NCBI RefSeq assembly: GCF_007858475.1 | Contig: NZ_VIGX01000001.1 | Location: 62,001-126,000 of the forward strand | DNA from: Tsukamurella conjunctivitidis | Lineage (GTDB): Bacteria; Actinomycetota; Actinomycetes; Mycobacteriales; Mycobacteriaceae | Length of the DNA: 64,000 nucleotides | Direction: 5' to 3' | Shown: positions 1 to 64,000 of the stretch, one piece after another | How the letters are laid out: each line of letters opens with the position of its first letter | How positions within the stretch are numbered: position 1 is the stretch's first letter | Made by a program: the position numbers and the translations under genes | Notes under the pieces: generated by a model | The model's database searches: none | What the model saw: the letters and a program-made list of their open reading frames with translations, nothing else | What the model was told of the DNA's origin: nothing

Positions 1-1
1 G

Positions 2-805
2 TTCGTCGACGCGATGGCGGGCGCGCACCGGGACCGCACCACCGAGCAGGCGCTCGATGATGCGGCCGAGCGCGCAGCGCTCGCGGAATACCTTCTGCAG
101 GGTCATATCCCGAGCGATCAGAGCCTGTGGGAGATCGCGACCCTGTTGCGCATACCCACGACGGGCCCGTACCTGGCGGTGGCGGCGGCGACCGTCGACG
201 TGGGCCGGTCCCCGCTGTCCGGTATCGCCGATCGCCTCCGCGCGATCGACGCCTACTCGGCCTGGCGGCTGTTGCCGGACCAGCAGATCGGCATCATCCA
301 CGCACCGACCCCGGCGATGCGGACCGCGGTGATCGACCTGCTGCGGCGGGTCGCCGTCGCCCGCGTCGGCGTGAGCGCGCCCTTCGGCGACCTGCGCGAC
401 ACCCCGCACGGGCTCAACTTCGCCCGCCGCGAGCTGGTCGGACCCGGCACCGGCGTCTCGGTGTTCGACGGTTCCGTGCTCGGCACCGCCGCGATCGCGG
501 CCCCCGAGACCACCGTCGACCTGGCGCGGGGCGTGCTGCGCGGACTGTACGAGTTGCCCGACGACGACCGTGAGCCCCTGTTCGCGACCTTCCGCGCCTG
601 GGTCGCGCACGACGGGAACGTCAAGGACGCCGCCGCCGAGCTGTTCGTGCACCCCAACACCGTCCGGCATCGCCTGCGCCGGGTCGAGCAGCTGACGGGG
701 CGTTCGGTGGGGTCGCCGCGCGAGGTCGCCGAGCTGTGCCTGGCCTTCGAGGTCGATGCCCGGGTCCGTCTGCGGGTGGGGACGTCGCGCGACGTGACGG
801 CCTGA
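2..805 (+). CDS. PucR/CdaR-family transcriptional regulator (5' truncated by window edge)
   Basis: The frame is open from base 2, so the true start lies upstream of the window; the first internal ATG is at 14. About 267 residues are visible. The C-terminal ~60 residues carry the PucR-type helix-turn-helix: a D-G-N-V-K-D-A-A-A-E-L-F-V-H-P-N-T-V-R-H-R-L stretch is preceded by an acidic turn and followed by an R-R-V-E-Q-L-T-G element, which is the classic HTH_30 layout. The upstream half resembles the degenerate GGDEF-like ligand region of the family. The gene runs in the same direction as the PHA operon, with a 185-nt gap that holds nested palindromes, so it is a candidate regulator of that operon (inference). 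Family assignment is firm; the ligand is unknown. Confidence 0.85.
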   Translation, partial: FVDAMAGAHRDRTTEQALDDAAERAALAEYLLQGHIPSDQSLWEIATLLRIPTTGPYLAVAAATVDVGRSPLSGIADRLRAIDAYSAWRLLPDQQIGIIHAPTPAMRTAVIDLLRRVAVARVGVSAPFGDLRDTPHGLNFARRELVGPGTGVSVFDGSVLGTAAIAAPETTVDLARGVLRGLYELPDDDREPLFATFRAWVAHDGNVKDAAAELFVHPNTVRHRLRRVEQLTGRSVGSPREVAELCLAFEVDARVRLRVGTSRDVTA

Positions 806-882
806 GGCCCTCGGTGTGGATATGAAGGCTGACAAAGCCGATGGGTGCTGGATTGCAATTCCAAGCTGTGGTGATTGTGTTT

Positions 883-920
883 GGTGACACCCCAGCGGGG
901 TGAACGGTGTTTGCGTCACC
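883..920. promoter_or_regulatory. Nested palindromes upstream of the PHA operon (candidate operator)
   Basis: CACCCC (888-893) and GGGGTG (897-902) form a 6-bp inverted repeat around AGC. The pair is flanked by a wider inverted pair, GGTGAC (883-888) and GTCACC (915-920). The element lies 70-108 nt before the start at 991. It could bind the upstream PucR-type regulator or another dimeric protein. No function is proven. Confidence 0.4.
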
Positions 921-990
921 ATCGACGCGACAGGGTGTTCCGGGTCACTCTGTAGAGGACGAATCCGACACCCGCCCACGAAGGACTCCG

Positions 991-2493
991 ATGACGAACC
1001 TCGCCGAGAACCTCACCGCCGCCGCCGCTTCGCACGCGGACACCATCGCCCTGAAGTGCGACGATCTCCAGTTCACGTACGCGGAGTTCGACGACGCCTC
1101 CGCGCGCTTCGCCACGTACCTCGCGGAGCAGGGGATCGACGCCGGTGACCGGGTGGGCATCATGCTGCCGAACACCCCGGCCTTCGCCATCGTCTACTAC
1201 GGCATCATGCGCCGCGGGGCGGTCGCGGTGCCGATGAACCCGCTGCTCAAGGCCGCCGAGGTGGAGTTCTACCTGACGAACACCTCCGCCAAGGCGCTGT
1301 TCGCCACGCCGGTCTTCGCGGCGGACGCCGAGGCGGGCGCGAAGGCCGCCGGCGCGACCTGTCACTTCGGCGACGACGCGGCCCTCGCCACGCTCCTCGC
1401 GAAGTACGAGCCGACGGCGGCGGTCGAGCCCCGGGAACCGTCGGACACGGCCGTCATCCTGCACACCTCCGGGACCACGGGCAAGCCCAAGGGGGCCGAG
1501 CTCACGCACGACGGTCTGGGCCGCAACTGCGAGATCGCCGGCCGGACCCTGCTGCACCTGTCGAGCGACGACGTGGTCATGGGATGCCTTCCGCTGTTCC
1601 ACGTCTTCGGCCTCACCTGCGGCCTCAACGCCGCGGTCCGCTTCGCCGCGACACTCGCGCTGATCCCGCGGTTCGACCCGCGCAAGGCGATCGAGGTGAT
1701 CGGTCGCGATCGCGTCACCGTCTTCCTCGGGGTGCCCACGATGTACGCGGCGCTCGTCTCGGCGCTGCAGCCCGGCGACGACGTCTCCTCGCTCCGGGCC
1801 TGCGCCTCGGGCGGTGCCGCCCTGCCGCTGCAGGTCATCACGGACTTCGAGAAGGCCTTCAACGCCATCATCATGGAGGGGTACGGCCTGTCCGAGACCT
1901 CGCCCGTCGCGTGCTTCAACCACCCGGACAAGCCCCGCAAGCCCGGCACCATCGGTACCCCCATCGAGGGCGTCGAGATGCGCGTCGTCGACGACGCAGG
2001 CAACGAGGTGCCGCAGGGCGAGCGCGGCGAGGTGCAGGTGCGCGGCCACAACATCATGAAGGGCTACTGGAACCTGCCCGACGCCACCGCCGCGTCGATC
2101 GACGCCGACGGCTGGTTCGCCACCGGCGACATCGGCATCGTCGACGAGGAGGGCTACTTCTCGATCGTCGACCGCAAGAAGGAGATGATCATCCGCGGCG
2201 GGCTCAACGTCTATCCGCGCGAGCTCGAAGAGGTGCTCTACAGCCACCCCGAGATCGCGGAGGCGGCCGTCGTCGGTATCCCGCACGCCTCGCTCGGCGA
2301 GGAGGTCGGTGCGGCCGTCGCGCTCAAGGCCGGCAGCACCCTCACCGCCGAGGCCGTCCGCGACTTCGTCAAGGAGCGCGTCGCCGCGTACAAGTACCCG
2401 CGCCACGTCTGGCTGTTGGCGGAGCTGCCGAAGGGCGCCACCGGCAAGGTCCAGAAGCGCGACATCTCCGTCCCGTCCGAGTACACCGCCTGA
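991..2493 (+). CDS. fadD: Long-chain acyl-CoA synthetase (AMP-forming), FadD type
   Basis: A 500-residue adenylate-forming enzyme that activates a fatty acid to acyl-AMP and then acyl-CoA. The P-loop H-T-S-G-T-T-G-K-P-K-G sits near residue 160. G-Y-G-L-S-E-T-S-P (A5 motif) follows, then D-R-K-K-E-M-I-I-R-G-G with N-V-Y-P-R-E-L-E (A8), and the C-terminal catalytic lysine in P-K-G-A-T-G-K. An in-frame GTG at 907 would add 28 residues, but the ATG at 991 has a GAAGGA ribosome site at a good distance and begins with the usual family N-terminus. It is the first gene of a four-gene run with PHA synthase, hydratase and depolymerase. In that setting it plausibly recycles 3-hydroxy acids released from the polymer or feeds fatty acids into it (inference). 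Confidence 0.9.
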   Translation: MTNLAENLTAAAASHADTIALKCDDLQFTYAEFDDASARFATYLAEQGIDAGDRVGIMLPNTPAFAIVYYGIMRRGAVAVPMNPLLKAAEVEFYLTNTSAKALFATPVFAADAEAGAKAAGATCHFGDDAALATLLAKYEPTAAVEPREPSDTAVILHTSGTTGKPKGAELTHDGLGRNCEIAGRTLLHLSSDDVVMGCLPLFHVFGLTCGLNAAVRFAATLALIPRFDPRKAIEVIGRDRVTVFLGVPTMYAALVSALQPGDDVSSLRACASGGAALPLQVITDFEKAFNAIIMEGYGLSETSPVACFNHPDKPRKPGTIGTPIEGVEMRVVDDAGNEVPQGERGEVQVRGHNIMKGYWNLPDATAASIDADGWFATGDIGIVDEEGYFSIVDRKKEMIIRGGLNVYPRELEEVLYSHPEIAEAAVVGIPHASLGEEVGAAVALKAGSTLTAEAVRDFVKERVAAYKYPRHVWLLAELPKGATGKVQKRDISVPSEYTA

Positions 2494-2526
2494 AACCCGA
2501 ATCCTCAAGAGAGCCGAGTCATCACC

Positions 2527-4227
2527 ATGACCACTGATACCGATCGCACCCCCGAGGACGAGTTCGGCGCGCCGCTCGACATGCTGCTCGTCAACTCGAC
2601 GAAGTCCTTCGCCTCCCGCATGGTCCCGAACGCCGCGTGGGCGCGGATGGCGCAGTCGCTCGCCGGCAAGCCGGTCACCGTCGCCGAGCGCGGCGCGGGG
2701 CTGATCAAGGAGCTGGGGCTCATCGCCGCGGGCAAGAGCCAGCGCGCACCGAAGAAGGGCGACTTCCGCTTCTCCGATCCGGCCTGGTCGCAGAACCCGC
2801 TGCTGCGCCGCGTCGAGCAGGCCTACCTCGCCGCGTCGGACACCGCCGATCAGCTGTACGAGGACGCGGACCTCGACTGGAAGGACGCCGAGAAGATGCG
2901 GTTCGTCCTCGACAACGCGATCGAGGGTCTCTCGCCGACCAACAGCCCGCTCCTCAACCCGCTCGGGTGGAAGGCGCTCATCGACACCGGCGGACTCTCG
3001 GCGCTGCGCGGCGCGAAGAACTTCGCCCGCGACATGGCCAGCACGCCCCGCATCCCGTCGATGATCGATCCCGACGCCTACGCCGTGGGCGAGACGCTGG
3101 CGACGACGAAGGGCACCGTCGTCCTGCGCACCCGGATGTTCGAGCTGATCCATTACGCCCCGCAGACCAAGCAGGTGCGCGAGACGCCGCTGCTGCTGAT
3201 CCCGCCGGTGATCAACAAGTTCTACATCATGGACATCGCGCCGGGCCGCAGCCTGATCGAGTACTACGTCAAGGGCGGCCAGCAGGTCTTCGCGATCTCC
3301 TGGCGCAATCCCTCGGCGCGGCATCGGGACTGGGGCTTCGACGAGTACGGCGCCGCCATCGTCAAGGCGCTCGACGCGCTCGAGGTGATCACCGGCTCCG
3401 ACAAGGCGAACCTCTTCGCCACCTGCTCCGGTGGCATCCTCACCTCGATGATGATCTCGCACCTCTTCGCCACCGGCCACGGCGACCGGATCGCGGGGCT
3501 CACGCTCGGCGTCACCGTCCTCGACCAGAGCCACGCCGGCATCGGATCGGCTCTCGCCAGCGAGCGCGGAGCCGAGGCCGCGATCCGCAGCTCGGCGAGC
3601 AAGGGCTACCTCGACGGCGCCTCGATGGCCGAGATGTTCGCGTGGCTGCGCCCGACCGACCTGGTGTGGCGCTACTGGGTGAACAACTACATCCAGGGCC
3701 GCTCCCCGTCGCCCTTCGACGTGCTGTTCTGGAACGCCGACACCACCCGGATGACGGCCGCCCTGCACAAGGACATGGTGACGATGGGCCTGCACAACAC
3801 CCTCGTCACGCCCGGCGAACAGACGATGATGGGCACCCCGGTGGACCTGTCCAAGATCGAGTGCGACGCCTACGTGCTCGGCGGCATCTCGGACCACATC
3901 TGCCCCTGGCAGGCCACCGAGCGCAGCGCCGCGCTGCTGGGCAGCAAGGACAACACCTACGTGCTGTCGACCGCCGGCCACATCGCCGCTCTGGTCAACC
4001 CGCCCGGCAACCCGAAGTCCTCCTTCCGCGCGGCGCCCGTGCTGCAGGAGCAGACCCCCGAGGAGTGGTTCGAGAGCGCCGAGAAGCAGTCCGGCTCCTG
4101 GTGGCCCCACCACCTGGCCTGGCTGAGCGAGCGCAGCGGCGCCGAGATCGACGCGCCGTCCCAGCTCGGCGCCCCCGGCTACGAGCCGCTCGCCCCGGCG
4201 CCCGGCACCTACGTCCACGAGAAGTGA
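2527..4227 (+). CDS. phaC: Polyhydroxyalkanoate synthase (PhaC, class I-like)
   Basis: A 566-residue alpha/beta-hydrolase-fold polymerase that joins (R)-3-hydroxyacyl-CoA units into storage polyester. The N-terminal PhaC signature F-R-F-S-D-P-A-W-S-Q-N-P-L is near residue 80. The nucleophile is Cys300 in F-A-T-C-S-G-G. Asp456 (G-G-I-S-D-H-I) and His485 (T-A-G-H-I-A) complete the triad. Length matches class I synthases. The lipase-like box normally reads G-x-C-x-G-G; here the first glycine is alanine, which is unusual but leaves the nucleophile intact. ATG at 2527 lies 33 nt after fadD with an AAGAGAG-type site. The MaoC/PhaJ-type and PhaZ-type genes downstream support PHA metabolism over a generic hydrolase. 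Confidence 0.9.
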   Translation: MTTDTDRTPEDEFGAPLDMLLVNSTKSFASRMVPNAAWARMAQSLAGKPVTVAERGAGLIKELGLIAAGKSQRAPKKGDFRFSDPAWSQNPLLRRVEQAYLAASDTADQLYEDADLDWKDAEKMRFVLDNAIEGLSPTNSPLLNPLGWKALIDTGGLSALRGAKNFARDMASTPRIPSMIDPDAYAVGETLATTKGTVVLRTRMFELIHYAPQTKQVRETPLLLIPPVINKFYIMDIAPGRSLIEYYVKGGQQVFAISWRNPSARHRDWGFDEYGAAIVKALDALEVITGSDKANLFATCSGGILTSMMISHLFATGHGDRIAGLTLGVTVLDQSHAGIGSALASERGAEAAIRSSASKGYLDGASMAEMFAWLRPTDLVWRYWVNNYIQGRSPSPFDVLFWNADTTRMTAALHKDMVTMGLHNTLVTPGEQTMMGTPVDLSKIECDAYVLGGISDHICPWQATERSAALLGSKDNTYVLSTAGHIAALVNPPGNPKSSFRAAPVLQEQTPEEWFESAEKQSGSWWPHHLAWLSERSGAEIDAPSQLGAPGYEPLAPAPGTYVHEK

Positions 4228-4233
4228 GGCTCC

Positions 4234-4686
4234 ATGACCACCACGATCTCCACCCCGCAGGAACTGCTCGGCCGCGTCGGGCAGCCGCTCGGCACCACCG
4301 AGTGGATGACCATCGACCAGGAGCGGGTCAACCTCTTCGCCGATGCCACCGGTGACCACCAGTGGATTCACGTCGATCCGGAGAAGGCCGCCGCCGGACC
4401 GTACGGACGCACCATCGCGCACGGCTACCTCACCCTCTCGCTGGCGCCGCTGTTCATCGCCGAGGCGCTGGTCGTCGAGAAGGTGCAGGCCGCCGTGAAC
4501 TACGGCCTCAACAAGGTGCGCTTCCCCGCGCCGGTCCCGGTCGGCTCGCGGGTGCGCGCCGCCGTGGAACTGGCCGGAGCGCAGGAGAAGCCCGCCGGGA
4601 TCGAGGCCGTCATCCGCCTGACCTACGAGGTCGAAGGCGCCGACCGCCCGGCCTGTATCGCCGAGACGGTGGTGTTGTACCGATGA
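4234..4686 (+). CDS. phaJ: MaoC-like (R)-specific enoyl-CoA hydratase (PhaJ-like)
   Basis: A 150-residue single hot-dog MaoC dehydratase. The hydratase motif with its catalytic Asp-His pair is visible at F-A-D-A-T-G-D-H-Q-W-I-H, followed by P-Y-G-R-T-I-A-H-G-Y-L-T-L-S. Enzymes of this size hydrate 2-enoyl-CoA from beta-oxidation to (R)-3-hydroxyacyl-CoA, the PHA synthase substrate. The start is 6 nt after the phaC stop and the stop overlaps the next start as ATGA (4683-4686), so the three genes are translationally coupled. The PhaJ role is inferred from the operon; a general MaoC hydratase is the alternative. Confidence 0.85.
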   Translation: MTTTISTPQELLGRVGQPLGTTEWMTIDQERVNLFADATGDHQWIHVDPEKAAAGPYGRTIAHGYLTLSLAPLFIAEALVVEKVQAAVNYGLNKVRFPAPVPVGSRVRAAVELAGAQEKPAGIEAVIRLTYEVEGADRPACIAETVVLYR

Positions 4687-5564
4687 GCGACGAGACCACC
4701 GCCGAGGTGGACCTGCCCGACGAGCTCATCGCCACGGGCGGCCAGCGGATCCGGGTGCGCTACCGGCCCGGCACGGGCGTGCCCCTGGTGCTGTGCAACG
4801 GGATCGGCGCGAGCCTCGAGGTGCTGGACCCGTTCGTGGAGGCCCTCGATCCGCAGCGGCCCGTGGTGCGCTTCGACGTCCCGGGCACGGGCGAGTCGCC
4901 CACGTCGATCCTCCCGTACGGCTTCCCGTACCTCGCGTGGGTCCTGGGCCGGGTGCTGGACGAGCTGGACATCGGTGTCGTCGACATCCTGGGCCTGTCC
5001 TGGGGCGGTGCGCTGGCGCAGCAGTTCGCGTTCCAGAACCCGATGCGCTGCCGGCGCCTGATCCTCGTCTCCACCGGCACCGGCGCGATCATGGTGCCGG
5101 GCGATCCCCGCGTGCTCCGGAAGATGGTCACGCCGCGCCGGTTCCGCGATCCCGAGTACGCCGCGCAGGTCGCGGGCGAGCTGTACGGCGGCACGGTCCG
5201 GCAGGACGGGACCGACATCGCCGAGACCTTCCAGCGGCAGATGCACGCCGGTTCGAAGATGGGCTACCTGCATCAGTTGCTCGCCGGCTCGGTGTGGACG
5301 TCGATCTTCGCGCTGCCCGCGATCCGGCAGAAGACCCTGCTCGTCTTCGGCGAGGACGATCCGATCATCCCCATGATCAACGGCCGGATCTTCGAGACGC
5401 TGCTCCCGCGGGCCACGCTGCACCGCCACGCGGGTGGCCACGTCGACCTGGTGACCCGCGCCGATGTGCTGGCCCCGGTGATCGACGACTTCCTCGGTAC
5501 GCCCCATCTGGGGAAGCGGCAGTGGCGCGGCCGGGGGGCCGGGCTGCTCACACCCGGCGACTGA
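4683..5564 (+). CDS. phaZ: Intracellular PHA depolymerase-like alpha/beta hydrolase (PhaZ)
   Basis: A 293-residue alpha/beta hydrolase. The nucleophile elbow G-L-S-W-G-G places Ser106. The acid is in G-E-D-D-P-I-I-P (about 224-230) and the histidine is His253 in A-G-G-H-V-D-L-V. The stretch G-L-S-W-G-G-A-L-A-Q-Q-F-A and the following P-x-R-C and M-V-P-G-D-P-R-V-L motifs closely recall pseudomonad medium-chain-length PHA depolymerases, which cleave the granule polymer to 3-hydroxy acids. It is coupled to phaJ by an ATGA overlap and ends the operon. With fadD at the front, the operon encodes making the polymer, breaking it down and reactivating the released acids. Confidence 0.85.
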   Translation: MSDETTAEVDLPDELIATGGQRIRVRYRPGTGVPLVLCNGIGASLEVLDPFVEALDPQRPVVRFDVPGTGESPTSILPYGFPYLAWVLGRVLDELDIGVVDILGLSWGGALAQQFAFQNPMRCRRLILVSTGTGAIMVPGDPRVLRKMVTPRRFRDPEYAAQVAGELYGGTVRQDGTDIAETFQRQMHAGSKMGYLHQLLAGSVWTSIFALPAIRQKTLLVFGEDDPIIPMINGRIFETLLPRATLHRHAGGHVDLVTRADVLAPVIDDFLGTPHLGKRQWRGRGAGLLTPGD

Positions 5565-5567
5565 CCC

Positions 5568-5580
5568 TGGAATCATTCCA
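5568..5580. promoter_or_regulatory. Palindrome and promoter before furA (candidate Fur operator)
   Basis: TGGAAT and ATTCCA form a perfect inverted repeat around one C. It is AT-richer than its surroundings and starts 36 nt before the furA ATG. A TACTCT -10 element (5591-5596) lies 7 nt before the ATG, which suggests a leaderless transcript with the palindrome near the -35 region. Autoregulation by FurA is the obvious hypothesis. Confidence 0.55.
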
Positions 5581-5603
5581 AAGTCGGGCGTACTCTAATT
5601 CGC

Positions 5604-6026
5604 ATGAGTGAGGTGGACACCACCGCCGAGGACCGGCTGCGGGGCGTGGGGCTGCGGATCACCGCGCCCCGCGTCGCCGCGCTCGGCTACCTCGACGGTC
5701 ACCCGCACGCCACGGCGGACGACGTGGCGGAGTACCTGCGCGGCCGGCTCGGCACCGTCGCCACGCAGACCGTCTACGACGTGCTGCGCGTGTGCGCCGA
5801 GAAGGGCCTGCTCCGCCGCATCGAGCCCGCCGGTTCCGCCGTCCGCTACGAGGCCCGCGTCGCCGACAACCACCATCATCTGGTGTGCCGGTCGTGCGCG
5901 AAGATCGTCGACATCGACTGCGCCGTCGGCGCCGCACCCTGCCTGACCGCCGACGACGACCACGGCTTCGTCATCGACGAGGCCGAGGTGACCTTCTGGG
6001 GCTACTGCCCGGACTGCGCCCACTGA
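5604..6026 (+). CDS. furA: Fur-family metal/redox regulator (FurA-like)
   Basis: A 140-residue Fur-type repressor. The winged-helix domain (residues 10-80) includes T-V-A-T-Q-T-V-Y-D-V-L-R as recognition helix. The dimerisation domain has the metal-site cluster H-H-H-L-V-C-R-S-C near residues 90-100 and a C-P-D-C pair at the C-terminus, giving two CxxC zinc sites. FurA proteins of Mycobacteriales usually control katG; no catalase gene follows here. The organic hydroperoxide gene ohr is next, so a peroxide-sensing role is plausible. The ATG at 5604 has no clear ribosome site but sits 7 nt after TACTCT, which fits leaderless expression. Confidence 0.9.
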   Translation: MSEVDTTAEDRLRGVGLRITAPRVAALGYLDGHPHATADDVAEYLRGRLGTVATQTVYDVLRVCAEKGLLRRIEPAGSAVRYEARVADNHHHLVCRSCAKIVDIDCAVGAAPCLTADDDHGFVIDEAEVTFWGYCPDCAH

Positions 6027-6098
6027 TCCCCCGCCGGCCGTGGATCGGAGCCTCGGCCGGAGGCCGGTTGTGATTCGGACTACTGTCGGAAGGGAACG

Positions 6099-6116
6099 CC
6101 GCCCGGACCCGGGCGG
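6099..6116. promoter_or_regulatory. Perfect 8-2-8 palindrome in the ohr leader
   Basis: CCGCCCGG and CCGGGCGG flank a 2-nt centre, 28 nt before the ohr start. A TACTGT element (6081-6086) just upstream could be the -10 box, which would put the palindrome at the start of the transcript. It may be an operator or a short leader hairpin; no OhrR gene is seen in the window. Confidence 0.35.
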
Positions 6117-6143
6117 ACAACCTCACGCGAAGGAGCGCCGGAT

Positions 6144-6569
6144 ATGAGCTTGGACGTCGTCTACACCATCTCCTCGACCGCCACCGGTGGCGGTCGCGAC
6201 GGGCACGTGAAGTCGGCCACCGGCCGCATCGACCTGGACACCCGGCCCCCGAAGGAGATGGGCGGCAACGGCGAGGGCACCAACCCGGAGGAGCTGTTCT
6301 CCGCCGGTTACGCCGCGTGCTTCCTCGGTGCGATCCGCGCCGTGGGCCGCAACGAGAAGGTCGCCGTCCCGGACGATACGACCGTCGACGTCACCGTCGG
6401 TTTCGGCAAGACCGAGTCCGGCTTCGGCATCAACGCCGCGATCAAGGCCACGCTGCCGGGCCTCGCCCAGGCGGACGCCGAGGCCCTCGTCGCCAAGGCG
6501 CACCAGCTGTGCCCGTACTCGAACGCGACGCGCGGCAACATCGACGTCGACCTGACCACCGCGGTCTGA
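6144..6569 (+). CDS. ohr: Organic hydroperoxide resistance protein (Ohr/OsmC family)
   Basis: A 141-residue thiol peroxidase that reduces organic hydroperoxides. The two catalytic cysteines are Cys59 (G-Y-A-A-C-F) and Cys123 (H-Q-L-C-P-Y-S-N-A-T-R-G-N), with Arg18 and a Glu at 49/50 in the usual Ohr positions. Length and motif order match Ohr rather than OsmC. The GAAGGAG ribosome site sits 8 nt before the ATG at 6144. It follows furA in the same direction and is followed by two fluoride-channel genes, the first apparently coupled to its stop. Confidence 0.95.
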   Translation: MSLDVVYTISSTATGGGRDGHVKSATGRIDLDTRPPKEMGGNGEGTNPEELFSAGYAACFLGAIRAVGRNEKVAVPDDTTVDVTVGFGKTESGFGINAAIKATLPGLAQADAEALVAKAHQLCPYSNATRGNIDVDLTTAV

Positions 6570-6576
6570 TCGGCGC

Positions 6577-6951
6577 CTGAGCACGCTACTGCGGCCCGCC
6601 GCCCTGGGACTGGTCTTCCTGGGCGGCGCGGCCGGCACACTTCTCCGGGCCGAGGTCGGGCACTGGCTGCCCCACGGTCCGTATCCCTGGTCCACCTTCG
6701 CGGTGAACATGCTGGGAGCGTTCCTGCTCGGCGGCATCGTCGAGGCGCTGTCCCGGCGGCCCGACGACGAGCGGCATCGTCGCATCCGGCTTCTTCTGGG
6801 CACCGGCTTCTGCGGGGGCCTCACCACGTACAGCGCGTTCGCGCTGGACATCCACGACGCGAGCCCGGCCGTCGGCGCCCTGTACGCGGGTGCGACGGTG
6901 CTCCTCGGTCTCGTCGCGGCCCTCGCGGGGGCTGCGGTGGTGCGCCGATGA
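6577..6951 (+). CDS. crcB: Fluoride channel subunit CrcB/Fluc (probable CTG start)
   Basis: About 124 residues with four membrane segments. It carries the Fluc signatures G-G-A-A-G-T-L-L-R near the start, P-W-S-T-F-A-V-N-M-L-G, and G-F-C-G-G-L-T-T-Y-S-A-F. The channel exports cytoplasmic fluoride. An in-frame stop at 6553-6555 rules out an upstream start, and the first ATG (6703) would delete the first conserved segment. The best start is therefore CTG at 6577, 7 nt after the ohr stop, probably translated by coupling. Overlap with the next crcB is ATGA (6948-6951). Paired crcB genes usually make a heterodimeric channel. Confidence 0.8.
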   Translation: MSTLLRPAALGLVFLGGAAGTLLRAEVGHWLPHGPYPWSTFAVNMLGAFLLGGIVEALSRRPDDERHRRIRLLLGTGFCGGLTTYSAFALDIHDASPAVGALYAGATVLLGLVAALAGAAVVRR

Positions 6952-7304
6952 TCACGCTGCTGATCTGCGTCGGTGGCGGCGTCGGTGCCGTCCTGCGCTA
7001 CCTGGTCGACGGTGCGCTGCGCGCGCGCCTGTCCTTCTGGGCCACGGCGGCGATCAACGTCTCCGGCTCGTTCGTGCTCGGTCTCCTGGCCGGGGCCGCG
7101 GCGGGAGGAGGACTCGGCGGGACGGTGGTGGCCGTGTTCGGCACCGGCGTCTGCGGCGGCTACACGACCTTCAGTACCGCCACCGTCGAGACCCTGACCC
7201 TGCTGCGGGACAAGCGCTACCGCGACGGCTTCGCCTACGGGCTGTGCACCCTCGGCGCGAGCGTGGTCGCGGTGTGGGGCGGCTACGCCCTCGGCGCGCT
7301 GTGA
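6948..7304 (+). CDS. crcB: Fluoride channel subunit CrcB/Fluc, second copy
   Basis: 118 residues and four predicted membrane helices. G-G-G-V-G-A-V-L-R-Y at residues 9-18, the polar-track Asn in A-A-I-N-V-S-G-S-F, and G-V-C-G-G-Y-T-T-F-S-T are the Fluc hallmarks. The start overlaps the stop of the first crcB, so the two subunits should be made together and form an antiparallel heterodimer. No fluoride riboswitch was recognised upstream of the pair. Confidence 0.93.
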   Translation: MITLLICVGGGVGAVLRYLVDGALRARLSFWATAAINVSGSFVLGLLAGAAAGGGLGGTVVAVFGTGVCGGYTTFSTATVETLTLLRDKRYRDGFAYGLCTLGASVVAVWGGYALGAL

Positions 7305-7305
7305 G

Positions 7306-7806
7306 TCACGCGCCGCTGCGCTCGACCGCGTACCGGTACACCGGGCGGGTGAGGCCGAGCGAGAGCAGGCACAGGAACATCACGATGAGCGCGCCCCACA
7401 TCGGTAGGCCCGCGAGCGGAGCCCCGTTGTAGTCGATGCCGAAGCGGCTCACCGGATCGCTGTAGTCGCGCGGGTTGCCGAGCAGCACCGACGCCGCGGC
7501 GAGCAGGAATCCGGCGAACACGGCGAGGCCGTAGAGGAGCGTCGCCCAGCGTTGCCCGAACAGGGCGAACAACCCCGTGAAGACCATCGCCGCGACGGTC
7601 ACCAGACCCGCGATGGCGATGATCAGGATCGTGATCGTGCGCACGCCCAGCGGCGACGCGGGGAAGTTCCCCGGGTAGCCCGTGGTGCCGAGCAGCGCCG
7701 AGCACTGGATGATCGCCGTGACGTACAGGGCGATCGCTCCGGCGCCCGCGGCGAGCGAGACGAGGACCCACAGCCACAGCGCGCCCGGCCGGCTCGGTTT
7801 ACCCAC
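7306..7806 (-). CDS. Four-helix membrane protein of unknown function
   Basis: 166 residues with four hydrophobic segments at about 10-32, 55-80, 88-110 and 132-152. The first loop is extracytoplasmic-looking, with a single Cys and N-x-P residues. No known family motif was recognised. It abuts the next minus-strand gene (7806-8270): its ATG at 7804-7806 shares base 7806 with the neighbour's stop codon. The two are therefore probably cotranscribed from the promoter region near 8280. It faces crcB tail to tail with one base between stop codons. Confidence 0.75.
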   Translation of the reverse strand: MGKPSRPGALWLWVLVSLAAGAGAIALYVTAIIQCSALLGTTGYPGNFPASPLGVRTITILIIAIAGLVTVAAMVFTGLFALFGQRWATLLYGLAVFAGFLLAAASVLLGNPRDYSDPVSRFGIDYNGAPLAGLPMWGALIVMFLCLLSLGLTRPVYRYAVERSGA

Positions 7807-8270
7807 TACGCGAGCTTCGCCTTGACGGCGGAGGACAGCCGCTTGCCATCCGCCGCGCCCGCGGCCTTCGCGTTCGCGACCTTCATGACCTGGCCCATCT
7901 GGCGCACCGTCGGGGCCTCGCCGAGTTCGGCGGTGACCTCGGCGATCGCGGCGTCGACGAGGGCGTTCAGCTCGTCGTCGCCGAGCTGCTTCGGCAGGTA
8001 GCGGGACATGACCTCGGCCTCGGAGCGCTCCTTGGCGGCCAGCTCGTCGCGGCCGTTGGCCTCGAAGATCTCGGCGGCCTCGCCGCGCTTCTTCACCTCG
8101 CGCGCGACCACCTTGAGGAACTCCTCGTCGGTCAGCGCGTGTGCGGTGCCCGAGGTCTCCTCGTTCTGGATCGCCGAGAGGAGCATGCGCAGCGTGCCGG
8201 TGACCAGGGTGTCCTTGGCCTTCATCGCGGTCTTGAGGTCGTCGCGGATAGCGGCCTTCACTTCTGACAT
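7806..8270 (-). CDS. GatB/YqeY-domain protein
   Basis: 154 residues, nearly all one YqeY helical domain related to the tail of the GatB amidotransferase subunit. Recognisable parts are L-K-T-A-M-K-A-K-D near the start, K-R-x-E-A-A-E-I-F-E, S-R-Y-L-P-K-Q-L in the middle and M-G-x-V-M-K near the end. The family binds tRNA-like substrates, but its role in cells is unclear. The ATG at 8270 matches the usual M-S-E N-terminus; a TTG at 8279 is an alternative that would add three residues. A GGAGG sits very close (2 nt) to the ATG. It is divergent from the metallophosphoesterase. Confidence 0.9.
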   Translation of the reverse strand: MSEVKAAIRDDLKTAMKAKDTLVTGTLRMLLSAIQNEETSGTAHALTDEEFLKVVAREVKKRGEAAEIFEANGRDELAAKERSEAEVMSRYLPKQLGDDELNALVDAAIAEVTAELGEAPTVRQMGQVMKVANAKAAGAADGKRLSSAVKAKLA

Positions 8271-8323
8271 GTCCTCCAAGTTACGCGGTGTGCGAGGGTG
8301 CGGCTGCTGAGTATCCTGGGGGA

Positions 8324-9274
8324 ATGGCAGTTCATCCTCTTCTTCGTGCCGGAGCCGGTCTGGCGGGCGCGGGCGCCGCGTCCATCGCCTACGCCACGGT
8401 CTTCGAGCGCAACGCCTTCACGCTGCGCGAGCACACGCTGCCGATCCTGCCGCCCGGCACGCCGACGCTGCGCATCCTGCACATCTCGGACCTGCACATG
8501 ACGCCCGGGCAGCGGCTCAAGCAGGCCTGGGTGCAGGAGCTGGCGGCGCTCGAGCCCGACCTGGTGGTGAACACGGGCGACAACCTCTCGCACCCGCGGG
8601 CCGTCCCGTCGGTGGTGCAGACGCTGGGCCCGTTGCTCGGCCGTCCCGGCCTGTTCGTCTTCGGCTCCAACGACTACTTCGGGCCTACGCCGAAGAATCC
8701 GGCCAAGTACTTCGACAAGGATCACGAGCGCAAGCACGGGGAGCCTCTGCCCTGGCAGGACCTGCGGGCCGCGTTCTCCGAGCGGGGCTGGCTGGACGCC
8801 ACGCACACCAAGCACCGCATCGATGCGGGTGGCGTGACCATCTCCGTCGCGGGCGTCGACGACCCGCACATCGAGCGCGACCGGTACGAGACCATCGCCG
8901 GCCGCGCCGACGAGGCCGTCGACCTGCGGCTCGCCCTGACCCACTCGCCGGAGCCGCGCGTACTCGATCGGTTCGCCGCCGACGGCTACGACCTCGCCCT
9001 CGCCGGCCACACCCACGGCGGACAGCTGTGCCTGCCGGTGTACGGCGCGCTCATCACCAACTGCGGGCTCGACCGTTCGCGGGTGAAGGGCGCCTCGGCG
9101 TGGGGCGCGCACATGAAGCTGCACGTGAGCGCCGGGTTGGGCACGTCGCCGTGGGCGCCGTTCCGCACCTTCTGCCGGCCGGAGGCCTCGCTGCTCACCC
9201 TTGTCGGTGCGCCCGTGCGCGACCGGGAGGTGGAGCTCGGCCCCGTCATCGCCCCCGAGGCGGTGCAGGCCTGA
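8324..9274 (+). CDS. Metallophosphoesterase (Rv3683-like)
   Basis: A 316-residue calcineurin-type phosphoesterase with an N-terminal hydrophobic anchor (about residues 8-25). Metal-site motifs appear in order: I-S-D-L-H-M, N-T-G-D-N-L, G-S-N-D-Y (the family GNH/E variant), T-H-S-P-E-P and G-H-T-H-G-G-Q. The ATG at 8324 is 6 nt after TATCCT, suggesting a leaderless mRNA. An upstream in-frame start at 8288 is less likely because it crosses that element. The gene next to tRNA-Pro matches the arrangement in mycobacteria. Substrate is unknown; a membrane-linked phosphodiester is plausible. Confidence 0.9.
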   Translation: MAVHPLLRAGAGLAGAGAASIAYATVFERNAFTLREHTLPILPPGTPTLRILHISDLHMTPGQRLKQAWVQELAALEPDLVVNTGDNLSHPRAVPSVVQTLGPLLGRPGLFVFGSNDYFGPTPKNPAKYFDKDHERKHGEPLPWQDLRAAFSERGWLDATHTKHRIDAGGVTISVAGVDDPHIERDRYETIAGRADEAVDLRLALTHSPEPRVLDRFAADGYDLALAGHTHGGQLCLPVYGALITNCGLDRSRVKGASAWGAHMKLHVSAGLGTSPWAPFRTFCRPEASLLTLVGAPVRDREVELGPVIAPEAVQA

Positions 9275-9329
9275 CCTGCCGATTTCCTGCCCGACGGTGG
9301 CTGTAGTAACCTTATCGAGGTTGTCACCA

Positions 9330-9403
<74 letters not shown>

Positions 9404-9426
9404 CTCGTTGGTTGAGACGACAGCAG

Positions 9427-9460
9427 GGCCCCTGATCAGTGGAAACACTGGCCAGGGGCC
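9427..9460 (+). terminator. Strong hairpin after tRNA-Pro
   Basis: GGCCCCTG (9427-9434) pairs with CAGGGGCC (9453-9460), and CAGTG with CACTG inside, closed by a GAAA tetraloop. Only a short T-rich tail follows, as is common in high-GC actinobacteria. It probably ends the tRNA transcript. Confidence 0.75.
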
Positions 9461-9528
9461 TTACTCGTAGATCGTGTGCCAGCGCGTCGTAGGCTGGCGA
9501 GGATGGATGTGCCTACGCAGCCACGCCG

Positions 9529-10494
9529 GTGGTGAAAGATGTCGTCGTCGTCGCCTACGACGGCGTGCGCTTGCTCGATGTGGCTGGTCCGCTCGAAGTC
9601 TTCTCAGCGGTCTCGGATACGTCGGCGTACCGGACGACCACCGTGTCTCCGAACGGTGGGATCGTCGTTACGCACACCGTGACACAGTTGCTGACCGATT
9701 CCTCGGCGACGCTCGGCGAACGGACGATCGACACGCTGATCGTGCCCGGTGCTGTCGACTGGATGAACTTGATGATCGATGGGCGGCTACGTCAGCTGGT
9801 ACTAGCTCTCGCCCCGCGCAGCCGGCGCATCGTCTCGGTGTGTGCCGGAGCGTTCGTGCTTGCGGCAGCGGGACTTCTCGACGGGCACCGAGCAGCCACT
9901 CATTGGAAACTCGCCGACAAATTGGCCTGCCGTTTCCCGGGAGTCGACGTCGACAGCGACGCCATTTACGTCCGCTCGGGTCGTACCTACTCGTCAGCCG
10001 GCGTCAGCGCGGGCATCGATCTGTCGTTGGCGCTCGTCGAGGAGGACCTCGGGCCGGAGGTGAGCCGCGACGTCGCCCGGGACCTCGTGGTGTTCATGCA
10101 GCGCCCGGGTGGTCAGTCCCAGTTCAGTGTCCGACTGTCCGCGCCGGCGACCAATCGCGAGCCGCTGCGCGCGCTACTCGACACGATCATCGCCGATCCC
10201 ACGCTGGATCACCGGCTGGAAGCGCTCAGTGAGCGGTGCGGCTACAGCGGGCGGCACCTCACCCGCCTGTTCCACCGCGAGCTCGACACCACCCCCGCCC
10301 GGTATGTGGAGGTCGTGCGAATCGAGGCCGCCCGCAGTCTGCTCGAGCAGACGAACTCGACTCTTGATCTGGTCGCTGCGCGTTCGGGGTTCGGTTCCAC
10401 CGAGACCCTCCGGAGGGTCTTCGTCCGGGAGTTGGGCGTTCCGCCGGAGGCCTACCGCCGCCGGTTTTCCACTTCTGGGGCCATTGGCGAGTGA
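9529..10494 (+). CDS. GlxA-family regulator (DJ-1/PfpI domain plus AraC HTH)
   Basis: 321 residues. The N-terminal DJ-1/PfpI-like domain runs from about residue 1 to 185 and contains the nucleophile-elbow cysteine in S-V-C-A-G-A-F. The C-terminal AraC domain (about 215-310) has two helix-turn-helix units, ending with the signature G-F-G-S-T-E-T-L-R-R-V-F and P-P-E-A-Y-R-R-R-F. GTG at 9529 (or the next GTG at 9532) begins the conserved domain; no ATG is available in frame nearby. The following HD-domain gene is likely its target (inference). Codon usage is less GC-biased than in the flanking core genes. Confidence 0.88.
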   Translation: MVKDVVVVAYDGVRLLDVAGPLEVFSAVSDTSAYRTTTVSPNGGIVVTHTVTQLLTDSSATLGERTIDTLIVPGAVDWMNLMIDGRLRQLVLALAPRSRRIVSVCAGAFVLAAAGLLDGHRAATHWKLADKLACRFPGVDVDSDAIYVRSGRTYSSAGVSAGIDLSLALVEEDLGPEVSRDVARDLVVFMQRPGGQSQFSVRLSAPATNREPLRALLDTIIADPTLDHRLEALSERCGYSGRHLTRLFHRELDTTPARYVEVVRIEAARSLLEQTNSTLDLVAARSGFGSTETLRRVFVRELGVPPEAYRRRFSTSGAIGE

Positions 10495-10591
10495 TGTCTC
10501 GATCTGTGGGTTAGTGGTCCTTGTGGACAGCGGCGATCGCGTTGAGACTGGATTGCAACGACCCACGCCAGTTCGGAGCAAGGAGCTCAGC

Positions 10592-11230
10592 ATGTCCGAG
10601 AGCATCGCCGGAATCGTCATTCCGGATACCGAGATCGTCCGGGAGGCGACCGCCCTGGTGCGGAATGCCGCCACCGAAGACGTCTTTCACCACTCGCGCC
10701 GCGTGTACCTGTGGGGCTCACTGAAGGCCGCCGTCCGAGGCCTCGAAGTCGATCCTGAACTCGCCTACGTCGGTGCGCTGTTTCACGATCTCGGCCTCAC
10801 CGACGAGTACCGTACGAGCACCCAACGGTTCGAGATCGACGGTGCCGCTGTTGCCCGAAGGTTTCTGCTCGATCACGGCCGTTCCGAGGAGGAGGCGCGC
10901 ACCGTGTGGCTGGGTATCGCGCTCCACACGACCCCGGAGATCCCGCACCACCTCGCACCGGAGGTGGCGGTTGTGTCGCTCGGTGTGGAAACTGACGTGC
11001 TCGGCCTCGATCTCGGCGAGATCACTGATTCCGAACGCAGTGCGGTCGTCGCGGCGCACCCGCGACCGGACTTCAAGAACAGAATTCTGCGCGCGTTCTA
11101 CGACGGGATGGCCGATCGGCCCGCTACCACCTTCGGGACCATGAACGATGATGTGCTGGCACATTTCGACCCGGACTTTCAGCGTGAGAACTTCGTGGAC
11201 ATCATCCTCGGCAACGATTGGCCCGAGTAG
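10592..11230 (+). CDS. HD-domain hydrolase (cyanamide hydratase-like)
   Basis: 212 residues. Metal-binding residues of an HD phosphohydrolase are visible: V-F-H-H-S-R-R-V-Y (His near 36), then A-L-F-H-D-L-G-L (HD pair near 69) and a later I-A-L-H-T-T-P. The layout fits the small HD proteins annotated as cyanamide hydratase-like, whose real substrates are mostly unknown. The ATG at 10592 has an AGGAG site 8 nt upstream. It lies 97 nt after the GlxA-like regulator on the same strand, so regulation by that protein is likely. Confidence 0.82.
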   Translation: MSESIAGIVIPDTEIVREATALVRNAATEDVFHHSRRVYLWGSLKAAVRGLEVDPELAYVGALFHDLGLTDEYRTSTQRFEIDGAAVARRFLLDHGRSEEEARTVWLGIALHTTPEIPHHLAPEVAVVSLGVETDVLGLDLGEITDSERSAVVAAHPRPDFKNRILRAFYDGMADRPATTFGTMNDDVLAHFDPDFQRENFVDIILGNDWPE

Positions 11231-11248
11231 TACACCGCCGTACGATTC

Positions 11249-12724
11249 TCAGGCCCGCGCCACCACCTTGACCGACTCCATACTCGGATCGGTGGCATCA
11301 GGTGTGTTCATGCCCGCGGCGTGCCCGGTCCGCAGGTAGTCGATCACGGCACCGTCGAACACCTCGCCGGGGACCACTACCGGGATGCCGGGCGGGTACG
11401 GGGTGATCTGCTCGGCGGCCACTCGTCCTGCGGCGGCGACCAGCGGGATCATCTCGACGGCGCCGAAGAAGGCGTCCCTCGGCGACATGACCGTCTCGAG
11501 TTGGAGCTCCGACGGTGCCGGCTGGTGGACGGCCGTCGGCGACGTATCCCAGTGCCCTGTACCCGGCCTCGCCGCCGCGAGATCCGTCAGCGCGGAGAGC
11601 AGCCGGTCGGTCGTGGCGTCGGTATCGGCCTGCGACAGCGTCGCCAGGATCCGGCGGTGATCGCTCAGGCCGACGTCGATCCCGCGCTCCTGGCGCAGCC
11701 AGTCCGCGCAGGTGTACCCGCTCACGCCGAGCCCTGCCACGTCGATCAGTACCTGCAGCTCGTCGAGGTCATGGCTCGCCTCCTCGTGGATGAGCTCGTC
11801 GTGCGCGACGTGCAGGCCGTCGACGCCGTCGACGGTCGCGCGCACGCGCCGCGCACGCGCCAACGCCCGATCGAGCACCGCGCGCCCGTCGTCGGCCATG
11901 TGGCGACGCCACCCGTCGATCGCCGCGTAGACCATCAAATTCGGGCTCGTGGTCATCAGCAGATCGGCGCAGTCGCTCAGGAGGGAACGGTCGACCAGGT
12001 CGCCCTGGACGTGGAAGACCGAGCCCTGCTCGAAACCCGTCCCCATCTTGTGGACACTGACCACGCACACGTCGGCGCCCGCGTCCATCGCCCAGGTCGG
12101 CAGATCCGGGTGGAACGGGAGGTGGGCGCCCCACGCCTCGTCGACGATGAGGGGTTTGTCGCGCTTGTGACAGATGTCGGCGATCGCACGTAGATCGGCG
12201 CACGTCCCGTACGGCGTCGGGCTGACGATGAGCAGACCGGCCGCGTCGGGGTGCTCGTCCCACGCCCGCCGGACCTCCGCGGGTGAAGGCGGATGCGTCA
12301 GGTGCAGGTCGGTGTCCCATCGCGGCGCGACCCACCGGGGCATCAGGCCCGAGAAGACGAGCCCGGCGACGATCGACTTGTGCGCATCGCGGGTGATCAG
12401 CAGCTCACCCGCTCCACCGCCGACAGCGAGCATCGCCGCCTTCACCGAGAGGGAACTCCCGCAGGTGGAGAAGAACGCGAGGTCGGCACCGACCGCGTCG
12501 GCCATGAGGTCCTCTGCCTGCTTGAGGTACTCACCGCGCATGCGCCTGTCGTCCAGCCCGCCCGAGACGAGCAGATCGTTCTGGAAGGGCTCGCGCCCCA
12601 GCGTCGCAGACGTCCGCGCGTCGACGCCGCGGCCCTGCCGGTGACCGGGCGGGGTGAAACCGTACCGCTCCCGGAGCCGGTAATCGTCGAGTGCGTCGAG
12701 TAGTGGGGCGCGCCCCTGATCCAT
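11249..12724 (-). CDS. PLP-dependent Orn/Lys/Arg decarboxylase, fold I
   Basis: A 491-residue basic amino acid decarboxylase of the fold-I (inducible LDC/ADC) type. T-P-P-G-H near residue 24, S-T-C-G-S-S near 86, V-D-E-A-W-G-A-H with the PLP-binding Asp195, and the Schiff-base Lys226 in S-V-H-K-M-G-T-G are all present. It lacks the N-terminal wing domain of the long enterobacterial enzymes. Likely product: cadaverine, putrescine or agmatine; which one cannot be told from sequence. It converges on the HD gene, with 18 nt between stops. Confidence 0.88.
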   Translation of the reverse strand: MDQGRAPLLDALDDYRLRERYGFTPPGHRQGRGVDARTSATLGREPFQNDLLVSGGLDDRRMRGEYLKQAEDLMADAVGADLAFFSTCGSSLSVKAAMLAVGGGAGELLITRDAHKSIVAGLVFSGLMPRWVAPRWDTDLHLTHPPSPAEVRRAWDEHPDAAGLLIVSPTPYGTCADLRAIADICHKRDKPLIVDEAWGAHLPFHPDLPTWAMDAGADVCVVSVHKMGTGFEQGSVFHVQGDLVDRSLLSDCADLLMTTSPNLMVYAAIDGWRRHMADDGRAVLDRALARARRVRATVDGVDGLHVAHDELIHEEASHDLDELQVLIDVAGLGVSGYTCADWLRQERGIDVGLSDHRRILATLSQADTDATTDRLLSALTDLAAARPGTGHWDTSPTAVHQPAPSELQLETVMSPRDAFFGAVEMIPLVAAAGRVAAEQITPYPPGIPVVVPGEVFDGAVIDYLRTGHAAGMNTPDATDPSMESVKVVARA

Positions 12725-12838
12725 GTGAATCCGTCACCTCCGTCGGTCGCGCAGCGCGCGTCGAACACACTGCGTGTGTCGGCGTACCCGATCGCCCGGA
12801 CTGTCAAACATCGCGAACGCCGATGCACCGAAATGCAT

Positions 12839-12868
12839 TTGCCGGGCATGGCTCACCGGCACTAACCT
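12839..12868 (+). promoter_or_regulatory. Candidate promoter of the PAS-ANTAR gene
   Basis: TTGCCG (12839-12844) and TAACCT (12863-12868) are 18 nt apart in the 215-nt gap between the divergent decarboxylase and PAS-ANTAR genes. This would give a leader of about 65 nt. The assignment is by consensus only. Confidence 0.35.
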
Positions 12869-12939
12869 GGCCGCATACCGCTGCGGCGGTACGCCTGCCC
12901 ACGCCACGGGGGCACCACTTCGACGTACGAGGAGATGCA

Positions 12940-13611
12940 ATGCCCCCTGGCCTGGATCACACCTGGGTCGCCCCGGACGGCGCGAAGCCGGCGATCGGGA
13001 CCTTCCGCTTCTACTTCGACGGTGAACGCTGGGAATGGTCCGACGAGGTCGCGTTGATGCACGGGTACCAGCCCGGCACCGTGCAGCCCACGACTGCGCT
13101 CGTTCTCTCCCACAAGCACCCCGACGACCAGAGCGCCGTCGCCCAGACCATCGAGAACGCGATCGCCACACGCGCGCCCTTCTCCAGCAGGCATCGGATC
13201 ATCGATACTGCGGGCGAGGTTCGCACCGTCGTCGTGGTCGCGGATCGGATCGTGGAGAACGGCGAGGTCATCGGCTCGCTCGGCGTATACGTCGATTTCA
13301 CCAGCACCGTGCAGTCGGAAGTGCGCAGCTCGCTCGATCATTTCGTGTCGCGTGTCACCGCCTCACGCGAGCTGATCGATTGCGCCAAGGGCATGATCAT
13401 GTTCGTCTACGGTCTGCCCGCGGACCGCGCCTTCGACCTGCTGCGGTGGCGATCGCAGGAGAGCAACATCAAGCTCCGCGTGCTGGCGGAGCAGCTCCTC
13501 GCCGACGTCGCCGGAGAGGGGCCCGCCCTGGTCGCGAACAGTACGCGTGCCGCCTTCGATCACCTGCTGCTGACCGGACACACCCGCGTCCGGCAGGAGG
13601 ACGCCGGCTGA
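12940..13611 (+). CDS. PAS-ANTAR RNA-binding regulator
   Basis: 223 residues. A PAS-fold sensor covers about 15-125 (W-S-D-E-V-A-L-M-H-G-Y, H-K-H-P-D-D and R-H-R-I-I-D). The ANTAR domain follows at about 145-195 (A-K-G-M-I-M-F-V-Y-G-L, D-R-A-F-D-L-L-R, S-Q-E-S-N-I-K-L-R). ANTAR proteins bind paired hairpins in mRNA leaders and prevent termination, so this is probably a signal-responsive antiterminator. The ATG at 12940 has AGGAG 5 nt upstream; an earlier ATG at 12935 is out of frame. No kinase gene is adjacent, and the PAS domain may sense directly. Confidence 0.9.
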   Translation: MPPGLDHTWVAPDGAKPAIGTFRFYFDGERWEWSDEVALMHGYQPGTVQPTTALVLSHKHPDDQSAVAQTIENAIATRAPFSSRHRIIDTAGEVRTVVVVADRIVENGEVIGSLGVYVDFTSTVQSEVRSSLDHFVSRVTASRELIDCAKGMIMFVYGLPADRAFDLLRWRSQESNIKLRVLAEQLLADVAGEGPALVANSTRAAFDHLLLTGHTRVRQEDAG

Positions 13612-13644
13612 CAGCGCTCCGGACGGTGGGGCGCGGGCTCGGCC

Positions 13645-13818
13645 TTACTGGCCGCGCCGACTCTGCGCGCTGCGGACGTCCCCGGAGGCGAAGGTGTCGG
13701 TGTCGGTGCGGCGACGGTCCAGAAGTGCGAAGAGGGGCTCGTAGCCGGGCGCGGGTACGTCGTCGGGGTAGCCGAAGCGTGCCCACGAGACGAATCTGGT
13801 CCATGCTCGAGTGATCAT
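13645..13818 (-). CDS. Small DUF3349-like protein
   Basis: 57 residues. The core G-Y-P-D-D-V-P-A-P-G-Y-E-P-L-F-A-L-L-D-R-R matches the DUF3349 pattern common in Mycobacteriales, but the C-terminal helix is replaced by a polar tail, so this member is short. The ATG at 13818 overlaps the upstream gene's stop as ATGA, which is good evidence that both are translated. Function unknown. Confidence 0.6.
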   Translation of the reverse strand: MITRAWTRFVSWARFGYPDDVPAPGYEPLFALLDRRRTDTDTFASGDVRSAQSRRGQ

Positions 13819-14111
13819 CGGACCGCTCGGTCTTTCGCCTGGGACGGAGCGGACCGGTCGGTTCGCGCGCCGGTGGACGTGATCACGGTGGAGTGGTGAA
13901 AGGGCAACTGTGCCGGATCTTCCAGATCCGCCTCGGCGCCGTTGACGCGATGCCAGGCCTGCTCGCCGGCCCTCCGGCAACAGGTGATCGCGTGCCCTGA
14001 GGCGGTGCAGCGACTGGCGAACTCGACGCGCCCGACCACGACCGCCCCGTCCTCGGTGGGGATCGGGGCGTCGACGTTCAGCGTCACCGTCAACTCATGC
14101 AATACGGACAC
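13815..14111 (-). CDS. Small hypothetical protein upstream of the DUF3349 gene
   Basis: 98 residues. It starts with a beta-rich segment (L-H-E-L-T-V-T-L-N-V) and contains three cysteines: one in S-R-C-T and a C-C pair in I-T-C-C-R-R. No family was recognised. ATGA overlap with the next gene supports it as a real, coupled gene. It is divergent from the copper-type cassette that starts at 14214. Confidence 0.5.
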   Translation of the reverse strand: MSVLHELTVTLNVDAPIPTEDGAVVVGRVEFASRCTASGHAITCCRRAGEQAWHRVNGAEADLEDPAQLPFHHSTVITSTGARTDRSAPSQAKDRAVR

Positions 14112-14213
14112 GGCGGTTACCTCCCACGTACGGACGCGCGGCGGCGGGCGCGTCGTCCGCTGGGTGCCCGCCTCGGCGGTGACTCAAACATCGGATGCCG
14201 GGAGAGCAACAGG

Positions 14214-14242
14214 TTGACCTGTATACCCCTAGGGGGTATACA
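14214..14242 (+). promoter_or_regulatory. Promoter with CsoR-type copper operator in its spacer
   Basis: TTGACC (14214-14219) and TATACA (14237-14242) are 17 nt apart. A perfect 9-bp inverted repeat, arms GTATACCCC (14221-14229) and GGGGTATAC (14233-14241) around TAG, fills the spacer and runs into the -10 box. TACCCC-N-GGGGTA palindromes are the known binding sites of CsoR-family Cu(I) repressors, so a bound repressor would block RNA polymerase. No csoR gene is in the window. Confidence 0.85.
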
Positions 14243-14308
14243 AGAGGTGCCCGACCGGGCAACCGGTGTCGTCGAATCCGCACGACGCCCACGTCGAAGG
14301 AGCAGGTC

Positions 14309-15109
14309 ATGGACCACAGTGCACACGCCGCCCACACCGCCGCGCCGTTCCCGCAGGGACTGCAGGCCGCCGAACAGGGCTATCGGATCACCCCGGCCCT
14401 GAGCATCCTCGAGGCCGGCCGCACCCGCGTGTCGTTCGTCGTCCTCGGACCCGACGGTGCGCCGGTCACCGCCTTCGACGAGCAGCACGACAAGAAGCTC
14501 CACTTCATCGCCGTCCAGCGCGACACCGGTGGCTTCCAGCACGTGCATCCCGTCATGGACGCGACCGGCACCTGGTCGGTCGACCTGGGTCTCACCCCGG
14601 GCGTGTGGCGGTTCTTCGCCGATGTCGTCCCGACCGCGCTGGGCAGCGGCCTCGTGCTCGGCGCCGACGTCGCCGTCCCCGGCGAGTACCGCCCCGTCGA
14701 CCTGCTCGCGCCCCGCGCGATTGCGACGGTGGACGACTTCCGGGTCTCCCTCGACGGTGCGCTGCGCCCCGGCGAGGCGGTCGAGCTGACGGCCACCGTG
14801 ACCCGCGGCGGCGTGCCCGTCACCGATCTCGAGCCCTACCTCGCCGCCTACGGCCACCTGGTCGCCCTCCGCGCCGGCGACCTCGCTTATCTGCACGTCC
14901 ACCCGCAGGGGGATCCCACGGACCCGGCCACCCCTGCCGGACCCGAGATCCGGTTCCACGCCGTCGCGCCGTCGGCCGGCACCTACCGGCTGTTCCTCGA
15001 CTTCCAGCACGGGGGCACGGTCCGCACCGCCGACTTCACCCTCGTGGCCGACGGTGCGCCGCAGCCCGATCCGCACGCCGGTCACCACGCCGCGCACGCC
15101 CACCACTGA
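14309..15109 (+). CDS. Histidine-tailed protein of a copper-responsive cassette
   Basis: 266 residues with no signal peptide or membrane helix. The N-terminus M-D-H-S-A-H-A-A-H and C-terminus H-A-G-H-H-A-A-H-A-H-H are histidine-rich and look metal-binding. Between them are two beta-sandwich-like repeats with H-V-H-P (H-x-H) motifs, at about 80-85 and 196-200. Similar proteins sit beside copper exporters in actinobacteria, but a biochemical role is not established. The ATG at 14309 has GAAGGAG upstream and lies 67 nt after the -10 box of the CsoR-type promoter; a longer start at 14195 would precede that promoter and is rejected. Confidence 0.75.
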   Translation: MDHSAHAAHTAAPFPQGLQAAEQGYRITPALSILEAGRTRVSFVVLGPDGAPVTAFDEQHDKKLHFIAVQRDTGGFQHVHPVMDATGTWSVDLGLTPGVWRFFADVVPTALGSGLVLGADVAVPGEYRPVDLLAPRAIATVDDFRVSLDGALRPGEAVELTATVTRGGVPVTDLEPYLAAYGHLVALRAGDLAYLHVHPQGDPTDPATPAGPEIRFHAVAPSAGTYRLFLDFQHGGTVRTADFTLVADGAPQPDPHAGHHAAHAHH

Positions 15110-15151
15110 TTCGCCGACAGACCCGTCCACCACCGATCACGAGGAGTCACC

Positions 15152-16534
15152 GTGGGTCCCTTCGCGCATCGCGACTTCCGGCTGCTGTTCAGCGCGCAGA
15201 TCGTCGCGCTCCTCGGCACCGGCCTGACCACTGTCGCGCTCGGCCTGCTCGCGTACGAGATCGCGGGCTCCTCGGCCGCGGTGGTGCTTGGCACGGCGCT
15301 GACGATCAAGATGGTGCTGTACGTGGTCATCGCGCCGCTCGCCGCGGCGTACGTCGACCGGCTCCCGCGCCGCACCTTCCTCGTCGCGCTCGACGTCGTG
15401 CGCGCGGGCATCGTGCTCGCGCTGCCCTTCGTCACCGAGATATGGCAGATCTACGTGCTCATCGGCACGCTGCAGGCCGCGTCGGCGGCGTTCACGCCCA
15501 CCTTCCAGGCCGTCATCCCCGACATCATCACGGACGAACGCGAATACACCACGGCGCTCTCGGCGTCCCAGGTCGCCTACACGATGGAGAGCCTGGTCAG
15601 CCCCGTCCTGGCCGCGCTCGCCCTGCTGCTCATCGACTTCGACGTGCTGTTCGTCGGCACCGCCGTCGGTTTCGTCGCCTCCGCGTTCCTGGTGCTCCGG
15701 GCGACGGTGCCCGACGCGCGCCGGACCGCGACCGGCGGCCCCGTCGACCGGATCCTCTCGGGCGTGCGGATCTTCGCCCGCACGCCCAGCCTGCGCGGCG
15801 TGATCGCGGTCAACTTCGCCGTGGCCGCCGCGGGATCGATCGTGGTGGTCAACACCGTGAACTACGTGCGCGATCGGCTGGGCGGCACCGAGTCCCAGGT
15901 CGCGTGGATGCTGGCCGCGTCCGGCGGCGGCACCCTGCTCGTGGCGCTGGCCGTCCCGCGGCTGTTGGACCGGTTCACTGAGCGGTCCGTGATGCTCACG
16001 GGCGCAGCGCTGCTCACCGTCGCGGCGACCGGTGCGGTCGCCATGGCGGCGGCGGACCGTCCGTCGTGGGCGCTGACGGCCGCGGTGTGGTTCGCCAGCG
16101 GCGCCGGCTCGGCCATGGCGATCACGCCCACCGGCAAGGTGCTCCGCGCCGCGGCGGCGCCCGCCGACGTCGCCGCGGTCTTCGCCGCGCAGTTCTCGCT
16201 CTCGCACCTCGCCTGGCTCGTCGCCTATCCCATTGCGGGGTGGGGAGCCACGCGCTTCGGGCTCGTCCCCGCCTGGGCGCTGCTGGCCGGAATCGCCGCC
16301 GCCGGAGCGATCCTCGCGCCCGCCCTGTGGCGCCGCTCGCCCGCCACGCTCCCCGTGCCCATGCCCGCGGACGCGACAACGCCGGCAACACCGTCCGGCG
16401 CACCGTCGGGCCCGCCGGCCGGCGCGCCCGAGCGCGAACCCGCACTGGTGCCGGGCAGTCCCGCCTGGCGGCAGACGGCCGCCGCGGGCGGCACCCTCAC
16501 CGAATGCCAGTGCACCTGCGGGCAGGCCGCCTGA
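15152..16534 (+). CDS. MFS exporter with a cysteine-rich C-terminal tail
   Basis: A 460-residue major facilitator with 10-12 predicted helices, of the enterobactin-exporter (EntS)-like class judged by its N-terminus F-R-L-L-F-S-A-Q-I-V and the first cytoplasmic loop Y-V-D-R-L-P-R-R. After the last helix comes a ~60-residue proline/alanine-rich tail ending T-E-C-Q-C-T-C-G-Q-A-A. Three cysteines in C-x-C-x-C form are a plausible soft-metal site. GTG at 15152 has a GAGGAG site. The gene is 42 nt after the His-tailed protein, in the same CsoR-type transcription unit, so metal or metallophore export is plausible (inference). Confidence 0.85.
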   Translation: MGPFAHRDFRLLFSAQIVALLGTGLTTVALGLLAYEIAGSSAAVVLGTALTIKMVLYVVIAPLAAAYVDRLPRRTFLVALDVVRAGIVLALPFVTEIWQIYVLIGTLQAASAAFTPTFQAVIPDIITDEREYTTALSASQVAYTMESLVSPVLAALALLLIDFDVLFVGTAVGFVASAFLVLRATVPDARRTATGGPVDRILSGVRIFARTPSLRGVIAVNFAVAAAGSIVVVNTVNYVRDRLGGTESQVAWMLAASGGGTLLVALAVPRLLDRFTERSVMLTGAALLTVAATGAVAMAAADRPSWALTAAVWFASGAGSAMAITPTGKVLRAAAAPADVAAVFAAQFSLSHLAWLVAYPIAGWGATRFGLVPAWALLAGIAAAGAILAPALWRRSPATLPVPMPADATTPATPSGAPSGPPAGAPEREPALVPGSPAWRQTAAAGGTLTECQCTCGQAA

Positions 16535-16558
16535 CCGCCACCGGCACGGCTGCGGTCA
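16532..16558. terminator. Hairpin between convergent genes
   Basis: TGACCGC (16532-16538) and GCGGTCA (16552-16558) pair across a 13-nt loop, overlapping both stop regions of the convergent MFS and membrane-protein genes. Probably a bidirectional terminator without a T-tract. Confidence 0.45.
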
Positions 16559-16990
16559 CCAGGCCGCGACGAATCCCGCGAGAAGGACTGCGAAGGCGCC
16601 GATCTCGGCGACGATGAGCGCCACCATGAAGGCCCGCACGCCCGGAGCGGGCGGGGCGAGCTGGTTCTCGGTGTCGCGGCGGGCGCCGTGCCAGCAGTAG
16701 CTCGCGATCGCCGCGACGAAGAAGAAGACCAGTACCGCGGCGGCGGTCAGGTCCACCCACAGCGGCCACGCGCTGAGCTCCACGAAGACCGCGGTGAGCG
16801 CGATCGCGAAGGAGTACAGGAGCGCGGCCCGGTGTGCGATGTCCACGTAGACGTGGGCCTGATGCTCGGGCGAGGTCATGATCCCGTGGTACTTCCACAC
16901 GCCGAGCGCGAGCGCCCACAGGAAGACCAGTCCGGAGGCGAGCAATGTCAGCCGGGTGTCGAGGCCGAGGTGGGTGGTGTCGATGCTCAT
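16556..16990 (-). CDS. Four-helix membrane protein coupled to an XRE-cupin regulator
   Basis: 144 residues with four hydrophobic helices at about 12-32, 50-68, 75-97 and 118-140. The loop after the first helix has W-K-Y-H-G-I and a His/Glu-rich P-E-H-Q-A-H stretch. No family recognised. Its start overlaps the stop of the regulator gene as ATGA (16987-16990), so it is made together with that regulator. Confidence 0.75.
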   Translation of the reverse strand: MSIDTTHLGLDTRLTLLASGLVFLWALALGVWKYHGIMTSPEHQAHVYVDIAHRAALLYSFAIALTAVFVELSAWPLWVDLTAAAVLVFFFVAAIASYCWHGARRDTENQLAPPAPGVRAFMVALIVAEIGAFAVLLAGFVAAW

Positions 16991-17556
16991 GCGTCCTCGG
17001 GTCCGTCGTGCGGTCGCGTGTGGTGATAGCCGATGGTCGTGACGACCAATGCCGTGGTGGGGCCGCTGCTTTCCGCGGTGAGGCTGTGGGGAAGCCGAGC
17101 GTCGAAGTACGCCGAGTCGCCCACGCGCAGCACGGTCGCCCGATCGTCGACGGTGAGCGTGACGACGCCCTGCGTGACGTACACCAGCTCGTCCCCCTCG
17201 TGGTGCACCGCGGAGCCGCCGGTCGTGCTCGGGTGCACGACGAAGGGGTGCATCTGCTTGCCCGGTACGACGGCGGCGATCGGATCATGCACCGGTAGCG
17301 GCGCTGATGCGGGGTCGATCCGGTGCGCGGCGCGTTCGACGGTCACGGCCTCCGATCCTTCGGCGTCCGGGGTGCCGAAGACGTCGGCGGCGTCGACGCG
17401 CAGAGCATCGGCGATGCGTAGGGCGATCGCGATCGACGGAGAGCTCTTCCCCCGCTCGATCTTCGACAGATAGCTCTTCGTGACGCCGACCCGGTCGGCG
17501 AGGGTTTCCAGCGTCATTCCTGCGCTGAGGCGGTGCGCACGGAGCATCGCGGACAT
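16987..17556 (-). CDS. XRE-type regulator with C-terminal cupin
   Basis: 189 residues. The HTH_3 domain covers about 4-58 (G-M-T-L-E-T-L-A-D-R-V-G-V-T-K-S-Y-L-S-K-I-E-R-G). A cupin_2 sensor covers about 115-180, with H-H-E-G-D-E-L-V-Y-V as metal or ligand motif. Proteins of this shape bind small molecules such as sugars, amines or acids and regulate the neighbouring catabolic genes. The ATG at 17556 has AGGAAGG 7 nt upstream; longer starts lack the family alignment. It is divergent from an aldolase-lyase pair and separated by an array of TGTCA/TGACA half-sites. Confidence 0.88.
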   Translation of the reverse strand: MSAMLRAHRLSAGMTLETLADRVGVTKSYLSKIERGKSSPSIAIALRIADALRVDAADVFGTPDAEGSEAVTVERAAHRIDPASAPLPVHDPIAAVVPGKQMHPFVVHPSTTGGSAVHHEGDELVYVTQGVVTLTVDDRATVLRVGDSAYFDARLPHSLTAESSGPTTALVVTTIGYHHTRPHDGPEDA

Positions 17557-17631
17557 GGGCGCACCTTCCTGGTCGACGGCCTGGTGACGAGGGTACAGCC
17601 AGCGGGCAACAGGTGATGCATAGGAATCGAG

Positions 17632-17665
17632 TTGACGAAAGGACACTTGTGTCATACGTTGACAC
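17632..17665 (+). promoter_or_regulatory. Promoter with TGTCA half-site array (candidate XRE-cupin operator)
   Basis: TTGACG (17632-17637) and TACGTT (17655-17660) are spaced by 17 nt. GACAC (17642-17646), GTGTCA (17649-17654) and TGACAC (17660-17665) make two overlapping inverted repeats, one with a 2-nt and one with a 5-nt centre. They cover the spacer and -10 box. The site sits between the divergent regulator and aldolase genes. Confidence 0.6.
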
Positions 17666-17700
17666 GGCCAGACGATGGACCACAGGAAGGGTTGAGCGGC

Positions 17701-18501
17701 ATGGCGTCGACGATGAATCTCGGCAAGCAGGAACTCATGGATACAGCGCACACGGCGATGCAGTCACAGCTCGCCGTCCGCGAGTGGAGCGACCGGGAGA
17801 AGCTCGCGCTCACCTGCCGTGCGCTTTTCGACGATGGTCACAACTCGGGCCTCGCGGGGCAGATATCGGCGCGGGGTGAGGCGGATGCCACCTTCTGGAC
17901 GCAGCGACTGGGACTCGGCTTCGACGAGATCACCAGCGACAACCTCCTGCTCGTGGACGAGGACCTCACCGTCCTCGACGGCGAGGGGATGGCCAACCCC
18001 GCCAACCGCTTCCACAGCTGGATCTACCGCGCCCGACCGGACGTCAACTGCATCATCCACACGCACCCGCTGCACGTCGCGGCCCTGTCGATGCTGGAGG
18101 TGCCGCTGCAGGTGTCGCAGATGGATATCGCGCCGCTCTACGACGACTGCGCCTTCCTTCCCGATTGGCCGGGCGTTCCCGTGGGAAACGAGGAGGGGGA
18201 GATCATCTCGGCCGCCCTCGGCGATAAGCGGGCGATCCTGCTGGCGCATCACGGGCAGCTCGTCGTGGGCGCGACCATCGAAGAGGCGTGCTCCCTCGCG
18301 CACCTCATCGAGCGGGCCGCCCGGCTACAGCTGCTCGCGATGAGCGCGGGCGAGATCAAGCCCCTGCCGCCGCGGCTCGCCCGGGAGGCCCACGACTGGA
18401 CGCTCAGCCCGCGTCGCAGCGAGGCCAACTTCCAGTACTACGCACGTCGCGCACTGCGCAACCACCCCGACACCCTTCACTCAAGGAGCGAAACCCGATG
18501 A
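17701..18501 (+). CDS. Class II aldolase/adducin-family protein
   Basis: A 266-residue zinc aldolase of the FucA/AraD/adducin fold. The zinc ligands H-T-H (His120, His122) and a later H-H-G (183-185) are present, and N-S-G near residue 49 matches the phosphate/carboxylate-binding region. The ATG at 17701 follows GGAAGGG. The stop overlaps the next gene's start (ATGA). With a DapA-like lyase it may form a two-step C-C cleavage route for an unknown hydroxy acid or sugar acid (inference). Confidence 0.88.
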   Translation: MASTMNLGKQELMDTAHTAMQSQLAVREWSDREKLALTCRALFDDGHNSGLAGQISARGEADATFWTQRLGLGFDEITSDNLLLVDEDLTVLDGEGMANPANRFHSWIYRARPDVNCIIHTHPLHVAALSMLEVPLQVSQMDIAPLYDDCAFLPDWPGVPVGNEEGEIISAALGDKRAILLAHHGQLVVGATIEEACSLAHLIERAARLQLLAMSAGEIKPLPPRLAREAHDWTLSPRRSEANFQYYARRALRNHPDTLHSRSETR

Positions 18502-19376
18502 CCATCAACGGCATCGTCGCCTATCCCGTCACGCCCTTCGCGCCGGACGGGCGTATCGACCACCACGCGCTGCGCGCGATCATCGACCGGCTTCTCAGCG
18601 TCGACGTGTCCGCGATAGCCCCGCTCGGGAGTACCGGCGAAGCGGCCTATCTCGATCTCACGGAGTGGACGGAGACGGCGGCGAGCACCATCGCGCACAT
18701 CGCCGGCCGTGCCTCGACCGTCGTCGGGGTCTCGGACCTGACCACCGAAGGCGCGGTCCGCCGCGCCCGGATCGCCGAATCCCTCGGCGCGGACGCCGTC
18801 ATGGCGCTCCCCGTGTCGTACTGGAAGCTGACCGCGCTCGAGGTGCAGCGGCATTTCGAGGCCATCGCCGCGGCGGTGCGGATCCCGCTCATGGTCTACA
18901 ACAACCCGGCCACGGCCGGAGTCGACCTCTCCCCGGAGGAACTCTGGGAACTGGTGCGGGACGTCGAGAACATCACGATGGTCAAGGAATCCAGCGGCGA
19001 CGTTCACCGGATGCACCGCTTGCGCGAGCTGAGCGGTGGCTCGCTCCCTTTCTTCAACGGCAGCAACCCGCTCGCACTCGAGGCCTTCCGAGCAGGCGCT
19101 GCGGGCTGGTGCACGGCCGCCCCGTGCCTGATCCCGCAGGAGGTCACCGCGTTCCACGCCGCTGTCGTCGCCGGCGATGCTGTCACCGCCGAGCGAGTGT
19201 TCGCGCGGATAGAGCCGCTCCTGCGGTTCATCGTGGCGCGCGGTCTGCCGACGACCGTGAAGGCAGGGCTGGACCGGACGGGGATCCCGGCGGGTGTGCC
19301 CCGCCGACCACTGCTCGAGCTCGACGGCGAAGAGTCCGAGACCCTCGCTCGGTTGATCGAATCCGCCCGCGGCTGA
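18498..19376 (+). CDS. Dihydrodipicolinate synthase-family aldolase/lyase
   Basis: A 292-residue class I TIM-barrel aldolase of the DapA/NanA superfamily. The pyruvate-binding G-S-T-G-E is at 44-48, catalytic Tyr134 lies in V-Y-N-N-P and Schiff-base Lys163 in M-V-K-E-S-S-G. It is not the biosynthetic dapA by context: it is coupled to a class II aldolase and divergent from an XRE-cupin regulator, which points to catabolism. Family members cleave or make 2-keto-3-deoxy acids, N-acetylneuraminate or hydroxyprolines; the substrate is undetermined. Confidence 0.88.
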   Translation: MTINGIVAYPVTPFAPDGRIDHHALRAIIDRLLSVDVSAIAPLGSTGEAAYLDLTEWTETAASTIAHIAGRASTVVGVSDLTTEGAVRRARIAESLGADAVMALPVSYWKLTALEVQRHFEAIAAAVRIPLMVYNNPATAGVDLSPEELWELVRDVENITMVKESSGDVHRMHRLRELSGGSLPFFNGSNPLALEAFRAGAAGWCTAAPCLIPQEVTAFHAAVVAGDAVTAERVFARIEPLLRFIVARGLPTTVKAGLDRTGIPAGVPRRPLLELDGEESETLARLIESARG

Positions 19377-19380
19377 AGCC

Positions 19381-19420
19381 CGCCTGACGACCACGGCCGG
19401 GCCACCGCGGTGGTCAGGCG
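19381..19420. terminator. Bidirectional hairpin between convergent genes
   Basis: CGCCTGAC (19381-19388) plus CCAC (19391-19394) pair with GTGGTCAGGCG (19410-19420) with a 2-nt bulge. The hairpin lies between the stop at 19376 and the convergent stop at 19414. Confidence 0.6.
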
Positions 19421-20022
19421 TGCGCGCGGCCGAGCACGACGGGGGAGGTGGGGAAGGGCACCCACGCGGGCGCGAGCATCCGATGCTCGGTCGTCGTGAC
19501 AGCGAAGCCCGCGCCGCTGATCAGGCCGACGGCGTCGCGGTGCGCGTGACAGTTCCCGAACAGCCGCGGCCAGACGGTGGCGTCGGCGGCCTTCTGCAGG
19601 CCCTCCAGCATCCCGCCGCGCGCGGCGACGTGCTCGAGGAAGCGCAGCTCACCGTCGGGCCGGAGGAGCCTGCGGACCTGCCGGACCGCGCCGTCGGGGT
19701 CGGGGAGCGAGCACAGCACCAGGCTGAAGACGACGGCGTCGAAGGGCTCCGCAGCGGCGTACTCGTCGAGCCGCTCGGGCCGCACCTCGATCCGCGCGTC
19801 CGCGGCCGTCTGCGCCTCCGCGCGGAGGGCGGCCTCCGGCTCCAGCGCGACGACCGCGGTGACATCCGGCGGGTACGACGTGAAGTTCGTCCCGGTGCCC
19901 GCGCCCACCTCCAGCACGCGGCCCGACAAACCCGCGAGGTTCCGCCGCCGCAACTCGGTCAGCAGCGGCGGCTCGTTGCGCACCAGCCGTGGCCACATCC
20001 TCACGAAGAACGAATCGCCCAT
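19414..20022 (-). CDS. Class I SAM-dependent methyltransferase
   Basis: A 202-residue Rossmann-fold methyltransferase. Motif I is V-L-E-V-G-A-G-T-G-T-N (about 36-46), then L-E-P-E (motif II), F-D-A-V-V-F-S-L-V-L-C-S-L-P-D (motif IV) and L-R-P-D-G-E-L-R-F-L-E-H (post-IV). It resembles UbiE/methyltransf_11 enzymes acting on small molecules or lipids; the substrate is not evident. The long frame that continues upstream to 21606 is antisense to other genes and not part of this protein. ATG at 20022. Confidence 0.87.
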   Translation of the reverse strand: MGDSFFVRMWPRLVRNEPPLLTELRRRNLAGLSGRVLEVGAGTGTNFTSYPPDVTAVVALEPEAALRAEAQTAADARIEVRPERLDEYAAAEPFDAVVFSLVLCSLPDPDGAVRQVRRLLRPDGELRFLEHVAARGGMLEGLQKAADATVWPRLFGNCHAHRDAVGLISGAGFAVTTTEHRMLAPAWVPFPTSPVVLGRAHA

Positions 20023-20091
20023 TCCCCATGGGTACCGCACCGCCGGCCCGGTCGCAGCCGATCGACCTCCCGCGGCTGGCAGGATCGGCAC

Positions 20092-20784
20092 ATGGAGCAG
20101 ATCAAGGTCCTCGCCTTCGACACCTTCGGCACCGTCACCGACTGGCACACCGGGGTCTCCGCGGCGCTGGCGCGGATCTTCCCCGCGCTCGACGCCGCGC
20201 AGGTCGCACTCGAATGGCGCCTGCGCTACAGCCCCGCCCTCGCGGAGGTCGAATCCGGCGCCCGCCCGTGGACGCTCCTCGACGATCTGCACCGCACCGA
20301 GCTCGACGCGGTGTTGCGGGAGAACCACGGGATCGTCGCGAGCGCGGCGCAACTCGACGAGGCCGTGCACGCCTGGCACGTGATCCCCGGCTGGCCCGAC
20401 GCCGCCGACGCCATCGCGCGCCTGAAGTCCCGGTACACGGTGACCGCGCTCAGCAACGGCAACGTCGCGCTGCTCACCGAGATGGCCAAGCACAACGGCT
20501 TCGCCTGGGACTTCGTCGGCGGCGCCGACCTGTGGCGGCACTACAAGCCGGCCCCCGAGGTGTACCTGGGCATCGCCGAGCTGTTCGGGGTCCGGCCCGC
20601 GGAGGTGCTCATGGTCGCCACGCACGCCTCGGACCTGGCTGCGGCCCGCTCCTGCGGCCTGCGCACCGCCTACGTCGAGCGCCCGCGCGAGTGGGGGCCC
20701 GTCGACAAGCCCGAACAGCGCGATCCGCTCGATCTGCACCACGCCACCGGCATGGACGACCTCGCCGACCAGCTCGGTTGTTGA
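20092..20784 (+). CDS. Haloacid dehalogenase, type II
   Basis: A 230-residue HAD hydrolase. The nucleophile motif A-F-D-T-F-G-T-V lacks the second Asp of phosphatases, as is typical of L-2-haloacid dehalogenases. L-S-N-G-N (motif II), K-P-A-P-E-V-Y (motif III) and M-V-A-T-H-A-S-D-L (motif IV) follow. An AGGAT element 6-7 nt before the ATG suggests leaderless expression. True dehalogenase activity is unproven. Confidence 0.88.
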   Translation: MEQIKVLAFDTFGTVTDWHTGVSAALARIFPALDAAQVALEWRLRYSPALAEVESGARPWTLLDDLHRTELDAVLRENHGIVASAAQLDEAVHAWHVIPGWPDAADAIARLKSRYTVTALSNGNVALLTEMAKHNGFAWDFVGGADLWRHYKPAPEVYLGIAELFGVRPAEVLMVATHASDLAAARSCGLRTAYVERPREWGPVDKPEQRDPLDLHHATGMDDLADQLGC

Positions 20785-20829
20785 CGGCCACCGTCGGGGC
20801 GTCGCGGCACACCTGGTAAACCGATAGGA

Positions 20830-21624
20830 ATGACCACCCTGGAGGTACCCGCGCAGTTCGCCCGCAGCGGCGGCGGGTTCGATTCGCTGCCCGCCGCGGA
20901 GGGCCGCTGGGCGCCCGGCACCCTGTCGGGGCCGGCGATCGCCGGCCTGCTCGCGCAGGTCCTCGACACCGAGTTCGGCGAGGGACTCGTCGGAACGCGC
21001 TGGCACTGCGACATCTTCCGCATGGTCGCCTCCGGCCATCTCGACGTGCGCACCCGCCTCGTCCGCTCGGGCCGCCGTATCCGCGTCGCCGAGGCGGAGA
21101 TCATCCAGAACGACAAGACCGTCGTCCGCGCGGCCGTGACCTTCTACCACCGGGCCCCGCAGCCCGACGGTGTCGTCTGGTCCGATCCGCACGTTCCCGC
21201 CCCGCCGCCCCCACCCGAGGCGCCGCGCCTCGCGATGGCGTCCGGTGCCGGCGCGTACGTCTCCTCGGACACGCCGGAGCAGTGGGCGAACGCCGAACGC
21301 AAGCGCGTGTGGACGCGGGGCTGGCGGGTGCTCGACGGCGAGGAGACGACGCCCTTCGCCCGCGCCGCGATGGTCTCCGACTGCACGAATCTGGTGACCG
21401 GGATGGGCACGGGCGGGGTCGAGACCATCAACGGCGACGTCTCGATGGCGATCGCCCGGGCACCTCGCGGCGACGAGATCGGCTTGGAGGCGGATCAATT
21501 CGTGATCGTCGACGGCATCAGTATCTCGTCGGCCAGCATGTTCGACCGCGACGGACGGTTCGGCGTCTGCACCGTCACCGGCGTCGCGACCGGTGCCGCC
21601 GTCCACGGGCCCACGTCGTCATGA
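20830..21624 (+). CDS. Acyl-CoA thioesterase, double hot-dog
   Basis: 264 residues forming two hot-dog halves (about 20-110 and 165-255), as in TesB-like thioesterases. A proline-rich linker (P-A-P-P-P-P-P-E) joins them. W-H-C-D-I-F-R and R-S-G-R-R-I-R-V-A-E-A-E-I are the recognisable first-half blocks. It hydrolyses acyl-CoA to free acid. Stop overlaps the start of the enoyl-CoA hydratase (ATGA), indicating a joint role in acyl-CoA metabolism. Confidence 0.82.
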   Translation: MTTLEVPAQFARSGGGFDSLPAAEGRWAPGTLSGPAIAGLLAQVLDTEFGEGLVGTRWHCDIFRMVASGHLDVRTRLVRSGRRIRVAEAEIIQNDKTVVRAAVTFYHRAPQPDGVVWSDPHVPAPPPPPEAPRLAMASGAGAYVSSDTPEQWANAERKRVWTRGWRVLDGEETTPFARAAMVSDCTNLVTGMGTGGVETINGDVSMAIARAPRGDEIGLEADQFVIVDGISISSASMFDRDGRFGVCTVTGVATGAAVHGPTSS

Positions 21625-22388
21625 GCGTCGTCGTCCGCCGGCAGGGGCCGGTCACCGTCATCGAGATCGACCGGCCCGACGTGCGCAACGCCGTCGACCG
21701 CGCGACCGCCGAGGCGCTCGCGGACGCCTTCCGCGCCTTCGACGCCGACGCGGAGTCCGCCGTCGCGGTGCTGCACGGTCGGGGCGGGACCTTCTGCGCG
21801 GGAGCCGATCTCAAGGCCGTGGCCGCGGGGACGCCGAACCGCGTCGAGCCCGAGGGCGACGCTCCGATGGGCGTCTCCCGGATGCGGCTGAGCAAGCCCG
21901 TGATCGCCGCGATCGAGGGCCACGCCGTGGCCGGGGGCCTCGAACTCGCGATCTGGGCGGATCTGCGGGTCGCGGCCGAGGACGCGGTGCTGGGCGTCTT
22001 CTGCCGCCGGTGGGGCGTGCCGCTGATCGACGGCGGCACGGTCCGCCTGCCGCGGCTCATCGGCGAGAGCCGCGCGATGGATCTGATTCTCACGGGGCGC
22101 CCCGTCGACGCCGCGGAGGCCGAAGCGATCGGCCTGGTCAACCGCGTCGTCCCGCCCGGAACCGCGCTCGCCGCCGCGATCGAGCTGGGGCAGCAGCTCG
22201 CCGGGTTCCCGCAGACCTGCCTGCGTAACGACCGGCTCTCGATGCTGGAGGGAGCGGTCGAACCGGAGGAGCAGGCCCTCGGGATCGAGTACCGGTACGG
22301 GCTGTCCTCGCTCGCCGACGGTGCCGTCGCGGGCGCCACCCGCTTCTCCGACGGTGCGGGCCGCCACGGCACCTTCCGAGACGGATGA
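21621..22388 (+). CDS. Enoyl-CoA hydratase/isomerase family protein
   Basis: A 255-residue crotonase. The oxyanion-hole segments are F-C-A-G-A-D-L-K and G-H-A-V-A-G-G-L-E-L-A. The position of the second catalytic Glu reads R-R-W-G-V-P-L-I-D-G-G, typical of EchA paralogues that keep only one of the two acidic residues, so the reaction may not be simple hydration. It is coupled to the preceding thioesterase by ATGA. Confidence 0.88.
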   Translation: MSVVVRRQGPVTVIEIDRPDVRNAVDRATAEALADAFRAFDADAESAVAVLHGRGGTFCAGADLKAVAAGTPNRVEPEGDAPMGVSRMRLSKPVIAAIEGHAVAGGLELAIWADLRVAAEDAVLGVFCRRWGVPLIDGGTVRLPRLIGESRAMDLILTGRPVDAAEAEAIGLVNRVVPPGTALAAAIELGQQLAGFPQTCLRNDRLSMLEGAVEPEEQALGIEYRYGLSSLADGAVAGATRFSDGAGRHGTFRDG

Positions 22389-22520
22389 CCCGGTTTGCGA
22401 CGACGAATCGTCGGGCAACGGACACGCAACGGTCACCCGTAATTCGTCACACGGGCCACACAGGTCTCCTACTGTGCAGGTGAACGGCTCCGCTCGGGGG
22501 CCGCGCAGAGAGGGAACATC

Positions 22521-22751
22521 ATGGGGCTCGCCAGCGTCCGCAGCGAACTCGACGATCTCACCGCCCAGCTCACGCTCATCGCCGCGTCCGTCGGTCGCAC
22601 CGGCGACGACCTCCAGATCGACGCCCGCAGCCTGCACGAGACCGGCTCGTGCGATGCGGTGAACTCCATCGCCCGCCGCCTCGACGATCAGGGGCTGCAG
22701 CTGCGCCGCCTTCAGGCGCGGATCACCCGCGTCGTCGACGCGCTCGCCTGA
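22521..22751 (+). CDS. Small helical protein of unknown function
   Basis: 76 residues, almost wholly alpha-helical with heptad-like spacing of leucines (L-D-D-L-T-A-Q-L-T-L-I; L-Q-L-R-R-L-Q-A-R-I). One Cys. No family was recognised. The ATG at 22521 has a GAGGG site 6 nt upstream and a TACTGT -10 candidate at 22470, giving a ~40-nt leader. It converges on the ALDH gene. Confidence 0.6.
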   Translation: MGLASVRSELDDLTAQLTLIAASVGRTGDDLQIDARSLHETGSCDAVNSIARRLDDQGLQLRRLQARITRVVDALA

Positions 22752-22768
22752 TCAGCCGCTGCCGAGGG

Positions 22769-24151
22769 TCAGCCGCTGAACAGCGAGAGCGTGGCGCCCA
22801 GATCTTTGCCCGCGTACGGGGGGAAGACGTCGATCGGGCGGTCCGGGTCGCCGACGAGAAGGGCCTTCCGGTTGCTCAACGCCTCGAAGCCTGCCTTGCC
22901 GTAGTACTTGCCCATCCCGCTGTTGCCCACCCCGCCGAAGGGAAGGGAGTCGATCCAGCAGTGCAGGTTCGTCTGATTGATGCATCCGCCGCCGAAGGGC
23001 ACGGAGCGGAGCACTCGGTCGATCGTGGGCTGATCGGTGCTGAAGATGTACGCCGCGAGCGGCCGCGGCAGCGCACGAATCCGGCCGAGCACGTCGTCGA
23101 GGTCGGAATACCGGAGCACCGGGAGCACCGGTCCGAAGACCTCCTGCTGAAGGGCGGGGTCGGTCCACTCGGACGGATAGAGCACCGTCGGCTCGACGTA
23201 CCGGTCGGACACGTCGTATCGACCGCCCAGAACAGTCTTCTCGGCAAGGATGTATCCGGCGACGCGTTCGGTGTCGTGTTCGCTGATCATCCTGGCGAGG
23301 TCCGGGCTCTGCTGCGGGTCCTCCCCGTACATGCGAGTGATGGACGCGCAGAGCTTCGCCACGAACTCGTCCGCCACCGCGTCCTCGACGCAGACGTAGC
23401 CCGGCGCGATGCACCACTGGCCCGAGATGGCGTTGTGGCCCCATGCGATGCGGTCCGCGGCTTGGTCGAGGTTGGCGGTGCGATCCACCAGCGTCGGGTT
23501 CTGCCCGCCGAGCTCGAGCAGTACCGGCGTCAGGTGCTCGGCGGCGGCTCGCATCACGACCTTGCCCACCGCCGAGCTCCCCGTGAAGAAGATGAAGTCG
23601 AACCGGAGGTCGAGCAGCGCGCTGATCTCCTGTCGGCCCCCGGTCACCACCGCGACGTTCTCGGGCTCGAAGTACGCGGGAATGAGTCGGGCAAGCAGGT
23701 TCGCTGTGGCGGGCGTGGTGTTGGCGGGTTTGAGGACGACCGTGTTGCCGGCGGCCAGCGCGGCGATCGCCGGATCGAGCAGCAGCAGGATCGGCGCGTT
23801 GAACGGTCCGATGACCAGCGTCACCCCGTAGGGCTCGCGGTGGATGACACCGCTGTTCCCGATCGCCGCGAGCCCCGGCGGAATCTCGACGGATTCGGGT
23901 GCCATGAGGTCCGGCAGGTTGTTCCGGTAGTACTCGATGACCCCCGAAGGGACGGTGATCTCGAAGAGCTGCTCGAAGGGCGGCTTACGGAAGTCGGCGT
24001 AGAGCGCGGCGGTCAGTTCGTCCTGGTTCTCGGTCAGCAGTCTCCGCATTCGGTCCAGCTGGTCCAGGCGCCATTCGAGTGACTTGGTCGCGTCGGTCTC
24101 GAAGTGCGCCCGTTGCCGGTCGACGATGTCGGCGAAGGGATTGGCGGGCAT
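22769..24151 (-). CDS. Aldehyde dehydrogenase, class 3-like
   Basis: A 460-residue NAD(P)-dependent ALDH. General base Glu213 lies in L-E-L-G-G-Q-N-P and nucleophile Cys247 in G-Q-W-C-I-A. G-S-S-A-V-G (191-196) is the cofactor-binding turn. The short length and lack of an N-terminal extension match the class 3/coniferyl-aldehyde group, which oxidises fatty or aromatic aldehydes. It is monocistronic, with 141 nt upstream before the PaaX-like gene. Confidence 0.92.
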   Translation of the reverse strand: MPANPFADIVDRQRAHFETDATKSLEWRLDQLDRMRRLLTENQDELTAALYADFRKPPFEQLFEITVPSGVIEYYRNNLPDLMAPESVEIPPGLAAIGNSGVIHREPYGVTLVIGPFNAPILLLLDPAIAALAAGNTVVLKPANTTPATANLLARLIPAYFEPENVAVVTGGRQEISALLDLRFDFIFFTGSSAVGKVVMRAAAEHLTPVLLELGGQNPTLVDRTANLDQAADRIAWGHNAISGQWCIAPGYVCVEDAVADEFVAKLCASITRMYGEDPQQSPDLARMISEHDTERVAGYILAEKTVLGGRYDVSDRYVEPTVLYPSEWTDPALQQEVFGPVLPVLRYSDLDDVLGRIRALPRPLAAYIFSTDQPTIDRVLRSVPFGGGCINQTNLHCWIDSLPFGGVGNSGMGKYYGKAGFEALSNRKALLVGDPDRPIDVFPPYAGKDLGATLSLFSG

Positions 24152-24292
24152 AGTGGCTCCTTCCGCTGCAGTACCGCGGCGACCATCCGTGCCGGGGGCG
24201 TTGGGAACTCCAGTCTAGGGGCGGATTTGCAGCTGCACGGCTCGCACAAAGGATTCGCGTGACGGCTTCTGTCCCAGTTGTGAGACCGCGGC

Positions 24293-25012
24293 TCAGCCCC
24301 GGCCGATCCGCATCGCCGCGAGCCACGCGCGGAAGTCCGCGTAGACCGCGGTGAGCCGATCGGCCGGCCAGTCCGCCGGTCGCAGCTCGGGCGGTAGTAG
24401 TGGGTCCTGATAGAGGTGCCGCACCACCGAGACCATGGTCAGGAACCGCGCCTGCCCGTCGTCCCCGGCCTCCTCGACGGCGTCCAGCAGCGCGTGCCCT
24501 CGGCGCGCCCATTCCGGCAGGTCCCACAGCGTCCGCGCCAGGTCGACGGGGTCGTCGTCCGGTCGGGCCGTGAAGCCCGTCGTCACCTCGCGGACCGAGG
24601 CGGGGAGGGCGCGATCGAGGTTCGCCGGCCGCATCCACACGCCCTCGCGCAGCTCCGCGAGCCGCAGCCGGGTCATCTCCGTCCGCAGCTCGGCGCGGTC
24701 GCCCGCGCTGCGCCCGCTCGTGGTGACGATCGCCGTCTCCCACGTCCTGTCCCACGGGACCGTCGCGGGGGAGTCCGTGCGTGCCTGCCGCCGCGCGAGC
24801 CGCTCCGACAGCGCGTACCGGCCGCCGTCGCGGACGAGGTCGCCCGCGGCGACCATGCGCGACATCGCGGCACGCGTGGTGGACTCCGAGACCCCGAACA
24901 GGCGCATCGCGGCCACGATCTCGCGGCCCTCGAGCACGGGCGGGTGCGCGCCGAGCAGCAGGCTGAGCACGGCGGAGCGCGCCGAGACGGTCGCGGTCAG
25001 GGGGGTCGACAT
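24293..25012 (-). CDS. PaaX-like transcriptional regulator
   Basis: 239 residues with the PaaX layout: an N-terminal winged helix (S-A-V-L-S-L-L-L-G, S-E-S-T-T-R-A-A-M-S-R-M), a central domain after P-W-D-R-T-W, and a C-terminal domain with F-L-T-M-V-S-V-V-R-H-L-Y. PaaX represses phenylacetate catabolism in other bacteria by sensing phenylacetyl-CoA. No paa genes are here; the divergent acyl-CoA dehydrogenase is the likely target, so the inducer may be another acyl-CoA (inference). Confidence 0.85.
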   Translation of the reverse strand: MSTPLTATVSARSAVLSLLLGAHPPVLEGREIVAAMRLFGVSESTTRAAMSRMVAAGDLVRDGGRYALSERLARRQARTDSPATVPWDRTWETAIVTTSGRSAGDRAELRTEMTRLRLAELREGVWMRPANLDRALPASVREVTTGFTARPDDDPVDLARTLWDLPEWARRGHALLDAVEEAGDDGQARFLTMVSVVRHLYQDPLLPPELRPADWPADRLTAVYADFRAWLAAMRIGRG

Positions 25013-25040
25013 CGGCGTCGACGCTACACCGAGCGCTCGA

Positions 25041-25079
25041 TCGAGAATCTATTGCAGTTCTGGTGCGACTGTCGAGAAT
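25041..25079. promoter_or_regulatory. TCGAGAAT direct repeat between paaX-like and acyl-CoA dehydrogenase genes
   Basis: Two perfect copies of TCGAGAAT start at 25041 and 25072. They are 31 nt apart, about three helical turns, so the same DNA face is presented twice in a 126-nt divergent promoter region. Candidate binding sites for the PaaX-like regulator. Confidence 0.45.
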
Positions 25080-25138
25080 GTGCAACACTGGGAGCAACGG
25101 CCCGCGCGGGCCGCGCACCGTCGAACGAAGGAGCAGGC

Positions 25139-26788
25139 GTGCCCACCCACGAAGTGACCAACCAGGTACCGCCATTGCTCGGCTTCAACACCGCCGAGAC
25201 CCCGATGATCGACGACGCGCTGCGGCGCGCCCACGTCGACACGGCGCAGCTGGACGCGATCCACGAGCTCGGCGCCCTCGGCGCCACCGCCGAGGCCCTC
25301 GAGTGGGGCGACCTCGCGGAGGCGCACCCGCCCGTCCTGAAGACCCACGACCGGTACGGCAACCGGGTCGACGAGGTGGTCTACGACCCCGCCTACCACC
25401 AGCTGATGAAGGTCGCCGTCGAGCACGGCCTGCACGCCGCGCCGTGGGCCGAGACCGACCCCAACGCGCACCTCGTGCGCGCCGCGAAGTTCAGCGTGTG
25501 GGGTCACGTCGACGCCGGCCACGGCTGCCCGATCTCGATGACCTATGCCGTGGTGCCCGCGCTGCGCGCCAACGCCGAGCTGGCCGCGCAGTACGAGCCG
25601 CTGCTCACCGCGAAGGAGTACGACTTCGGGCTGCGCGCACCGCTCGGCAAGCGCGGACTCATCGCCGGCATGTCGATGACCGAGAAACAGGGTGGCTCGG
25701 ACGTGCGTGCCAACACCACGCGCGCGGTTCCGCAATCCGATGGGACGTACCGGATCACGGGCCACAAGTGGTTCACCTCCGCGCCCATGTCCGACCTGTT
25801 CCTCACGCTCGCGCAGACCGAATCGGGCGTCTCCTGCTTCTTCATCCCGCGCGTGCTGCCCGACGGGACGCGCAACGTCTTCGCGCTGCAGCGCCTCAAG
25901 GACAAGCTGGGCAACCACTCCAACGCCAGCAGCGAGGTGGAGTACGACGAGACTGTCGGCTGGCTCGTGGGCGAGGAGGGGCGCGGCGTGCGCACCATCG
26001 TCGAGATGGTCAACATGACCCGCCTCGACTGCGTGCTCGGGACCGCCACCGGTATGCGCGCCGGGCTCGCCCAGGCCGCGCACCACGCCGCGCACCGGAA
26101 GGCCTTCGGGGCCGATCTCATCGACCAGCCGCTCATGCGCAACGTGCTCGCCGACCTCGCCGTCGAGGCCGAGGGCGCCACCACCGCCGGCCTGTGGCTC
26201 GCGGGCCTCACCGACCGCTCCGTCGCCGGCGACGAGGACGCCTCCGCACTGCGCCGGATCGCGTTGGCGGTCACCAAGTACCACGTGTGCAAGCGGGGCC
26301 CGATCCATGCGGCAGAGGCGCTGGAGTGCCTCGGCGGCAACGGCTACATCGAGGACTCGCGGCTACCGCGGCTGTACCGCGAAGCGCCGCTGCTGTCGGT
26401 GTGGGAGGGCTCCGGCAACGTCGCGGCGCTCGACGTGCTGCGCGCCATGGCGCGCGAGCCGCAGGCCGTCGTCGCCTTCTTCGCCGAGCTCGACGCCGCC
26501 GCCGGCGCCGATGCGGTCTACGACGAGGCGGTCGCGAAGCTCAAGGGTTCGTTCGGCGCGCTCGACCCGACGGATCAGGCGGCGATGCAGTTCGGCGCCC
26601 GCCGTCTCGTCGGCGATATGGCTGCGGCGCTGCAGGGGTCGCTCCTGGTGCGCTACGGGCACCCCGCCGTCGCGGACGCCTACACCCGGTCCCGGCTGGC
26701 CGGCGACCGCGGCGACGTCTTCGGCACTCTGCCGCAGGGCGTCGACACCGCCGCGATCCTCGACCGCGTCACGCCGAAGATCGGCTGA
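25139..26788 (+). CDS. AidB-like acyl-CoA dehydrogenase
   Basis: 549 residues, the length of AidB-type rather than classical (~390) acyl-CoA dehydrogenases. M-S-M-T-E-K-Q-G-G-S-D-V-R (FAD/substrate loop), G-H-K-W-F-T-S-A (FAD), and Y-R-E-A-P-L-L-S-V-W-E-G-S-G-N (catalytic-base region, acidic residue present) are visible. E. coli AidB protects DNA from alkylation, but related enzymes oxidise acyl-CoAs; the PaaX-like neighbour favours a metabolic role. GTG at 25139 has a GAAGGAG site. Its stop directly abuts the stop of the next minus-strand gene. Confidence 0.9.
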   Translation: MPTHEVTNQVPPLLGFNTAETPMIDDALRRAHVDTAQLDAIHELGALGATAEALEWGDLAEAHPPVLKTHDRYGNRVDEVVYDPAYHQLMKVAVEHGLHAAPWAETDPNAHLVRAAKFSVWGHVDAGHGCPISMTYAVVPALRANAELAAQYEPLLTAKEYDFGLRAPLGKRGLIAGMSMTEKQGGSDVRANTTRAVPQSDGTYRITGHKWFTSAPMSDLFLTLAQTESGVSCFFIPRVLPDGTRNVFALQRLKDKLGNHSNASSEVEYDETVGWLVGEEGRGVRTIVEMVNMTRLDCVLGTATGMRAGLAQAAHHAAHRKAFGADLIDQPLMRNVLADLAVEAEGATTAGLWLAGLTDRSVAGDEDASALRRIALAVTKYHVCKRGPIHAAEALECLGGNGYIEDSRLPRLYREAPLLSVWEGSGNVAALDVLRAMAREPQAVVAFFAELDAAAGADAVYDEAVAKLKGSFGALDPTDQAAMQFGARRLVGDMAAALQGSLLVRYGHPAVADAYTRSRLAGDRGDVFGTLPQGVDTAAILDRVTPKIG

Positions 26789-27595
26789 CTACGCGCGCAG
26801 CAGGGCGATGACCTCGGCGGGCACGATCCCGTCGAGGTCGCGCCACGGCAGCGCGAAGGGCCAGAAGTCGCCCGCCGCATGGGCGACCGGGACGTAGAAC
26901 GTGATCCCCGCCGCTGTGGGGAGCCAGTTCGCCAGCGTCGTGGCCTCGTTGAGGGAGGGGGTGGGTCCGGCCTCGGTGACCTGGCGGCGGATCAGGTCCT
27001 TGACGCCAGCGATCGCCTTCGCGGTGGGAAGCACGTCCGAGAGCAGGATCGGTTGCGCCGTGCCGGTATTGATGACGACGGTGCCGATCTGGTTGTTCGG
27101 GTGCGCCGCGCCCTGCATGAAGTAGTTCGTCAGGAGCACGCCCCCGACCGCCTTCGCGCCGATCCGGCTCACCCGCGAGCGTTCGCCGCTCGCGACTCGC
27201 CCGTCGGTGACGGTGATCGGCTTCGGGGCGGGCCCCAGCGTGCGGACGCGATCGGCGAGCGACGCCCGCATCGAAGCGGTGAACCGCTCGGCCGCCGCGG
27301 CGTTCCCGCCGGTGAGCGTCGGGACCTGCACGTCGTAGGTGACGGCACCCTCGGAACCCGTGCTACGGGCCAGACCCGGGACGTATCCGTGTGCGGCGAC
27401 GGCCGTCGGTCCCACCGGGCCGAGGTCGCGCGACGGTGCGGAGGCGGAGGTCGCGGGCGCGCCCGCCGACACCGCGACGGATCCGGCGGAGGCGTCGGAG
27501 GTCTCGAGTGCCGGCGCCGCGCGGTCACCGCACGCGACCACGGTCACCGTCGCCGCGCAGACGACGAGGCCCGCAACGAACCGCCGGCGGCGCAT
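26789..27595 (-). CDS. Lipoprotein with RsiV/DUF3298-like domain
   Basis: 268 residues. A signal peptide with a lipobox ends V-V-A-C at Cys22, after R-R-R-R at the start, so the protein should be lipid-anchored outside the membrane. A low-complexity Ala/Ser linker leads into a domain of about 200 residues with Y-D-V-Q-V-P-T-L-T-G near its start and the F-Y-V-P-V-A-H-A strand typical of DUF3298/RsiV sensors. The ATG is 2 nt after the ponA2 stop, so it is probably translated with the penicillin-binding protein and may act at the cell wall (inference). Confidence 0.8.
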   Translation of the reverse strand: MRRRRFVAGLVVCAATVTVVACGDRAAPALETSDASAGSVAVSAGAPATSASAPSRDLGPVGPTAVAAHGYVPGLARSTGSEGAVTYDVQVPTLTGGNAAAAERFTASMRASLADRVRTLGPAPKPITVTDGRVASGERSRVSRIGAKAVGGVLLTNYFMQGAAHPNNQIGTVVINTGTAQPILLSDVLPTAKAIAGVKDLIRRQVTEAGPTPSLNEATTLANWLPTAAGITFYVPVAHAAGDFWPFALPWRDLDGIVPAEVIALLRA

Positions 27596-27597
27596 CG

Positions 27598-30129
27598 TCA
27601 GTTGCCCGGGGGCTCCGGCGCCGGGGTCTCCACCGGGCCACCACCCTGCCCGCCCGCGCCGGGGATCGTGAACTGGCCGAACCCGGGGATGGTGATCGTG
27701 GTGCCGCCCGGCCCGGTCTGGACGCCCGGCGTCGACGGGTTCGACGGTGCCGGGGCGATCCCGTTGGAGAGGTTCAGCGTGATCGTCGAGCCCGGCTGGC
27801 TGAAGCCCGACGGCGACGTCGAGACGACGGTGCCGTTGGCGGCCGAGTTGTTCACCCAGGCGACGGTGGTCTTGAAGCCCGCGGCCTCGACGCGCGCCTT
27901 CGCGGCGGCCTGGTTGAGGCCGATCACGTTGGGGATCTTGCCCGGTCCGAAGCCGTCCTTGTACTTCGGGTCGACCGGCGGCAGGGAGACCGGGCCGTAG
28001 ATCGTGGACACCGGTTTGAGGCCGTTGTACCAGGCCAGGGCGGGCTCGTTGCCGCCGTACACGTTGCCCTCGCCGCACGGGCGCAGCGGGCTGGTGCAGA
28101 TCGGCCCGGGGGAGTTGCCGTCGTTGTAGACGTAGCTGGCACCCGCGTACTGGTTGGTGTACGCGAGGAAGGCCGACGAGCGGAAGGTCTCGGTGGTGCC
28201 CGTCTTGCCGGACAGCGGCAGGGTCCAGCCCGCCCGGGAGGCGGAGCCGGCGGAGGTTCCCGCGCCGCGGTCGTCGGCGCTGAGCGCGTTCGCGAGAGTG
28301 TTCGCCAGGCCCTTGTCGATGACCTGCTCGCACTTCTCCGACTTGTAGGGCACCGGCGTGGTCTCCGGCTTACCGTCGGCCCCGATGGTCTGGATGCCGT
28401 CGCTGTTGCGCTTGGGCTGCGTGATCGACTGGACCGGGTTCGCCGGGCACCACACGCCGCCGGAGGCGAGCGTCGCGGCCACGTTGGTCAGCTCCAGCGC
28501 GCTCACCGCGGTCGGGCCCAGTGTGAACGACGCCAGGTTCTGCTTCTTGAACATGTCGGCGAGGCTGTCGTTGCCGAAGCCCGAGCTCCCCGGCTGGGTG
28601 TACGAGCGGAGGCCGAGCTTGACCGCCATGTCGACGACGGGCGCCACGCCGACCTGCTCGATCAGTTTGACGAACGGAGTGTTCGGCGACGTGGCGAGCG
28701 CCTGCGTCAGCGACATCGAGTACGGATACGGGCCCGCGTTCTTCACGCAGTAGGAGTCGGACGGGCACCCGGCGTAGCCGCCGTGGCCCATTCCCTTGAC
28801 GGACACCGTCGACGGCACCGTGACGTTGGTGTCCAGCCCCATGCCCTTCTCCATCGCCGCGGCGACGGTGAAGATCTTGAAGGTCGAGCCGGCGCCGTCG
28901 CCGACCTGGGCGAAGGGTTCGGGCTGCACGGTCTGCCGCTTCGCGACGTCCAGGCCGTACACGCGGGAGGAGTTCATGGCGACGATGTCGTGCGAGTTCT
29001 CGCCCGGCTTGATCACGTTCATGACCTGCGCGACATTCGACAGCGTGGGGCTCGCGGTGCCGTTGAGTGCGCCCTGCACCGAGTCCTGCACGCGCGGGTC
29101 CAGGGTGGTGCGGATCGTGTAGCCGCCCCGCATCACGGTTTCCTTGGGGATGCCCGCCTCGGAGAGGTACTGCAGCAGGTAGTCGCAGAAGTAGCCGCGA
29201 TTGGCGACGGCGGAGATGCAGCCGCCCGGCAGGGTGTTGGGCCGGGGCAGCACACCGAGCGGGGTGTTCTTGGCCGCGCGGTACTCGTTCGCCTTGTCCG
29301 GGAAGTTCGCCACGAGGGTGTCCAGCACGACGTTGCGGCGGTCGATCACGCCCTGCGGGTTGGCGTAGGGGTTGAGCGAGGAGCTCGACTGCACCATGCC
29401 CGCGAGCATCGCGGACTCCTGTATGTTCAGCTGCGAGGCGCGTTTGCCGAAGTAGGTCTGCGCCGCCACTTCGATGCCGTAGGCGCCGTTACCGAAGGGC
29501 ACCAGGTTGAGGTAGCGCGCCAGGATCTGCTCCTTGGCGATCACCTTGGCCCGCGCGTCGTCGACCCCGTGCTCCTCCTTGGCGCGCTCGGTGAGCGTGC
29601 GCTCGAGGGTCAGCGCCATCCGCACCTCGCGGAGCTTGCGCGCCGGGGTGGTGGCGACCGCCGCGCGGCGGTCCGCATCCGACTTCGCGAGCACGAGCAG
29701 CTGGTAGTTCTTGATGTACTGCTGATCCAGCGTCGACGCGCCCTGCTGCACCTCGCCCGCGGACTGGTTCTTGAGGAAAGCGCGGAGGGTGCCCTGGTAG
29801 TCGACCCCGTCGTGCTCCATGAAGCGTTTGTCCTCGATCGAGATGATCGAGCGCACCATGTTGGGCGAGATCTGGTCGAAGGGGACCTGCACGCGGCGCT
29901 GGTCGTAGAGATAGGCCATCGGCGCCCCGGTCGCATCGGAGACCGTCGTGACCTCGGGGACCTGGCCCTCGAGCAGCTCGGAGCTGATGTTGTCGACGGT
30001 GTCCGCGGCGCGGTTGGAGATCAGCCCCAACCCGCCGACATAGGGGAACAGGACGCCGGCGACCAGCAGTCCGGCCAGCAGGACACAGCCGGCCAGCTTC
30101 GCGATCACTCCGGGTTTCGACACGGTCAC
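27598..30129 (-). CDS. ponA2: Bifunctional penicillin-binding protein with PASTA domain (PonA2-like)
   Basis: 843 residues. A short cytoplasmic tail and membrane anchor (about 9-30) precede the GT51 transglycosylase with catalytic Glu99 in S-I-E-D-K-R-F. The transpeptidase has S-T-F-K (Ser415), S-P-N (481-483) and K-T-G-T-T (642-646). One PASTA repeat (about 735-800, starting I-P-N-V-I-G-L) and a Pro/Gly-rich tail follow. This order is that of mycobacterial PonA2, which builds peptidoglycan under stress. GTG at 30129; a second GTG at 30123 is possible. It is divergent from whiB4, as in mycobacteria. Confidence 0.95.
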   Translation of the reverse strand: MTVSKPGVIAKLAGCVLLAGLLVAGVLFPYVGGLGLISNRAADTVDNISSELLEGQVPEVTTVSDATGAPMAYLYDQRRVQVPFDQISPNMVRSIISIEDKRFMEHDGVDYQGTLRAFLKNQSAGEVQQGASTLDQQYIKNYQLLVLAKSDADRRAAVATTPARKLREVRMALTLERTLTERAKEEHGVDDARAKVIAKEQILARYLNLVPFGNGAYGIEVAAQTYFGKRASQLNIQESAMLAGMVQSSSSLNPYANPQGVIDRRNVVLDTLVANFPDKANEYRAAKNTPLGVLPRPNTLPGGCISAVANRGYFCDYLLQYLSEAGIPKETVMRGGYTIRTTLDPRVQDSVQGALNGTASPTLSNVAQVMNVIKPGENSHDIVAMNSSRVYGLDVAKRQTVQPEPFAQVGDGAGSTFKIFTVAAAMEKGMGLDTNVTVPSTVSVKGMGHGGYAGCPSDSYCVKNAGPYPYSMSLTQALATSPNTPFVKLIEQVGVAPVVDMAVKLGLRSYTQPGSSGFGNDSLADMFKKQNLASFTLGPTAVSALELTNVAATLASGGVWCPANPVQSITQPKRNSDGIQTIGADGKPETTPVPYKSEKCEQVIDKGLANTLANALSADDRGAGTSAGSASRAGWTLPLSGKTGTTETFRSSAFLAYTNQYAGASYVYNDGNSPGPICTSPLRPCGEGNVYGGNEPALAWYNGLKPVSTIYGPVSLPPVDPKYKDGFGPGKIPNVIGLNQAAAKARVEAAGFKTTVAWVNNSAANGTVVSTSPSGFSQPGSTITLNLSNGIAPAPSNPSTPGVQTGPGGTTITIPGFGQFTIPGAGGQGGGPVETPAPEPPGN

Positions 30130-30240
30130 CAGGATACGTGCCGACCCGTCCTGAACCCCGGTCCCGACGCGCCGACCAGGCGATCGGTACGGGCGTACTT
30201 GATTTCTTGGACCACTGTTCGATTTCCCTCGGTCCTCGAC

Positions 30241-30269
30241 TTGTTTCCGTCGTGTGATTCAGGTAACAC
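30241..30269 (+). promoter_or_regulatory. Candidate whiB4 promoter
   Basis: TTGTTT (30241-30246) and TAACAC (30264-30269) are 17 nt apart inside an AT-richer part of the 239-nt ponA2-whiB4 gap. The predicted leader is about 93 nt. Confidence 0.5.
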
Positions 30270-30368
30270 TATTGCAGACGATGTGGCGAGCACCTCGATC
30301 GGCCCCCCGCCAACAGCAGGGAGTGGCCGTCACCGGGTCCGGGCCGCACCACGCGAAAGGGGAGTCAC

Positions 30369-30680
30369 ATGACAAGTGCACGCGTTCTGGTCGACGATGA
30401 GGATCGCCTGGTCTGGGTTTCCAAGGCCAAGTGCCGCGACGTCGACCCCGACGAGTTGTTCGTCCGCGGCGCCGCCCAGCGCAAGGTGGCGACCATCTGC
30501 CGTCACTGCCCCGTTCAGCTCGAGTGCGGCGCCGATGCGCTCGACAGCCGCGTCGAGTTCGGTGTCTGGGGTGGCATGACCGAGCGCCAGCGCCGCGCCC
30601 TCCTTCGCCAGCACCCCGAGGTCACCAGCTGGCGCGCCTTCTTCGAAGCCCAGCGCGACCGCAAGCGCGTCGCCGGCTGA
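30369..30680 (+). CDS. whiB4: WhiB-family Fe-S regulator (WhiB4-like)
   Basis: 103 residues. The four cluster-binding cysteines are Cys22, Cys44, Cys47 and Cys53 (C-x21-C-x2-C-x5-C). The G-V-W-G-G turn at 65-69 and the basic C-terminus complete the WhiB pattern. Position beside ponA2 and the ArsA-like pair identifies it with WhiB4, an oxygen- and NO-sensitive redox regulator in mycobacteria. The ATG has a GGGGAG site 5 nt upstream. Confidence 0.95.
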   Translation: MTSARVLVDDEDRLVWVSKAKCRDVDPDELFVRGAAQRKVATICRHCPVQLECGADALDSRVEFGVWGGMTERQRRALLRQHPEVTSWRAFFEAQRDRKRVAG

Positions 30681-30702
30681 TCCCCGCCTCCGGGAGGGAA
30701 GA

Positions 30703-30736
30703 GGGCCTCGTACCGTTCGACGGTACGGGGCCCTTT
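30703..30736. terminator. whiB4: Terminator after whiB4
   Basis: A 13-bp stem, GGGCCTCGTACCG (30703-30715) with CGGTACGGGGCCC (30721-30733) and one mismatch, is followed by TTT. It lies between the convergent whiB4 and ArsA-like genes. Confidence 0.85.
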
Positions 30737-30779
30737 CGTTTGTCCAGCTACCTTTTTCGCGCCGGGCTGCGCACCCCGG

Positions 30780-31880
30780 TCAGGACCCGACGATCTGCTC
30801 CGCCACGGCCTGCAGCGCCTCGAGGTTCGCCACCTCGAAGGGAAGCGAGGGCACCCCGACCACCGGAACGGTCGGGCACCGTCCGACGAAGGCCCCGAGC
30901 ACCTGCACCTCGCGCTCCGCGGTCTCCGCGCGCCACGCGTGCACCCGAAGGAGCCCCTCCGCTGTGCGGGCGGCACGGTCGGCGCCGAGGCGGCCGGCGG
31001 CCTCCCGGGCCGGGTCCGCCCCGATCGACGCGAGCCCCGGATGGGTGCGGTTGACGATGAGTCCGGCGAGCGGCATCGACTCGCCGGCGAGGCGTTCCAC
31101 GAAGTACGTCGCCTCGCGCAGCGTGTCCTCCTCCGGGGAGGCGACGACGACGAAGCGGGTGCTGGGACGCGCGAGCATCGCGTAGGTGCGGTCGGCGCGC
31201 TCCTGGAAGCCGCCGATCAGAGTGTCCATCTGGGCGACGAATCCGGATGCGTCGGAGAGCATCTGACTGCCGACGATGGTCGAGACCAGCTTCAGAGCCA
31301 GGCCCATGCCGCCCGAGACCATGCGGCCGAAGCCGCGTGTCGGGCCGGCGATGAGGCGCATCAACCGCGAGTCCAGCATGGAGCCGAAACGCTTGGGTGC
31401 GTCGAGGAAGTCGAGGGCGTTGCGCGACGGCGGCGTGTCCACCACCACGAGGTCCCAGCGGTCGTCGGCGGTGAGCTGGCCCAGCTTCTCCATCGCCATG
31501 TACTCCTGCGTACCGGAGAACGAGCTGGCCACCGTCTGATAGAAGGGGTTCGCCAGGATCTCCTGCGCACGAGCGGGATCCGCGTTCGAGGTGACCATCT
31601 CGTCGAAGGTCCGCTTCATGTCGAGCATCATCGCGTGCAGCGTTCCGTCGCCGGGAACGGAGACGGCCTGCGGCTCGTTCGTCAGGTCCGCGACGCCGAG
31701 CGCCTGCGCGAGCCGGCGCGCGGGATCGATGGTCAGCACCACGACCCGGCGCCCGTGCTCCGCCGCCCACAGCGCCATCGCCGCAGCCGTCGTGGTCTTG
31801 CCGACGCCGCCGCTGCCGCAGCACACGACGACGCGCGTGCCCGGGTCCACCAGCTGCGGCCCCAGTTCCAGATCGATCAT
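30780..31880 (-). CDS. ArsA/Get3-like ATPase, second of pair (Rv3680-like)
   Basis: 366 residues. The deviant Walker A is [11 protein letters not shown] near residue 22; V-V-D-T-P-P-S is the switch II region and I-V-N-R-T-H-P the nucleotide-base motif. Anion-pump/Get3 ATPases dimerise; two different paralogues side by side suggest a heterodimer. In mycobacteria this pair is linked to stress tolerance and is co-encoded with whiB4. The start overlaps the stop of the first ATPase (ATGA, 31877-31880). The frame continues upstream without a stop, but that part is antisense-like noise inside the partner gene. Confidence 0.92.
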
Positions 31881-32917
31881 CGGACCCCGGCCTCCATCAG
31901 TGCCCCGGACAGCTCGTACACGCCGCGCAGGTCGACGCCGCCCGTGAGCAGCGGGAGCTCCAGCCGGCCGGGGGCGTCGATCGTGCTCAGGTCGTCTCGC
32001 GCCTCGTCCTGCCCGCGGACCGTGCGGGCGAACTGGATGGTCTCGGTCAGGAGGCCGGCGAAGTCCGCGTCGGACAGCGCCAGGCCGGCACCGTCGAGCG
32101 CGGCCCGCACCCCCGGACCGTCGACGGTCCCGTCGGCGGCCGCATCGAGCTCCTCGTCGGAGAGCAGCTGCGGCAGCGCGCGGTTGACGATCACGGCGCC
32201 GACCTTCAGGTCCAGCGCGCGCAGCTCCTTCGCCGCCTCCGCCGTCTCCTGGATCGGGAGCGACTCGAGAAGCGTCACCAGGTGCACGACGGTGTCGGGG
32301 GAGTGCAGCAGCCGCACCACGCGGTCGGCCTGGCCCGCGATCGGCCCGGCCTTCGCGATCTCCTTCATCGCCCGCGTGACGTCGAGGAACTTGCCGATCC
32401 GGCCCGTGGGCGGGGCGTCCACCACGATCGCGTCGTAGGCGTACCGGCCGTCCTTCGACCGGCGCTGGGTGCACTCCATGATCTTGCCGGTGATCAGGAT
32501 GTCCTTGAGGCCGGGCGCGAGCGTCGTCGCGAACTCGATCGCGCCGATCGACTTGAGCGCGCGTGCCGCCAGGCCCATGCCGTAGTTGGTCTTGAGATAG
32601 TCGAGGAAGGTCGCCTCCACGTCCATCGGGAGCGCGTGCACGGTCCCGCCGCCGTCGGTCTTCGCGATCTCCGTCTCGGTCGGGGGCAGCTCGCCCACCT
32701 CGAACGTCGGGGCGATGCCGCCGCGGCCCTCCACCTCGATGAGCAGGACCTTCTTGCCGGCGGAGGCGAGTGCCAGTGCGAGCGCCGCGGCCACCGTCGA
32801 CTTCCCCGTGCCGCCCTTGCCCGACACGAAGTGCAGCCGGCACTCCCGGAGCCCGTCGGGCCAGGCCGTCGCCGTGTCCTGCGCGACCCCGCCGGGGTCC
32901 GCCTCACTCACCACCAC
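31877..32917 (-). CDS. ArsA/Get3-like ATPase, first of pair (Rv3679-like)
   Basis: 346 residues. Walker A is [11 protein letters not shown] near residue 32, with the intradimer lysine; [10 protein letters not shown] is switch II. It lacks transmembrane segments and the arsenite-binding cysteines of ArsA, so arsenic resistance is unlikely. GTG at 32917 is the only suitable start; a nearby ATG is out of frame. It is divergent from the DUF4177-RidA-MBL operon. Confidence 0.92.
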
Positions 32918-33044
32918 GACCGGAGCATATCCATACCGCCGTACACGGCCGGGCCGTTAACGTGAACCTTCCCCGGCAATGCGACCGAGAACACGTTCTG
33001 CGCCGCCGTAGGGAACGCGCCTGTCGCGTCGCGCCCCCGGTGGA

Positions 33045-33050
33045 TAGGGT
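33045..33050 (+). promoter_or_regulatory. -10 element of a leaderless operon
   Basis: TAGGGT ends 6 nt before the ATG at 33057, so transcription should begin at the start codon itself. No ribosome site is present. The -35 is weak, as is common for such promoters in Actinobacteria. Confidence 0.55.
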
Positions 33051-33056
33051 GATGCC

Positions 33057-33221
33057 ATGAGCGACAAGATCACCTGGGAGTACGCCACCATTCCGCTGCT
33101 GACGCACGCCACCAAGCAGATCCTCGACACCTGGGGTGCCGACGGCTGGGAGCTCGTCACCGTGCTTCCCGGCCCGACCGGTGAGCAGCACGTCGCGTAC
33201 ATGAAGCGGGCCACGTCGTGA
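33057..33221 (+). CDS. DUF4177 small protein (Rv3678A-like)
   Basis: 54 residues: W-E-Y-A-T-I-P-L-L near the start, I-L-D-T-W-G-A-D-G-W-E-L-V-T-V in the middle and a basic end. This is the compact DUF4177 fold. It is leaderless and its stop overlaps the RidA GTG (GTGA, 33218-33221). The same gene sits before the RidA homologue in mycobacteria. Function unknown. Confidence 0.88.
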   Translation: MSDKITWEYATIPLLTHATKQILDTWGADGWELVTVLPGPTGEQHVAYMKRATS

Positions 33222-33682
33222 CCGCCTCCGAACGCCTCGCCGAGCTGGGCATCGTCCTGCCCGAGGTGGTGCCCCCGCTGGCCGCGTACGTCCCGGCCAC
33301 GCAGGTGGGCGACTTCGTGTACACCTCGGGCCAGTTGCCGATGCGCGACGGCGAGCTCGTGGCGCAGGGCAAGGTGAGCGAGAACCGCGAGGGCATCGTC
33401 CACCTCGAGGACGCGACCTTCGCGGCCCGGCAGTGCGCGCTGAACGCGCTCGCGGCGATCCACTCGCTCGTGGGCATCGACGCGGTCAAGCGCGTCGTCA
33501 AGGTCACCGGCTACGTGGCCTCCGCGCCCGGCTTCTCCAACCAGGCGCAGGTGCTCAACGGCGCCTCGCTCCTGCTGGGCGAGGTCTTCGGCGAGGCGGG
33601 CGTGCACGTCCGTTCCGCCGTCGGCGTCGCGGAGCTGCCGCTCGGCGCGCCCGTCGAGGTCGAGCTCACGGTCCAGGTATGA
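33218..33682 (+). CDS. RidA-family protein (Rv3678c-like)
   Basis: 154 residues of the YjgF/YER057c/UK114 fold. V-Y-T-S-G-Q-L-P and V-K-V-T-G-Y-V-A are conserved blocks. The C-terminal R-S-A-V-G-V-A-E-L-P carries the arginine that binds the substrate carboxylate in deaminating members. The long form (about 150 residues) belongs to a subgroup distinct from canonical RidA. GTG start overlaps the DUF4177 stop; ATGA links it to the MBL gene. Confidence 0.93.
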   Translation: MTASERLAELGIVLPEVVPPLAAYVPATQVGDFVYTSGQLPMRDGELVAQGKVSENREGIVHLEDATFAARQCALNALAAIHSLVGIDAVKRVVKVTGYVASAPGFSNQAQVLNGASLLLGEVFGEAGVHVRSAVGVAELPLGAPVEVELTVQV

Positions 33683-34497
33683 CGCTCGCGCATCCGGCGC
33701 CGGGGAAGCTGCGGCAGGTCACGCCCTACGCGGCGGTGCTCCTGTGCGACAACCCGTCGGTGATGACGCTCGAGGGCACCAACACCTGGATCCTGCGCGC
33801 CCCGGGCCGCGACGAGGCCGTCGTGGTGGATCCGGGCCCCAAGGGCGACAAGAAGCACCTCAAGCGCGTCGCCAAGGCCGCGGGCACCGTCGCGCTGACG
33901 TTGGTGACGCACCGGCACGCCGACCACACCGGCGGGCTCAAGCGCTGGGAGGAACTCACCCGCAGTCCCATCCGCGCGTTCTCGCCGAAGTACTGCATCA
34001 ACACCGCGACGCCGCTCACGGGCGGCGAGGTGATCGAGGTCGCCGGGCTGCGGATCGAGGTGCTGCACACACCCGGCCACACCGCCGACTCGCTGAGCTT
34101 CCTGGTCGACGGTGCCGAGGGCGAGCCCGGCGCACTGGTCTCGGGCGACACGATCCTCGGCCGCGGCACCACCGTCCTCGACGCCGAGGACGGCACGCTC
34201 GCGGACTACCTGGGCTCGCTCGAGGCGCTGTCGCCGGTCGCCGCCGGTCGCGTGCTGCTGCCGGGGCACGGTCCCGACCTGCCCGACGCGGCGCCCGTCG
34301 TCGCCGCCTACGCCGCGCACCGTCAGGACCGGCTCCAGCAGGTCCGGGACGCGCTCAACGAGCTGGGCGTCGGTGCGGCCGACGCCAAGCCGATGAAGGT
34401 GGTCAAGCACGTCTACCGCGACGTCGACAAGAAGGCCTGGCCCGCGGCCCGCATGTCGGTCAAGGTCCAGCTCAAGTATCTCGCCGAGCACGGCTGA
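33679..34497 (+). CDS. MBL-fold metallo-hydrolase (Rv3677c-like, LACTB2-type)
   Basis: 272 residues. The zinc motif T-H-R-H-A-D-H-T-G-G, H-T-P-G-H-T-A-D and V-S-G-D-T-I-L-G-R-G are in order, and L-L-P-G-H-G-P gives the last histidine. The C-terminal helical domain resembles LACTB2, a single-strand endoribonuclease. Substrate unproven. Coupled to ridA. Confidence 0.93.
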   Translation: MTLAHPAPGKLRQVTPYAAVLLCDNPSVMTLEGTNTWILRAPGRDEAVVVDPGPKGDKKHLKRVAKAAGTVALTLVTHRHADHTGGLKRWEELTRSPIRAFSPKYCINTATPLTGGEVIEVAGLRIEVLHTPGHTADSLSFLVDGAEGEPGALVSGDTILGRGTTVLDAEDGTLADYLGSLEALSPVAAGRVLLPGHGPDLPDAAPVVAAYAAHRQDRLQQVRDALNELGVGAADAKPMKVVKHVYRDVDKKAWPAARMSVKVQLKYLAEHG

Positions 34498-34510
34498 TCG
34501 GGTTGCGACT

Positions 34511-34607
34511 GGGATGGGGCGGGGAGTCGCTGCTCACTAGGCTTCGCACCCTCGGCTAGCGCCTCGGGCACTGCAGAATCGTTCGCAGCGACTCCCCGCC
34601 CCCTCCC
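34511..34607. terminator. Long bidirectional terminator between MBL gene and crp
   Basis: A perfect 18-bp inverted repeat (34516-34533 with 34585-34602) encloses 51 nt. The pairing continues outward through GGGA/TCCC after one mismatch. It fills the gap between convergent genes and should stop transcription both ways. Confidence 0.75.
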
Positions 34608-34619
34608 TCGTCTCAGAGG

Positions 34620-35294
34620 TCAGCGAGCGCGGCGAGCGAGCCGCTCGCTGTCCGTAATGACGACCGACTTGCCTTCGAGGCGCAGCCAGCCGCGGTGGGC
34701 GAAGTCGGCGAGGGCCTTGTTCACGGTCTCGCGGGAGGCGCCCACGAGCTGGGCGATCTCCTCCTGCGTGAGGTCGTGCGTCACCCGCAGCGCGCCGTTC
34801 TCGTGCGTGCCGAAGCGCTGCGCGAGCTGCAGCAGCTGCTTGGCGACGCGGCCGGGAACGTCGGTGAAGATGAGATCGGCCAGGTTGTTGTTGGTGCGCC
34901 GCAGGCGGCGGGCCAACACGCGCAGCAACTGCTCCGCGATCTCGGGCCGGTCACGGATCCACGCGCGCAGGGCCTCGCGGTCCATCGTCATCGCGCGGAC
35001 CTCGGTGATGCAGGTCGCGCTCGATGTGCGCGGACCCGGGTCGAAGATCGACATCTCACCGAACATGTCCGACGGGCCCATCACCGAGAGCAGGTTCTCG
35101 CGGCCGTCCGGGGAGCGGCGGCCGAGCTTCACCTTGCCGGAGAGGATGATGTACAGCCGGTCGCCGGGCTCGCCCTCGTTGAAGATGACGTGCCCGCGGG
35201 GGTAGTCGACCTCGTGCAGATCCTTGGTGAGCGCATCGACCGCGCCCGGCTCGACACCCTGAAAAATGCCGGCCCGCGCCAGGACCTCGTCCAC
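34620..35294 (-). CDS. crp: Crp/GlxR global regulator (Rv3676 Crp orthologue)
   Basis: 224 residues, the same length as M. tuberculosis Crp. The cyclic-nucleotide domain has [17 protein letters not shown], the cAMP phosphate cassette (about 76-92). The HTH recognition helix is [14 protein letters not shown] (about 188-201). It binds TGTGA-N6-TCACA sites. The GTG start at 35294 gives the exact orthologue N-terminus. Two notable sites in the window are one upstream of crp itself and a perfect one in the gap at 56.7 kb. Confidence 0.97.
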
Positions 35295-35381
35295 GGGGTA
35301 CCTCGTTCCTTGATCGACGATCCGTCGCGGGCGGAGCTCGCCGCGACCTGAAGTGTGAGTTTATGCAGCGTTCCGTGCAGA

Positions 35382-35397
35382 TGTGGGAAATCGCACA
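35382..35397. promoter_or_regulatory. crp: Crp-like box upstream of crp
   Basis: TGTGGGAAATCGCACA matches TGTGA-N6-TCACA at 8 of the 10 fixed positions with perfect outer arms. It lies about 90 nt before the crp start, consistent with autoregulation. Confidence 0.55.
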
Positions 35398-35479
35398 GAC
35401 GACTACAGGAAAGACTACCTGCTCACATGTCCAACGGCACGACGGCGTTCCGCATTCGAGCCGCTCGGGGCCGGTGGCG

Positions 35480-35695
35480 TCAGCTGGCGCGGCGCTCGGC
35501 GCCGCCGTCGAGATCGAGGCTGTCCACGGCCTTGGGAAGGCCGATCCGCGCCAGTGTCTCGACGTCGGGGGCCTCGTCGTCGCCGGTGGCGGGGGGCGCG
35601 ACGGGCTCGGCCGTCACGCGCGCTTCGATACGTTCCATGGCCAACGCGAACAGCATCAGCACCACCGGGAACAGCAACCCGAGCAATCCTTGCAT
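35480..35695 (-). CDS. Small membrane protein (Rv3675-like position)
   Basis: 71 residues. One N-terminal membrane helix (about 3-20, L-L-G-L-L-F-P-V-V-L-M-L-F-A-L-A-M) is followed by an acidic, proline-containing cytoplasmic tail. A single-span membrane protein occupies the same crp-nth interval in mycobacteria. Function unknown. Confidence 0.7.
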   Translation of the reverse strand: MQGLLGLLFPVVLMLFALAMERIEARVTAEPVAPPATGDDEAPDVETLARIGLPKAVDSLDLDGGAERRAS

Positions 35696-35770
35696 GCCGG
35701 ACAGTAAACACAGCCAAGGTCTCGATACGGCAACGAACGAGCCACGGCACCGTCGTTAGAATCGGTTCCC

Positions 35771-36541
35771 ATGCCCCCGGAGCCGGAGACCCACCTCGGA
35801 CTGGTGCGCCGTGCCCGGCGGATGAATCGGACACTCGCCACCGCTTTTCCCCACGTGTACTGCGAACTCGACTTCACCGATCCGCTCGAGTTGTCGGTGG
35901 CCACGATCCTCTCCGCGCAGTGCACCGATGTGCGCGTGAATCAAGTCACACCGGCGTTGTTCGCGCGCTACCGCACGGCCGCCGACTACGCCGGGGCCCA
36001 GCGCGCCGAGCTCGAGGAGTACATCCGGTCGACGGGCTTCTACCGCAACAAGGCCACGTCGATCATGGGGCTGGGCCAGGCCCTCGTGGACCGCTTCGAC
36101 GGCGAGGTCCCGCGCACGATGAAGGAGCTGGTGACGCTTCCCGGCTTCGGTCGCAAGACGGCGAACGTGATCCTCGGCAACGCCTTCGACGTTCCCGGGA
36201 TCACCGTCGACACGCACTTCTCCCGGCTCGTGCACCGCTGGGAGTGGACCGAGGAGACGGACCCGGTGAAGATCGAGCACGCCGTCGGCGAGCTCATTCC
36301 GCGCAAGGAGTGGACCCTGCTCAGCCACCGCGTGATCTTCCACGGCCGTCGCGTCTGCCACGCCCGCAAGCCCGCGTGCGGCGTCTGCGTGCTCGCCAAG
36401 GACTGCCCGTCCTTCGGGACGGGGCCCGTCGACCCGGCCGAGTCCGCCGAGCTGGTGAAGGGGCCCGAGCGTGAGCACCTGCTCGAGATCGCGCCGCCCC
36501 CGCCCCGGCGGCGCCGCGTCCGGCCGGAGGGCGTTCGGTGA
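35771..36541 (+). CDS. nth: Endonuclease III
   Basis: 256 residues. The helix-hairpin-helix L-P-G-F-G-R-K-T-A carries the catalytic lysine, the catalytic Asp is in V-D-T-H-F-S-R-L, and C-x6-C-x2-C-x5-C near residues 197-213 binds the 4Fe-4S cluster. It removes oxidised pyrimidines and nicks the DNA. A Pro/Arg tail extends the C-terminus. TAGAAT lies 8 nt before the ATG, so the mRNA may be leaderless. The stop overlaps the TlpA-like GTG. Confidence 0.96.
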
Positions 36542-37263
36542 CCGAGCCCGAACCGCGCCCCGAGCCCGAACCGCGCCCCGCCCCCGAGCCGGGTCGCGAG
36601 CCCGAGCCGGCGCCCCTGCTGCCCGGCGAACGCAGCCGCGTCCCCGCGGGGGTGCGCTGGCTCATCGTCTGCGCGATCGTCGCGCTCGCCCTGGGCGTCG
36701 CGATCTGGCCCCGCGGCGACGACGGCGCCGCGCCCCCGACGGGACCGACGGCGGCGCCGTCGACCAGCGTGAGTCCCGGCCGGCTGGCCGCCGCGCGGGC
36801 CAGCGCGGCCCTGCCGCCCTGCCCCGCCGGCCTCGGCGCCGCGGCCCTCGCCGGCACGCCCCTGACCTGCCTCGGCGACGGTGCGCCCGTCGACCTGGCC
36901 GCCGCGGGGACCGCCCCCGTCCTGCTCAACATCTGGGCCTGGTGGTGCGGGCCCTGCCGCGTCGAGCTGCCGGTGCTCGCCGACGTCGCGGCGCGCGCGG
37001 GCGACCGGCTCACGGTGCTCGGCGTCCACGCCGATGCCAACGCCGTCGCCGGCCTGGACCTGCTGGCCGAGCTGAAGGTCGCCCTGCCGACGGTGCAGGA
37101 CCCGCAGAGCGTCGTCGCGACGGCCCTCGGTGCGCCGCGGGCCTACCCCGTGACCGTTCTGTTGCGTGCCGATGGCACTGTGGCCGGTGTGCACGCACAA
37201 CCCTTCACCTCCGTCGACGACGTGGCCGCGTTGCTGCGCACCGAGCTCGGGGTGACCCTGTGA
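36538..37263 (+). CDS. Membrane-anchored TlpA/ResA-like thioredoxin (Rv3673c-like)
   Basis: 241 residues. An N-terminal repeat rich in Glu-Pro-Arg (about 1-27) precedes one membrane helix (41-57) and an extracytoplasmic thioredoxin domain with W-W-C-G-P-C (Cys137, Cys140). A second cysteine pair (Cys95, Cys111) sits before the domain. It probably reduces or forms disulfides in exported proteins; MarP downstream has two extracytoplasmic cysteines. GTG overlaps the nth stop (GTGA) and the next gene starts the same way. Confidence 0.92.
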
Positions 37264-37970
37264 GCGCGCCGCGGTGGCTGGATCCGCTGCTCGGCAACCT
37301 CGGCGATGTGGCGAGCGAGATCGAGCAGCGCGGCGGCGCCGTCGCCGCCCTGCAGCGCGTGCGCAACCCCCGCCGCGCCTCGGTCCTCATCCTGTTCGAC
37401 GGTGACCCGGCCGCGTCCGGTGCGACGCCGCCCGAGGACGCGACGGTGCTGCTGACCCAGCGCGCCTCGGCCATGCGGCAGCACGCGGGGCAGGTGGCCT
37501 TCCCCGGCGGCGCCCGCGACCCCGAGGACGCCGACGACGTGGCCGTCGCGCTGCGCGAGGCCTGGGAGGAGACCGGGCTCGACCCCGACTCCGTCGAGGT
37601 GGTCGCGGAGCTCGACCCGATCGAGGTGCCCGTCTCGGGCTTCCGCGTGGTCCCCGTGATCGGCTTCGCGGCCCGGCCGTCGGAGGTCCGCGCCGTCGAC
37701 CCCGCGGAGACCGCGCTGGTCCGGCGCGTGCCGCTGGCGGAGCTCATCGACCCCGCGCACCGGTTCATGGTGCGCAAGTCCTTCTACCGCGGCCCGGCCT
37801 TCGCCGCGGGCCCGATGCTGGTGTGGGGCTTCACCGGCGGCCTGGTGAACGCGCTGATCGGCGCCGCGGGGTGGGAGCGGCCCTGGAACACCGACGACGT
37901 GCGGCCCCTCACCGACGAGGTGCGTGCCGCGGCCGCCCGCGCCCAGACCTGGCAGGAGAACGCTCGATGA
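37260..37970 (+). CDS. NUDIX hydrolase, CoA pyrophosphatase-like (Rv3672c-like)
   Basis: 236 residues. The NUDIX box G-G-A-R-D-P-E-D-A-D-D-x-x-x-A-L-R-E-A-W-E-E-T-G-L is intact, preceded by the UPF0035-type L-T-Q-R-A-S-x-M-R-Q-H-A-G-Q-V-A-F-P block found in CoA pyrophosphatases. It would cleave CoA or its derivatives. GTG start overlaps the preceding stop; ATGA joins it to marP. Confidence 0.93.
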   Translation: MSAPRWLDPLLGNLGDVASEIEQRGGAVAALQRVRNPRRASVLILFDGDPAASGATPPEDATVLLTQRASAMRQHAGQVAFPGGARDPEDADDVAVALREAWEETGLDPDSVEVVAELDPIEVPVSGFRVVPVIGFAARPSEVRAVDPAETALVRRVPLAELIDPAHRFMVRKSFYRGPAFAAGPMLVWGFTGGLVNALIGAAGWERPWNTDDVRPLTDEVRAAAARAQTWQENAR

Positions 37971-39166
37971 CCGGTTCGACCTGGGTCGACGTGATCGTCG
38001 TCGTCCTGATGATCCTCGCCGCGATCTCCGGCTACCGGCAGGGCGCCGCGGCCTCCGTGCTCGCCTTCATCGGCGTCGTGCTCGGCGCCGCCGCGGGCGT
38101 GCTGCTCGCGCCCCACGTCCTCGGCTCGGTGGACGACGCCAAGGGGCGCCTCCTACTCGGCGTCGGGCTGCTCGCCGGCCTCGTGATCATCGGCGAGCTG
38201 TCCGGCATGGTGCTCGGGCGCGCCGTGCGCAGCTCGATCCGCAGCACCGGCCTGCGCACCGCCGACTCCGGTGTCGGGGCCGTGGTGCAGGTCGGCGCGC
38301 TGCTCGTGGCGGCCTGGCTGGTCGCGATCCCGTTGACCTCGGCGGCCGCCCCGCAGATCTCGCGGTCCGTCAACGGTTCCGCGGTGCTGGGCGCCGTGAA
38401 CGAGTTCGCCAAGGGCGTCGGGGCCGACGGCCTGCCGCAGAAGTTCTCGGCGATCATCGACGACTCGGGCCTGCCGCAGGCACTCGGGCCGTTCGTCAAC
38501 ACCCCGGTGGTCAGCGTCGACCCGCCCGACCGGGTGGACTTCACCGACGCCGCGGTGCAGCGCGTCCGCTCGTCCGTGGTCCGCATCGACGGTCAGGCAC
38601 CGTCGTGCAGCCGCGCGCTGGAGGGCTCGGGCTTCGTGGCGACGCCGGGCCGCGTGGTCACGAACGCGCACGTGGTGGCCGGGACGCGCAGCGTGCAGGT
38701 CACCGTCGACGGCACGAAGAAGTACAGCGCCCAGGTCGTCTACTTCGATGCGCAGACCGATGTCGCGGTGCTCAACGTGCCCGGCCTGCAGGCCAAGCCG
38801 CTGCGCATCGTCTTCAACGGCGCCAAGCCCGGCGACCCCGGCTTCGTGCTCGGTTACCCCGGCGGCGGCCCGCTGACGCTGTCCTCGTCGCGGGTGCGCA
38901 GCCAGCAGACCCTCGAGGGCCGCAACATCTACCGCGACGCGCAGGTGCGGCGCGACGTCTACCTGCTGCGCGGGCAGGTCCGGCCCGGCAACTCGGGCGG
39001 CCCCGTCTTCGACCGCGAGGGCAACGTGGTGGGGGTGATCTTCGGCGTGGCCGTGGACGACGCGGACACCGCCTTCGCGCTCACCGCGAAGCAGGTCGAG
39101 CCCGCGCTGCAGGCCGGCACCACGGCCACCGCGGGTGTCTCCACGGGGGCCTGCGTCAACCGCTGA
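37967..39166 (+). CDS. marP: Membrane serine protease MarP
   Basis: 399 residues. Four N-terminal membrane helices of the colicin-V-production type (about 5-165) carry a periplasmic chymotrypsin-like protease. The triad is His235 (T-N-A-H-V-V), Asp265 (Q-T-D-V-A-V) and Ser343 (P-G-N-S-G-G-P). Two cysteines (in P-S-C-S-R and at the extreme C-terminus A-C-V-N-R) match the regulatory disulfide known in the M. tuberculosis enzyme. MarP maintains pH homeostasis under acid stress there. Coupled to the NUDIX gene. Confidence 0.96.
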   Translation: MTGSTWVDVIVVVLMILAAISGYRQGAAASVLAFIGVVLGAAAGVLLAPHVLGSVDDAKGRLLLGVGLLAGLVIIGELSGMVLGRAVRSSIRSTGLRTADSGVGAVVQVGALLVAAWLVAIPLTSAAAPQISRSVNGSAVLGAVNEFAKGVGADGLPQKFSAIIDDSGLPQALGPFVNTPVVSVDPPDRVDFTDAAVQRVRSSVVRIDGQAPSCSRALEGSGFVATPGRVVTNAHVVAGTRSVQVTVDGTKKYSAQVVYFDAQTDVAVLNVPGLQAKPLRIVFNGAKPGDPGFVLGYPGGGPLTLSSSRVRSQQTLEGRNIYRDAQVRRDVYLLRGQVRPGNSGGPVFDREGNVVGVIFGVAVDDADTAFALTAKQVEPALQAGTTATAGVSTGACVNR

Positions 39167-39191
39167 GCCGTGCGGGCCGGGGCCTGTCGGC

Positions 39192-40169
39192 TCAGGAGAG
39201 CAGACGGGGGCCGGGCAGGCCCGCGAGGAAGTCCACGAGCTGCGGCCCGACGGTGCCGGGAGCCTCCTCGTGCGCGTAGTGTCCGGCGTTCTCGACCGCG
39301 CGCACCCGGTAGTCGGTCGCCCAGTCGTGGCTGGAGTAGACGGGCTGCGGCAGCACGTACGGGTCGACGTCGCCCCGGAAGGCGAGGACGGGGATGTGCA
39401 GCCGCTGATTCATGCTGCTGAGGAACCGCGTGCCGTCGGGGCGGAACTGGCTGCGCCACGCCCAGCGGGCGTACTCGAGGGCGCTGTGCGCGGTACCGGG
39501 GATCTGGATGGCGCTGCGGTACCGCGGGAGCGCGTCGGCGTAGTCGGCGGAGCGCCGCCACGTCGCGCTGCTGCGCGCGGCGTACAGCGCGCCGATCTCG
39601 GCACCGTCGTCGCGGGTGAGGCGGTCCTCGGCGACCCGAGGCAGCTGCGCGAAGGTGATGGGGCCCAGCATCGCCGAGCGCTGCTCCTTGTTGCGCAGCG
39701 CGGATCGCTTGAGGGCGATCGGGTGCGGCGAGGAGATGACCGCGATCGCGGAGACCACGCGCGGGTGCAGGGTGGCGGTGGCCCAGCAGCCGAGGCCGCC
39801 CTCGCCGTGCCCGACGATCGCCGCCGAGGTGTGGCCCAGCGCCCGGATCAGCCCGGCGACGTCGCCGGAGAGGGTCCAGCCGTCGTAGCCGCGGGGCGGC
39901 TTGTCGCTGTCGCCGTAGCCCCGCAGATCGACGGCGACGGCCCGGTGCCCCGCCTCGTGCAGCTGCGGCAGGAGGTGCCGCCAACTCCACCAGAAGCCGC
40001 CGAAGCCGTGCAGCAGCACGACGAGCGGCCGGTCGGCGTCCGCGGGATCCGCGCCGGAATCGGTGGCGGGTCGGTACTCGACGGCGTGCAACCGGATGCC
40101 GTTGGCGCGCACGTCGAGGTGCTCCCACGGGCCGGGGAACCGGACGCTCGACGGGTCGGGACTGGTCAC
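39192..40169 (-). CDS. ephE: Alpha/beta hydrolase, EphE-like, nucleophile position is Gly
   Basis: 325 residues with the epoxide-hydrolase-like fold: H-G-F-G-G-F oxyanion loop, D-L-R-G-Y-G-D-S-D-K-P, the acid in F-R-G-D-V-D-P and the histidine in N-A-G-H-Y-A-H-E-E. The nucleophile elbow, however, reads G-H-G-E-G (residues 120-124), with glycine at 122 where Asp or Ser is required. So the protein may be inactive as a hydrolase or act another way. GTG start at 40169. It follows the holin-like gene by 24 nt on the same strand. Confidence 0.88.
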   Translation of the reverse strand: MTSPDPSSVRFPGPWEHLDVRANGIRLHAVEYRPATDSGADPADADRPLVVLLHGFGGFWWSWRHLLPQLHEAGHRAVAVDLRGYGDSDKPPRGYDGWTLSGDVAGLIRALGHTSAAIVGHGEGGLGCWATATLHPRVVSAIAVISSPHPIALKRSALRNKEQRSAMLGPITFAQLPRVAEDRLTRDDGAEIGALYAARSSATWRRSADYADALPRYRSAIQIPGTAHSALEYARWAWRSQFRPDGTRFLSSMNQRLHIPVLAFRGDVDPYVLPQPVYSSHDWATDYRVRAVENAGHYAHEEAPGTVGPQLVDFLAGLPGPRLLS

Positions 40170-40193
40170 CGGGGTTGCCTCAGGGTCGTGCCG

Positions 40194-40703
40194 TCAGCGT
40201 CGCGCGGTCGACGGTGCGCCCGCCGGCTGCTGGAGAGCGGCGACGGGATCGACCTCGCCCTTGAGCATCGACTGCGACTCCTTGAGCGAGGCGATGGTCT
40301 TCTGCGGGCCCTTGATGCGCTTGACCTTGAGGTAGCCGAAGAAGGCCGCGACGCCCGCCACGAGCAGCATGAGGACGAAGACGATGAGCGACGCCGCCCA
40401 CATCGGCAGCCACACGTTGAGCAGCCAGGTGAGGAAGAAGAAGAAGAAGAACGACGAGTACAGGGCCACCACGCCCGCGACCGCGAAGAAGGCGGAGCCG
40501 GTGGCCGCCTTCTTGACGTCCCGCATGGTCTCGGCCTTCGCCAGCTCGACCTCGGCGCGGACCAGCGACGAGACCTGCGCCGATGCGTCCCGTACGAGGC
40601 TGCCGATCGTGGGATCGCCGGAGGCGGTCACGTTGGGATCGGTGAGCGGGATCGCGGAGAGCGTCCGCTGGGTCCCGCCGGTGGGCGTGCTGTCCAAGCT
40701 CAC
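40194..40703 (-). CDS. Phage holin superfamily / DUF1469-like membrane protein (Rv3669-like)
   Basis: 169 residues. A disordered N-terminus and an amphipathic helix (S-L-V-R-A-E-V-E-L-A-K-A-E) lead into two membrane helices (about 70-95 and 102-125). The first contains a run of seven phenylalanines or more (about 84-90). This pattern is the actinobacterial phage-holin/DUF1469 family, whose role is unknown. It is probably cotranscribed with ephE, as in mycobacteria. Confidence 0.88.
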   Translation of the reverse strand: MSLDSTPTGGTQRTLSAIPLTDPNVTASGDPTIGSLVRDASAQVSSLVRAEVELAKAETMRDVKKAATGSAFFAVAGVVALYSSFFFFFFLTWLLNVWLPMWAASLIVFVLMLLVAGVAAFFGYLKVKRIKGPQKTIASLKESQSMLKGEVDPVAALQQPAGAPSTARR

Positions 40704-40801
40704 TGTCGTCCTCCTCTAGTTATCAGTCATCGTGCCAGAGGTCACCCCGGCGTGTCCGCGCGACCACGACGTGTCGACCTCTCGGCCGCGCGCACGGCCC
40801 G

Positions 40802-42016
40802 TCACCCGGCCGCGTGTACCCTTCCGCGCCGCAACAACAGCAGCGCCCCGATCACCGACGCCACCACGGACGTCAGCAGGACCGCGGCCTTGGCGAGATC
40901 GGCCTCGCCCTCGGGCAGGGCGAGCTCCGCGACCAGGAGACTCACGGTGAAACCGATGGCTCCGAGCACGCTGAGCGCCAGGATGTCCCGGTTGTAGAGC
41001 CCCTCCGGGCGCTCGGCCAGCCGCAGTTTCACCGCCACCACGCTGGCCCCCGAGATGCCGATGATCTTGCCGAAGAACAGGCCGATCATGATGCCCAGCG
41101 CCAGCTCGTCGGTGAAGAGCTCGCGGAAGACCTCGCCGTTCACGGCGACGCCCGAGGCGAAGAAGGCGAAGATCGGCACGCAGATCAGGGCCGAGACCGG
41201 CTGGATCCGGTGTTCGAGCCGTTCCGCGGGCGATTCGTGCTCACCCGGGTCCGGTTTCACGCGGGTGAGCAGGCCGAGCGCGACGCCCGCGATGGTGGCG
41301 TGCACGCCGGACTGCAGCATGGCGATCCACACGACGATCGCGATCGGCACGTAGTAGAGGGGCGAGGTGATCCGCCGGTGCTGACCGAACCAGTAGAGGG
41401 CGCAGCCCGCCGCCGCGACGGCGAGCCACCCGACCTTGAGGTCGCCGGCGAAGAGCACCGCGATCACCGCGATGGCGATCAGGTCGTCGACCACGGCCAA
41501 CCCGAGCAGGAAGACCCGCGCGCCCGAGGGCAGTCGCGAGCCGATGAGCGAGAGGATGCCCAGCGCGAAAGCGATGTCCGTCGCGATGGGGATGGCCCAG
41601 GCGCTGCCGATGTACGGGGTGTCCCGGGCGATGCCGAAGGCGATGATCGCCGGCACCACCACGCCGCCGATCGCGCACAGCACCGGCAGCGCCGCGCCGC
41701 GGATCGTCGACAGCTCGCCCACCACGAGCTCGCGTTTGAGCTCCAGCCCGGCGACGAAGAAGAAGACCGCGAGCAGGCCGTCCTTGGCCCAGTCCGCCAG
41801 CGACAGCTGCAGGTGGAGCGGATAGCCGAAGACCGTCCAGTCGTCGCTGCCGACCTTGATCTCGGCGAGGTGGGCGTAGCTGTCTGACCAGGACGAGTTG
41901 GCCCACAGGAGTGCGATCGCCGCCGCGATGAGAAGGGCTGTGCCGCCGACGGTCTCGGTGCGCAGGAAGCGGATCAACGCCCGTGAGGCCCGGAACCGGG
42001 TCGGTGCGTCGTTCAT
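40802..42016 (-). CDS. nhaA: Na+/H+ antiporter NhaA
   Basis: 404 residues and 11-12 membrane helices. The transport aspartates are present in V-V-D-D-L-I-A-I, and A-T-D-I-A-F-A-L-G with W-A-I-P-I-A-T precedes them. G-L-E-L-K-R-E is the conserved helix IV-V loop. It exports Na+ in exchange for protons. The ATG at 42016 was chosen; the upstream extension to 42142 would cross the divergent promoter. Confidence 0.95.
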   Translation of the reverse strand: MNDAPTRFRASRALIRFLRTETVGGTALLIAAAIALLWANSSWSDSYAHLAEIKVGSDDWTVFGYPLHLQLSLADWAKDGLLAVFFFVAGLELKRELVVGELSTIRGAALPVLCAIGGVVVPAIIAFGIARDTPYIGSAWAIPIATDIAFALGILSLIGSRLPSGARVFLLGLAVVDDLIAIAVIAVLFAGDLKVGWLAVAAAGCALYWFGQHRRITSPLYYVPIAIVVWIAMLQSGVHATIAGVALGLLTRVKPDPGEHESPAERLEHRIQPVSALICVPIFAFFASGVAVNGEVFRELFTDELALGIMIGLFFGKIIGISGASVVAVKLRLAERPEGLYNRDILALSVLGAIGFTVSLLVAELALPEGEADLAKAAVLLTSVVASVIGALLLLRRGRVHAAG

Positions 42017-42024
42017 TCGTCGAC

Positions 42025-42057
42025 GGTACCGCAGGTACCCTGCGTGACCCGGGTCAC
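42025..42057. promoter_or_regulatory. Palindromes between nhaA and the MFS gene
   Basis: GGTACC occurs at 42025-42030 and again at 42034-42039. GTGACCCGGGTCAC (42044-42057) is a perfect 14-bp palindrome. All lie in the 79-nt divergent intergenic region and may be operator sites. Confidence 0.4.
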
Positions 42058-42095
42058 CGCGATCGGGCCCGCGTGCCCCGCGTAATCTCTGCGCA

Positions 42096-43415
42096 ATGAA
42101 TCGCAGGCGAATCGTCGTCGCCTCCATGGTGGGCACCACCATCGAGTTCTTCGACTTCTACATCTACGCGACCGCGGCAGTGCTGGTCTTCCCCACCCTG
42201 TTCTTCCCGAAGGGGGACGACACCGCGGCGCTGCTCGCCTCGTTCGCGACCTTCGGCCTGGCCTTCGCCGCGCGCCCCCTGGGGTCGATCCTGTTCGGCC
42301 ACTTCGGCGACCGGGTGGGCCGCAAGGCCACCCTGGTGGGCTCGCTGCTCACCATGGGCATCGCGACCTTCCTCATCGGTGTGTTGCCCACCTTCGATCA
42401 GGTCGGCTACTGGGCCCCGGCCCTGCTCGCGGTGATGCGCTTCGCGCAGGGCCTCGGCCTGGGCGGCGAGTGGTCGGGCGCGGCGCTGCTGGCGACGGAG
42501 ACCGCGGCCCCCGGCAAGCGCGCCTGGGCCGCGATGTGGCCGCAGCTGGGCGCGCCCTTCGGATTCTTCCTGGCGAACGGCACCTTCCTGGTCATCATGC
42601 AGTTGATGGACTTCGATTCGAAGACCTCGACCTCGAACCACGCGTTCATGACCTGGGGCTGGCGCATCCCGTTCCTCGCCTCGGCCGTGATGGTGATCGT
42701 CGGACTGTACGTCCGGCTCAAGCTGACCGAGACCCCCGTCTTCGCGAAGGCCGTCGAGGACGGCAAGAAGGTCAAGGCGCCGCTGGGCGAGGTGCTGCGC
42801 ACCGCGTGGCGGCCGCTCATCATCGGCACCTTCGTGATGGTCGCGACCTACACGCTGTTCTACCTGGTCACCACGTGGATCGTCTCGTACGGCACCGGCA
42901 AGGTGGTCGACAAGTCGGGCGTGAAGCTCGGCATCTCCTACATCGACTTCCTGCAGATGCAGCTCATCGCGGTGCTGTTCTTCGCCGCCTTCGTCGCGGT
43001 CTCCGGGTACTTCGCCGATCGCATCGGCCGCCGCAAGGTGCTCATCGTGGTGACGCTCGCGATCATCGCCTACGGGCTCTCCTTCCACTGGATCCTCGAC
43101 CCGGCGACCACCACGCAGGGCACGATGCTGGCCGTCCTCATCGCGGGACTCACCCTCATGGGCCTCACCTTCGGCCCCATGAGCGCGGTTCTACCGGAGC
43201 TCTTCGCCACCAACGTCCGCTACACGGGCAGCGGCATCTCGTACAACTTCGCGTCGATCCTCGGCGCCGCCATCGCGCCGTTCATCGCGACGTGGCTCGT
43301 GAGCGACTACGGCGTCGGCTGGGTGGGCGTCTACCTCGCGCTCGCGGGCGGCGCGACGCTGATCGCGCTCATCCTGATGCACGAGACGCGCGACGTGGAA
43401 CTCGACAAGGTCTAG
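42096..43415 (+). CDS. MFS transporter, metabolite:H+ symporter (MHS) family
   Basis: 439 residues with 12 predicted helices. The first-loop motif G-H-F-G-D-R-V-G-R-K and the N-terminal G-T-T-I-E-F-F-D-F-Y-I-Y-A are characteristic of the MHS group (shikimate, proline/betaine, citrate, alpha-ketoglutarate carriers). Substrate cannot be read from sequence. It is followed by a ketopantoate reductase-like gene 2 nt after the stop, so import of a keto or hydroxy acid is possible. Confidence 0.9.
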   Translation: MNRRRIVVASMVGTTIEFFDFYIYATAAVLVFPTLFFPKGDDTAALLASFATFGLAFAARPLGSILFGHFGDRVGRKATLVGSLLTMGIATFLIGVLPTFDQVGYWAPALLAVMRFAQGLGLGGEWSGAALLATETAAPGKRAWAAMWPQLGAPFGFFLANGTFLVIMQLMDFDSKTSTSNHAFMTWGWRIPFLASAVMVIVGLYVRLKLTETPVFAKAVEDGKKVKAPLGEVLRTAWRPLIIGTFVMVATYTLFYLVTTWIVSYGTGKVVDKSGVKLGISYIDFLQMQLIAVLFFAAFVAVSGYFADRIGRRKVLIVVTLAIIAYGLSFHWILDPATTTQGTMLAVLIAGLTLMGLTFGPMSAVLPELFATNVRYTGSGISYNFASILGAAIAPFIATWLVSDYGVGWVGVYLALAGGATLIALILMHETRDVELDKV

Positions 43416-43417
43416 TC

Positions 43418-44314
43418 GTGCGGATCCTCGTCGTGGGTGCGGGCGCGACGGGCGGGGCCTTCGGCTCCCGCCTGATCGAGGCGGGCCGGGACGTCGCCTT
43501 CCTGGTCCGCCCGGCCCGCGCCGCCGCGCTCCGGCGTGACGGGCTGCGGTTCACGGACCCTGACGGCACCCGCACGCACGAGGTCGCCGTGTTCACCGCC
43601 GACGAGCTCGCGGCGGCGCCGCAGGTCTTCGACCTCGTGATCCTCACGGTGAAGGCGCCGGCCCTCGAGGCCGCGATCGCCGAGCTGCGCCCCGCGGTGG
43701 GCGAGCGGACCGTCGTCCTGCCCATCCTGAACGGCCTTGCTCACCTGGCCCGCTTGGAGCGGGAGTTCGGGGCGCGCGTGCTCGGCGCGCTCGCGATGAT
43801 CGTCGCCACGCTCGAGGACGGGGCGGTGGTCCAGTTGACCGACTGGTCCGCGCTCACCATCGGCGACGGTGCGCCCGAGGTCGCGCGGGCGCTCGACGTG
43901 CCCGGCATCCGGCTCACCGTGAGTGAGGACGTCGCCGGCGCGCTGTGGGCGAAGTGGGCGTTCATCGCGGCCACGGGGATCCTCTGCTGCCTGTTCCGCA
44001 GTCCCGTCGGGCCGGTGCTCGCGGCGGGCGGCGAGCCGCAGGTGCGGGCGATCATCGCGGAGACCGAGGCCGTCGCGGCCGCCGCCGGCCACCCGGTACC
44101 CGCGGACGCGCACGAGCGGACCGAATCGGTACTGCTGGACCCGGACTCGGCGATGACCTCGTCGCTCTACCGGGATCTGCTGGCGGGCCTGCCGAACGAG
44201 GCCGAGCACATCCTCGGCGACCTCGCGGCGCGGGCCCGCGAACTGGGCGTCGCCACGCCCCTGCTCGACCTCACGCTGGTGCAGGTCCGGGCGGACGCGG
44301 TGCAGCGAGGCTGA
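43418..44314 (+). CDS. Ketopantoate reductase-family oxidoreductase
   Basis: 298 residues. The N-terminal Rossmann motif is V-G-A-G-A-T-G-G (about 7-14), followed by the ApbA lysine block L-T-V-K-A-P and, in the C-terminal helical domain, W-A-K-W-A-F-I-A. This is the PanE/ApbA family (2-dehydropantoate 2-reductase), which includes paralogues with other substrates. GTG at 43418. Its 3' end overlaps the convergent glycosylase gene by 44 nt. Confidence 0.85.
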   Translation: MRILVVGAGATGGAFGSRLIEAGRDVAFLVRPARAAALRRDGLRFTDPDGTRTHEVAVFTADELAAAPQVFDLVILTVKAPALEAAIAELRPAVGERTVVLPILNGLAHLARLEREFGARVLGALAMIVATLEDGAVVQLTDWSALTIGDGAPEVARALDVPGIRLTVSEDVAGALWAKWAFIAATGILCCLFRSPVGPVLAAGGEPQVRAIIAETEAVAAAAGHPVPADAHERTESVLLDPDSAMTSSLYRDLLAGLPNEAEHILGDLAARARELGVATPLLDLTLVQVRADAVQRG

Positions 44315-44870
44315 TCCCCGCCGCCTCGGCGGCCCGACGGTACGCCGCCGCGAGCGTGGGCGTCGTCTCGTGCGCGTTGAGCCCGCTGGGATTGGGCAGG
44401 ACCCACACCTGCGTCTCGCCGACGGTGCGTTCCTGCGGCCCGGGGACCGCCTTCGGCTCGTGGAAGGCGGTGCGGTAGGCGGTGATCCCCAGGACGGCGA
44501 GGATCCGCGGGGCGACCCGCTGCACCCGCTCGACGAGCGCCTCCCCGCCCTCCCGGAGTTCCTCGGCCGTCAACTCGCTCGCCTTGGCGGTGGCCCGCGG
44601 CGCGACGTTGGTGATGCCGATCCCGGCGTCCACCAGCGCGTTCCGGTCGGCGAAGCTCATCCCGTCGGTGGCGTCGATGAGGTGGTCCACGATGCCCGCC
44701 GCGTACAGCGCGGGGTAAAAACGGTTGCCGGGCCGGGCGAAGTGCGCGCCGGTCGCGGCGGTCCACAGGCCGGGGTTGATGCCGGAGAAGAGCAGCCGGC
44801 AGCCGGGCCCGATCAGGTCCGGCACCGTCGTATCCGAGTAGGCGAGCAACTGCTCGCGGGTGAAACCCAT
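44271..44870 (-). CDS. mug: G/U mismatch-specific DNA glycosylase (MUG/TDG family)
   Basis: 199 residues. The active-site block G-I-N-P-G-L-W-T-A-A-T-G-H-type (here G-A-H-F-A-R-P-G-N-R-F-Y) and the substrate loop N-P-S-G-L-N-A-H are both present. The catalytic Asn is in I-N-P-G. It excises U or T mispaired with G. Its last 44 nt overlap the end of the ketopantoate reductase gene on the other strand. Confidence 0.93.
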   Translation of the reverse strand: MGFTREQLLAYSDTTVPDLIGPGCRLLFSGINPGLWTAATGAHFARPGNRFYPALYAAGIVDHLIDATDGMSFADRNALVDAGIGITNVAPRATAKASELTAEELREGGEALVERVQRVAPRILAVLGITAYRTAFHEPKAVPGPQERTVGETQVWVLPNPSGLNAHETTPTLAAAYRRAAEAAGISLAAPRPPGPAPA

Positions 44871-44914
44871 GGATACTGCCTACCGGTTCGCGCCCGCGTG
44901 GTCCACTGAAGGCC

Positions 44915-45411
44915 ATGACCGTCGACGACCTGCTCGCCCGCGCGGCGATCCACGACGTGGTGCTGCGCTACTGCCGCGGCATCGATCGCCTCGACCTGGA
45001 GGCGGTGCGCGCCTGCTACCACCCCGGCGCCGTCGATCACCACACCGGCTTCGACGGGCCCGTCGAGGAGTACGTGCCCTGGGTGCGCGGGCAACTGGAG
45101 TCGCTCGGCGGCACGCACCATCAGGTGGGCAACCACCTGTGCGAGGTGCAGGGCGAGGTCGCCGTGGTCGAGACCTACTGCACCGCGACGCACTGGTCCG
45201 CGCCGGGCGCCGACCTGCAGGCCTTCCTCACGCTGGGGCTGCGCTACGTGGACCGGTTCGAGCGCCGGGACGGGCGCTGGGGGATCGCGGAGCGCTGGGC
45301 CGTCACCGAGTGGACGCGCTGGGAGAAGGACCTCACGGGGCCGCTCGGCGTGCCGGAGGCGGGGCCGCCGCCGGCACGCGGCGGGGGCGACCCGATCGAC
45401 GTGCTCCGCGC

Positions 45412-45439
<28 letters not shown>
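44915..45439 (+). CDS. SnoaL-like/NTF2-fold protein
   Basis: 174 residues, NTF2-like cone. A-I-H-D-V-V-L-R-Y-C-R-G-I-D-R and the H-H-x-V-G-N-H segment are typical of the SnoaL_4 group, many of which are dehydratase- or isomerase-like. The protein has a Gly-rich tail. The substrate is unknown. It overlaps the convergent ABC ATPase gene by 28 nt. Confidence 0.85.
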
Positions 45440-46370
<931 letters not shown>

Positions 46371-46374
<4 letters not shown>

Positions 46375-47198
46375 CCGCCCGCCCCTCGGTAGTGCCGTAG
46401 TCCGAACCGCCACGTCGCGCCCGCCAGAAGGGCCACCCACGCGGTGGCGAGCGGCAGCGCCCAGGCCAGCTCCGGGCGGAAGGGCCCGTCGCCCGGCAGG
46501 CCCAGGATGTACAGGGCGGGGAGGTACCCCGTGAAGGCCAGCGGGAGGACGAAGCCGAAGGTCACCTTGATCGCGCCGGGCCACACCGAGGCCGGCTGCG
46601 AGGCGGCGTAGCGGCCGCCGTAGACGAAGGAGCTGGTGAATTCCGCGCCGTTGACGAGGACGAACTGCAATCCGGCGGCGATCACGAAGACCGCCGAGTA
46701 GATGATCGGCCCGCAGACGAGCGCGAGGACGAGCATGCCGACGGCGCCCGGCCCCCAGTCGATCGCGTTGTGCGTGAGGGCGTAGCCCAGCGCGAAGAGG
46801 CTCACTGCGGGGCGGGTGAGCCGGTGGATGCGGATGTCGCTGGTCATGAGCTGCAACAGGATCGGCTGCGGACGCAGGTAGAAGACGTCGATGGTCCCGG
46901 CCCGGACGTACCGCGGCAGCTTGTCGAGATGCCCGAACAGGATGTCGGCGGCGCAGAAGGAGAGGTCGGCCAGCGCGAAGACGAGCAGCACGGCGGAGAA
47001 GGTCAGCCCGCCGATGATCTTCGCGTTGTGGAACAGGAGCCACACCTCGGCCAGCTCCACCAGGCCGAGCAGCAGCGCGGCGATCAGGTCCATCCCCAGC
47101 GATGCCCGGTAACTCACCTGCGCCTGTACTCGGGAGGTCAGCACCGCGCGGTACGGCGCGAGCGGCCCGGGCCGCGGGGCGGAGGCGGTGTCAGCCAC
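46371..47198 (-). CDS. ABC-2 permease, second subunit
   Basis: 275 residues and six predicted membrane helices. The L-P-R-Y-V-R-A-G-T-I-D-V-F-Y-L-R-P block is the coupling helix of this DUF990/ABC-2 subfamily and recurs, diverged, in the partner permease. GTG at 47198; its first 8 nt overlap the end of the upstream permease gene. Confidence 0.88.
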
Positions 47199-48054
47199 CC
47201 TGCACCTCCAGGCGTCGCCGGCCCGCCGCCGTGAGCAGCTGACCGAGGGCGAGCACCGCCACCGTCCACCCCGCCTGGACCGCGACCGTACCCAGTCCCG
47301 CGGCGACGTCGATACGGCCCGAGAGGATGTCGCACGGCGGCATGAGGATCCACGCGAACGGCGTGAACTCCGCGATCCGGGCCAGCCAGTCGGGGAACAG
47401 GCCGACCGGCACGAACATGCCCATGAGGAAGGTGCCGGCGACCACGTAGAACATCTGGATCCCGCGGGTGTCCACGACCCAGAAGCCGAGGACCTGCACG
47501 CAGTACAGCAGCGCCTGCGCCAGCACGATCGACAGCAGCACGCTCACCGCGGCCAGCGGGTAGGCGGCCGGCTCGCCCGCCCATGCCATCATCGAGGTCG
47601 CGGCGCCGATCGCGGCGAGCGGCAGCGCCCGCGGGATGAGCGAGTAGACCGCGCCGCCGAGCACCGTCGCGAGAGTGGCGAACTGGACGTTCAGCGGGCG
47701 CAGGAAGTCGACGGCGATGTCGCCGGTGCGGATCCGCTCGGCGAGGGCACCGTCGCCCCCGAAGGCACCGATGGCCGTCAGCATGCCCTGGGACAGGAAG
47801 ATGTAGCTGATCATCAGCTGCGGCGTGTAGCCGCCCGCGACACCGCCCGCGCCCCGCAGGGTCGCGAGCAGGATCGCCATTTTGACGAAACCGAAGACGG
47901 CGTTGGTGAACACGCCCGCTGCCGCCGCGCCGAGATAGGTGGACTGCTGGCGGAAGCCGGCCACCGTCAGGCGCGCGTAGGGCAGGACGGCCGAGCGGAG
48001 AGCACGGAGGAGGGCGGCACGCCCGGGAACCACGGCCGCGGTTTGCGACGACAC
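47191..48054 (-). CDS. ABC-2 permease, first subunit
   Basis: 287 residues with six predicted helices. I-R-T-G-D-I-A-V-D-F-L-R-P-L matches the coupling-helix block of the partner. GTG at 48054 starts the three-gene operon, 44 nt downstream of the acs stop. Substrate unknown. Confidence 0.88.
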   Translation of the reverse strand: MSSQTAAVVPGRAALLRALRSAVLPYARLTVAGFRQQSTYLGAAAAGVFTNAVFGFVKMAILLATLRGAGGVAGGYTPQLMISYIFLSQGMLTAIGAFGGDGALAERIRTGDIAVDFLRPLNVQFATLATVLGGAVYSLIPRALPLAAIGAATSMMAWAGEPAAYPLAAVSVLLSIVLAQALLYCVQVLGFWVVDTRGIQMFYVVAGTFLMGMFVPVGLFPDWLARIAEFTPFAWILMPPCDILSGRIDVAAGLGTVAVQAGWTVAVLALGQLLTAAGRRRLEVQGG

Positions 48055-48098
48055 AGCTACCGGACGTTACCGCCCTCGTTCGCGAGATGCGAGGTGAT

Positions 48099-50045
<1,947 letters not shown>

Positions 50046-50269
50046 GGGTCAATCGTAGGGACCCCGTGCAGGACCGGGCAGGGCTTTCCCGAATCTGGGA
50101 CGCCGAACGCCGGGGTTGCACGGGGTTGCCCTCCTCTTATACCCCGAGACGGCAGCACCGGGTGCGGACTCGCCGGGACGGGGATCGACGGGACGCATTG
50201 TCGGGACAGAGTAGTGAGGTGCGCTTAAAGTGCTGTGCACTGAACTGGCCAACTCCGGCGGAGGTAGTT

Positions 50270-51901
50270 GTGAGAATACGAAGTAAGCGATGGTCGACGA
50301 CGCGGGCGATCCTCGCTGTCGCCGTTGCCGCGAGCCTGGCGGTGTCCGGGTGCAGCATGCAGGGCGCGCGGTCCCAGAACACGGTGGGACCCGATGCGAT
50401 CATCCGGGTGAACGGCGGCGAGCCGCAGAGCGGCCTGGTGCCGTCGGACACGAACGAGAACATGGGTGGCCGCGTCCTGGACATGATGTTCACCGGACTG
50501 TACTCGTACCAAGCGGACGGGACGCCTCAGCTGGCGAACGCGGAGTCGGTCGAGACCGCCGATAACAAACACTTCACGGTGAAACTCAAGCGGGACTGGA
50601 CCTTCCACGACGGAACCCCCGTCAAGGCATCGAACTACGTGCGCGCCTGGAACTTCGGCGCCGCCATCGGCAACCTCCAGAAGCAGCAGAGCTTCTACGC
50701 TCCGATCGCCGGGTTCGACGAGGTGTCGGAGAAGGGTGCCACGAAGACCGAGATGAGCGGTCTGAAGGTGATCGATGACTACACGTTCACGATCGACCTC
50801 GCTGCACCGAACATCGACTTCAAGCTGGCCCTGGGCTACGTCCCGTTCGTGCCGCTTCCCGACGTCTTCTTCACGGAGGGCAAGGAGAAGTTCGGCCAGA
50901 ATCCGGTGGGCAACGGACCGTACAAGCTGAAGCAATGGCGGCACAACGTCCAGCTCGAGACCGTCCGCTTCGATGAGTACAAGGGTCCCAAGCCGAAGAA
51001 CGGCGGGCTCACCTTCGTCATGTACGAGTCGTACGACCCTGCCTACGTCGATCTGACCTCGGGGAACCTGGACGCGCTCGACACCATCCCCAACAGCGCG
51101 CTGCGCTCCTTCGAGAAGACGCTGGGCAAGAAGGCCATCGTGCGCCCGACCGCGCAGACGCAGTCCTTCGTGATCCCGCAGTTCCTGGAGCACTTCGGGA
51201 ACGACGAGGAGGGGCGCCTGCGTCGCCAGGCCATCTCCATGTCGATCGATCGGCAGCAGATCATCGACGTGGTCTTCCAGGGCTTCCGGAACCCGTCGGT
51301 CGAGTTCACGGCTCGATCGATCCCGGGGTGGAGCGGGGACATCCCCGGCAACGAGACCACCAAGCACAATCCGGAGCTGGCGAAGCAGCGCTGGGCGCAG
51401 GCGAACGCGATCACACCGTGGACGGGGTCGTTCACGATCGCCTACAACTCCGACGGCGACCACAAGCAGTGGATCGATGCGGTGACCAACCAGATCAAGA
51501 ACACGCTGGGCATCGACGCCGCGGGCAAGCCCTACGCGACGTTCAAGCAGATCCGCGACGAGCTGACCAAGAAGACACTGAAGTCCGCGGGACGCAACGG
51601 CTGGCAGGGCGACTATCCGACCCAGCTGAACTTCCTGGAGTCGAACTACCTGACCGGCGGCGGCTCCAACGACGGCGACTACAGCAACCCGGCGTTCGAC
51701 GCCAAGATCGCGCAGGCCCAGCAGGCGCTGGACCCGGCGCAGTCGACGCGCCTCATCAACGAGGCCCAGTCGTTCCTGCTGGCGGATCTGCCGGTCGTCC
51801 CGCTGTGGGACTACAAGGCCGCCGGCGGCGTCGGCGAGGGTGTGCGCGGCGAGATCACCTGGAACGGCCGCTTCGACTTCACGAACATCACGAAGGAGTA
51901 G
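50270..51901 (+). CDS. dppA: Peptide ABC transporter substrate-binding lipoprotein
   Basis: 543 residues. The signal peptide ends in a lipobox L-A-V-S-G-C (Cys28). The SBP_bac_5 body has W-T-F-H-D-G-T-P-V-K-A and N-G-P-Y-K-L motifs. It captures oligo- or dipeptides outside the membrane. GTG at 50270 has a GGAGG site 6 nt upstream; longer frames start before the promoter. First gene of dppABCD. Confidence 0.94.
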   Translation: MRIRSKRWSTTRAILAVAVAASLAVSGCSMQGARSQNTVGPDAIIRVNGGEPQSGLVPSDTNENMGGRVLDMMFTGLYSYQADGTPQLANAESVETADNKHFTVKLKRDWTFHDGTPVKASNYVRAWNFGAAIGNLQKQQSFYAPIAGFDEVSEKGATKTEMSGLKVIDDYTFTIDLAAPNIDFKLALGYVPFVPLPDVFFTEGKEKFGQNPVGNGPYKLKQWRHNVQLETVRFDEYKGPKPKNGGLTFVMYESYDPAYVDLTSGNLDALDTIPNSALRSFEKTLGKKAIVRPTAQTQSFVIPQFLEHFGNDEEGRLRRQAISMSIDRQQIIDVVFQGFRNPSVEFTARSIPGWSGDIPGNETTKHNPELAKQRWAQANAITPWTGSFTIAYNSDGDHKQWIDAVTNQIKNTLGIDAAGKPYATFKQIRDELTKKTLKSAGRNGWQGDYPTQLNFLESNYLTGGGSNDGDYSNPAFDAKIAQAQQALDPAQSTRLINEAQSFLLADLPVVPLWDYKAAGGVGEGVRGEITWNGRFDFTNITKE

Positions 51902-51905
51902 TGGG

Positions 51906-52832
51906 ATGGCCAGATATCTCCTGAGCAGGCTCGGGCAGTTGGTGATCGTCTTCTTCGGCGCCACGCTGCTGATCTACGCACTCGTCTTCCTCGTGCCGGC
52001 CGATCCCATCGCCGCGCTCGGCGGTGATAGGACTCTGCCCCCGGAGGTCGTGGAGGGGCTGCGCGCGCAGTACCACCTCGATCAGCCCTTCCTGGTGCAG
52101 TACTGGTACTACATCAGGGGCGTCTTCACGTTGGACTTCGGCACGTCCTTCTCCGGGCAGCCGGTGTGGGACGTCATGAAGCGGGCCTTCCCGGTCACGG
52201 TGAACCTCGCGCTCATCGCGCTGGTCGTGGAGGCGGTGCTCGGCATCTTCTTCGGCGTGCTGGCGGGTCTGAAGAAGGGCAAGTGGTTCGACACCACCAT
52301 CCTCTTCGTCTCGTTGGTCATCATCGCGGTGCCGATCTTCGTGCTCGGCTTCATCGCCCAGTTCATCTTCGGCGTGAAGCTGCAGTGGTTCCCGGTCACC
52401 GTCGGCGGCAATCTGGACTTCTATCACCTGCTGCTGCCGGGCATCGTGCTCGGGCTGGTGTCCTTCGCGTACGTCGTGCGACTCACCCGATCGCAGGTTT
52501 CGCAGAACCTCACCGCCGACTACGTGCGCACCGCGACGGCCAAGGGGCTCCCGCGCTCGCGCGTCGTCCTCGTGCACGTCCTGCGCAACTCGCTCATTCC
52601 GGTGGTCACCTTTCTCGGTGCGGACATCGGCGCGCTCATGGGCGGTGCGCTCGTCACCGAGGGCATCTTCAACATCCCCGGCGTGGGCGGCACCATCTAC
52701 CAGGCGATCATCCGTGGCGAGGCGACCACGGTCGTCTCCTTCGTCACGGTGCTCATCGTCATCTACCTGATCTGCAACGTGGTGGTCGACCTGCTCTACG
52801 CCGCCCTCGACCCGAGGATCCGCTATGCCTGA
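51906..52832 (+). CDS. dppB: Peptide ABC transporter permease B
   Basis: 308 residues with six membrane helices. The N-terminal R-Y-L-L-S-R-L-G-Q-L-V-I-V and the EAA-loop region Y-V-R-T-A-T-A-K-G-L-P place it in the DppB/OppB family. It starts 4 nt after dppA and overlaps dppC by 8 nt. Confidence 0.95.
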   Translation: MARYLLSRLGQLVIVFFGATLLIYALVFLVPADPIAALGGDRTLPPEVVEGLRAQYHLDQPFLVQYWYYIRGVFTLDFGTSFSGQPVWDVMKRAFPVTVNLALIALVVEAVLGIFFGVLAGLKKGKWFDTTILFVSLVIIAVPIFVLGFIAQFIFGVKLQWFPVTVGGNLDFYHLLLPGIVLGLVSFAYVVRLTRSQVSQNLTADYVRTATAKGLPRSRVVLVHVLRNSLIPVVTFLGADIGALMGGALVTEGIFNIPGVGGTIYQAIIRGEATTVVSFVTVLIVIYLICNVVVDLLYAALDPRIRYA

Positions 52833-53775
52833 CAATCACACCTTCCCCGGACAGGAACGTTTCGTCGCCGCTGCGGACGACGTCGTGGTCGGCGCGGTCG
52901 ACGCCGTCGCCAAGGACGTGGAGCCCGCGGGCTTCTGGAAGACGGCGTGGCTCCAGCTCAAGGTGAAGCCACTGTTCTGGGTCTGCGTCGCCCTCCTGAC
53001 GCTGATCCTGCTCGTGGTGCTCTTCCCGGGCGTCTTCGCCTTCGGCAAGGACCCGCACGAGGCCTCGCTCGACCGCTCGCTCCTGCCGCCCAGCGGCGAG
53101 CACTGGTTCGGCACCGATCTCCAGGGTTACGACATCTACGCGCGCACGATCTACGGTGCCCGCGCCTCGGTCCTGGTCGGCGTGCTCACCACGATCGCTG
53201 TGGTGGTGATCGGCGGCCTGCTCGGTGCCACCGCCGGCTTCTACGGGGGCTGGCTCGACTCACTGATCGCGCGCCTGTCGGACATCTTCTTCGGCGTCCC
53301 GCTCATGCTGGCCGCTGTCGTGGTGATGCAGATGGTCACCTCGCGCACGGTCTACTCGGTGGTGCTGGTGTTGACGATCTTCAGCTGGCCGCAGATCGCC
53401 CGCATCGCGCGATCGGCGGCCATCTCGATCCGTAACGAGGAGTTTATCGACGCCTCGAAGTCCCTGGGCGCGTCCAAGGTCAGGACGCTCTTCACGCACG
53501 TGATCCCGAACTGCCTCGGTCCGGTGATCGTCGTCGCCACCGTCGCGCTCGGCATCTACATCGTCACCGAGGCGACGCTGTCCTACCTGGGCATCGGCCT
53601 CCCGGCGAGCGAGGTCTCGTGGGGCATGGACATCGCCGACGGGCAGACGCTGCTGCGCGAGGGCACTCCCATCCTGTTCTTCCCTGCGGCCGCCCTGGCG
53701 CTCACCGTGCTCACGTTCATGATGCTCGGTGACGTCCTGAGTGACGCACTCGATCCGAAGGCGAGGAAGCGCTGA
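52825..53775 (+). CDS. dppC: Peptide ABC transporter permease C
   Basis: 316 residues and six helices. The cytoplasmic coupling loop E-F-I-D-A-S-K-S-L-G-A-S is present. The N-terminal ~50 residues before the first helix are typical of DppC/OppC. The stop TGA and the next ATG share one base. Confidence 0.95.
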   Translation: MPDNHTFPGQERFVAAADDVVVGAVDAVAKDVEPAGFWKTAWLQLKVKPLFWVCVALLTLILLVVLFPGVFAFGKDPHEASLDRSLLPPSGEHWFGTDLQGYDIYARTIYGARASVLVGVLTTIAVVVIGGLLGATAGFYGGWLDSLIARLSDIFFGVPLMLAAVVVMQMVTSRTVYSVVLVLTIFSWPQIARIARSAAISIRNEEFIDASKSLGASKVRTLFTHVIPNCLGPVIVVATVALGIYIVTEATLSYLGIGLPASEVSWGMDIADGQTLLREGTPILFFPAAALALTVLTFMMLGDVLSDALDPKARKR

Positions 53776-55538
53776 TGTCCGACGAGCACAAGCACGGTCT
53801 GGGAAAGATCAAGGACAAGGTCGCTTCGGCCCTCGGCAAATCGCCCGGCCCGCTCCTCGAGATCCGCGACCTGGTCGTGGAGTTCGAGGTGCAGGGCAAG
53901 CCGGTCCCCGCGGTGCGGGGCGCCAACCTCACGGTCTATCCGGGCCAGACGGTGGCGATCGTCGGCGAGTCCGGCTCGGGCAAGTCCACCACGGCCGCGG
54001 CCGTGATGGGCCTGCTGCAGGGCACGGGCCGGGTCGCGAGCGGGCAGATCGTCTTCGACGGTCAGGACCTGTCGAAGGCCTCGGAGAAGGACTTCCAGAA
54101 GATCCGCGGCAACGGTATCGGCCTGGTCCCGCAGGACCCGAACACCAACCTTAATCCGCTGTGGCGCGTGGGCTTCCAGATCCGGGAGACCCTCAAGGCC
54201 AACAACGCCGAGGAGGGCGACGCCAAGAAGCGGGCGATCGCGCTGCTGGCGGAGGCCGGCATGAAGGATCCCGACAAGCGGGTGAACCAGTACCCGCACG
54301 AGTTCTCGGGCGGCATGAAGCAGCGTGCGCTCATCGCGATCGGCCTGGCCTGCCGGCCGAAGCTGCTCATCGCCGACGAGCCGACCTCCGCACTCGACGT
54401 GACGGTGCAGCGCCAGATCCTGGACCACCTCGACACGCTCACCTCGGACCTCGGTACCGCGGTGCTGCTCATCACGCACGACCTGGGACTGGCCGCCGAG
54501 CGTGCCAGCCACCTCGTCGTGATGTACAAGGGGCGCGTCGTGGAATCCGGTCCCGCGCTGGAGATCCTGCAGGATCCGCAGCACGAGTACACGAAGCGTC
54601 TGGTGGCGGCCGCCCCGTCGTTGTCCGCGCGTCGTGTGGAGACGCCGCCGGTCGCCGTCGCCGTCACCGATGTCACGGAGGCAAGGGTCGAGGCCGAGAC
54701 CGTCCGGGACGGGCTGCGTGACGCCGCCTCGACGGGGCCCGCGGAGGTCGTCGTGGCCTCGAACCTGGTGAAGGACTTCCCGATCCGCGGCTCGCTGCCC
54801 TTCCAGAGCAGCGACTTCCGCGCGGTCGACGACGTCAGCTTCACCATGCTGCGGGGCACCACCACCGCGGTGGTGGGCGAGTCCGGGTCGGGCAAGTCGA
54901 CGGTGGCGCGCATGGTGCTGGGCCTCCTCGAGCCGACCAGCGGCACCGTCGAATTCGACGGCAAGGACGTCACCACCATCCGCGGGGCGGAGGCCAAGGA
55001 GTTCCGGCGCCGGGTGCAGCCCGTCTTCCAGAACCCCTACGGTTCCCTGGATCCGATGTACTCGATCTACCGGGCGATCACCGAGCCACTGGTGGTGCAC
55101 GGAATCGGGGACAAGGCCTCGCGCGTGGATCGGGCCAAGGAACTGCTCGAGATGGTCGCGCTCCCGGTGGACACGATGCACCGGTACCCGAACGAGCTGT
55201 CGGGCGGTCAGCGTCAGCGCGTGGCCATCGCTCGGGCCCTGGCACTCAATCCGGAGGTGATCGTGCTCGACGAGGCGGTCTCCGCGCTCGACGTGCTCGT
55301 CCAGGCGCAGATCCTCACGCTCCTCGAAGGGCTGCAGAACGAGCTGGGCCTGACCTACCTGTTCATCACCCACGATCTGGCGGTGGTCAAGCAGATCGCC
55401 CACCAGACGCTGGTGATGTCCGGCGGCAAGGTGATGGAGCAGGGGCCGACGGATCGGGTCTACGACAACCCGACGTCGGACTACACGCGCAAGCTGATCG
55501 ACGCCATTCCCGGCGGCTCGATCGAGTTGGCGGGCTAG
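53775..55538 (+). CDS. dppD: Fused peptide ABC transporter ATPase (DppD-DppF)
   Basis: 587 residues carrying two complete nucleotide-binding domains. Walker A motifs G-E-S-G-S-G-K-S-T occur at about 59 and 374. Signatures S-G-G-M-K-Q-R and S-G-G-Q-R-Q-R and two Walker B strands follow. The first signature has M for the usual Q, as often in oligopeptide ATPases. Fusion of D and F in one chain is the state also known in mycobacteria. It closes the dpp operon. Confidence 0.95.
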   Translation: MSDEHKHGLGKIKDKVASALGKSPGPLLEIRDLVVEFEVQGKPVPAVRGANLTVYPGQTVAIVGESGSGKSTTAAAVMGLLQGTGRVASGQIVFDGQDLSKASEKDFQKIRGNGIGLVPQDPNTNLNPLWRVGFQIRETLKANNAEEGDAKKRAIALLAEAGMKDPDKRVNQYPHEFSGGMKQRALIAIGLACRPKLLIADEPTSALDVTVQRQILDHLDTLTSDLGTAVLLITHDLGLAAERASHLVVMYKGRVVESGPALEILQDPQHEYTKRLVAAAPSLSARRVETPPVAVAVTDVTEARVEAETVRDGLRDAASTGPAEVVVASNLVKDFPIRGSLPFQSSDFRAVDDVSFTMLRGTTTAVVGESGSGKSTVARMVLGLLEPTSGTVEFDGKDVTTIRGAEAKEFRRRVQPVFQNPYGSLDPMYSIYRAITEPLVVHGIGDKASRVDRAKELLEMVALPVDTMHRYPNELSGGQRQRVAIARALALNPEVIVLDEAVSALDVLVQAQILTLLEGLQNELGLTYLFITHDLAVVKQIAHQTLVMSGGKVMEQGPTDRVYDNPTSDYTRKLIDAIPGGSIELAG

Positions 55539-55586
55539 GTCCGGGTCGGCCCGGGGACGCGCGACGCGCGGGCTAGGGTGGGGCGT

Positions 55587-56324
55587 GTGACCGACCCGCT
55601 GAGCCCGCTCGTCGCCGTCCCCGCCGTCGCGGAGGCGGCCACCGCCGCACGGGAGGCGCTCGCCAAGGTGCACCGGCACCCCGCGAACCGTCGCGAGTGG
55701 CGGGCCACCGCCACGGAATCGTCGCTGCGCGGTGCCCGCGCGTCCGCCGCCCTCGACGGCGGCGCGGTCGCGCTGAGCCGCGACGAACTGATCAACGATC
55801 CCGTCCTCGCGGGGTCGATGCGCGCCTACCAGGCGATCGACGGTGACCTGCTGGACGCGACCGTCGGCGTTTGGCGCCGCGCGCCGTTGCAGGTCCTGGC
55901 CCGGTTGCACACCCTCGCGGCCGCGGACCTCGTCGACGGCGACGACAACCGGCTCGGCCGGCCCCGGCCCGGGACCGGCGAGCGGCTCGGGCTCCTCGCG
56001 CAGCTCGTGACCGGCGGCACGCAGGCGCCCGCGCCGGTGGTCGCGGCGATCGTGCACGGGGAACTGCTCTCGCTCCGCCCGTTCGAGGTGGCCGACGGTG
56101 TCGTCGCGCGCGCGGCGTCGCGGCTGGTCACCGTCGCCTCCGGACTCGACCCGCACGCCCTCGGAATCCCGGAGACGACCTGGCTGAAGTTCGCGCCCAG
56201 CTACGCCGACGCCGCGGATGGGTTCGGCATGGGCGATCCCGACGGTGTGGTCGCGTGGGTGGTGCTGTGCTGCCAGGCGTTGGAGGCCGGCGGGTTGGAA
56301 GCGCTGGCTCTGGCCGAGCGCTGA
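55587..56324 (+). CDS. Fic-like protein with degenerate active site (Rv3662c-like)
   Basis: 245 residues. An N-terminal block E-S-S-L-R-G-A-R-A-S-A-A-L-D-G resembles the S-S-x-I-E-G region of Fic proteins. The position of the catalytic motif reads L-R-P-F-E-V-A-D-G-V-V-A-R-A, with Leu for the catalytic His and no N-G-R. So a Fic fold without AMP-transferase residues is likely (inference). TAGGGT lies 7 nt before GTG 55587, suggesting leaderless translation and supporting this start over the GTG at 55578. The mycobacterial homologue occupies the same place. Confidence 0.75.
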   Translation: MTDPLSPLVAVPAVAEAATAAREALAKVHRHPANRREWRATATESSLRGARASAALDGGAVALSRDELINDPVLAGSMRAYQAIDGDLLDATVGVWRRAPLQVLARLHTLAAADLVDGDDNRLGRPRPGTGERLGLLAQLVTGGTQAPAPVVAAIVHGELLSLRPFEVADGVVARAASRLVTVASGLDPHALGIPETTWLKFAPSYADAADGFGMGDPDGVVAWVVLCCQALEAGGLEALALAER

Positions 56325-56379
56325 TCCGCTCGGATCCGCTTCGGGGAGAACGAACCCCGGACATGCGCAACGGCGACCC

Positions 56380-56694
56380 GGCCTGAGCTGAGGAAGATGC
56401 ACACGAGGTGCTTTCCTCAGAACGGGTCCGAATCGCCGTTCGCTAGCACGGATCCCGGTTACCAAGCGTGCGTGAGGGTGGGCTGTATTACGGCCTCGGC
56501 GTGCACCGGTGGAGAGATCCACTATCCGCAGATCTTGTGCTGACCACTGATTTCCCCGGCGACGCAGGCTCACAGCGCTTTCCGCCATAGGTGGCGAGCT
56601 CCGCGTGGGTGCCTGGTGTCCGTGCTGGGAGCCTTGACGCTCAGGAACCCTCGACCTTCTCTTCCGGTGGGGGTTTGGCTTTGCGCCGCTCCGT
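56380..56694 (-). ncRNA. Probable Ms1/MTS2823-type 6S-like RNA (ends approximate)
   Basis: The 449-nt interval 56325-56773 has no credible gene and lies between a convergent Fic-like and HAD-IB pair. In mycobacteria the abundant RNA polymerase-binding RNA Ms1 (MTS2823) lies between the same two genes, on the HAD-IB strand. On that strand here, a promoter (TTGATG, 17 nt, TAGAAA) predicts a start near 56694. Inside the predicted RNA a strong hairpin occurs: CTGAGGAA and GCAC arms (56388-56420). Identity rests on synteny, promoter and absence of coding; the 3' end is a guess from the family size of about 300 nt. Confidence 0.65.
56388..56420. other. Strong hairpin within the gene-free interval
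   Basis: CTGAGGAA (56388-56395) pairs with TTCCTCAG (56413-56420), and GCAC with GTGC inside around a 5-nt loop. It is near the predicted 3' end of the minus-strand RNA and may be its 3' structure or a terminator. Confidence 0.5.
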
Positions 56695-56700
56695 GACTCC

Positions 56701-56729
56701 TTTCTACCTTGTGAGCGCCGTCACATCAA
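56701..56729 (-). promoter_or_regulatory. ncRNA promoter with perfect Crp site in the spacer
   Basis: Read on the minus strand: -35 TTGATG (56724-56729), 17-nt spacer, -10 TAGAAA (56701-56706). TGTGAGCGCCGTCACA (56710-56725) is an exact TGTGA-N6-TCACA Crp/GlxR consensus that fills the spacer and touches the -35. Bound Crp would be expected to repress. Neither flanking protein gene can be the target, since both end facing this interval. Confidence 0.75.
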
Positions 56730-56773
56730 GGGGTAGGCGGGAAATTTCTCGGACGAGTTGCTACTGGCCGGTA

Positions 56774-57595
56774 TCACTGCTTCTTCCGGTGCAGCACAAG
56801 ATAAGTCGCGACGCCGGCGCCCGCGGCCACGACGCCGAGGCCGGCGCTCGCGAGGACCGAATTCCGCGATGGTGTGGGGATTCGATCGCGCAACGGTGTG
56901 GGGTTGGAGAACGAGACGACCGGCCAGCCGCGCTCCGCCGCCTCCTTGCGCAGGCCACGGTCGGGATTGACCGCGGTGGGGTGCCCCACGGCGGCCAGCA
57001 TCGGCACGTCGGTGATCGAGTCCGAGTACGCGAAGCACTGCGCGAGGTCGTACCCGTGTTCGGCCGCGAGCGACTCCATCGCGACGACCTTGTTCTCGCC
57101 GTAGCAGTAGAACTCGACCTCGCCGGCGTACTTGCCGTCCTCGACCTTCATCTTCGAGGCCACGGAGTAGTCGGCGCCGAGCATCTCGGCGATCGGCGCC
57201 ACCATCTCCTCGCCCGACGCGGAGACGATCACCACGTCGTGCCCGCGGGCGTGGTGACCGGCGATCAGCTCGGCGGCCTCCGCGAAGACCAGCGGGTTCA
57301 CCACGTCGTGCAGGGCCTCACGCACGATCGACGTCACCTGCTCGACGTTCCAGCCCTCGCACATCTGCGTGAGGTGATCGCGCATGCGCTCCATCTGGTC
57401 GTGGTCCGCCGCCGTCAACATCATCAGGAACTGCGCGTAGCTCGACTTGAGGACGGCGCGACGATTGAGCAGCCCCTCGTCGAAGAAGGGACGCGAGAAC
57501 GCCAGCGCGGATGATTTCGCGATGATCGTCTTGTCCAGGTCGAAGAAGGCGGCGACCCGGCGCACCGGGGCCTCGTCGGGCGCGGTAGGGCTCAC
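56774..57595 (-). CDS. HAD-IB family phosphatase (Rv3661-like)
   Basis: 273 residues. F-F-D-L-D-K-T-I (motif I), V-S-A-S-G-E-E-M (motif II) and Y-S-D-S-I-T-D-V-P (motif III) are those of the SerB-like HAD-IB group. The segment after motif I (S-S-A-L-A-F-S-R-P-F-F) and L-N-R-R-A-V-L-K-S-S-Y-A-Q-F recur in mycobacterial orthologues. A C-terminal membrane helix (about 250-268) precedes H-R-K-K-Q, suggesting tail anchoring. GTG at 57595. Confidence 0.92.
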   Translation of the reverse strand: MSPTAPDEAPVRRVAAFFDLDKTIIAKSSALAFSRPFFDEGLLNRRAVLKSSYAQFLMMLTAADHDQMERMRDHLTQMCEGWNVEQVTSIVREALHDVVNPLVFAEAAELIAGHHARGHDVVIVSASGEEMVAPIAEMLGADYSVASKMKVEDGKYAGEVEFYCYGENKVVAMESLAAEHGYDLAQCFAYSDSITDVPMLAAVGHPTAVNPDRGLRKEAAERGWPVVSFSNPTPLRDRIPTPSRNSVLASAGLGVVAAGAGVATYLVLHRKKQ

Positions 57596-57743
57596 GACGA
57601 TCAGCCTACCGGTGCCACACCGCTGCGCACCGCGCAAGAGCGGACCCCGGTTTCCTCCACAGGATTCTCGAATCGGACGGATTCCTCCACAGGCAGGGAC
57701 CGAATCGGTCGAACCGGACGGGCCCCGGACCGATGCTGTGCCC

Positions 57744-58823
57744 ATGCGGGGGATCGAGATCGGGATGGCGGTGGCCGACGGGGCGCTGGCCGACGACGTG
57801 CGGCGGGCCGCCGCGGCGGCGGCGCGGTCGGTCACGGACATCGACCGCGGCCGGCCCCGCGCCTGCTGGGCATCCGCGGCGGGCCTGGTCTTGGACGTGG
57901 CCGCGGCGACCGCGATGGCGGAGGCAGCGCGGGCGGGCGGCCTCCCACGCCGGGACGGGGTAGCGATCGTCGCGGCCGAGGCCGGGCTGGCGGAGCTGGC
58001 GGCGGCCGTCGAGGTGGGGGCGGCTCAGGTCTTCGTGCTGCCCGCACAGGTGCGGGACCTGGCGCGATTCCTCGCGGCGCGCGAGCAGGACGACGGTGCG
58101 CGCTCCCGCGTGGTCGCCGTCCTCGGCGGGCACGGCGGTGCCGGCGCGTCGGTCCTGGCGGCCGCGATCGCCGTCACCGCACCGGGCCGCGGGATCACTG
58201 CGCTCGCGGTCGATGCGGACCCGTGGGGCGGCGGCCTCGACTTGCTCCTCGGCTGCGCCGACATGCCCGGCCTGCGGTGGGGCGACCTCGCCCTGCGCGG
58301 CGGCCATGTCCCGGCGGAGGCCCTGGTCGCGGCGCTCCCGGGTCGCGCCGGCGCCGTGGCCGTCCTGGCCTCGGGCGGGGCTTCGGGCGGGACAAGAGCG
58401 CCGGACATCCCCGTCGAGGGGCTGCTCGCGGTCATCGATGCGGGTCGCCGCAGCGTCGGCGTCACCGTCGTCGACTTGCCGCGGCGTGACGATCCGGCCA
58501 CCGCCGCGTGCCTCGAGGTCGCCGATGTCGTGGTCGTCGTCGCGGCGGCGACGGTCCGCGGGTGCGCTGCGGCGCGTGCGGTGGCCGACGGGGTGTCGGG
58601 GCGCGCCGGGCAGGTCGGGCTGGTGGTGCGCGGACCGTCGCCCGGCGGCCTCTCCGCGCGCGACGTGGCGCGAGCCGTCGGCGTGCCCCTCCTCGCGTCG
58701 ATGCGGCCGCAGTCGGGCCTCGACGTACTGCTGGACGGCGGCGGCCTGCGCCTGAAGAAGGGATCGCCGCTGGCGCTCGCCGCCGGGCGGGTGCTGGACG
58801 GCGTCCGGCGGGGTGCGGCATGA
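57744..58823 (+). CDS. ssd: Septum-site-determining protein Ssd / CpaE-like ATPase
   Basis: 359 residues. The N-terminal ~100 residues resemble a receiver-like CpaE domain. The ParA/MinD-like ATPase half has G-G-H-G-G-A-G-A-S in place of a canonical K-G-G-x-G-K-T, so the P-loop lysine is lost; V-D-A-D-P-W-G-G-G-L-D and V-V-D-L-P-R remain. The mycobacterial orthologue affects septum formation; as the tad locus partner it may place the secretion system. ATGA overlap with tadA. Confidence 0.88.
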   Translation: MRGIEIGMAVADGALADDVRRAAAAAARSVTDIDRGRPRACWASAAGLVLDVAAATAMAEAARAGGLPRRDGVAIVAAEAGLAELAAAVEVGAAQVFVLPAQVRDLARFLAAREQDDGARSRVVAVLGGHGGAGASVLAAAIAVTAPGRGITALAVDADPWGGGLDLLLGCADMPGLRWGDLALRGGHVPAEALVAALPGRAGAVAVLASGGASGGTRAPDIPVEGLLAVIDAGRRSVGVTVVDLPRRDDPATAACLEVADVVVVVAAATVRGCAAARAVADGVSGRAGQVGLVVRGPSPGGLSARDVARAVGVPLLASMRPQSGLDVLLDGGGLRLKKGSPLALAAGRVLDGVRRGAA

Positions 58824-60001
58824 CGACGCCCGATTCGGACCTGCTCGCGCGCGTGCGGGAACGGCTCGCGCACTCCGCCGCGGTCCTCACCCCGGACGTG
58901 ATGGCCGCGGCGCTGCGCGCCGAATGCGGAGGTGTGCTGGGCGATACCGACCTGCTCGACGGGCTCGCCTACCTCGAGACGGAGCTCGTGGGCGCGGGCC
59001 GGCTCGAGCCGCTGCTCGCCGACCCGGCCGTCGCGGACGTGCTCGTCTGCGGGCCCGGAAGGGTCTGGATCGACCGCGGTGCGGGCCTCGAACGCACCGA
59101 CGTCGTCTTCGAGGACGACGACGCCGTGCGCCGGCTCGCCGCGCGGCTCGCCCTCGCCGCGGGTCGCCGCCTCGATGATGCGCAGCCCTGGGTCGACGGG
59201 CATCTGCCCGCCGGACCGGGTGGTCGCGCCGGCAGCGGGATCCGGCTGCACGCCGTGCTGCCGCCGCTGGCGCACGGCGGAACCTGCATCTCGCTGCGCG
59301 TCCTGCGCCCCGCCACCCAGACGCTGGACTCACTCGTCGACGGCGGCGCCGTGCCGGCGGAGGTCGCGCACCTCGTGCGCCGGGTCGTGGCCGCCCGCCT
59401 CGCCTTCCTCGTGGTCGGCGGGACAGGGAGCGGTAAGACCACGCTGCTCAACGGCCTCCTCGGCGCAGTGGATCCGGTCGAGCGCGTGCTGTGCGTCGAG
59501 GACGCCCACGAACTCGATCCGGTGCACCCGCACGTGGTCTCGCTGCTCGCGCGCGGGGCGAACGTCGAGGGCGTGGGTGCGGTCACGGTGCGCGACCTGG
59601 TCCGTCAGGCGCTGCGGATGCGGCCCGACCGGATCGTCGTCGGCGAGGTGCGCGGCGCCGAGGTCGTGGACCTGCTCACCGCGCTGAACACCGGTCACGA
59701 CGGCGGGGCGGGCACCGTCCACGCCAACTCGCCGCGGGAGGTGCCCGCCCGCCTGGAGGCGCTCGCCGCCCTCGGCGGGCTCGGCCGGGAGGCGCTGCAC
59801 GCGCAGCTCGCGGCGGCGTTCCAGGTGGTCTTCGCGGTGCACCGCTGGCCGACGGGGCGGCGCGGACTGCGCAGCATCGGTGTCGTGGACCGCGGCGACG
59901 ACGGCTACGTGCGGGTGCTCCCGGCGTGGGAGCGCGACCGTGGTTTCACGGCGGCGGTCGACCACGTGCACGCGCTCCTCGACGAGCGGGGCGTGCCGTG
60001 A
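58820..60001 (+). CDS. tadA: TadA/CpaF-family secretion ATPase
   Basis: 393 residues. G-G-T-G-S-G-K-T-T-L-L (about 200-210) is Walker A. An arginine-rich R-M-R-P-D-R-I-V-V-G-E-V-R-G segment and T-G-H-D-G-G-A-G-T-V-H-A-N follow, as in the T2SS/T4P ATPase family. It powers assembly of Flp-type pili or a related pseudopilus. Coupled to ssd and, through GTGA, to tadB. Confidence 0.94.
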   Translation: MTTPDSDLLARVRERLAHSAAVLTPDVMAAALRAECGGVLGDTDLLDGLAYLETELVGAGRLEPLLADPAVADVLVCGPGRVWIDRGAGLERTDVVFEDDDAVRRLAARLALAAGRRLDDAQPWVDGHLPAGPGGRAGSGIRLHAVLPPLAHGGTCISLRVLRPATQTLDSLVDGGAVPAEVAHLVRRVVAARLAFLVVGGTGSGKTTLLNGLLGAVDPVERVLCVEDAHELDPVHPHVVSLLARGANVEGVGAVTVRDLVRQALRMRPDRIVVGEVRGAEVVDLLTALNTGHDGGAGTVHANSPREVPARLEALAALGGLGREALHAQLAAAFQVVFAVHRWPTGRRGLRSIGVVDRGDDGYVRVLPAWERDRGFTAAVDHVHALLDERGVP

Positions 60002-60798
60002 CCGCGGCGATCCTGCTGCTGGCCGCGGCAGCCCTGACGTGGCCCGGCGGCCCCGCCGCCGCCCGTCTCCGAGCGGAGCACGCACCAGCGGCGGCGCCGA
60101 TCGCGCTGCGCTGGGGCTGGCTGGCGGTGGTGCTTCCGATCGGCGCGCTCCTCATCGGGCCGGGCCAGGCGCTTGCCGCGGCGCTCGCGGCGGGCACCGT
60201 CCGTGATCTGCGGGCGCGGAACCGAGTCGCCCGGCAGCGGGCCGCCCGGCTCACGGCGATCCTGGCCGGGGTGGACGCGATGGTCGCGGAACTCTCCGTG
60301 GGCGCGCATCCCGCGGCCGCGTGCACGACCGCCGGCCGCGACGCCGAGGACCCGCACGTGCGCGCCGTCTTCGCCGAGATGGCGGGTCGTGCCGAACTCG
60401 GTGGCGACGTCGCGGCGGGGCTGCGCGCGCATGCGGCCGAGAGCGCCGCATGGTCGCGGCTCGCCGCCGCGTGGGAGACGGGCACCCGACACGGCATCGG
60501 CATGGGCGAGCTCCTCACCTCCGTGCGAGAGGACCTGCGGGCCCGCGAACGCTACGAGCAGCGGGCGCACTCGTCGCTCGCTGGGGCCCGTGCCACGGCG
60601 CAGGTCCTCGCCGCGCTGCCGGTGCTGGGCGTCGCAATGGGGCAGCTGATCGGCGCCGATCCGCTCGGCACGCTGATCGGCACAGGTGCGGGCGGAGCGC
60701 TCCTGGTGACCGGAACGTGCCTCACCTGCGCGGGGCTGCTGTGGTCGCGCGCCATCGCCGACGGTGCCGCCGGGACGAGGACCGGAGGCCGGTCGTGA
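59998..60798 (+). CDS. tadB: TadB-like inner-membrane platform protein
   Basis: 266 residues. Membrane helices at the N-terminus (about 4-20, 40-65) and the C-terminus (about 205-255) flank the T2SSF domain, with M-V-A-E-L-S-V-G-A-H-P and W-E-T-G-T-R-H-G-I as family blocks. It forms the platform with TadC. GTG overlaps the tadA stop and GTGA links it to tadC. Confidence 0.88.
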   Translation: MTAAILLLAAAALTWPGGPAAARLRAEHAPAAAPIALRWGWLAVVLPIGALLIGPGQALAAALAAGTVRDLRARNRVARQRAARLTAILAGVDAMVAELSVGAHPAAACTTAGRDAEDPHVRAVFAEMAGRAELGGDVAAGLRAHAAESAAWSRLAAAWETGTRHGIGMGELLTSVREDLRARERYEQRAHSSLAGARATAQVLAALPVLGVAMGQLIGADPLGTLIGTGAGGALLVTGTCLTCAGLLWSRAIADGAAGTRTGGRS

Positions 60799-61397
60799 GC
60801 GGGCACACGCCGCTGGCCCTGGCGTTGGCGCTGCTCGCGGCGGCGCTCGTGGTGCTTCCCGTCGCGGCCCGCGCGACGGTGACCGCGATCGTCGGTGACG
60901 GCCCCGCGGGAACCCGGATCCCGCGCCTACCGCGTCGCGCGCCGGGGCCCGACCCCTTCGAGGCGGCCGCGGCCTACGACCTGTTCGCGGTGTGCCTGCG
61001 CGCGGGTATGCCCACGGCGGAGGCGGCGCGTGCCGTCGCCACGGGCGCCCCGCCCGCGCTGGCGGACGTGCTCGCCCGCGCGGCGGAACTGCTCGCCCTC
61101 GGCTCCGACGCGGAGACGGCCTGGCGGACGGATTCGACGGACTCACAGGTGGTCGGGCTGACGCGCATGCTGCGACGGTCCGCGCGCGCCGGCTCGTCGC
61201 CGGCATCGGGCCTGGCGGACCTCGCACGCACCGAGCGCACGCAGGCGGAGGACCGCGCGGTGGCCGCTGGCGAACGCGCCGGCGTCGCCGTCGCGGGACC
61301 GCTCGGACTGTGCTTCCTACCGGCTTTCGTGTGCCTGGGCATCGTGCCGGTGGTGATGGGACTCGCGGGCAAGGTGCTCGGGGAGGGGCTGCTGTAG
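60795..61397 (+). CDS. tadC: TadC-like inner-membrane platform protein
   Basis: 200 residues, shorter than proteobacterial TadC but usual for this actinobacterial locus. One N-terminal helix, a T2SSF half (Y-D-L-F-A-V-C-L-R-A-G-M-P) and a C-terminal hydrophobic hairpin (G-L-C-F-L-P-A-F-V-C-L-G-I-V-P-V-V). GTG start overlaps the tadB stop. Confidence 0.87.
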   Translation: MSGHTPLALALALLAAALVVLPVAARATVTAIVGDGPAGTRIPRLPRRAPGPDPFEAAAAYDLFAVCLRAGMPTAEAARAVATGAPPALADVLARAAELLALGSDAETAWRTDSTDSQVVGLTRMLRRSARAGSSPASGLADLARTERTQAEDRAVAAGERAGVAVAGPLGLCFLPAFVCLGIVPVVMGLAGKVLGEGLL

Positions 61398-61421
61398 GCG
61401 GCCCGACGGAAGGGGGATGGA

Positions 61422-61616
61422 ATGTGGATCCGATTGCGGTGCAGGATGACCGAACTGATGATGGAGGACGACGGGATGTCGACCGTCGAGTACGCGATCG
61501 GCACCATCGCGGCGGCGGCCTTCGGTGCAGTGCTCTACGGCGTCGTGACCGGCGACAACATCATCAGCGGGCTGACGGACATCATCGGCAAGGCGTTGGG
61601 CACGTCCACCGGCTAG
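61422..61616 (+). CDS. Flp pilin-like protein (DUF4244)
   Basis: 64 residues. A short basic leader ends in D-D-G, followed by M-S-T-V-E-Y-A-I-G-T-I-A-A-A-A-F-G: cleavage after Gly would leave the Glu at +5 that is needed by prepilin peptidase, then a hydrophobic helix. This is the major pilin-like product of the locus. The ATG at 61422 lies 25 nt after tadC with a GGGGG-rich site. No prepilin peptidase gene is in the window. Confidence 0.9.
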   Translation: MWIRLRCRMTELMMEDDGMSTVEYAIGTIAAAAFGAVLYGVVTGDNIISGLTDIIGKALGTSTG

Positions 61617-61948
61617 CCGACGACGCGGGCGCCGTCACCGTGGAGGCCGCGTTCGCGGTCGCCGCCCTGATCGCCGTGCTGGTGCTGTGCGTGGGCGCGG
61701 TGGTGGGCGTGACAGCGCACGTGCAGTGCGTGGATGCCGCGCGGGAGGGGGCTCGGCTCGCCGCGCGGGGCGATGACACGCGCGCCGCCCGCGCCGTCGC
61801 CGAGGTGGGGCCGCCCGGTGCGTCGTCCTCCGTGGACCGGGATGGCGACACGGTCACGGTGCGGGTCCGGGCTCCGGTCACGCTCCTTCCCGGTCTGACG
61901 GTCTCCGCGACAGCGGTCGCCGCCGTCGAGCCGGGCGAGGCGACGTGA
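61613..61948 (+). CDS. TadE-like pseudopilin (no canonical start codon)
   Basis: About 100-112 residues. D-D-A-G-A-V-T-V-E-A-A-F-A-V-A-A-L contains a prepilin-type site (G before A-V-T-V-E, Glu at +5) and a hydrophobic helix, then a soluble part with Q-C-V-D-A-A-R-E-G-A-R-L-A-A-R, typical of TadE. The first ordinary start codon near it (GTG 61640) falls inside the cleavage motif and would delete the leader. The leader-bearing region has only GTT, GTC and CTA codons back into the pilin gene. I place the start at 61613, overlapping the pilin stop, as the least bad choice. Confidence 0.7.
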   Translation, partial: LADDAGAVTVEAAFAVAALIAVLVLCVGAVVGVTAHVQCVDAAREGARLAARGDDTRAARAVAEVGPPGASSSVDRDGDTVTVRVRAPVTLLPGLTVSATAVAAVEPGEAT

Positions 61949-62406
61949 CGACGGCGGCACGGCCGGGACGGTCCGGCGCGGCTCGCGCCGGACCACGGTC
62001 CCGCTCCGCCGGGCGGGCCCACGGTCCGCTCGTCGGATCGCGCGAGCGTCCGCTCGGCCGGCCGAAGTGCGGGAGGGAGGACGGGGTGGCCACGGTGCTG
62101 GCCGCCCTGATGGTCACCGCGATCGTCGCGGTGGCGGTCATGGTCGTCGACGTCGGCGCCGCCGTCTCCGCACGCCACCGCGCCCAGTCCGCGGCGGACC
62201 TCGCGGCGCTCGCCGGTGCCGCGAGCGCCATCGACACGGAGGAGGCGTGCGCGGCGGCGGACCGCCTGGCCCGGGCCAACGCGGGATCGCTCCGGGCCTG
62301 CGGCGTGGACGGATTCGAGGTGACGGTGCGTGTGAGCGTCCCGGTCTCGCTGTCGGTCTTCGGGTCCGACGAGGCCGTCGCCGTCGCCCGAGCCGGCCCG
62401 GAGTGA
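61945..62406 (+). CDS. TadG/Rv3654c-like protein
   Basis: 153 residues. A long Arg/Gly-rich N-terminus (about 1-46) precedes E-D-G-V-A-T-V-L-A-A-L-M-V-T-A-I-V-A-V-A-V-M, a hydrophobic helix, then R-H-R-A-Q-S-A-A-D-L-A-A-L-A-G-A, the signature of the TadG-like 'helicase/secretion neighbourhood' family. The GTG at 61945 overlaps the tadE stop; an internal GTG at 62087 would drop the basic region. Last gene of the locus. Confidence 0.82.
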   Translation: MTTAARPGRSGAARAGPRSRSAGRAHGPLVGSRERPLGRPKCGREDGVATVLAALMVTAIVAVAVMVVDVGAAVSARHRAQSAADLAALAGAASAIDTEEACAAADRLARANAGSLRACGVDGFEVTVRVSVPVSLSVFGSDEAVAVARAGPE

Positions 62407-62412
62407 GCGATC

Positions 62413-64000
62413 TCAGCCGGCGAGGGAGCCCCAGTCGCGCGCCAACTCCGCCCACGGCCCGACCGCGACGATCCGCCCGTCGACGAGCACCGCCACGCGA
62501 TCGGCCCGGGCCAGTGCCGCCCGCTTCGACGTCGCCCCGATCACGGTGGCGCGCCGACCGCGCAGCGCCTCCCACAACTCGATCTCCGTGGTGGCGTCGA
62601 GGGCGCTCGAGACGTCGTCGGCGAGCAGCAGTTCGGCGTCGGTCGCCAGCGCGCGGGCGAGGGCGAGCCGCTGCACCTGCCCGCCGGAGAGCCGGACTCC
62701 GCGGTGTCCGACGACCGCGTCGCGTCCGCCGGCTGCGGCGACGTCCGATCCGAGCCGGGCGTCGGCGACGGGTCCGTCGAAGGCCCGCTGGTGCCCCAGC
62801 CGGACGTTGTCGGCGAAGGTCCCGGACAGCACTCGGGGCACCTGGGCGATGTACGCCACCTGTCCCGGGCGGAGGAAGACCTCGGGATCGGTCACGAGCC
62901 GGCCGTTCCACAGGATCTCGCCCCGGTGGGAGACGAGGCCGGCGAGCGCCGCCAGCAGGCTCGACTTCCCGGAGCCGACCTGGCCCACCAACAGGACCAG
63001 TTCGCCCGCCGACACGCGCAGGTCGACGTGCTCGACACCGACCGTGCCGTCGTCGTGGACCGCGGAGAGGTCTCGCAATGCCAACTCGGACAACGGAACC
63101 CGGGGCGGATCCGCCGGCCGCGGTGCGGTGCCGGCGACCAGGTCGACGCCGGGCGCCATGGTCATGAGGTCCACCCCGCCGGCGAAACGGCTGGTCTCCG
63201 CCTGCCACGCCCGAGTGCCCGGAGCCTCGGTGACCACGCTGCCGGCGACCCGGCCGAACCATCCGAACCCACTGACCGCGTTCGCGACGAGCAGCGCCGT
63301 CGACAGCTCCCACAGCCCGCCCGAGTACGCCGCCCAGGCGGCGACCACACCGCCGCTGACCATCACCACGGGGACGCCCTCCAGGACCGCCTGCACCCGG
63401 TGCTCGGTCACCGCTGCGTCGACGCGCCCCGCGTCGACGCGGCGCAGGTGGGCGAGCACGGACGGGGTCGTCGCCGCGAGCTTGACGGTCCGCACCGACT
63501 CCAGGGCCGAGACCAGCGCCCGCCCGAACCGGGCCCGCGCGCTCGACGCGGCGGCGGCGGACCGTCCGGCGATCGGGCGACCGACGCTCGATGCCACCGC
63601 CGACGCGACCAGGACGACGAGGAGCACGGCACCCGCGAGCCACGTCCCGCCGAGCACGGCCGTCGCGGCGGCGATCAGGACGCCGTTGCCGAAATCCACC
63701 CAGCGGTCCGCGTATCGGGCGAACCGGTCGGCGTCCATCGCTCGGGCGACGACCTCGCCCGCCGGGGTCCGCACGAGCCGGCGCGGGTGCGTCTGGCCCT
63801 GGAGCACGGCCATCCGCACCCGCAGCATCACCTCGATCCACCACCGCGGATAACGGCGGAAGGCCTCCGCTATCGCGACGGGGGCGACCAGCAGCGAGAT
63901 CACCACCCCGAGGAGGAGCCACCCCGGGCGCTCGCCCGCACCGACGGCCTGGACCGTCTCGCCCCACAGCAGGCCGGTGATCGCCCCCTGAGCTCCGGTC
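62413..64000 (-). CDS. ABC exporter, fused permease-ATPase (5' truncated by window edge)
   Basis: At least 529 residues; the frame remains open to the window edge, so the N-terminus lies beyond 64000 and the internal GTG at 63906 is not the start. Membrane helices of a type I exporter cover the first ~250 visible residues. The ATPase has G-Q-V-G-S-G-K-S-S (Walker A), L-S-G-G-Q-V-Q-R-L-A-L-A-R-A (signature) and L-L-L-A-D-D-V-S-S-A-L-D. The Walker B acid is followed by Asp in place of Glu (D-D-V), a change often seen in heterodimeric exporters. It faces the tad genes tail to tail. Confidence 0.9.
   Translation of the reverse strand, partial: TGAQGAITGLLWGETVQAVGAGERPGWLLLGVVISLLVAPVAIAEAFRRYPRWWIEVMLRVRMAVLQGQTHPRRLVRTPAGEVVARAMDADRFARYADRWVDFGNGVLIAAATAVLGGTWLAGAVLLVVLVASAVASSVGRPIAGRSAAAASSARARFGRALVSALESVRTVKLAATTPSVLAHLRRVDAGRVDAAVTEHRVQAVLEGVPVVMVSGGVVAAWAAYSGGLWELSTALLVANAVSGFGWFGRVAGSVVTEAPGTRAWQAETSRFAGGVDLMTMAPGVDLVAGTAPRPADPPRVPLSELALRDLSAVHDDGTVGVEHVDLRVSAGELVLLVGQVGSGKSSLLAALAGLVSHRGEILWNGRLVTDPEVFLRPGQVAYIAQVPRVLSGTFADNVRLGHQRAFDGPVADARLGSDVAAAGGRDAVVGHRGVRLSGGQVQRLALARALATDAELLLADDVSSALDATTEIELWEALRGRRATVIGATSKRAALARADRVAVLVDGRIVAVGPWAELARDWGSLAG

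Follow-up and report, generated by a model that had tools for sequence, protein, structure and literature searches.

A Crp-type dyad inside the promoter of a predicted Ms1 RNA from Tsukamurella conjunctivitidis and its conservation among Mycobacteriaceae

What is encoded between two converging genes of Tsukamurella conjunctivitidis, and what may control its expression? The interval in question (56325-56773) lies in a stretch of 64,000 nucleotides from contig NZ_VIGX01000001.1, which we refer to as the window. An earlier note on this DNA proposed that the interval contains a gene for Ms1, a 6S-like RNA, with a site for the cAMP receptor protein (Crp) inside its promoter. It also stated that both flanking genes end towards the gap, and the open reading frames (ORFs) that bound the interval are indeed arranged in this way:

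55578-56324, plus strand: converging gene of unassigned family, placed like Rv3662c (ORF)
56774-57841, minus strand: HAD-IB hydrolase gene, Rv3661-like (TIGR01490, 213 bits, above cut-off)

Since the HAD domain begins at residue 97, the true start of the second gene probably lies within the ORF, below position 57841. The product of the first ORF gave no match to NCBIfam or Pfam at E 0.001. Judged by the neighbouring gene, the nearest named relative is Tsukamurella asaccharolytica (92% identity) among the best 80 of 571 relatives from one scan, which are also the named relatives discussed below. The interval had been described as the only gene-free gap of more than 300 nt. With a crude ORF picker based on codon bias, six such gaps remained, this one included, and at least one of them (57842-58507) overlies a long ORF (57447-58823) that the picker had missed.

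First, we examined the identity of the putative RNA. A search with the Ms1 covariance model, suggested earlier as a check, returned a full-length match in the interval with 96.5 bits (E 1.3e-24, permissive Rfam search), yet below the Rfam gathering cut-off of 162, which is a curated listing rule and not a biological feature. The first base of this match is position 56694, exactly the minus-strand start that had been predicted. At standard cut-offs, Rfam returned only a tRNA from the whole window. The RNA and its terminal structure are located as follows:

56391-56694, minus strand: Ms1 RNA, homologue of RF02566 (covariance match to model positions 1-304, start at 56694)
56365-56443, minus strand: 3' terminal hairpin of the genus, a two-tier stem (alignment columns 263-353 paired, 16 sequences)

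All 16 same-genus genomes contain an Ms1 match, and the 15 other than the one studied here score between 86 and 125 bits, again under the cut-off of 162. Control genomes gave none (0/14). Matches were found in 61 of the 101 genomes searched, above the cut-off in only seven of these 101. No 6S family was among the 4 Rfam matches recorded in the interval up to E 10. The candidates mir-763 (E 0.11), CC3664 (E 6) and ASpks (E 8.1) fell far under their own cut-offs and were discarded.

The predicted fold is consistent with this assignment. The RNA of the window folds with z = -3.3 relative to shuffled sequences, and the consensus fold of the 16 Tsukamurella sequences comprises 102 base pairs, in 18 of which both partners differ in one or more sequences. 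This consensus contains three hairpins, one at the 5' end, a long interrupted one and a terminal one; the long hairpin, the unpaired centre and the short 5' and 3' hairpins reproduce the layout of Ms1-type RNAs. The two-tier terminal stem extends 26 bases beyond the end of the Rfam match, to position 56365, and a transcript of about 330 nt is therefore possible. The lower part of this stem is largely invariant across the 16 genomes. No U-run follows the terminal hairpin in the window, and a terminator scan of the minus strand of the interval found no terminator-like site.

Gene context points in the same direction. The HAD-IB gene is located upstream of Ms1 on the same strand and resembles Rv3661, which we take to be a HAD-IB hydrolase. 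The Ms1 profile starts 49-210 bases past the HAD match, on the same strand, at all 80 of the 80 named loci. In M. tuberculosis, the corresponding RNA MTS2823 is reported on the forward strand between Rv3661 and Rv3662c (PMC3207917), and this synteny supports the earlier statement that the same gene pair flanks Ms1/MTS2823 in mycobacteria. The full-length covariance match, the occurrence in 16/16 same-genus genomes, the 6S-like structure and the synteny thus uphold the proposal that the interval encodes Ms1. A coding reading of the interval was dropped, as covariance model, synteny and compensatory pairs account for it. Ms1 from this genus is not new: T. paurometabola is named in PMC3207917, and Tsukamurella is listed among the Ms1 carriers in PMC9130861.

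The window RNA shares with Ms1/MTS2823 (RF02566) the full-length match, a HAD-IB neighbour on the same strand, a converging second neighbour, an adenine as first base and a promoter of the primary-sigma type. It differs in its score under the Rfam cut-off and in a longer, two-tier 3' hairpin without a U-run. The long interrupted hairpin is also a hallmark of 6S RNA (ssrS), and both RNAs act on RNA polymerase. In contrast to 6S RNA, Ms1 binds the sigma-free core enzyme and is not a 6S RNA by its authors' definition (PMC9130861).

After identifying the RNA, we turned to its promoter. The earlier note described a complete minus-strand promoter with 17-base spacing and an exact Crp-type dyad, and the sequence agrees in every element:

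56724-56729, minus strand: -35 element TTGATG, in conserved register (TTG required for placement)
56701-56706, minus strand: -10 element TAGAAA, in conserved register (TA required for placement)
56710-56725, either strand: Crp-type dyad TGTGA-N6-TCACA, exact, over the edge of the -35 element and the spacer

Read along the minus strand, TTGATG is followed by a 17-base spacer, TAGAAA, six further bases and the A at 56694. A generic sigma-70 scan detected no promoter in the interval, because the two hexamers match the consensus at 8 of 12 positions and TAGAAA lacks the required final T. We accept these hexamers as a promoter because they are conserved across relatives. Taken together, sequence comparison supports the prediction that the interval encodes an Ms1 RNA on the minus strand, with a sigma-A-type promoter of its own that would start transcription at 56694.

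The dyad (TGTGAGCGCCGTCACA) is centred at -23.5 relative to 56694 and spans the final two bases of the -35 element together with 14/17 bases of the spacer. In the papers searched, no description of Ms1/MTS2823 was found to mention such a site. It is the sole exact TGTGA-N6-TCACA in the window, where shuffled sequences predict 0.02 (2/100 shuffles contained one). With up to two mismatches allowed, the window contains 7 dyads as opposed to 12.3 expected from shuffles. Because there is no enrichment at this level, the signal consists of the exact site and its position, not of a cluster. The entire 5.07 Mb assembly contains 8 exact dyads and none of the reversed control sequence. Within 200 bases upstream, we found no second dyad (up to three mismatches) from which Crp might activate. 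Two of the other exact dyads lie upstream of a superoxide dismutase-like ORF, as judged by eye (L177, position 2001), and just before an ORF of 131 aa (L179, position 3772); the contexts of all seven were drawn with the crude ORF picker.

Is this dyad a peculiarity of one genome? Using the Ms1 profile, we located the RNA in 146 of 148 sequences (L145 and L147 gave no match). Once further loci had been added, the promoter register fitted 164 of 175 starts. The remaining 11, three of which come from an added Mycobacterium set, have other spacing or no TTG/TA. Since TTG and TA were demanded for placement, their presence in 123/123 unique promoters is given by construction. We counted unique -35 to -10 sequences, which avoids double counting of loci from the same genome (for example L001/L125; L002/L118; L003/L109/L117). 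Among these 123 sequences, the dyad has no mismatch in 26, one in 44, two in 19 and three or more in 34, which corresponds to at most one mismatch in 70/123 and at most two in 89/123. When the spacers were shuffled (2000 rounds, preserving spacer composition and ignoring relatedness), the mean number of promoters with at most one mismatch was 0.026 and the maximum 2. The half-sites carry 0.56-1.6 bits per column and the central six bases 0.18-0.58 bits. The right half (TCACA/G), which lies in the spacer, is conserved nearly as well as the left. Of the 16 Tsukamurella promoters, 14 contain the exact dyad and two a dyad with one mismatch, and the six central bases occur in 13 different forms across the same set.

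Counted by placed rows, at most one mismatch was found in 20/20 Tsukamurella (some genomes appear twice), 22/23 Nocardia, 4/4 Williamsia, 1/1 Gordonia, 1/1 Antrihabitans and 9/14 Rhodococcus. The Nocardia exception (L038) owes its 10 mismatches to a placement shifted by one base; in the proper register its box is exact. Each of the seven Mycolicibacter rows has two mismatches (0/7), as has Saccharopolyspora, and Prescottella has three. Among named Mycobacterium, 3/24 rows have at most one mismatch. A further 41 rows were grouped as other, second Ms1 copies among them: 18 show one mismatch or none, and 10 show five to eight.

A blind search for promoter plus dyad in 296 genomes of the class returned 18 genomes with one site each, and the reversed pattern returned none. 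Each of the 18 sites precedes an Ms1 profile match, at a distance of 30-67 bases overall and of 30-45 bases in 17 cases. Under this strict pattern, sites were found in 17/25 genomes of the family, 1/3 from the rest of the order and 0/268 outside the order. The Crp-type dyad in the Ms1 promoter is thus conserved over much of the family. The composite box was found in none of the 268 class genomes outside the order, which indicates that Ms1 function in general does not require it.

Several further Ms1-like loci deserve description. Five genomes from genera g2, g20 and g24 contain a second, shorter Ms1-like RNA of about 250 nt elsewhere (L131-L135). By eye, these copies have core stretches in common and show a strong hairpin at the 3' end; they lack the Crp dyad. 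Genus g24 resembles the Rhodococcus jostii group, since the promoters of L084 and L053 are identical. Bacillus has a 6S-1/6S-2 pair, and the second copies possibly form a comparable Ms1 pair. A search of PMC9130861 gave no mention of a second, shorter RNA. One genome (G026; L136, L137) has two Ms1 matches, each with a one-mismatch dyad. Two Mycobacterium genomes of 3.3 Mb (G174, G214; L175, L176) have weak Ms1 matches of 85 and 70 bits and off-consensus promoters, as in a reduced genome. Finally, genomes of 1.9-2.2 Mb from genus g5 (L138, L140) contain Ms1 without a recognisable -35 element or dyad; crp is present in them.

The scarcity of intact dyads among named Mycobacterium raised the question of how the box is distributed in this genus. 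A promoter pattern occurs in 231/297 Mycobacterium genomes, with both forms among the matches listed. We built a tree from the neighbouring HAD-gene region alone, excluding the promoter, and scored the box as present with at most two mismatches. It holds 57 of 58 placed Mycobacterium/Mycolicibacter rows (L172 was omitted because of short upstream DNA, and three unplaced rows are also out) and 4 outgroup rows. Over these 61 rows, the presence of the box changes once. The boxless clade consists of 29 rows with an SH-aLRT support of 96. Many Mycobacterium species, M. colombiense, M. scrofulaceum, M. ostraviense and M. asiaticum among them, contain TGTGC...GGTCTAG-like sequences with 4-6 mismatches. 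A box with one mismatch is retained in M. shimoidei, L065, L079 and 16 further rows of the tree. This was a quick tree with soft branch details and one very long branch (L174), and the 30 added genomes, 25 of which had missed the promoter pattern, were hand-picked and do not represent a random sample. A count of changes cannot reveal direction, but the outgroups carry the box. The distribution therefore reads as one loss within Mycobacterium. In the boxless clade (L011-L015, L024, L029 and others), a well-conserved GGTCTAGTAGTA often takes the place of the right half and may be a new element or a mark of plain relatedness.

Could the organism read this dyad? The claim that crp is present near 34.6 kb proved correct:

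34620-35294, minus strand: crp, cAMP receptor protein of 224 aa with cNMP-binding and Crp HTH domains

The protein aligns over residues 1-224 with the solved Crp/Fnr-family chain 3h3u (433 bits), presumably Crp of M. tuberculosis, and the recognition-helix stretch of 10 residues and its surroundings are identical in the two proteins. It is the sole Crp match in the genome at E 1e-20. A Crp match was found in 15 of 15 genomes tried, even in some that lack the box or an Ms1 match. The genome also encodes six class III cyclase domains, so that cAMP can probably be made. Weaker dyads occur at 35382-35397 (2 mismatches) and 35935-35950 (1 mismatch). The first precedes the crp start by 88 bases, and autoregulation of crp through this sequence is possible.

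What would Crp do at this position? The Crp sites of M. tuberculosis are concentrated at -60 to -40 and at +1 to +20; binding near the start is associated with repression and binding further upstream with activation (PMC4117774). Crp1 and Crp2 of M. smegmatis are reported to bind TGTGA-N6-TCACA (PMC7739888). The closest parallels are the Crp-repressed promoters of crp2 (M. smegmatis) and frdA (M. tuberculosis), which carry sites of the same consensus in the core promoter (PMC7739888, PMC4117774), and crp2 is up in crp mutants (PMC7739888). In contrast to these sites, which overlap the transcription start, the Ms1 dyad overlaps the -35 element and the spacer, and the product of the promoter is an RNA. 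On stereochemical grounds, a Crp dimer centred at -23.5 would mask the places where sigma touches the -35 element and the spacer, which leads us to expect repression; the earlier note had given no sign for the effect. As to the signal, starvation is reported to lower both cAMP and Crp binding in M. tuberculosis (PMC4117774), and blocked respiration raises cAMP in M. smegmatis (PMC7739888).

We therefore find it rather probable that this Ms1 is transcribed from a Crp-repressed promoter that is relieved by a fall in cAMP, and that this wiring is ancestral and was lost once in Mycobacterium. At high cAMP, a Crp dimer would occupy the dyad over the -35 edge and the spacer and exclude RNA polymerase. 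When cAMP drops on entry into stationary phase or during starvation, Crp would leave and Ms1 would rise. The RNA product would then bind sigma-free RNA polymerase core, as reported for Ms1 of M. smegmatis, which binds the core without the primary sigma factor (PMC9130861). The wiring itself would be ancestral in the family. From the dyad and its position, we infer direct binding of Crp at the Ms1 promoter and a link to carbon state, as the earlier note had suggested. Against this reading stand the rise of cAMP on blocked respiration in M. smegmatis and the 34/123 unique promoters with three or more mismatches, some of which lie beyond the boxless Mycobacterium clade.

Published data on Ms1 expression bear on how much of its regulation a Crp switch would explain. 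Ms1 increases about 130-fold in stationary M. smegmatis (PMC4191392) and is also an abundant RNA in stationary-phase R. erythropolis (PMC9130861). In M. tuberculosis, which from its clade position likely belongs to the boxless group, MTS2823 still rises from 6748 to 43600 RPKM in stationary phase (PMC3207917). A second, Crp-independent mode of induction thus seems to exist. Ms1 is also the gene most affected by CarD depletion in stationary phase, the direction of the effect not being stated (PMC12709188), and LexA is reported at MTS2823 (PMC4191392). The CarD effect is a strong competing input and slightly lowers our confidence in the above account. The rise of MTS2823 and the CarD effect favour the most serious alternative, namely that Crp binds the dyad with small effect and stationary-phase induction comes from CarD, RNA stability or other factors. 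The minor share of Crp-site genes among the changes in an M. tuberculosis crp mutant (PMC4117774) also fits this reading. We still consider it unlikely, since conservation across genera at a promoter-blocking position implies a selected effect.

It is quite improbable that another Crp/Fnr-family factor or an unrelated protein reads the dyad in place of Crp. A motif alone does not identify its protein, and some mycobacteria possess a second Crp or further Crp/Fnr factors (PMC7739888), but this genome encodes a single Crp-type protein at E 1e-20 with a matching recognition helix, and the consensus is that published for Crp (PMC7739888).

We assign slightly less probability to activation, for example by MerR-like bending of the spacer DNA, in which case Ms1 would be high at high cAMP. 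In enteric bacteria, carbon starvation raises cAMP, and a response of this type would fit stationary-phase Ms1. The almost fixed spacing of -35 element, dyad and -10 element in 164/175 located starts also speaks for activation. The dyad, however, overlies sigma contacts, and M. tuberculosis Crp activates from upstream, represses near the start and meets falling cAMP during starvation (PMC4117774).

Least probable of all is that the box is kept as core promoter with incidental palindromy, as the partial overlap of the left half with the -35 element and the largely retained TGTG/TGCG in the clade without the right half might suggest, because the right half is conserved although sigma is not expected to recognise sequence within the spacer, the six bases between the halves vary, and a whole Mycobacterium clade and the second Ms1 copies lack the box.

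The connection between Crp and Ms1 seems to be new. The word CRP is absent from the main texts of PMC9130861, PMC4191392 and PMC11077062, and the accessible main text of PMC4117774 does not report Crp at Ms1. In the open-licence literature available to us, we recognised no link between Crp and Ms1/MTS2823; a report elsewhere is possible. A Crp-linked sRNA described in PMC4117774, ncRv13660c, was considered as Ms1 and rejected, for it is B11/6C, a neighbouring RNA. B11/6C of M. tuberculosis resembles the present case in being an sRNA from this gene neighbourhood that is preceded by a Crp site (PMC4117774). It is a different RNA from Ms1, and its name places it on the opposite side of Rv3661. 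The 6C family gave no match in the window, including 57560-57800, which separates the HAD gene from the next one and corresponds to the presumed location of B11 in M. tuberculosis.

Ms1 homologues rank among the most abundant mycobacterial RNAs (PMC3207917), and the 2014 Ms1 paper (PMC4191392), as far as accessible to us, left the regulator of Ms1 open. The conserved dyad names a candidate for this regulator and suggests the sign of its effect. More tentatively, and with rather more doubt than for repression itself, cAMP-Crp could be the ancestral off-switch of Ms1 across Mycobacteriaceae, and its loss in a Mycobacterium clade rich in slow growers would leave Ms1 high during growth. If true, this would account for MTS2823 as the top non-ribosomal transcript in growing M. 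tuberculosis as compared to the roughly 130-fold rise of Ms1 in M. smegmatis, where we infer the placement of both species, neither of which was identified among the genomes compared. Clades with and without the dyad constitute a natural experiment on this switch. Repression of Ms1 by Crp, if true, would tie the carbon and energy state of these bacteria directly to the amount of RNA polymerase that they hold in reserve.
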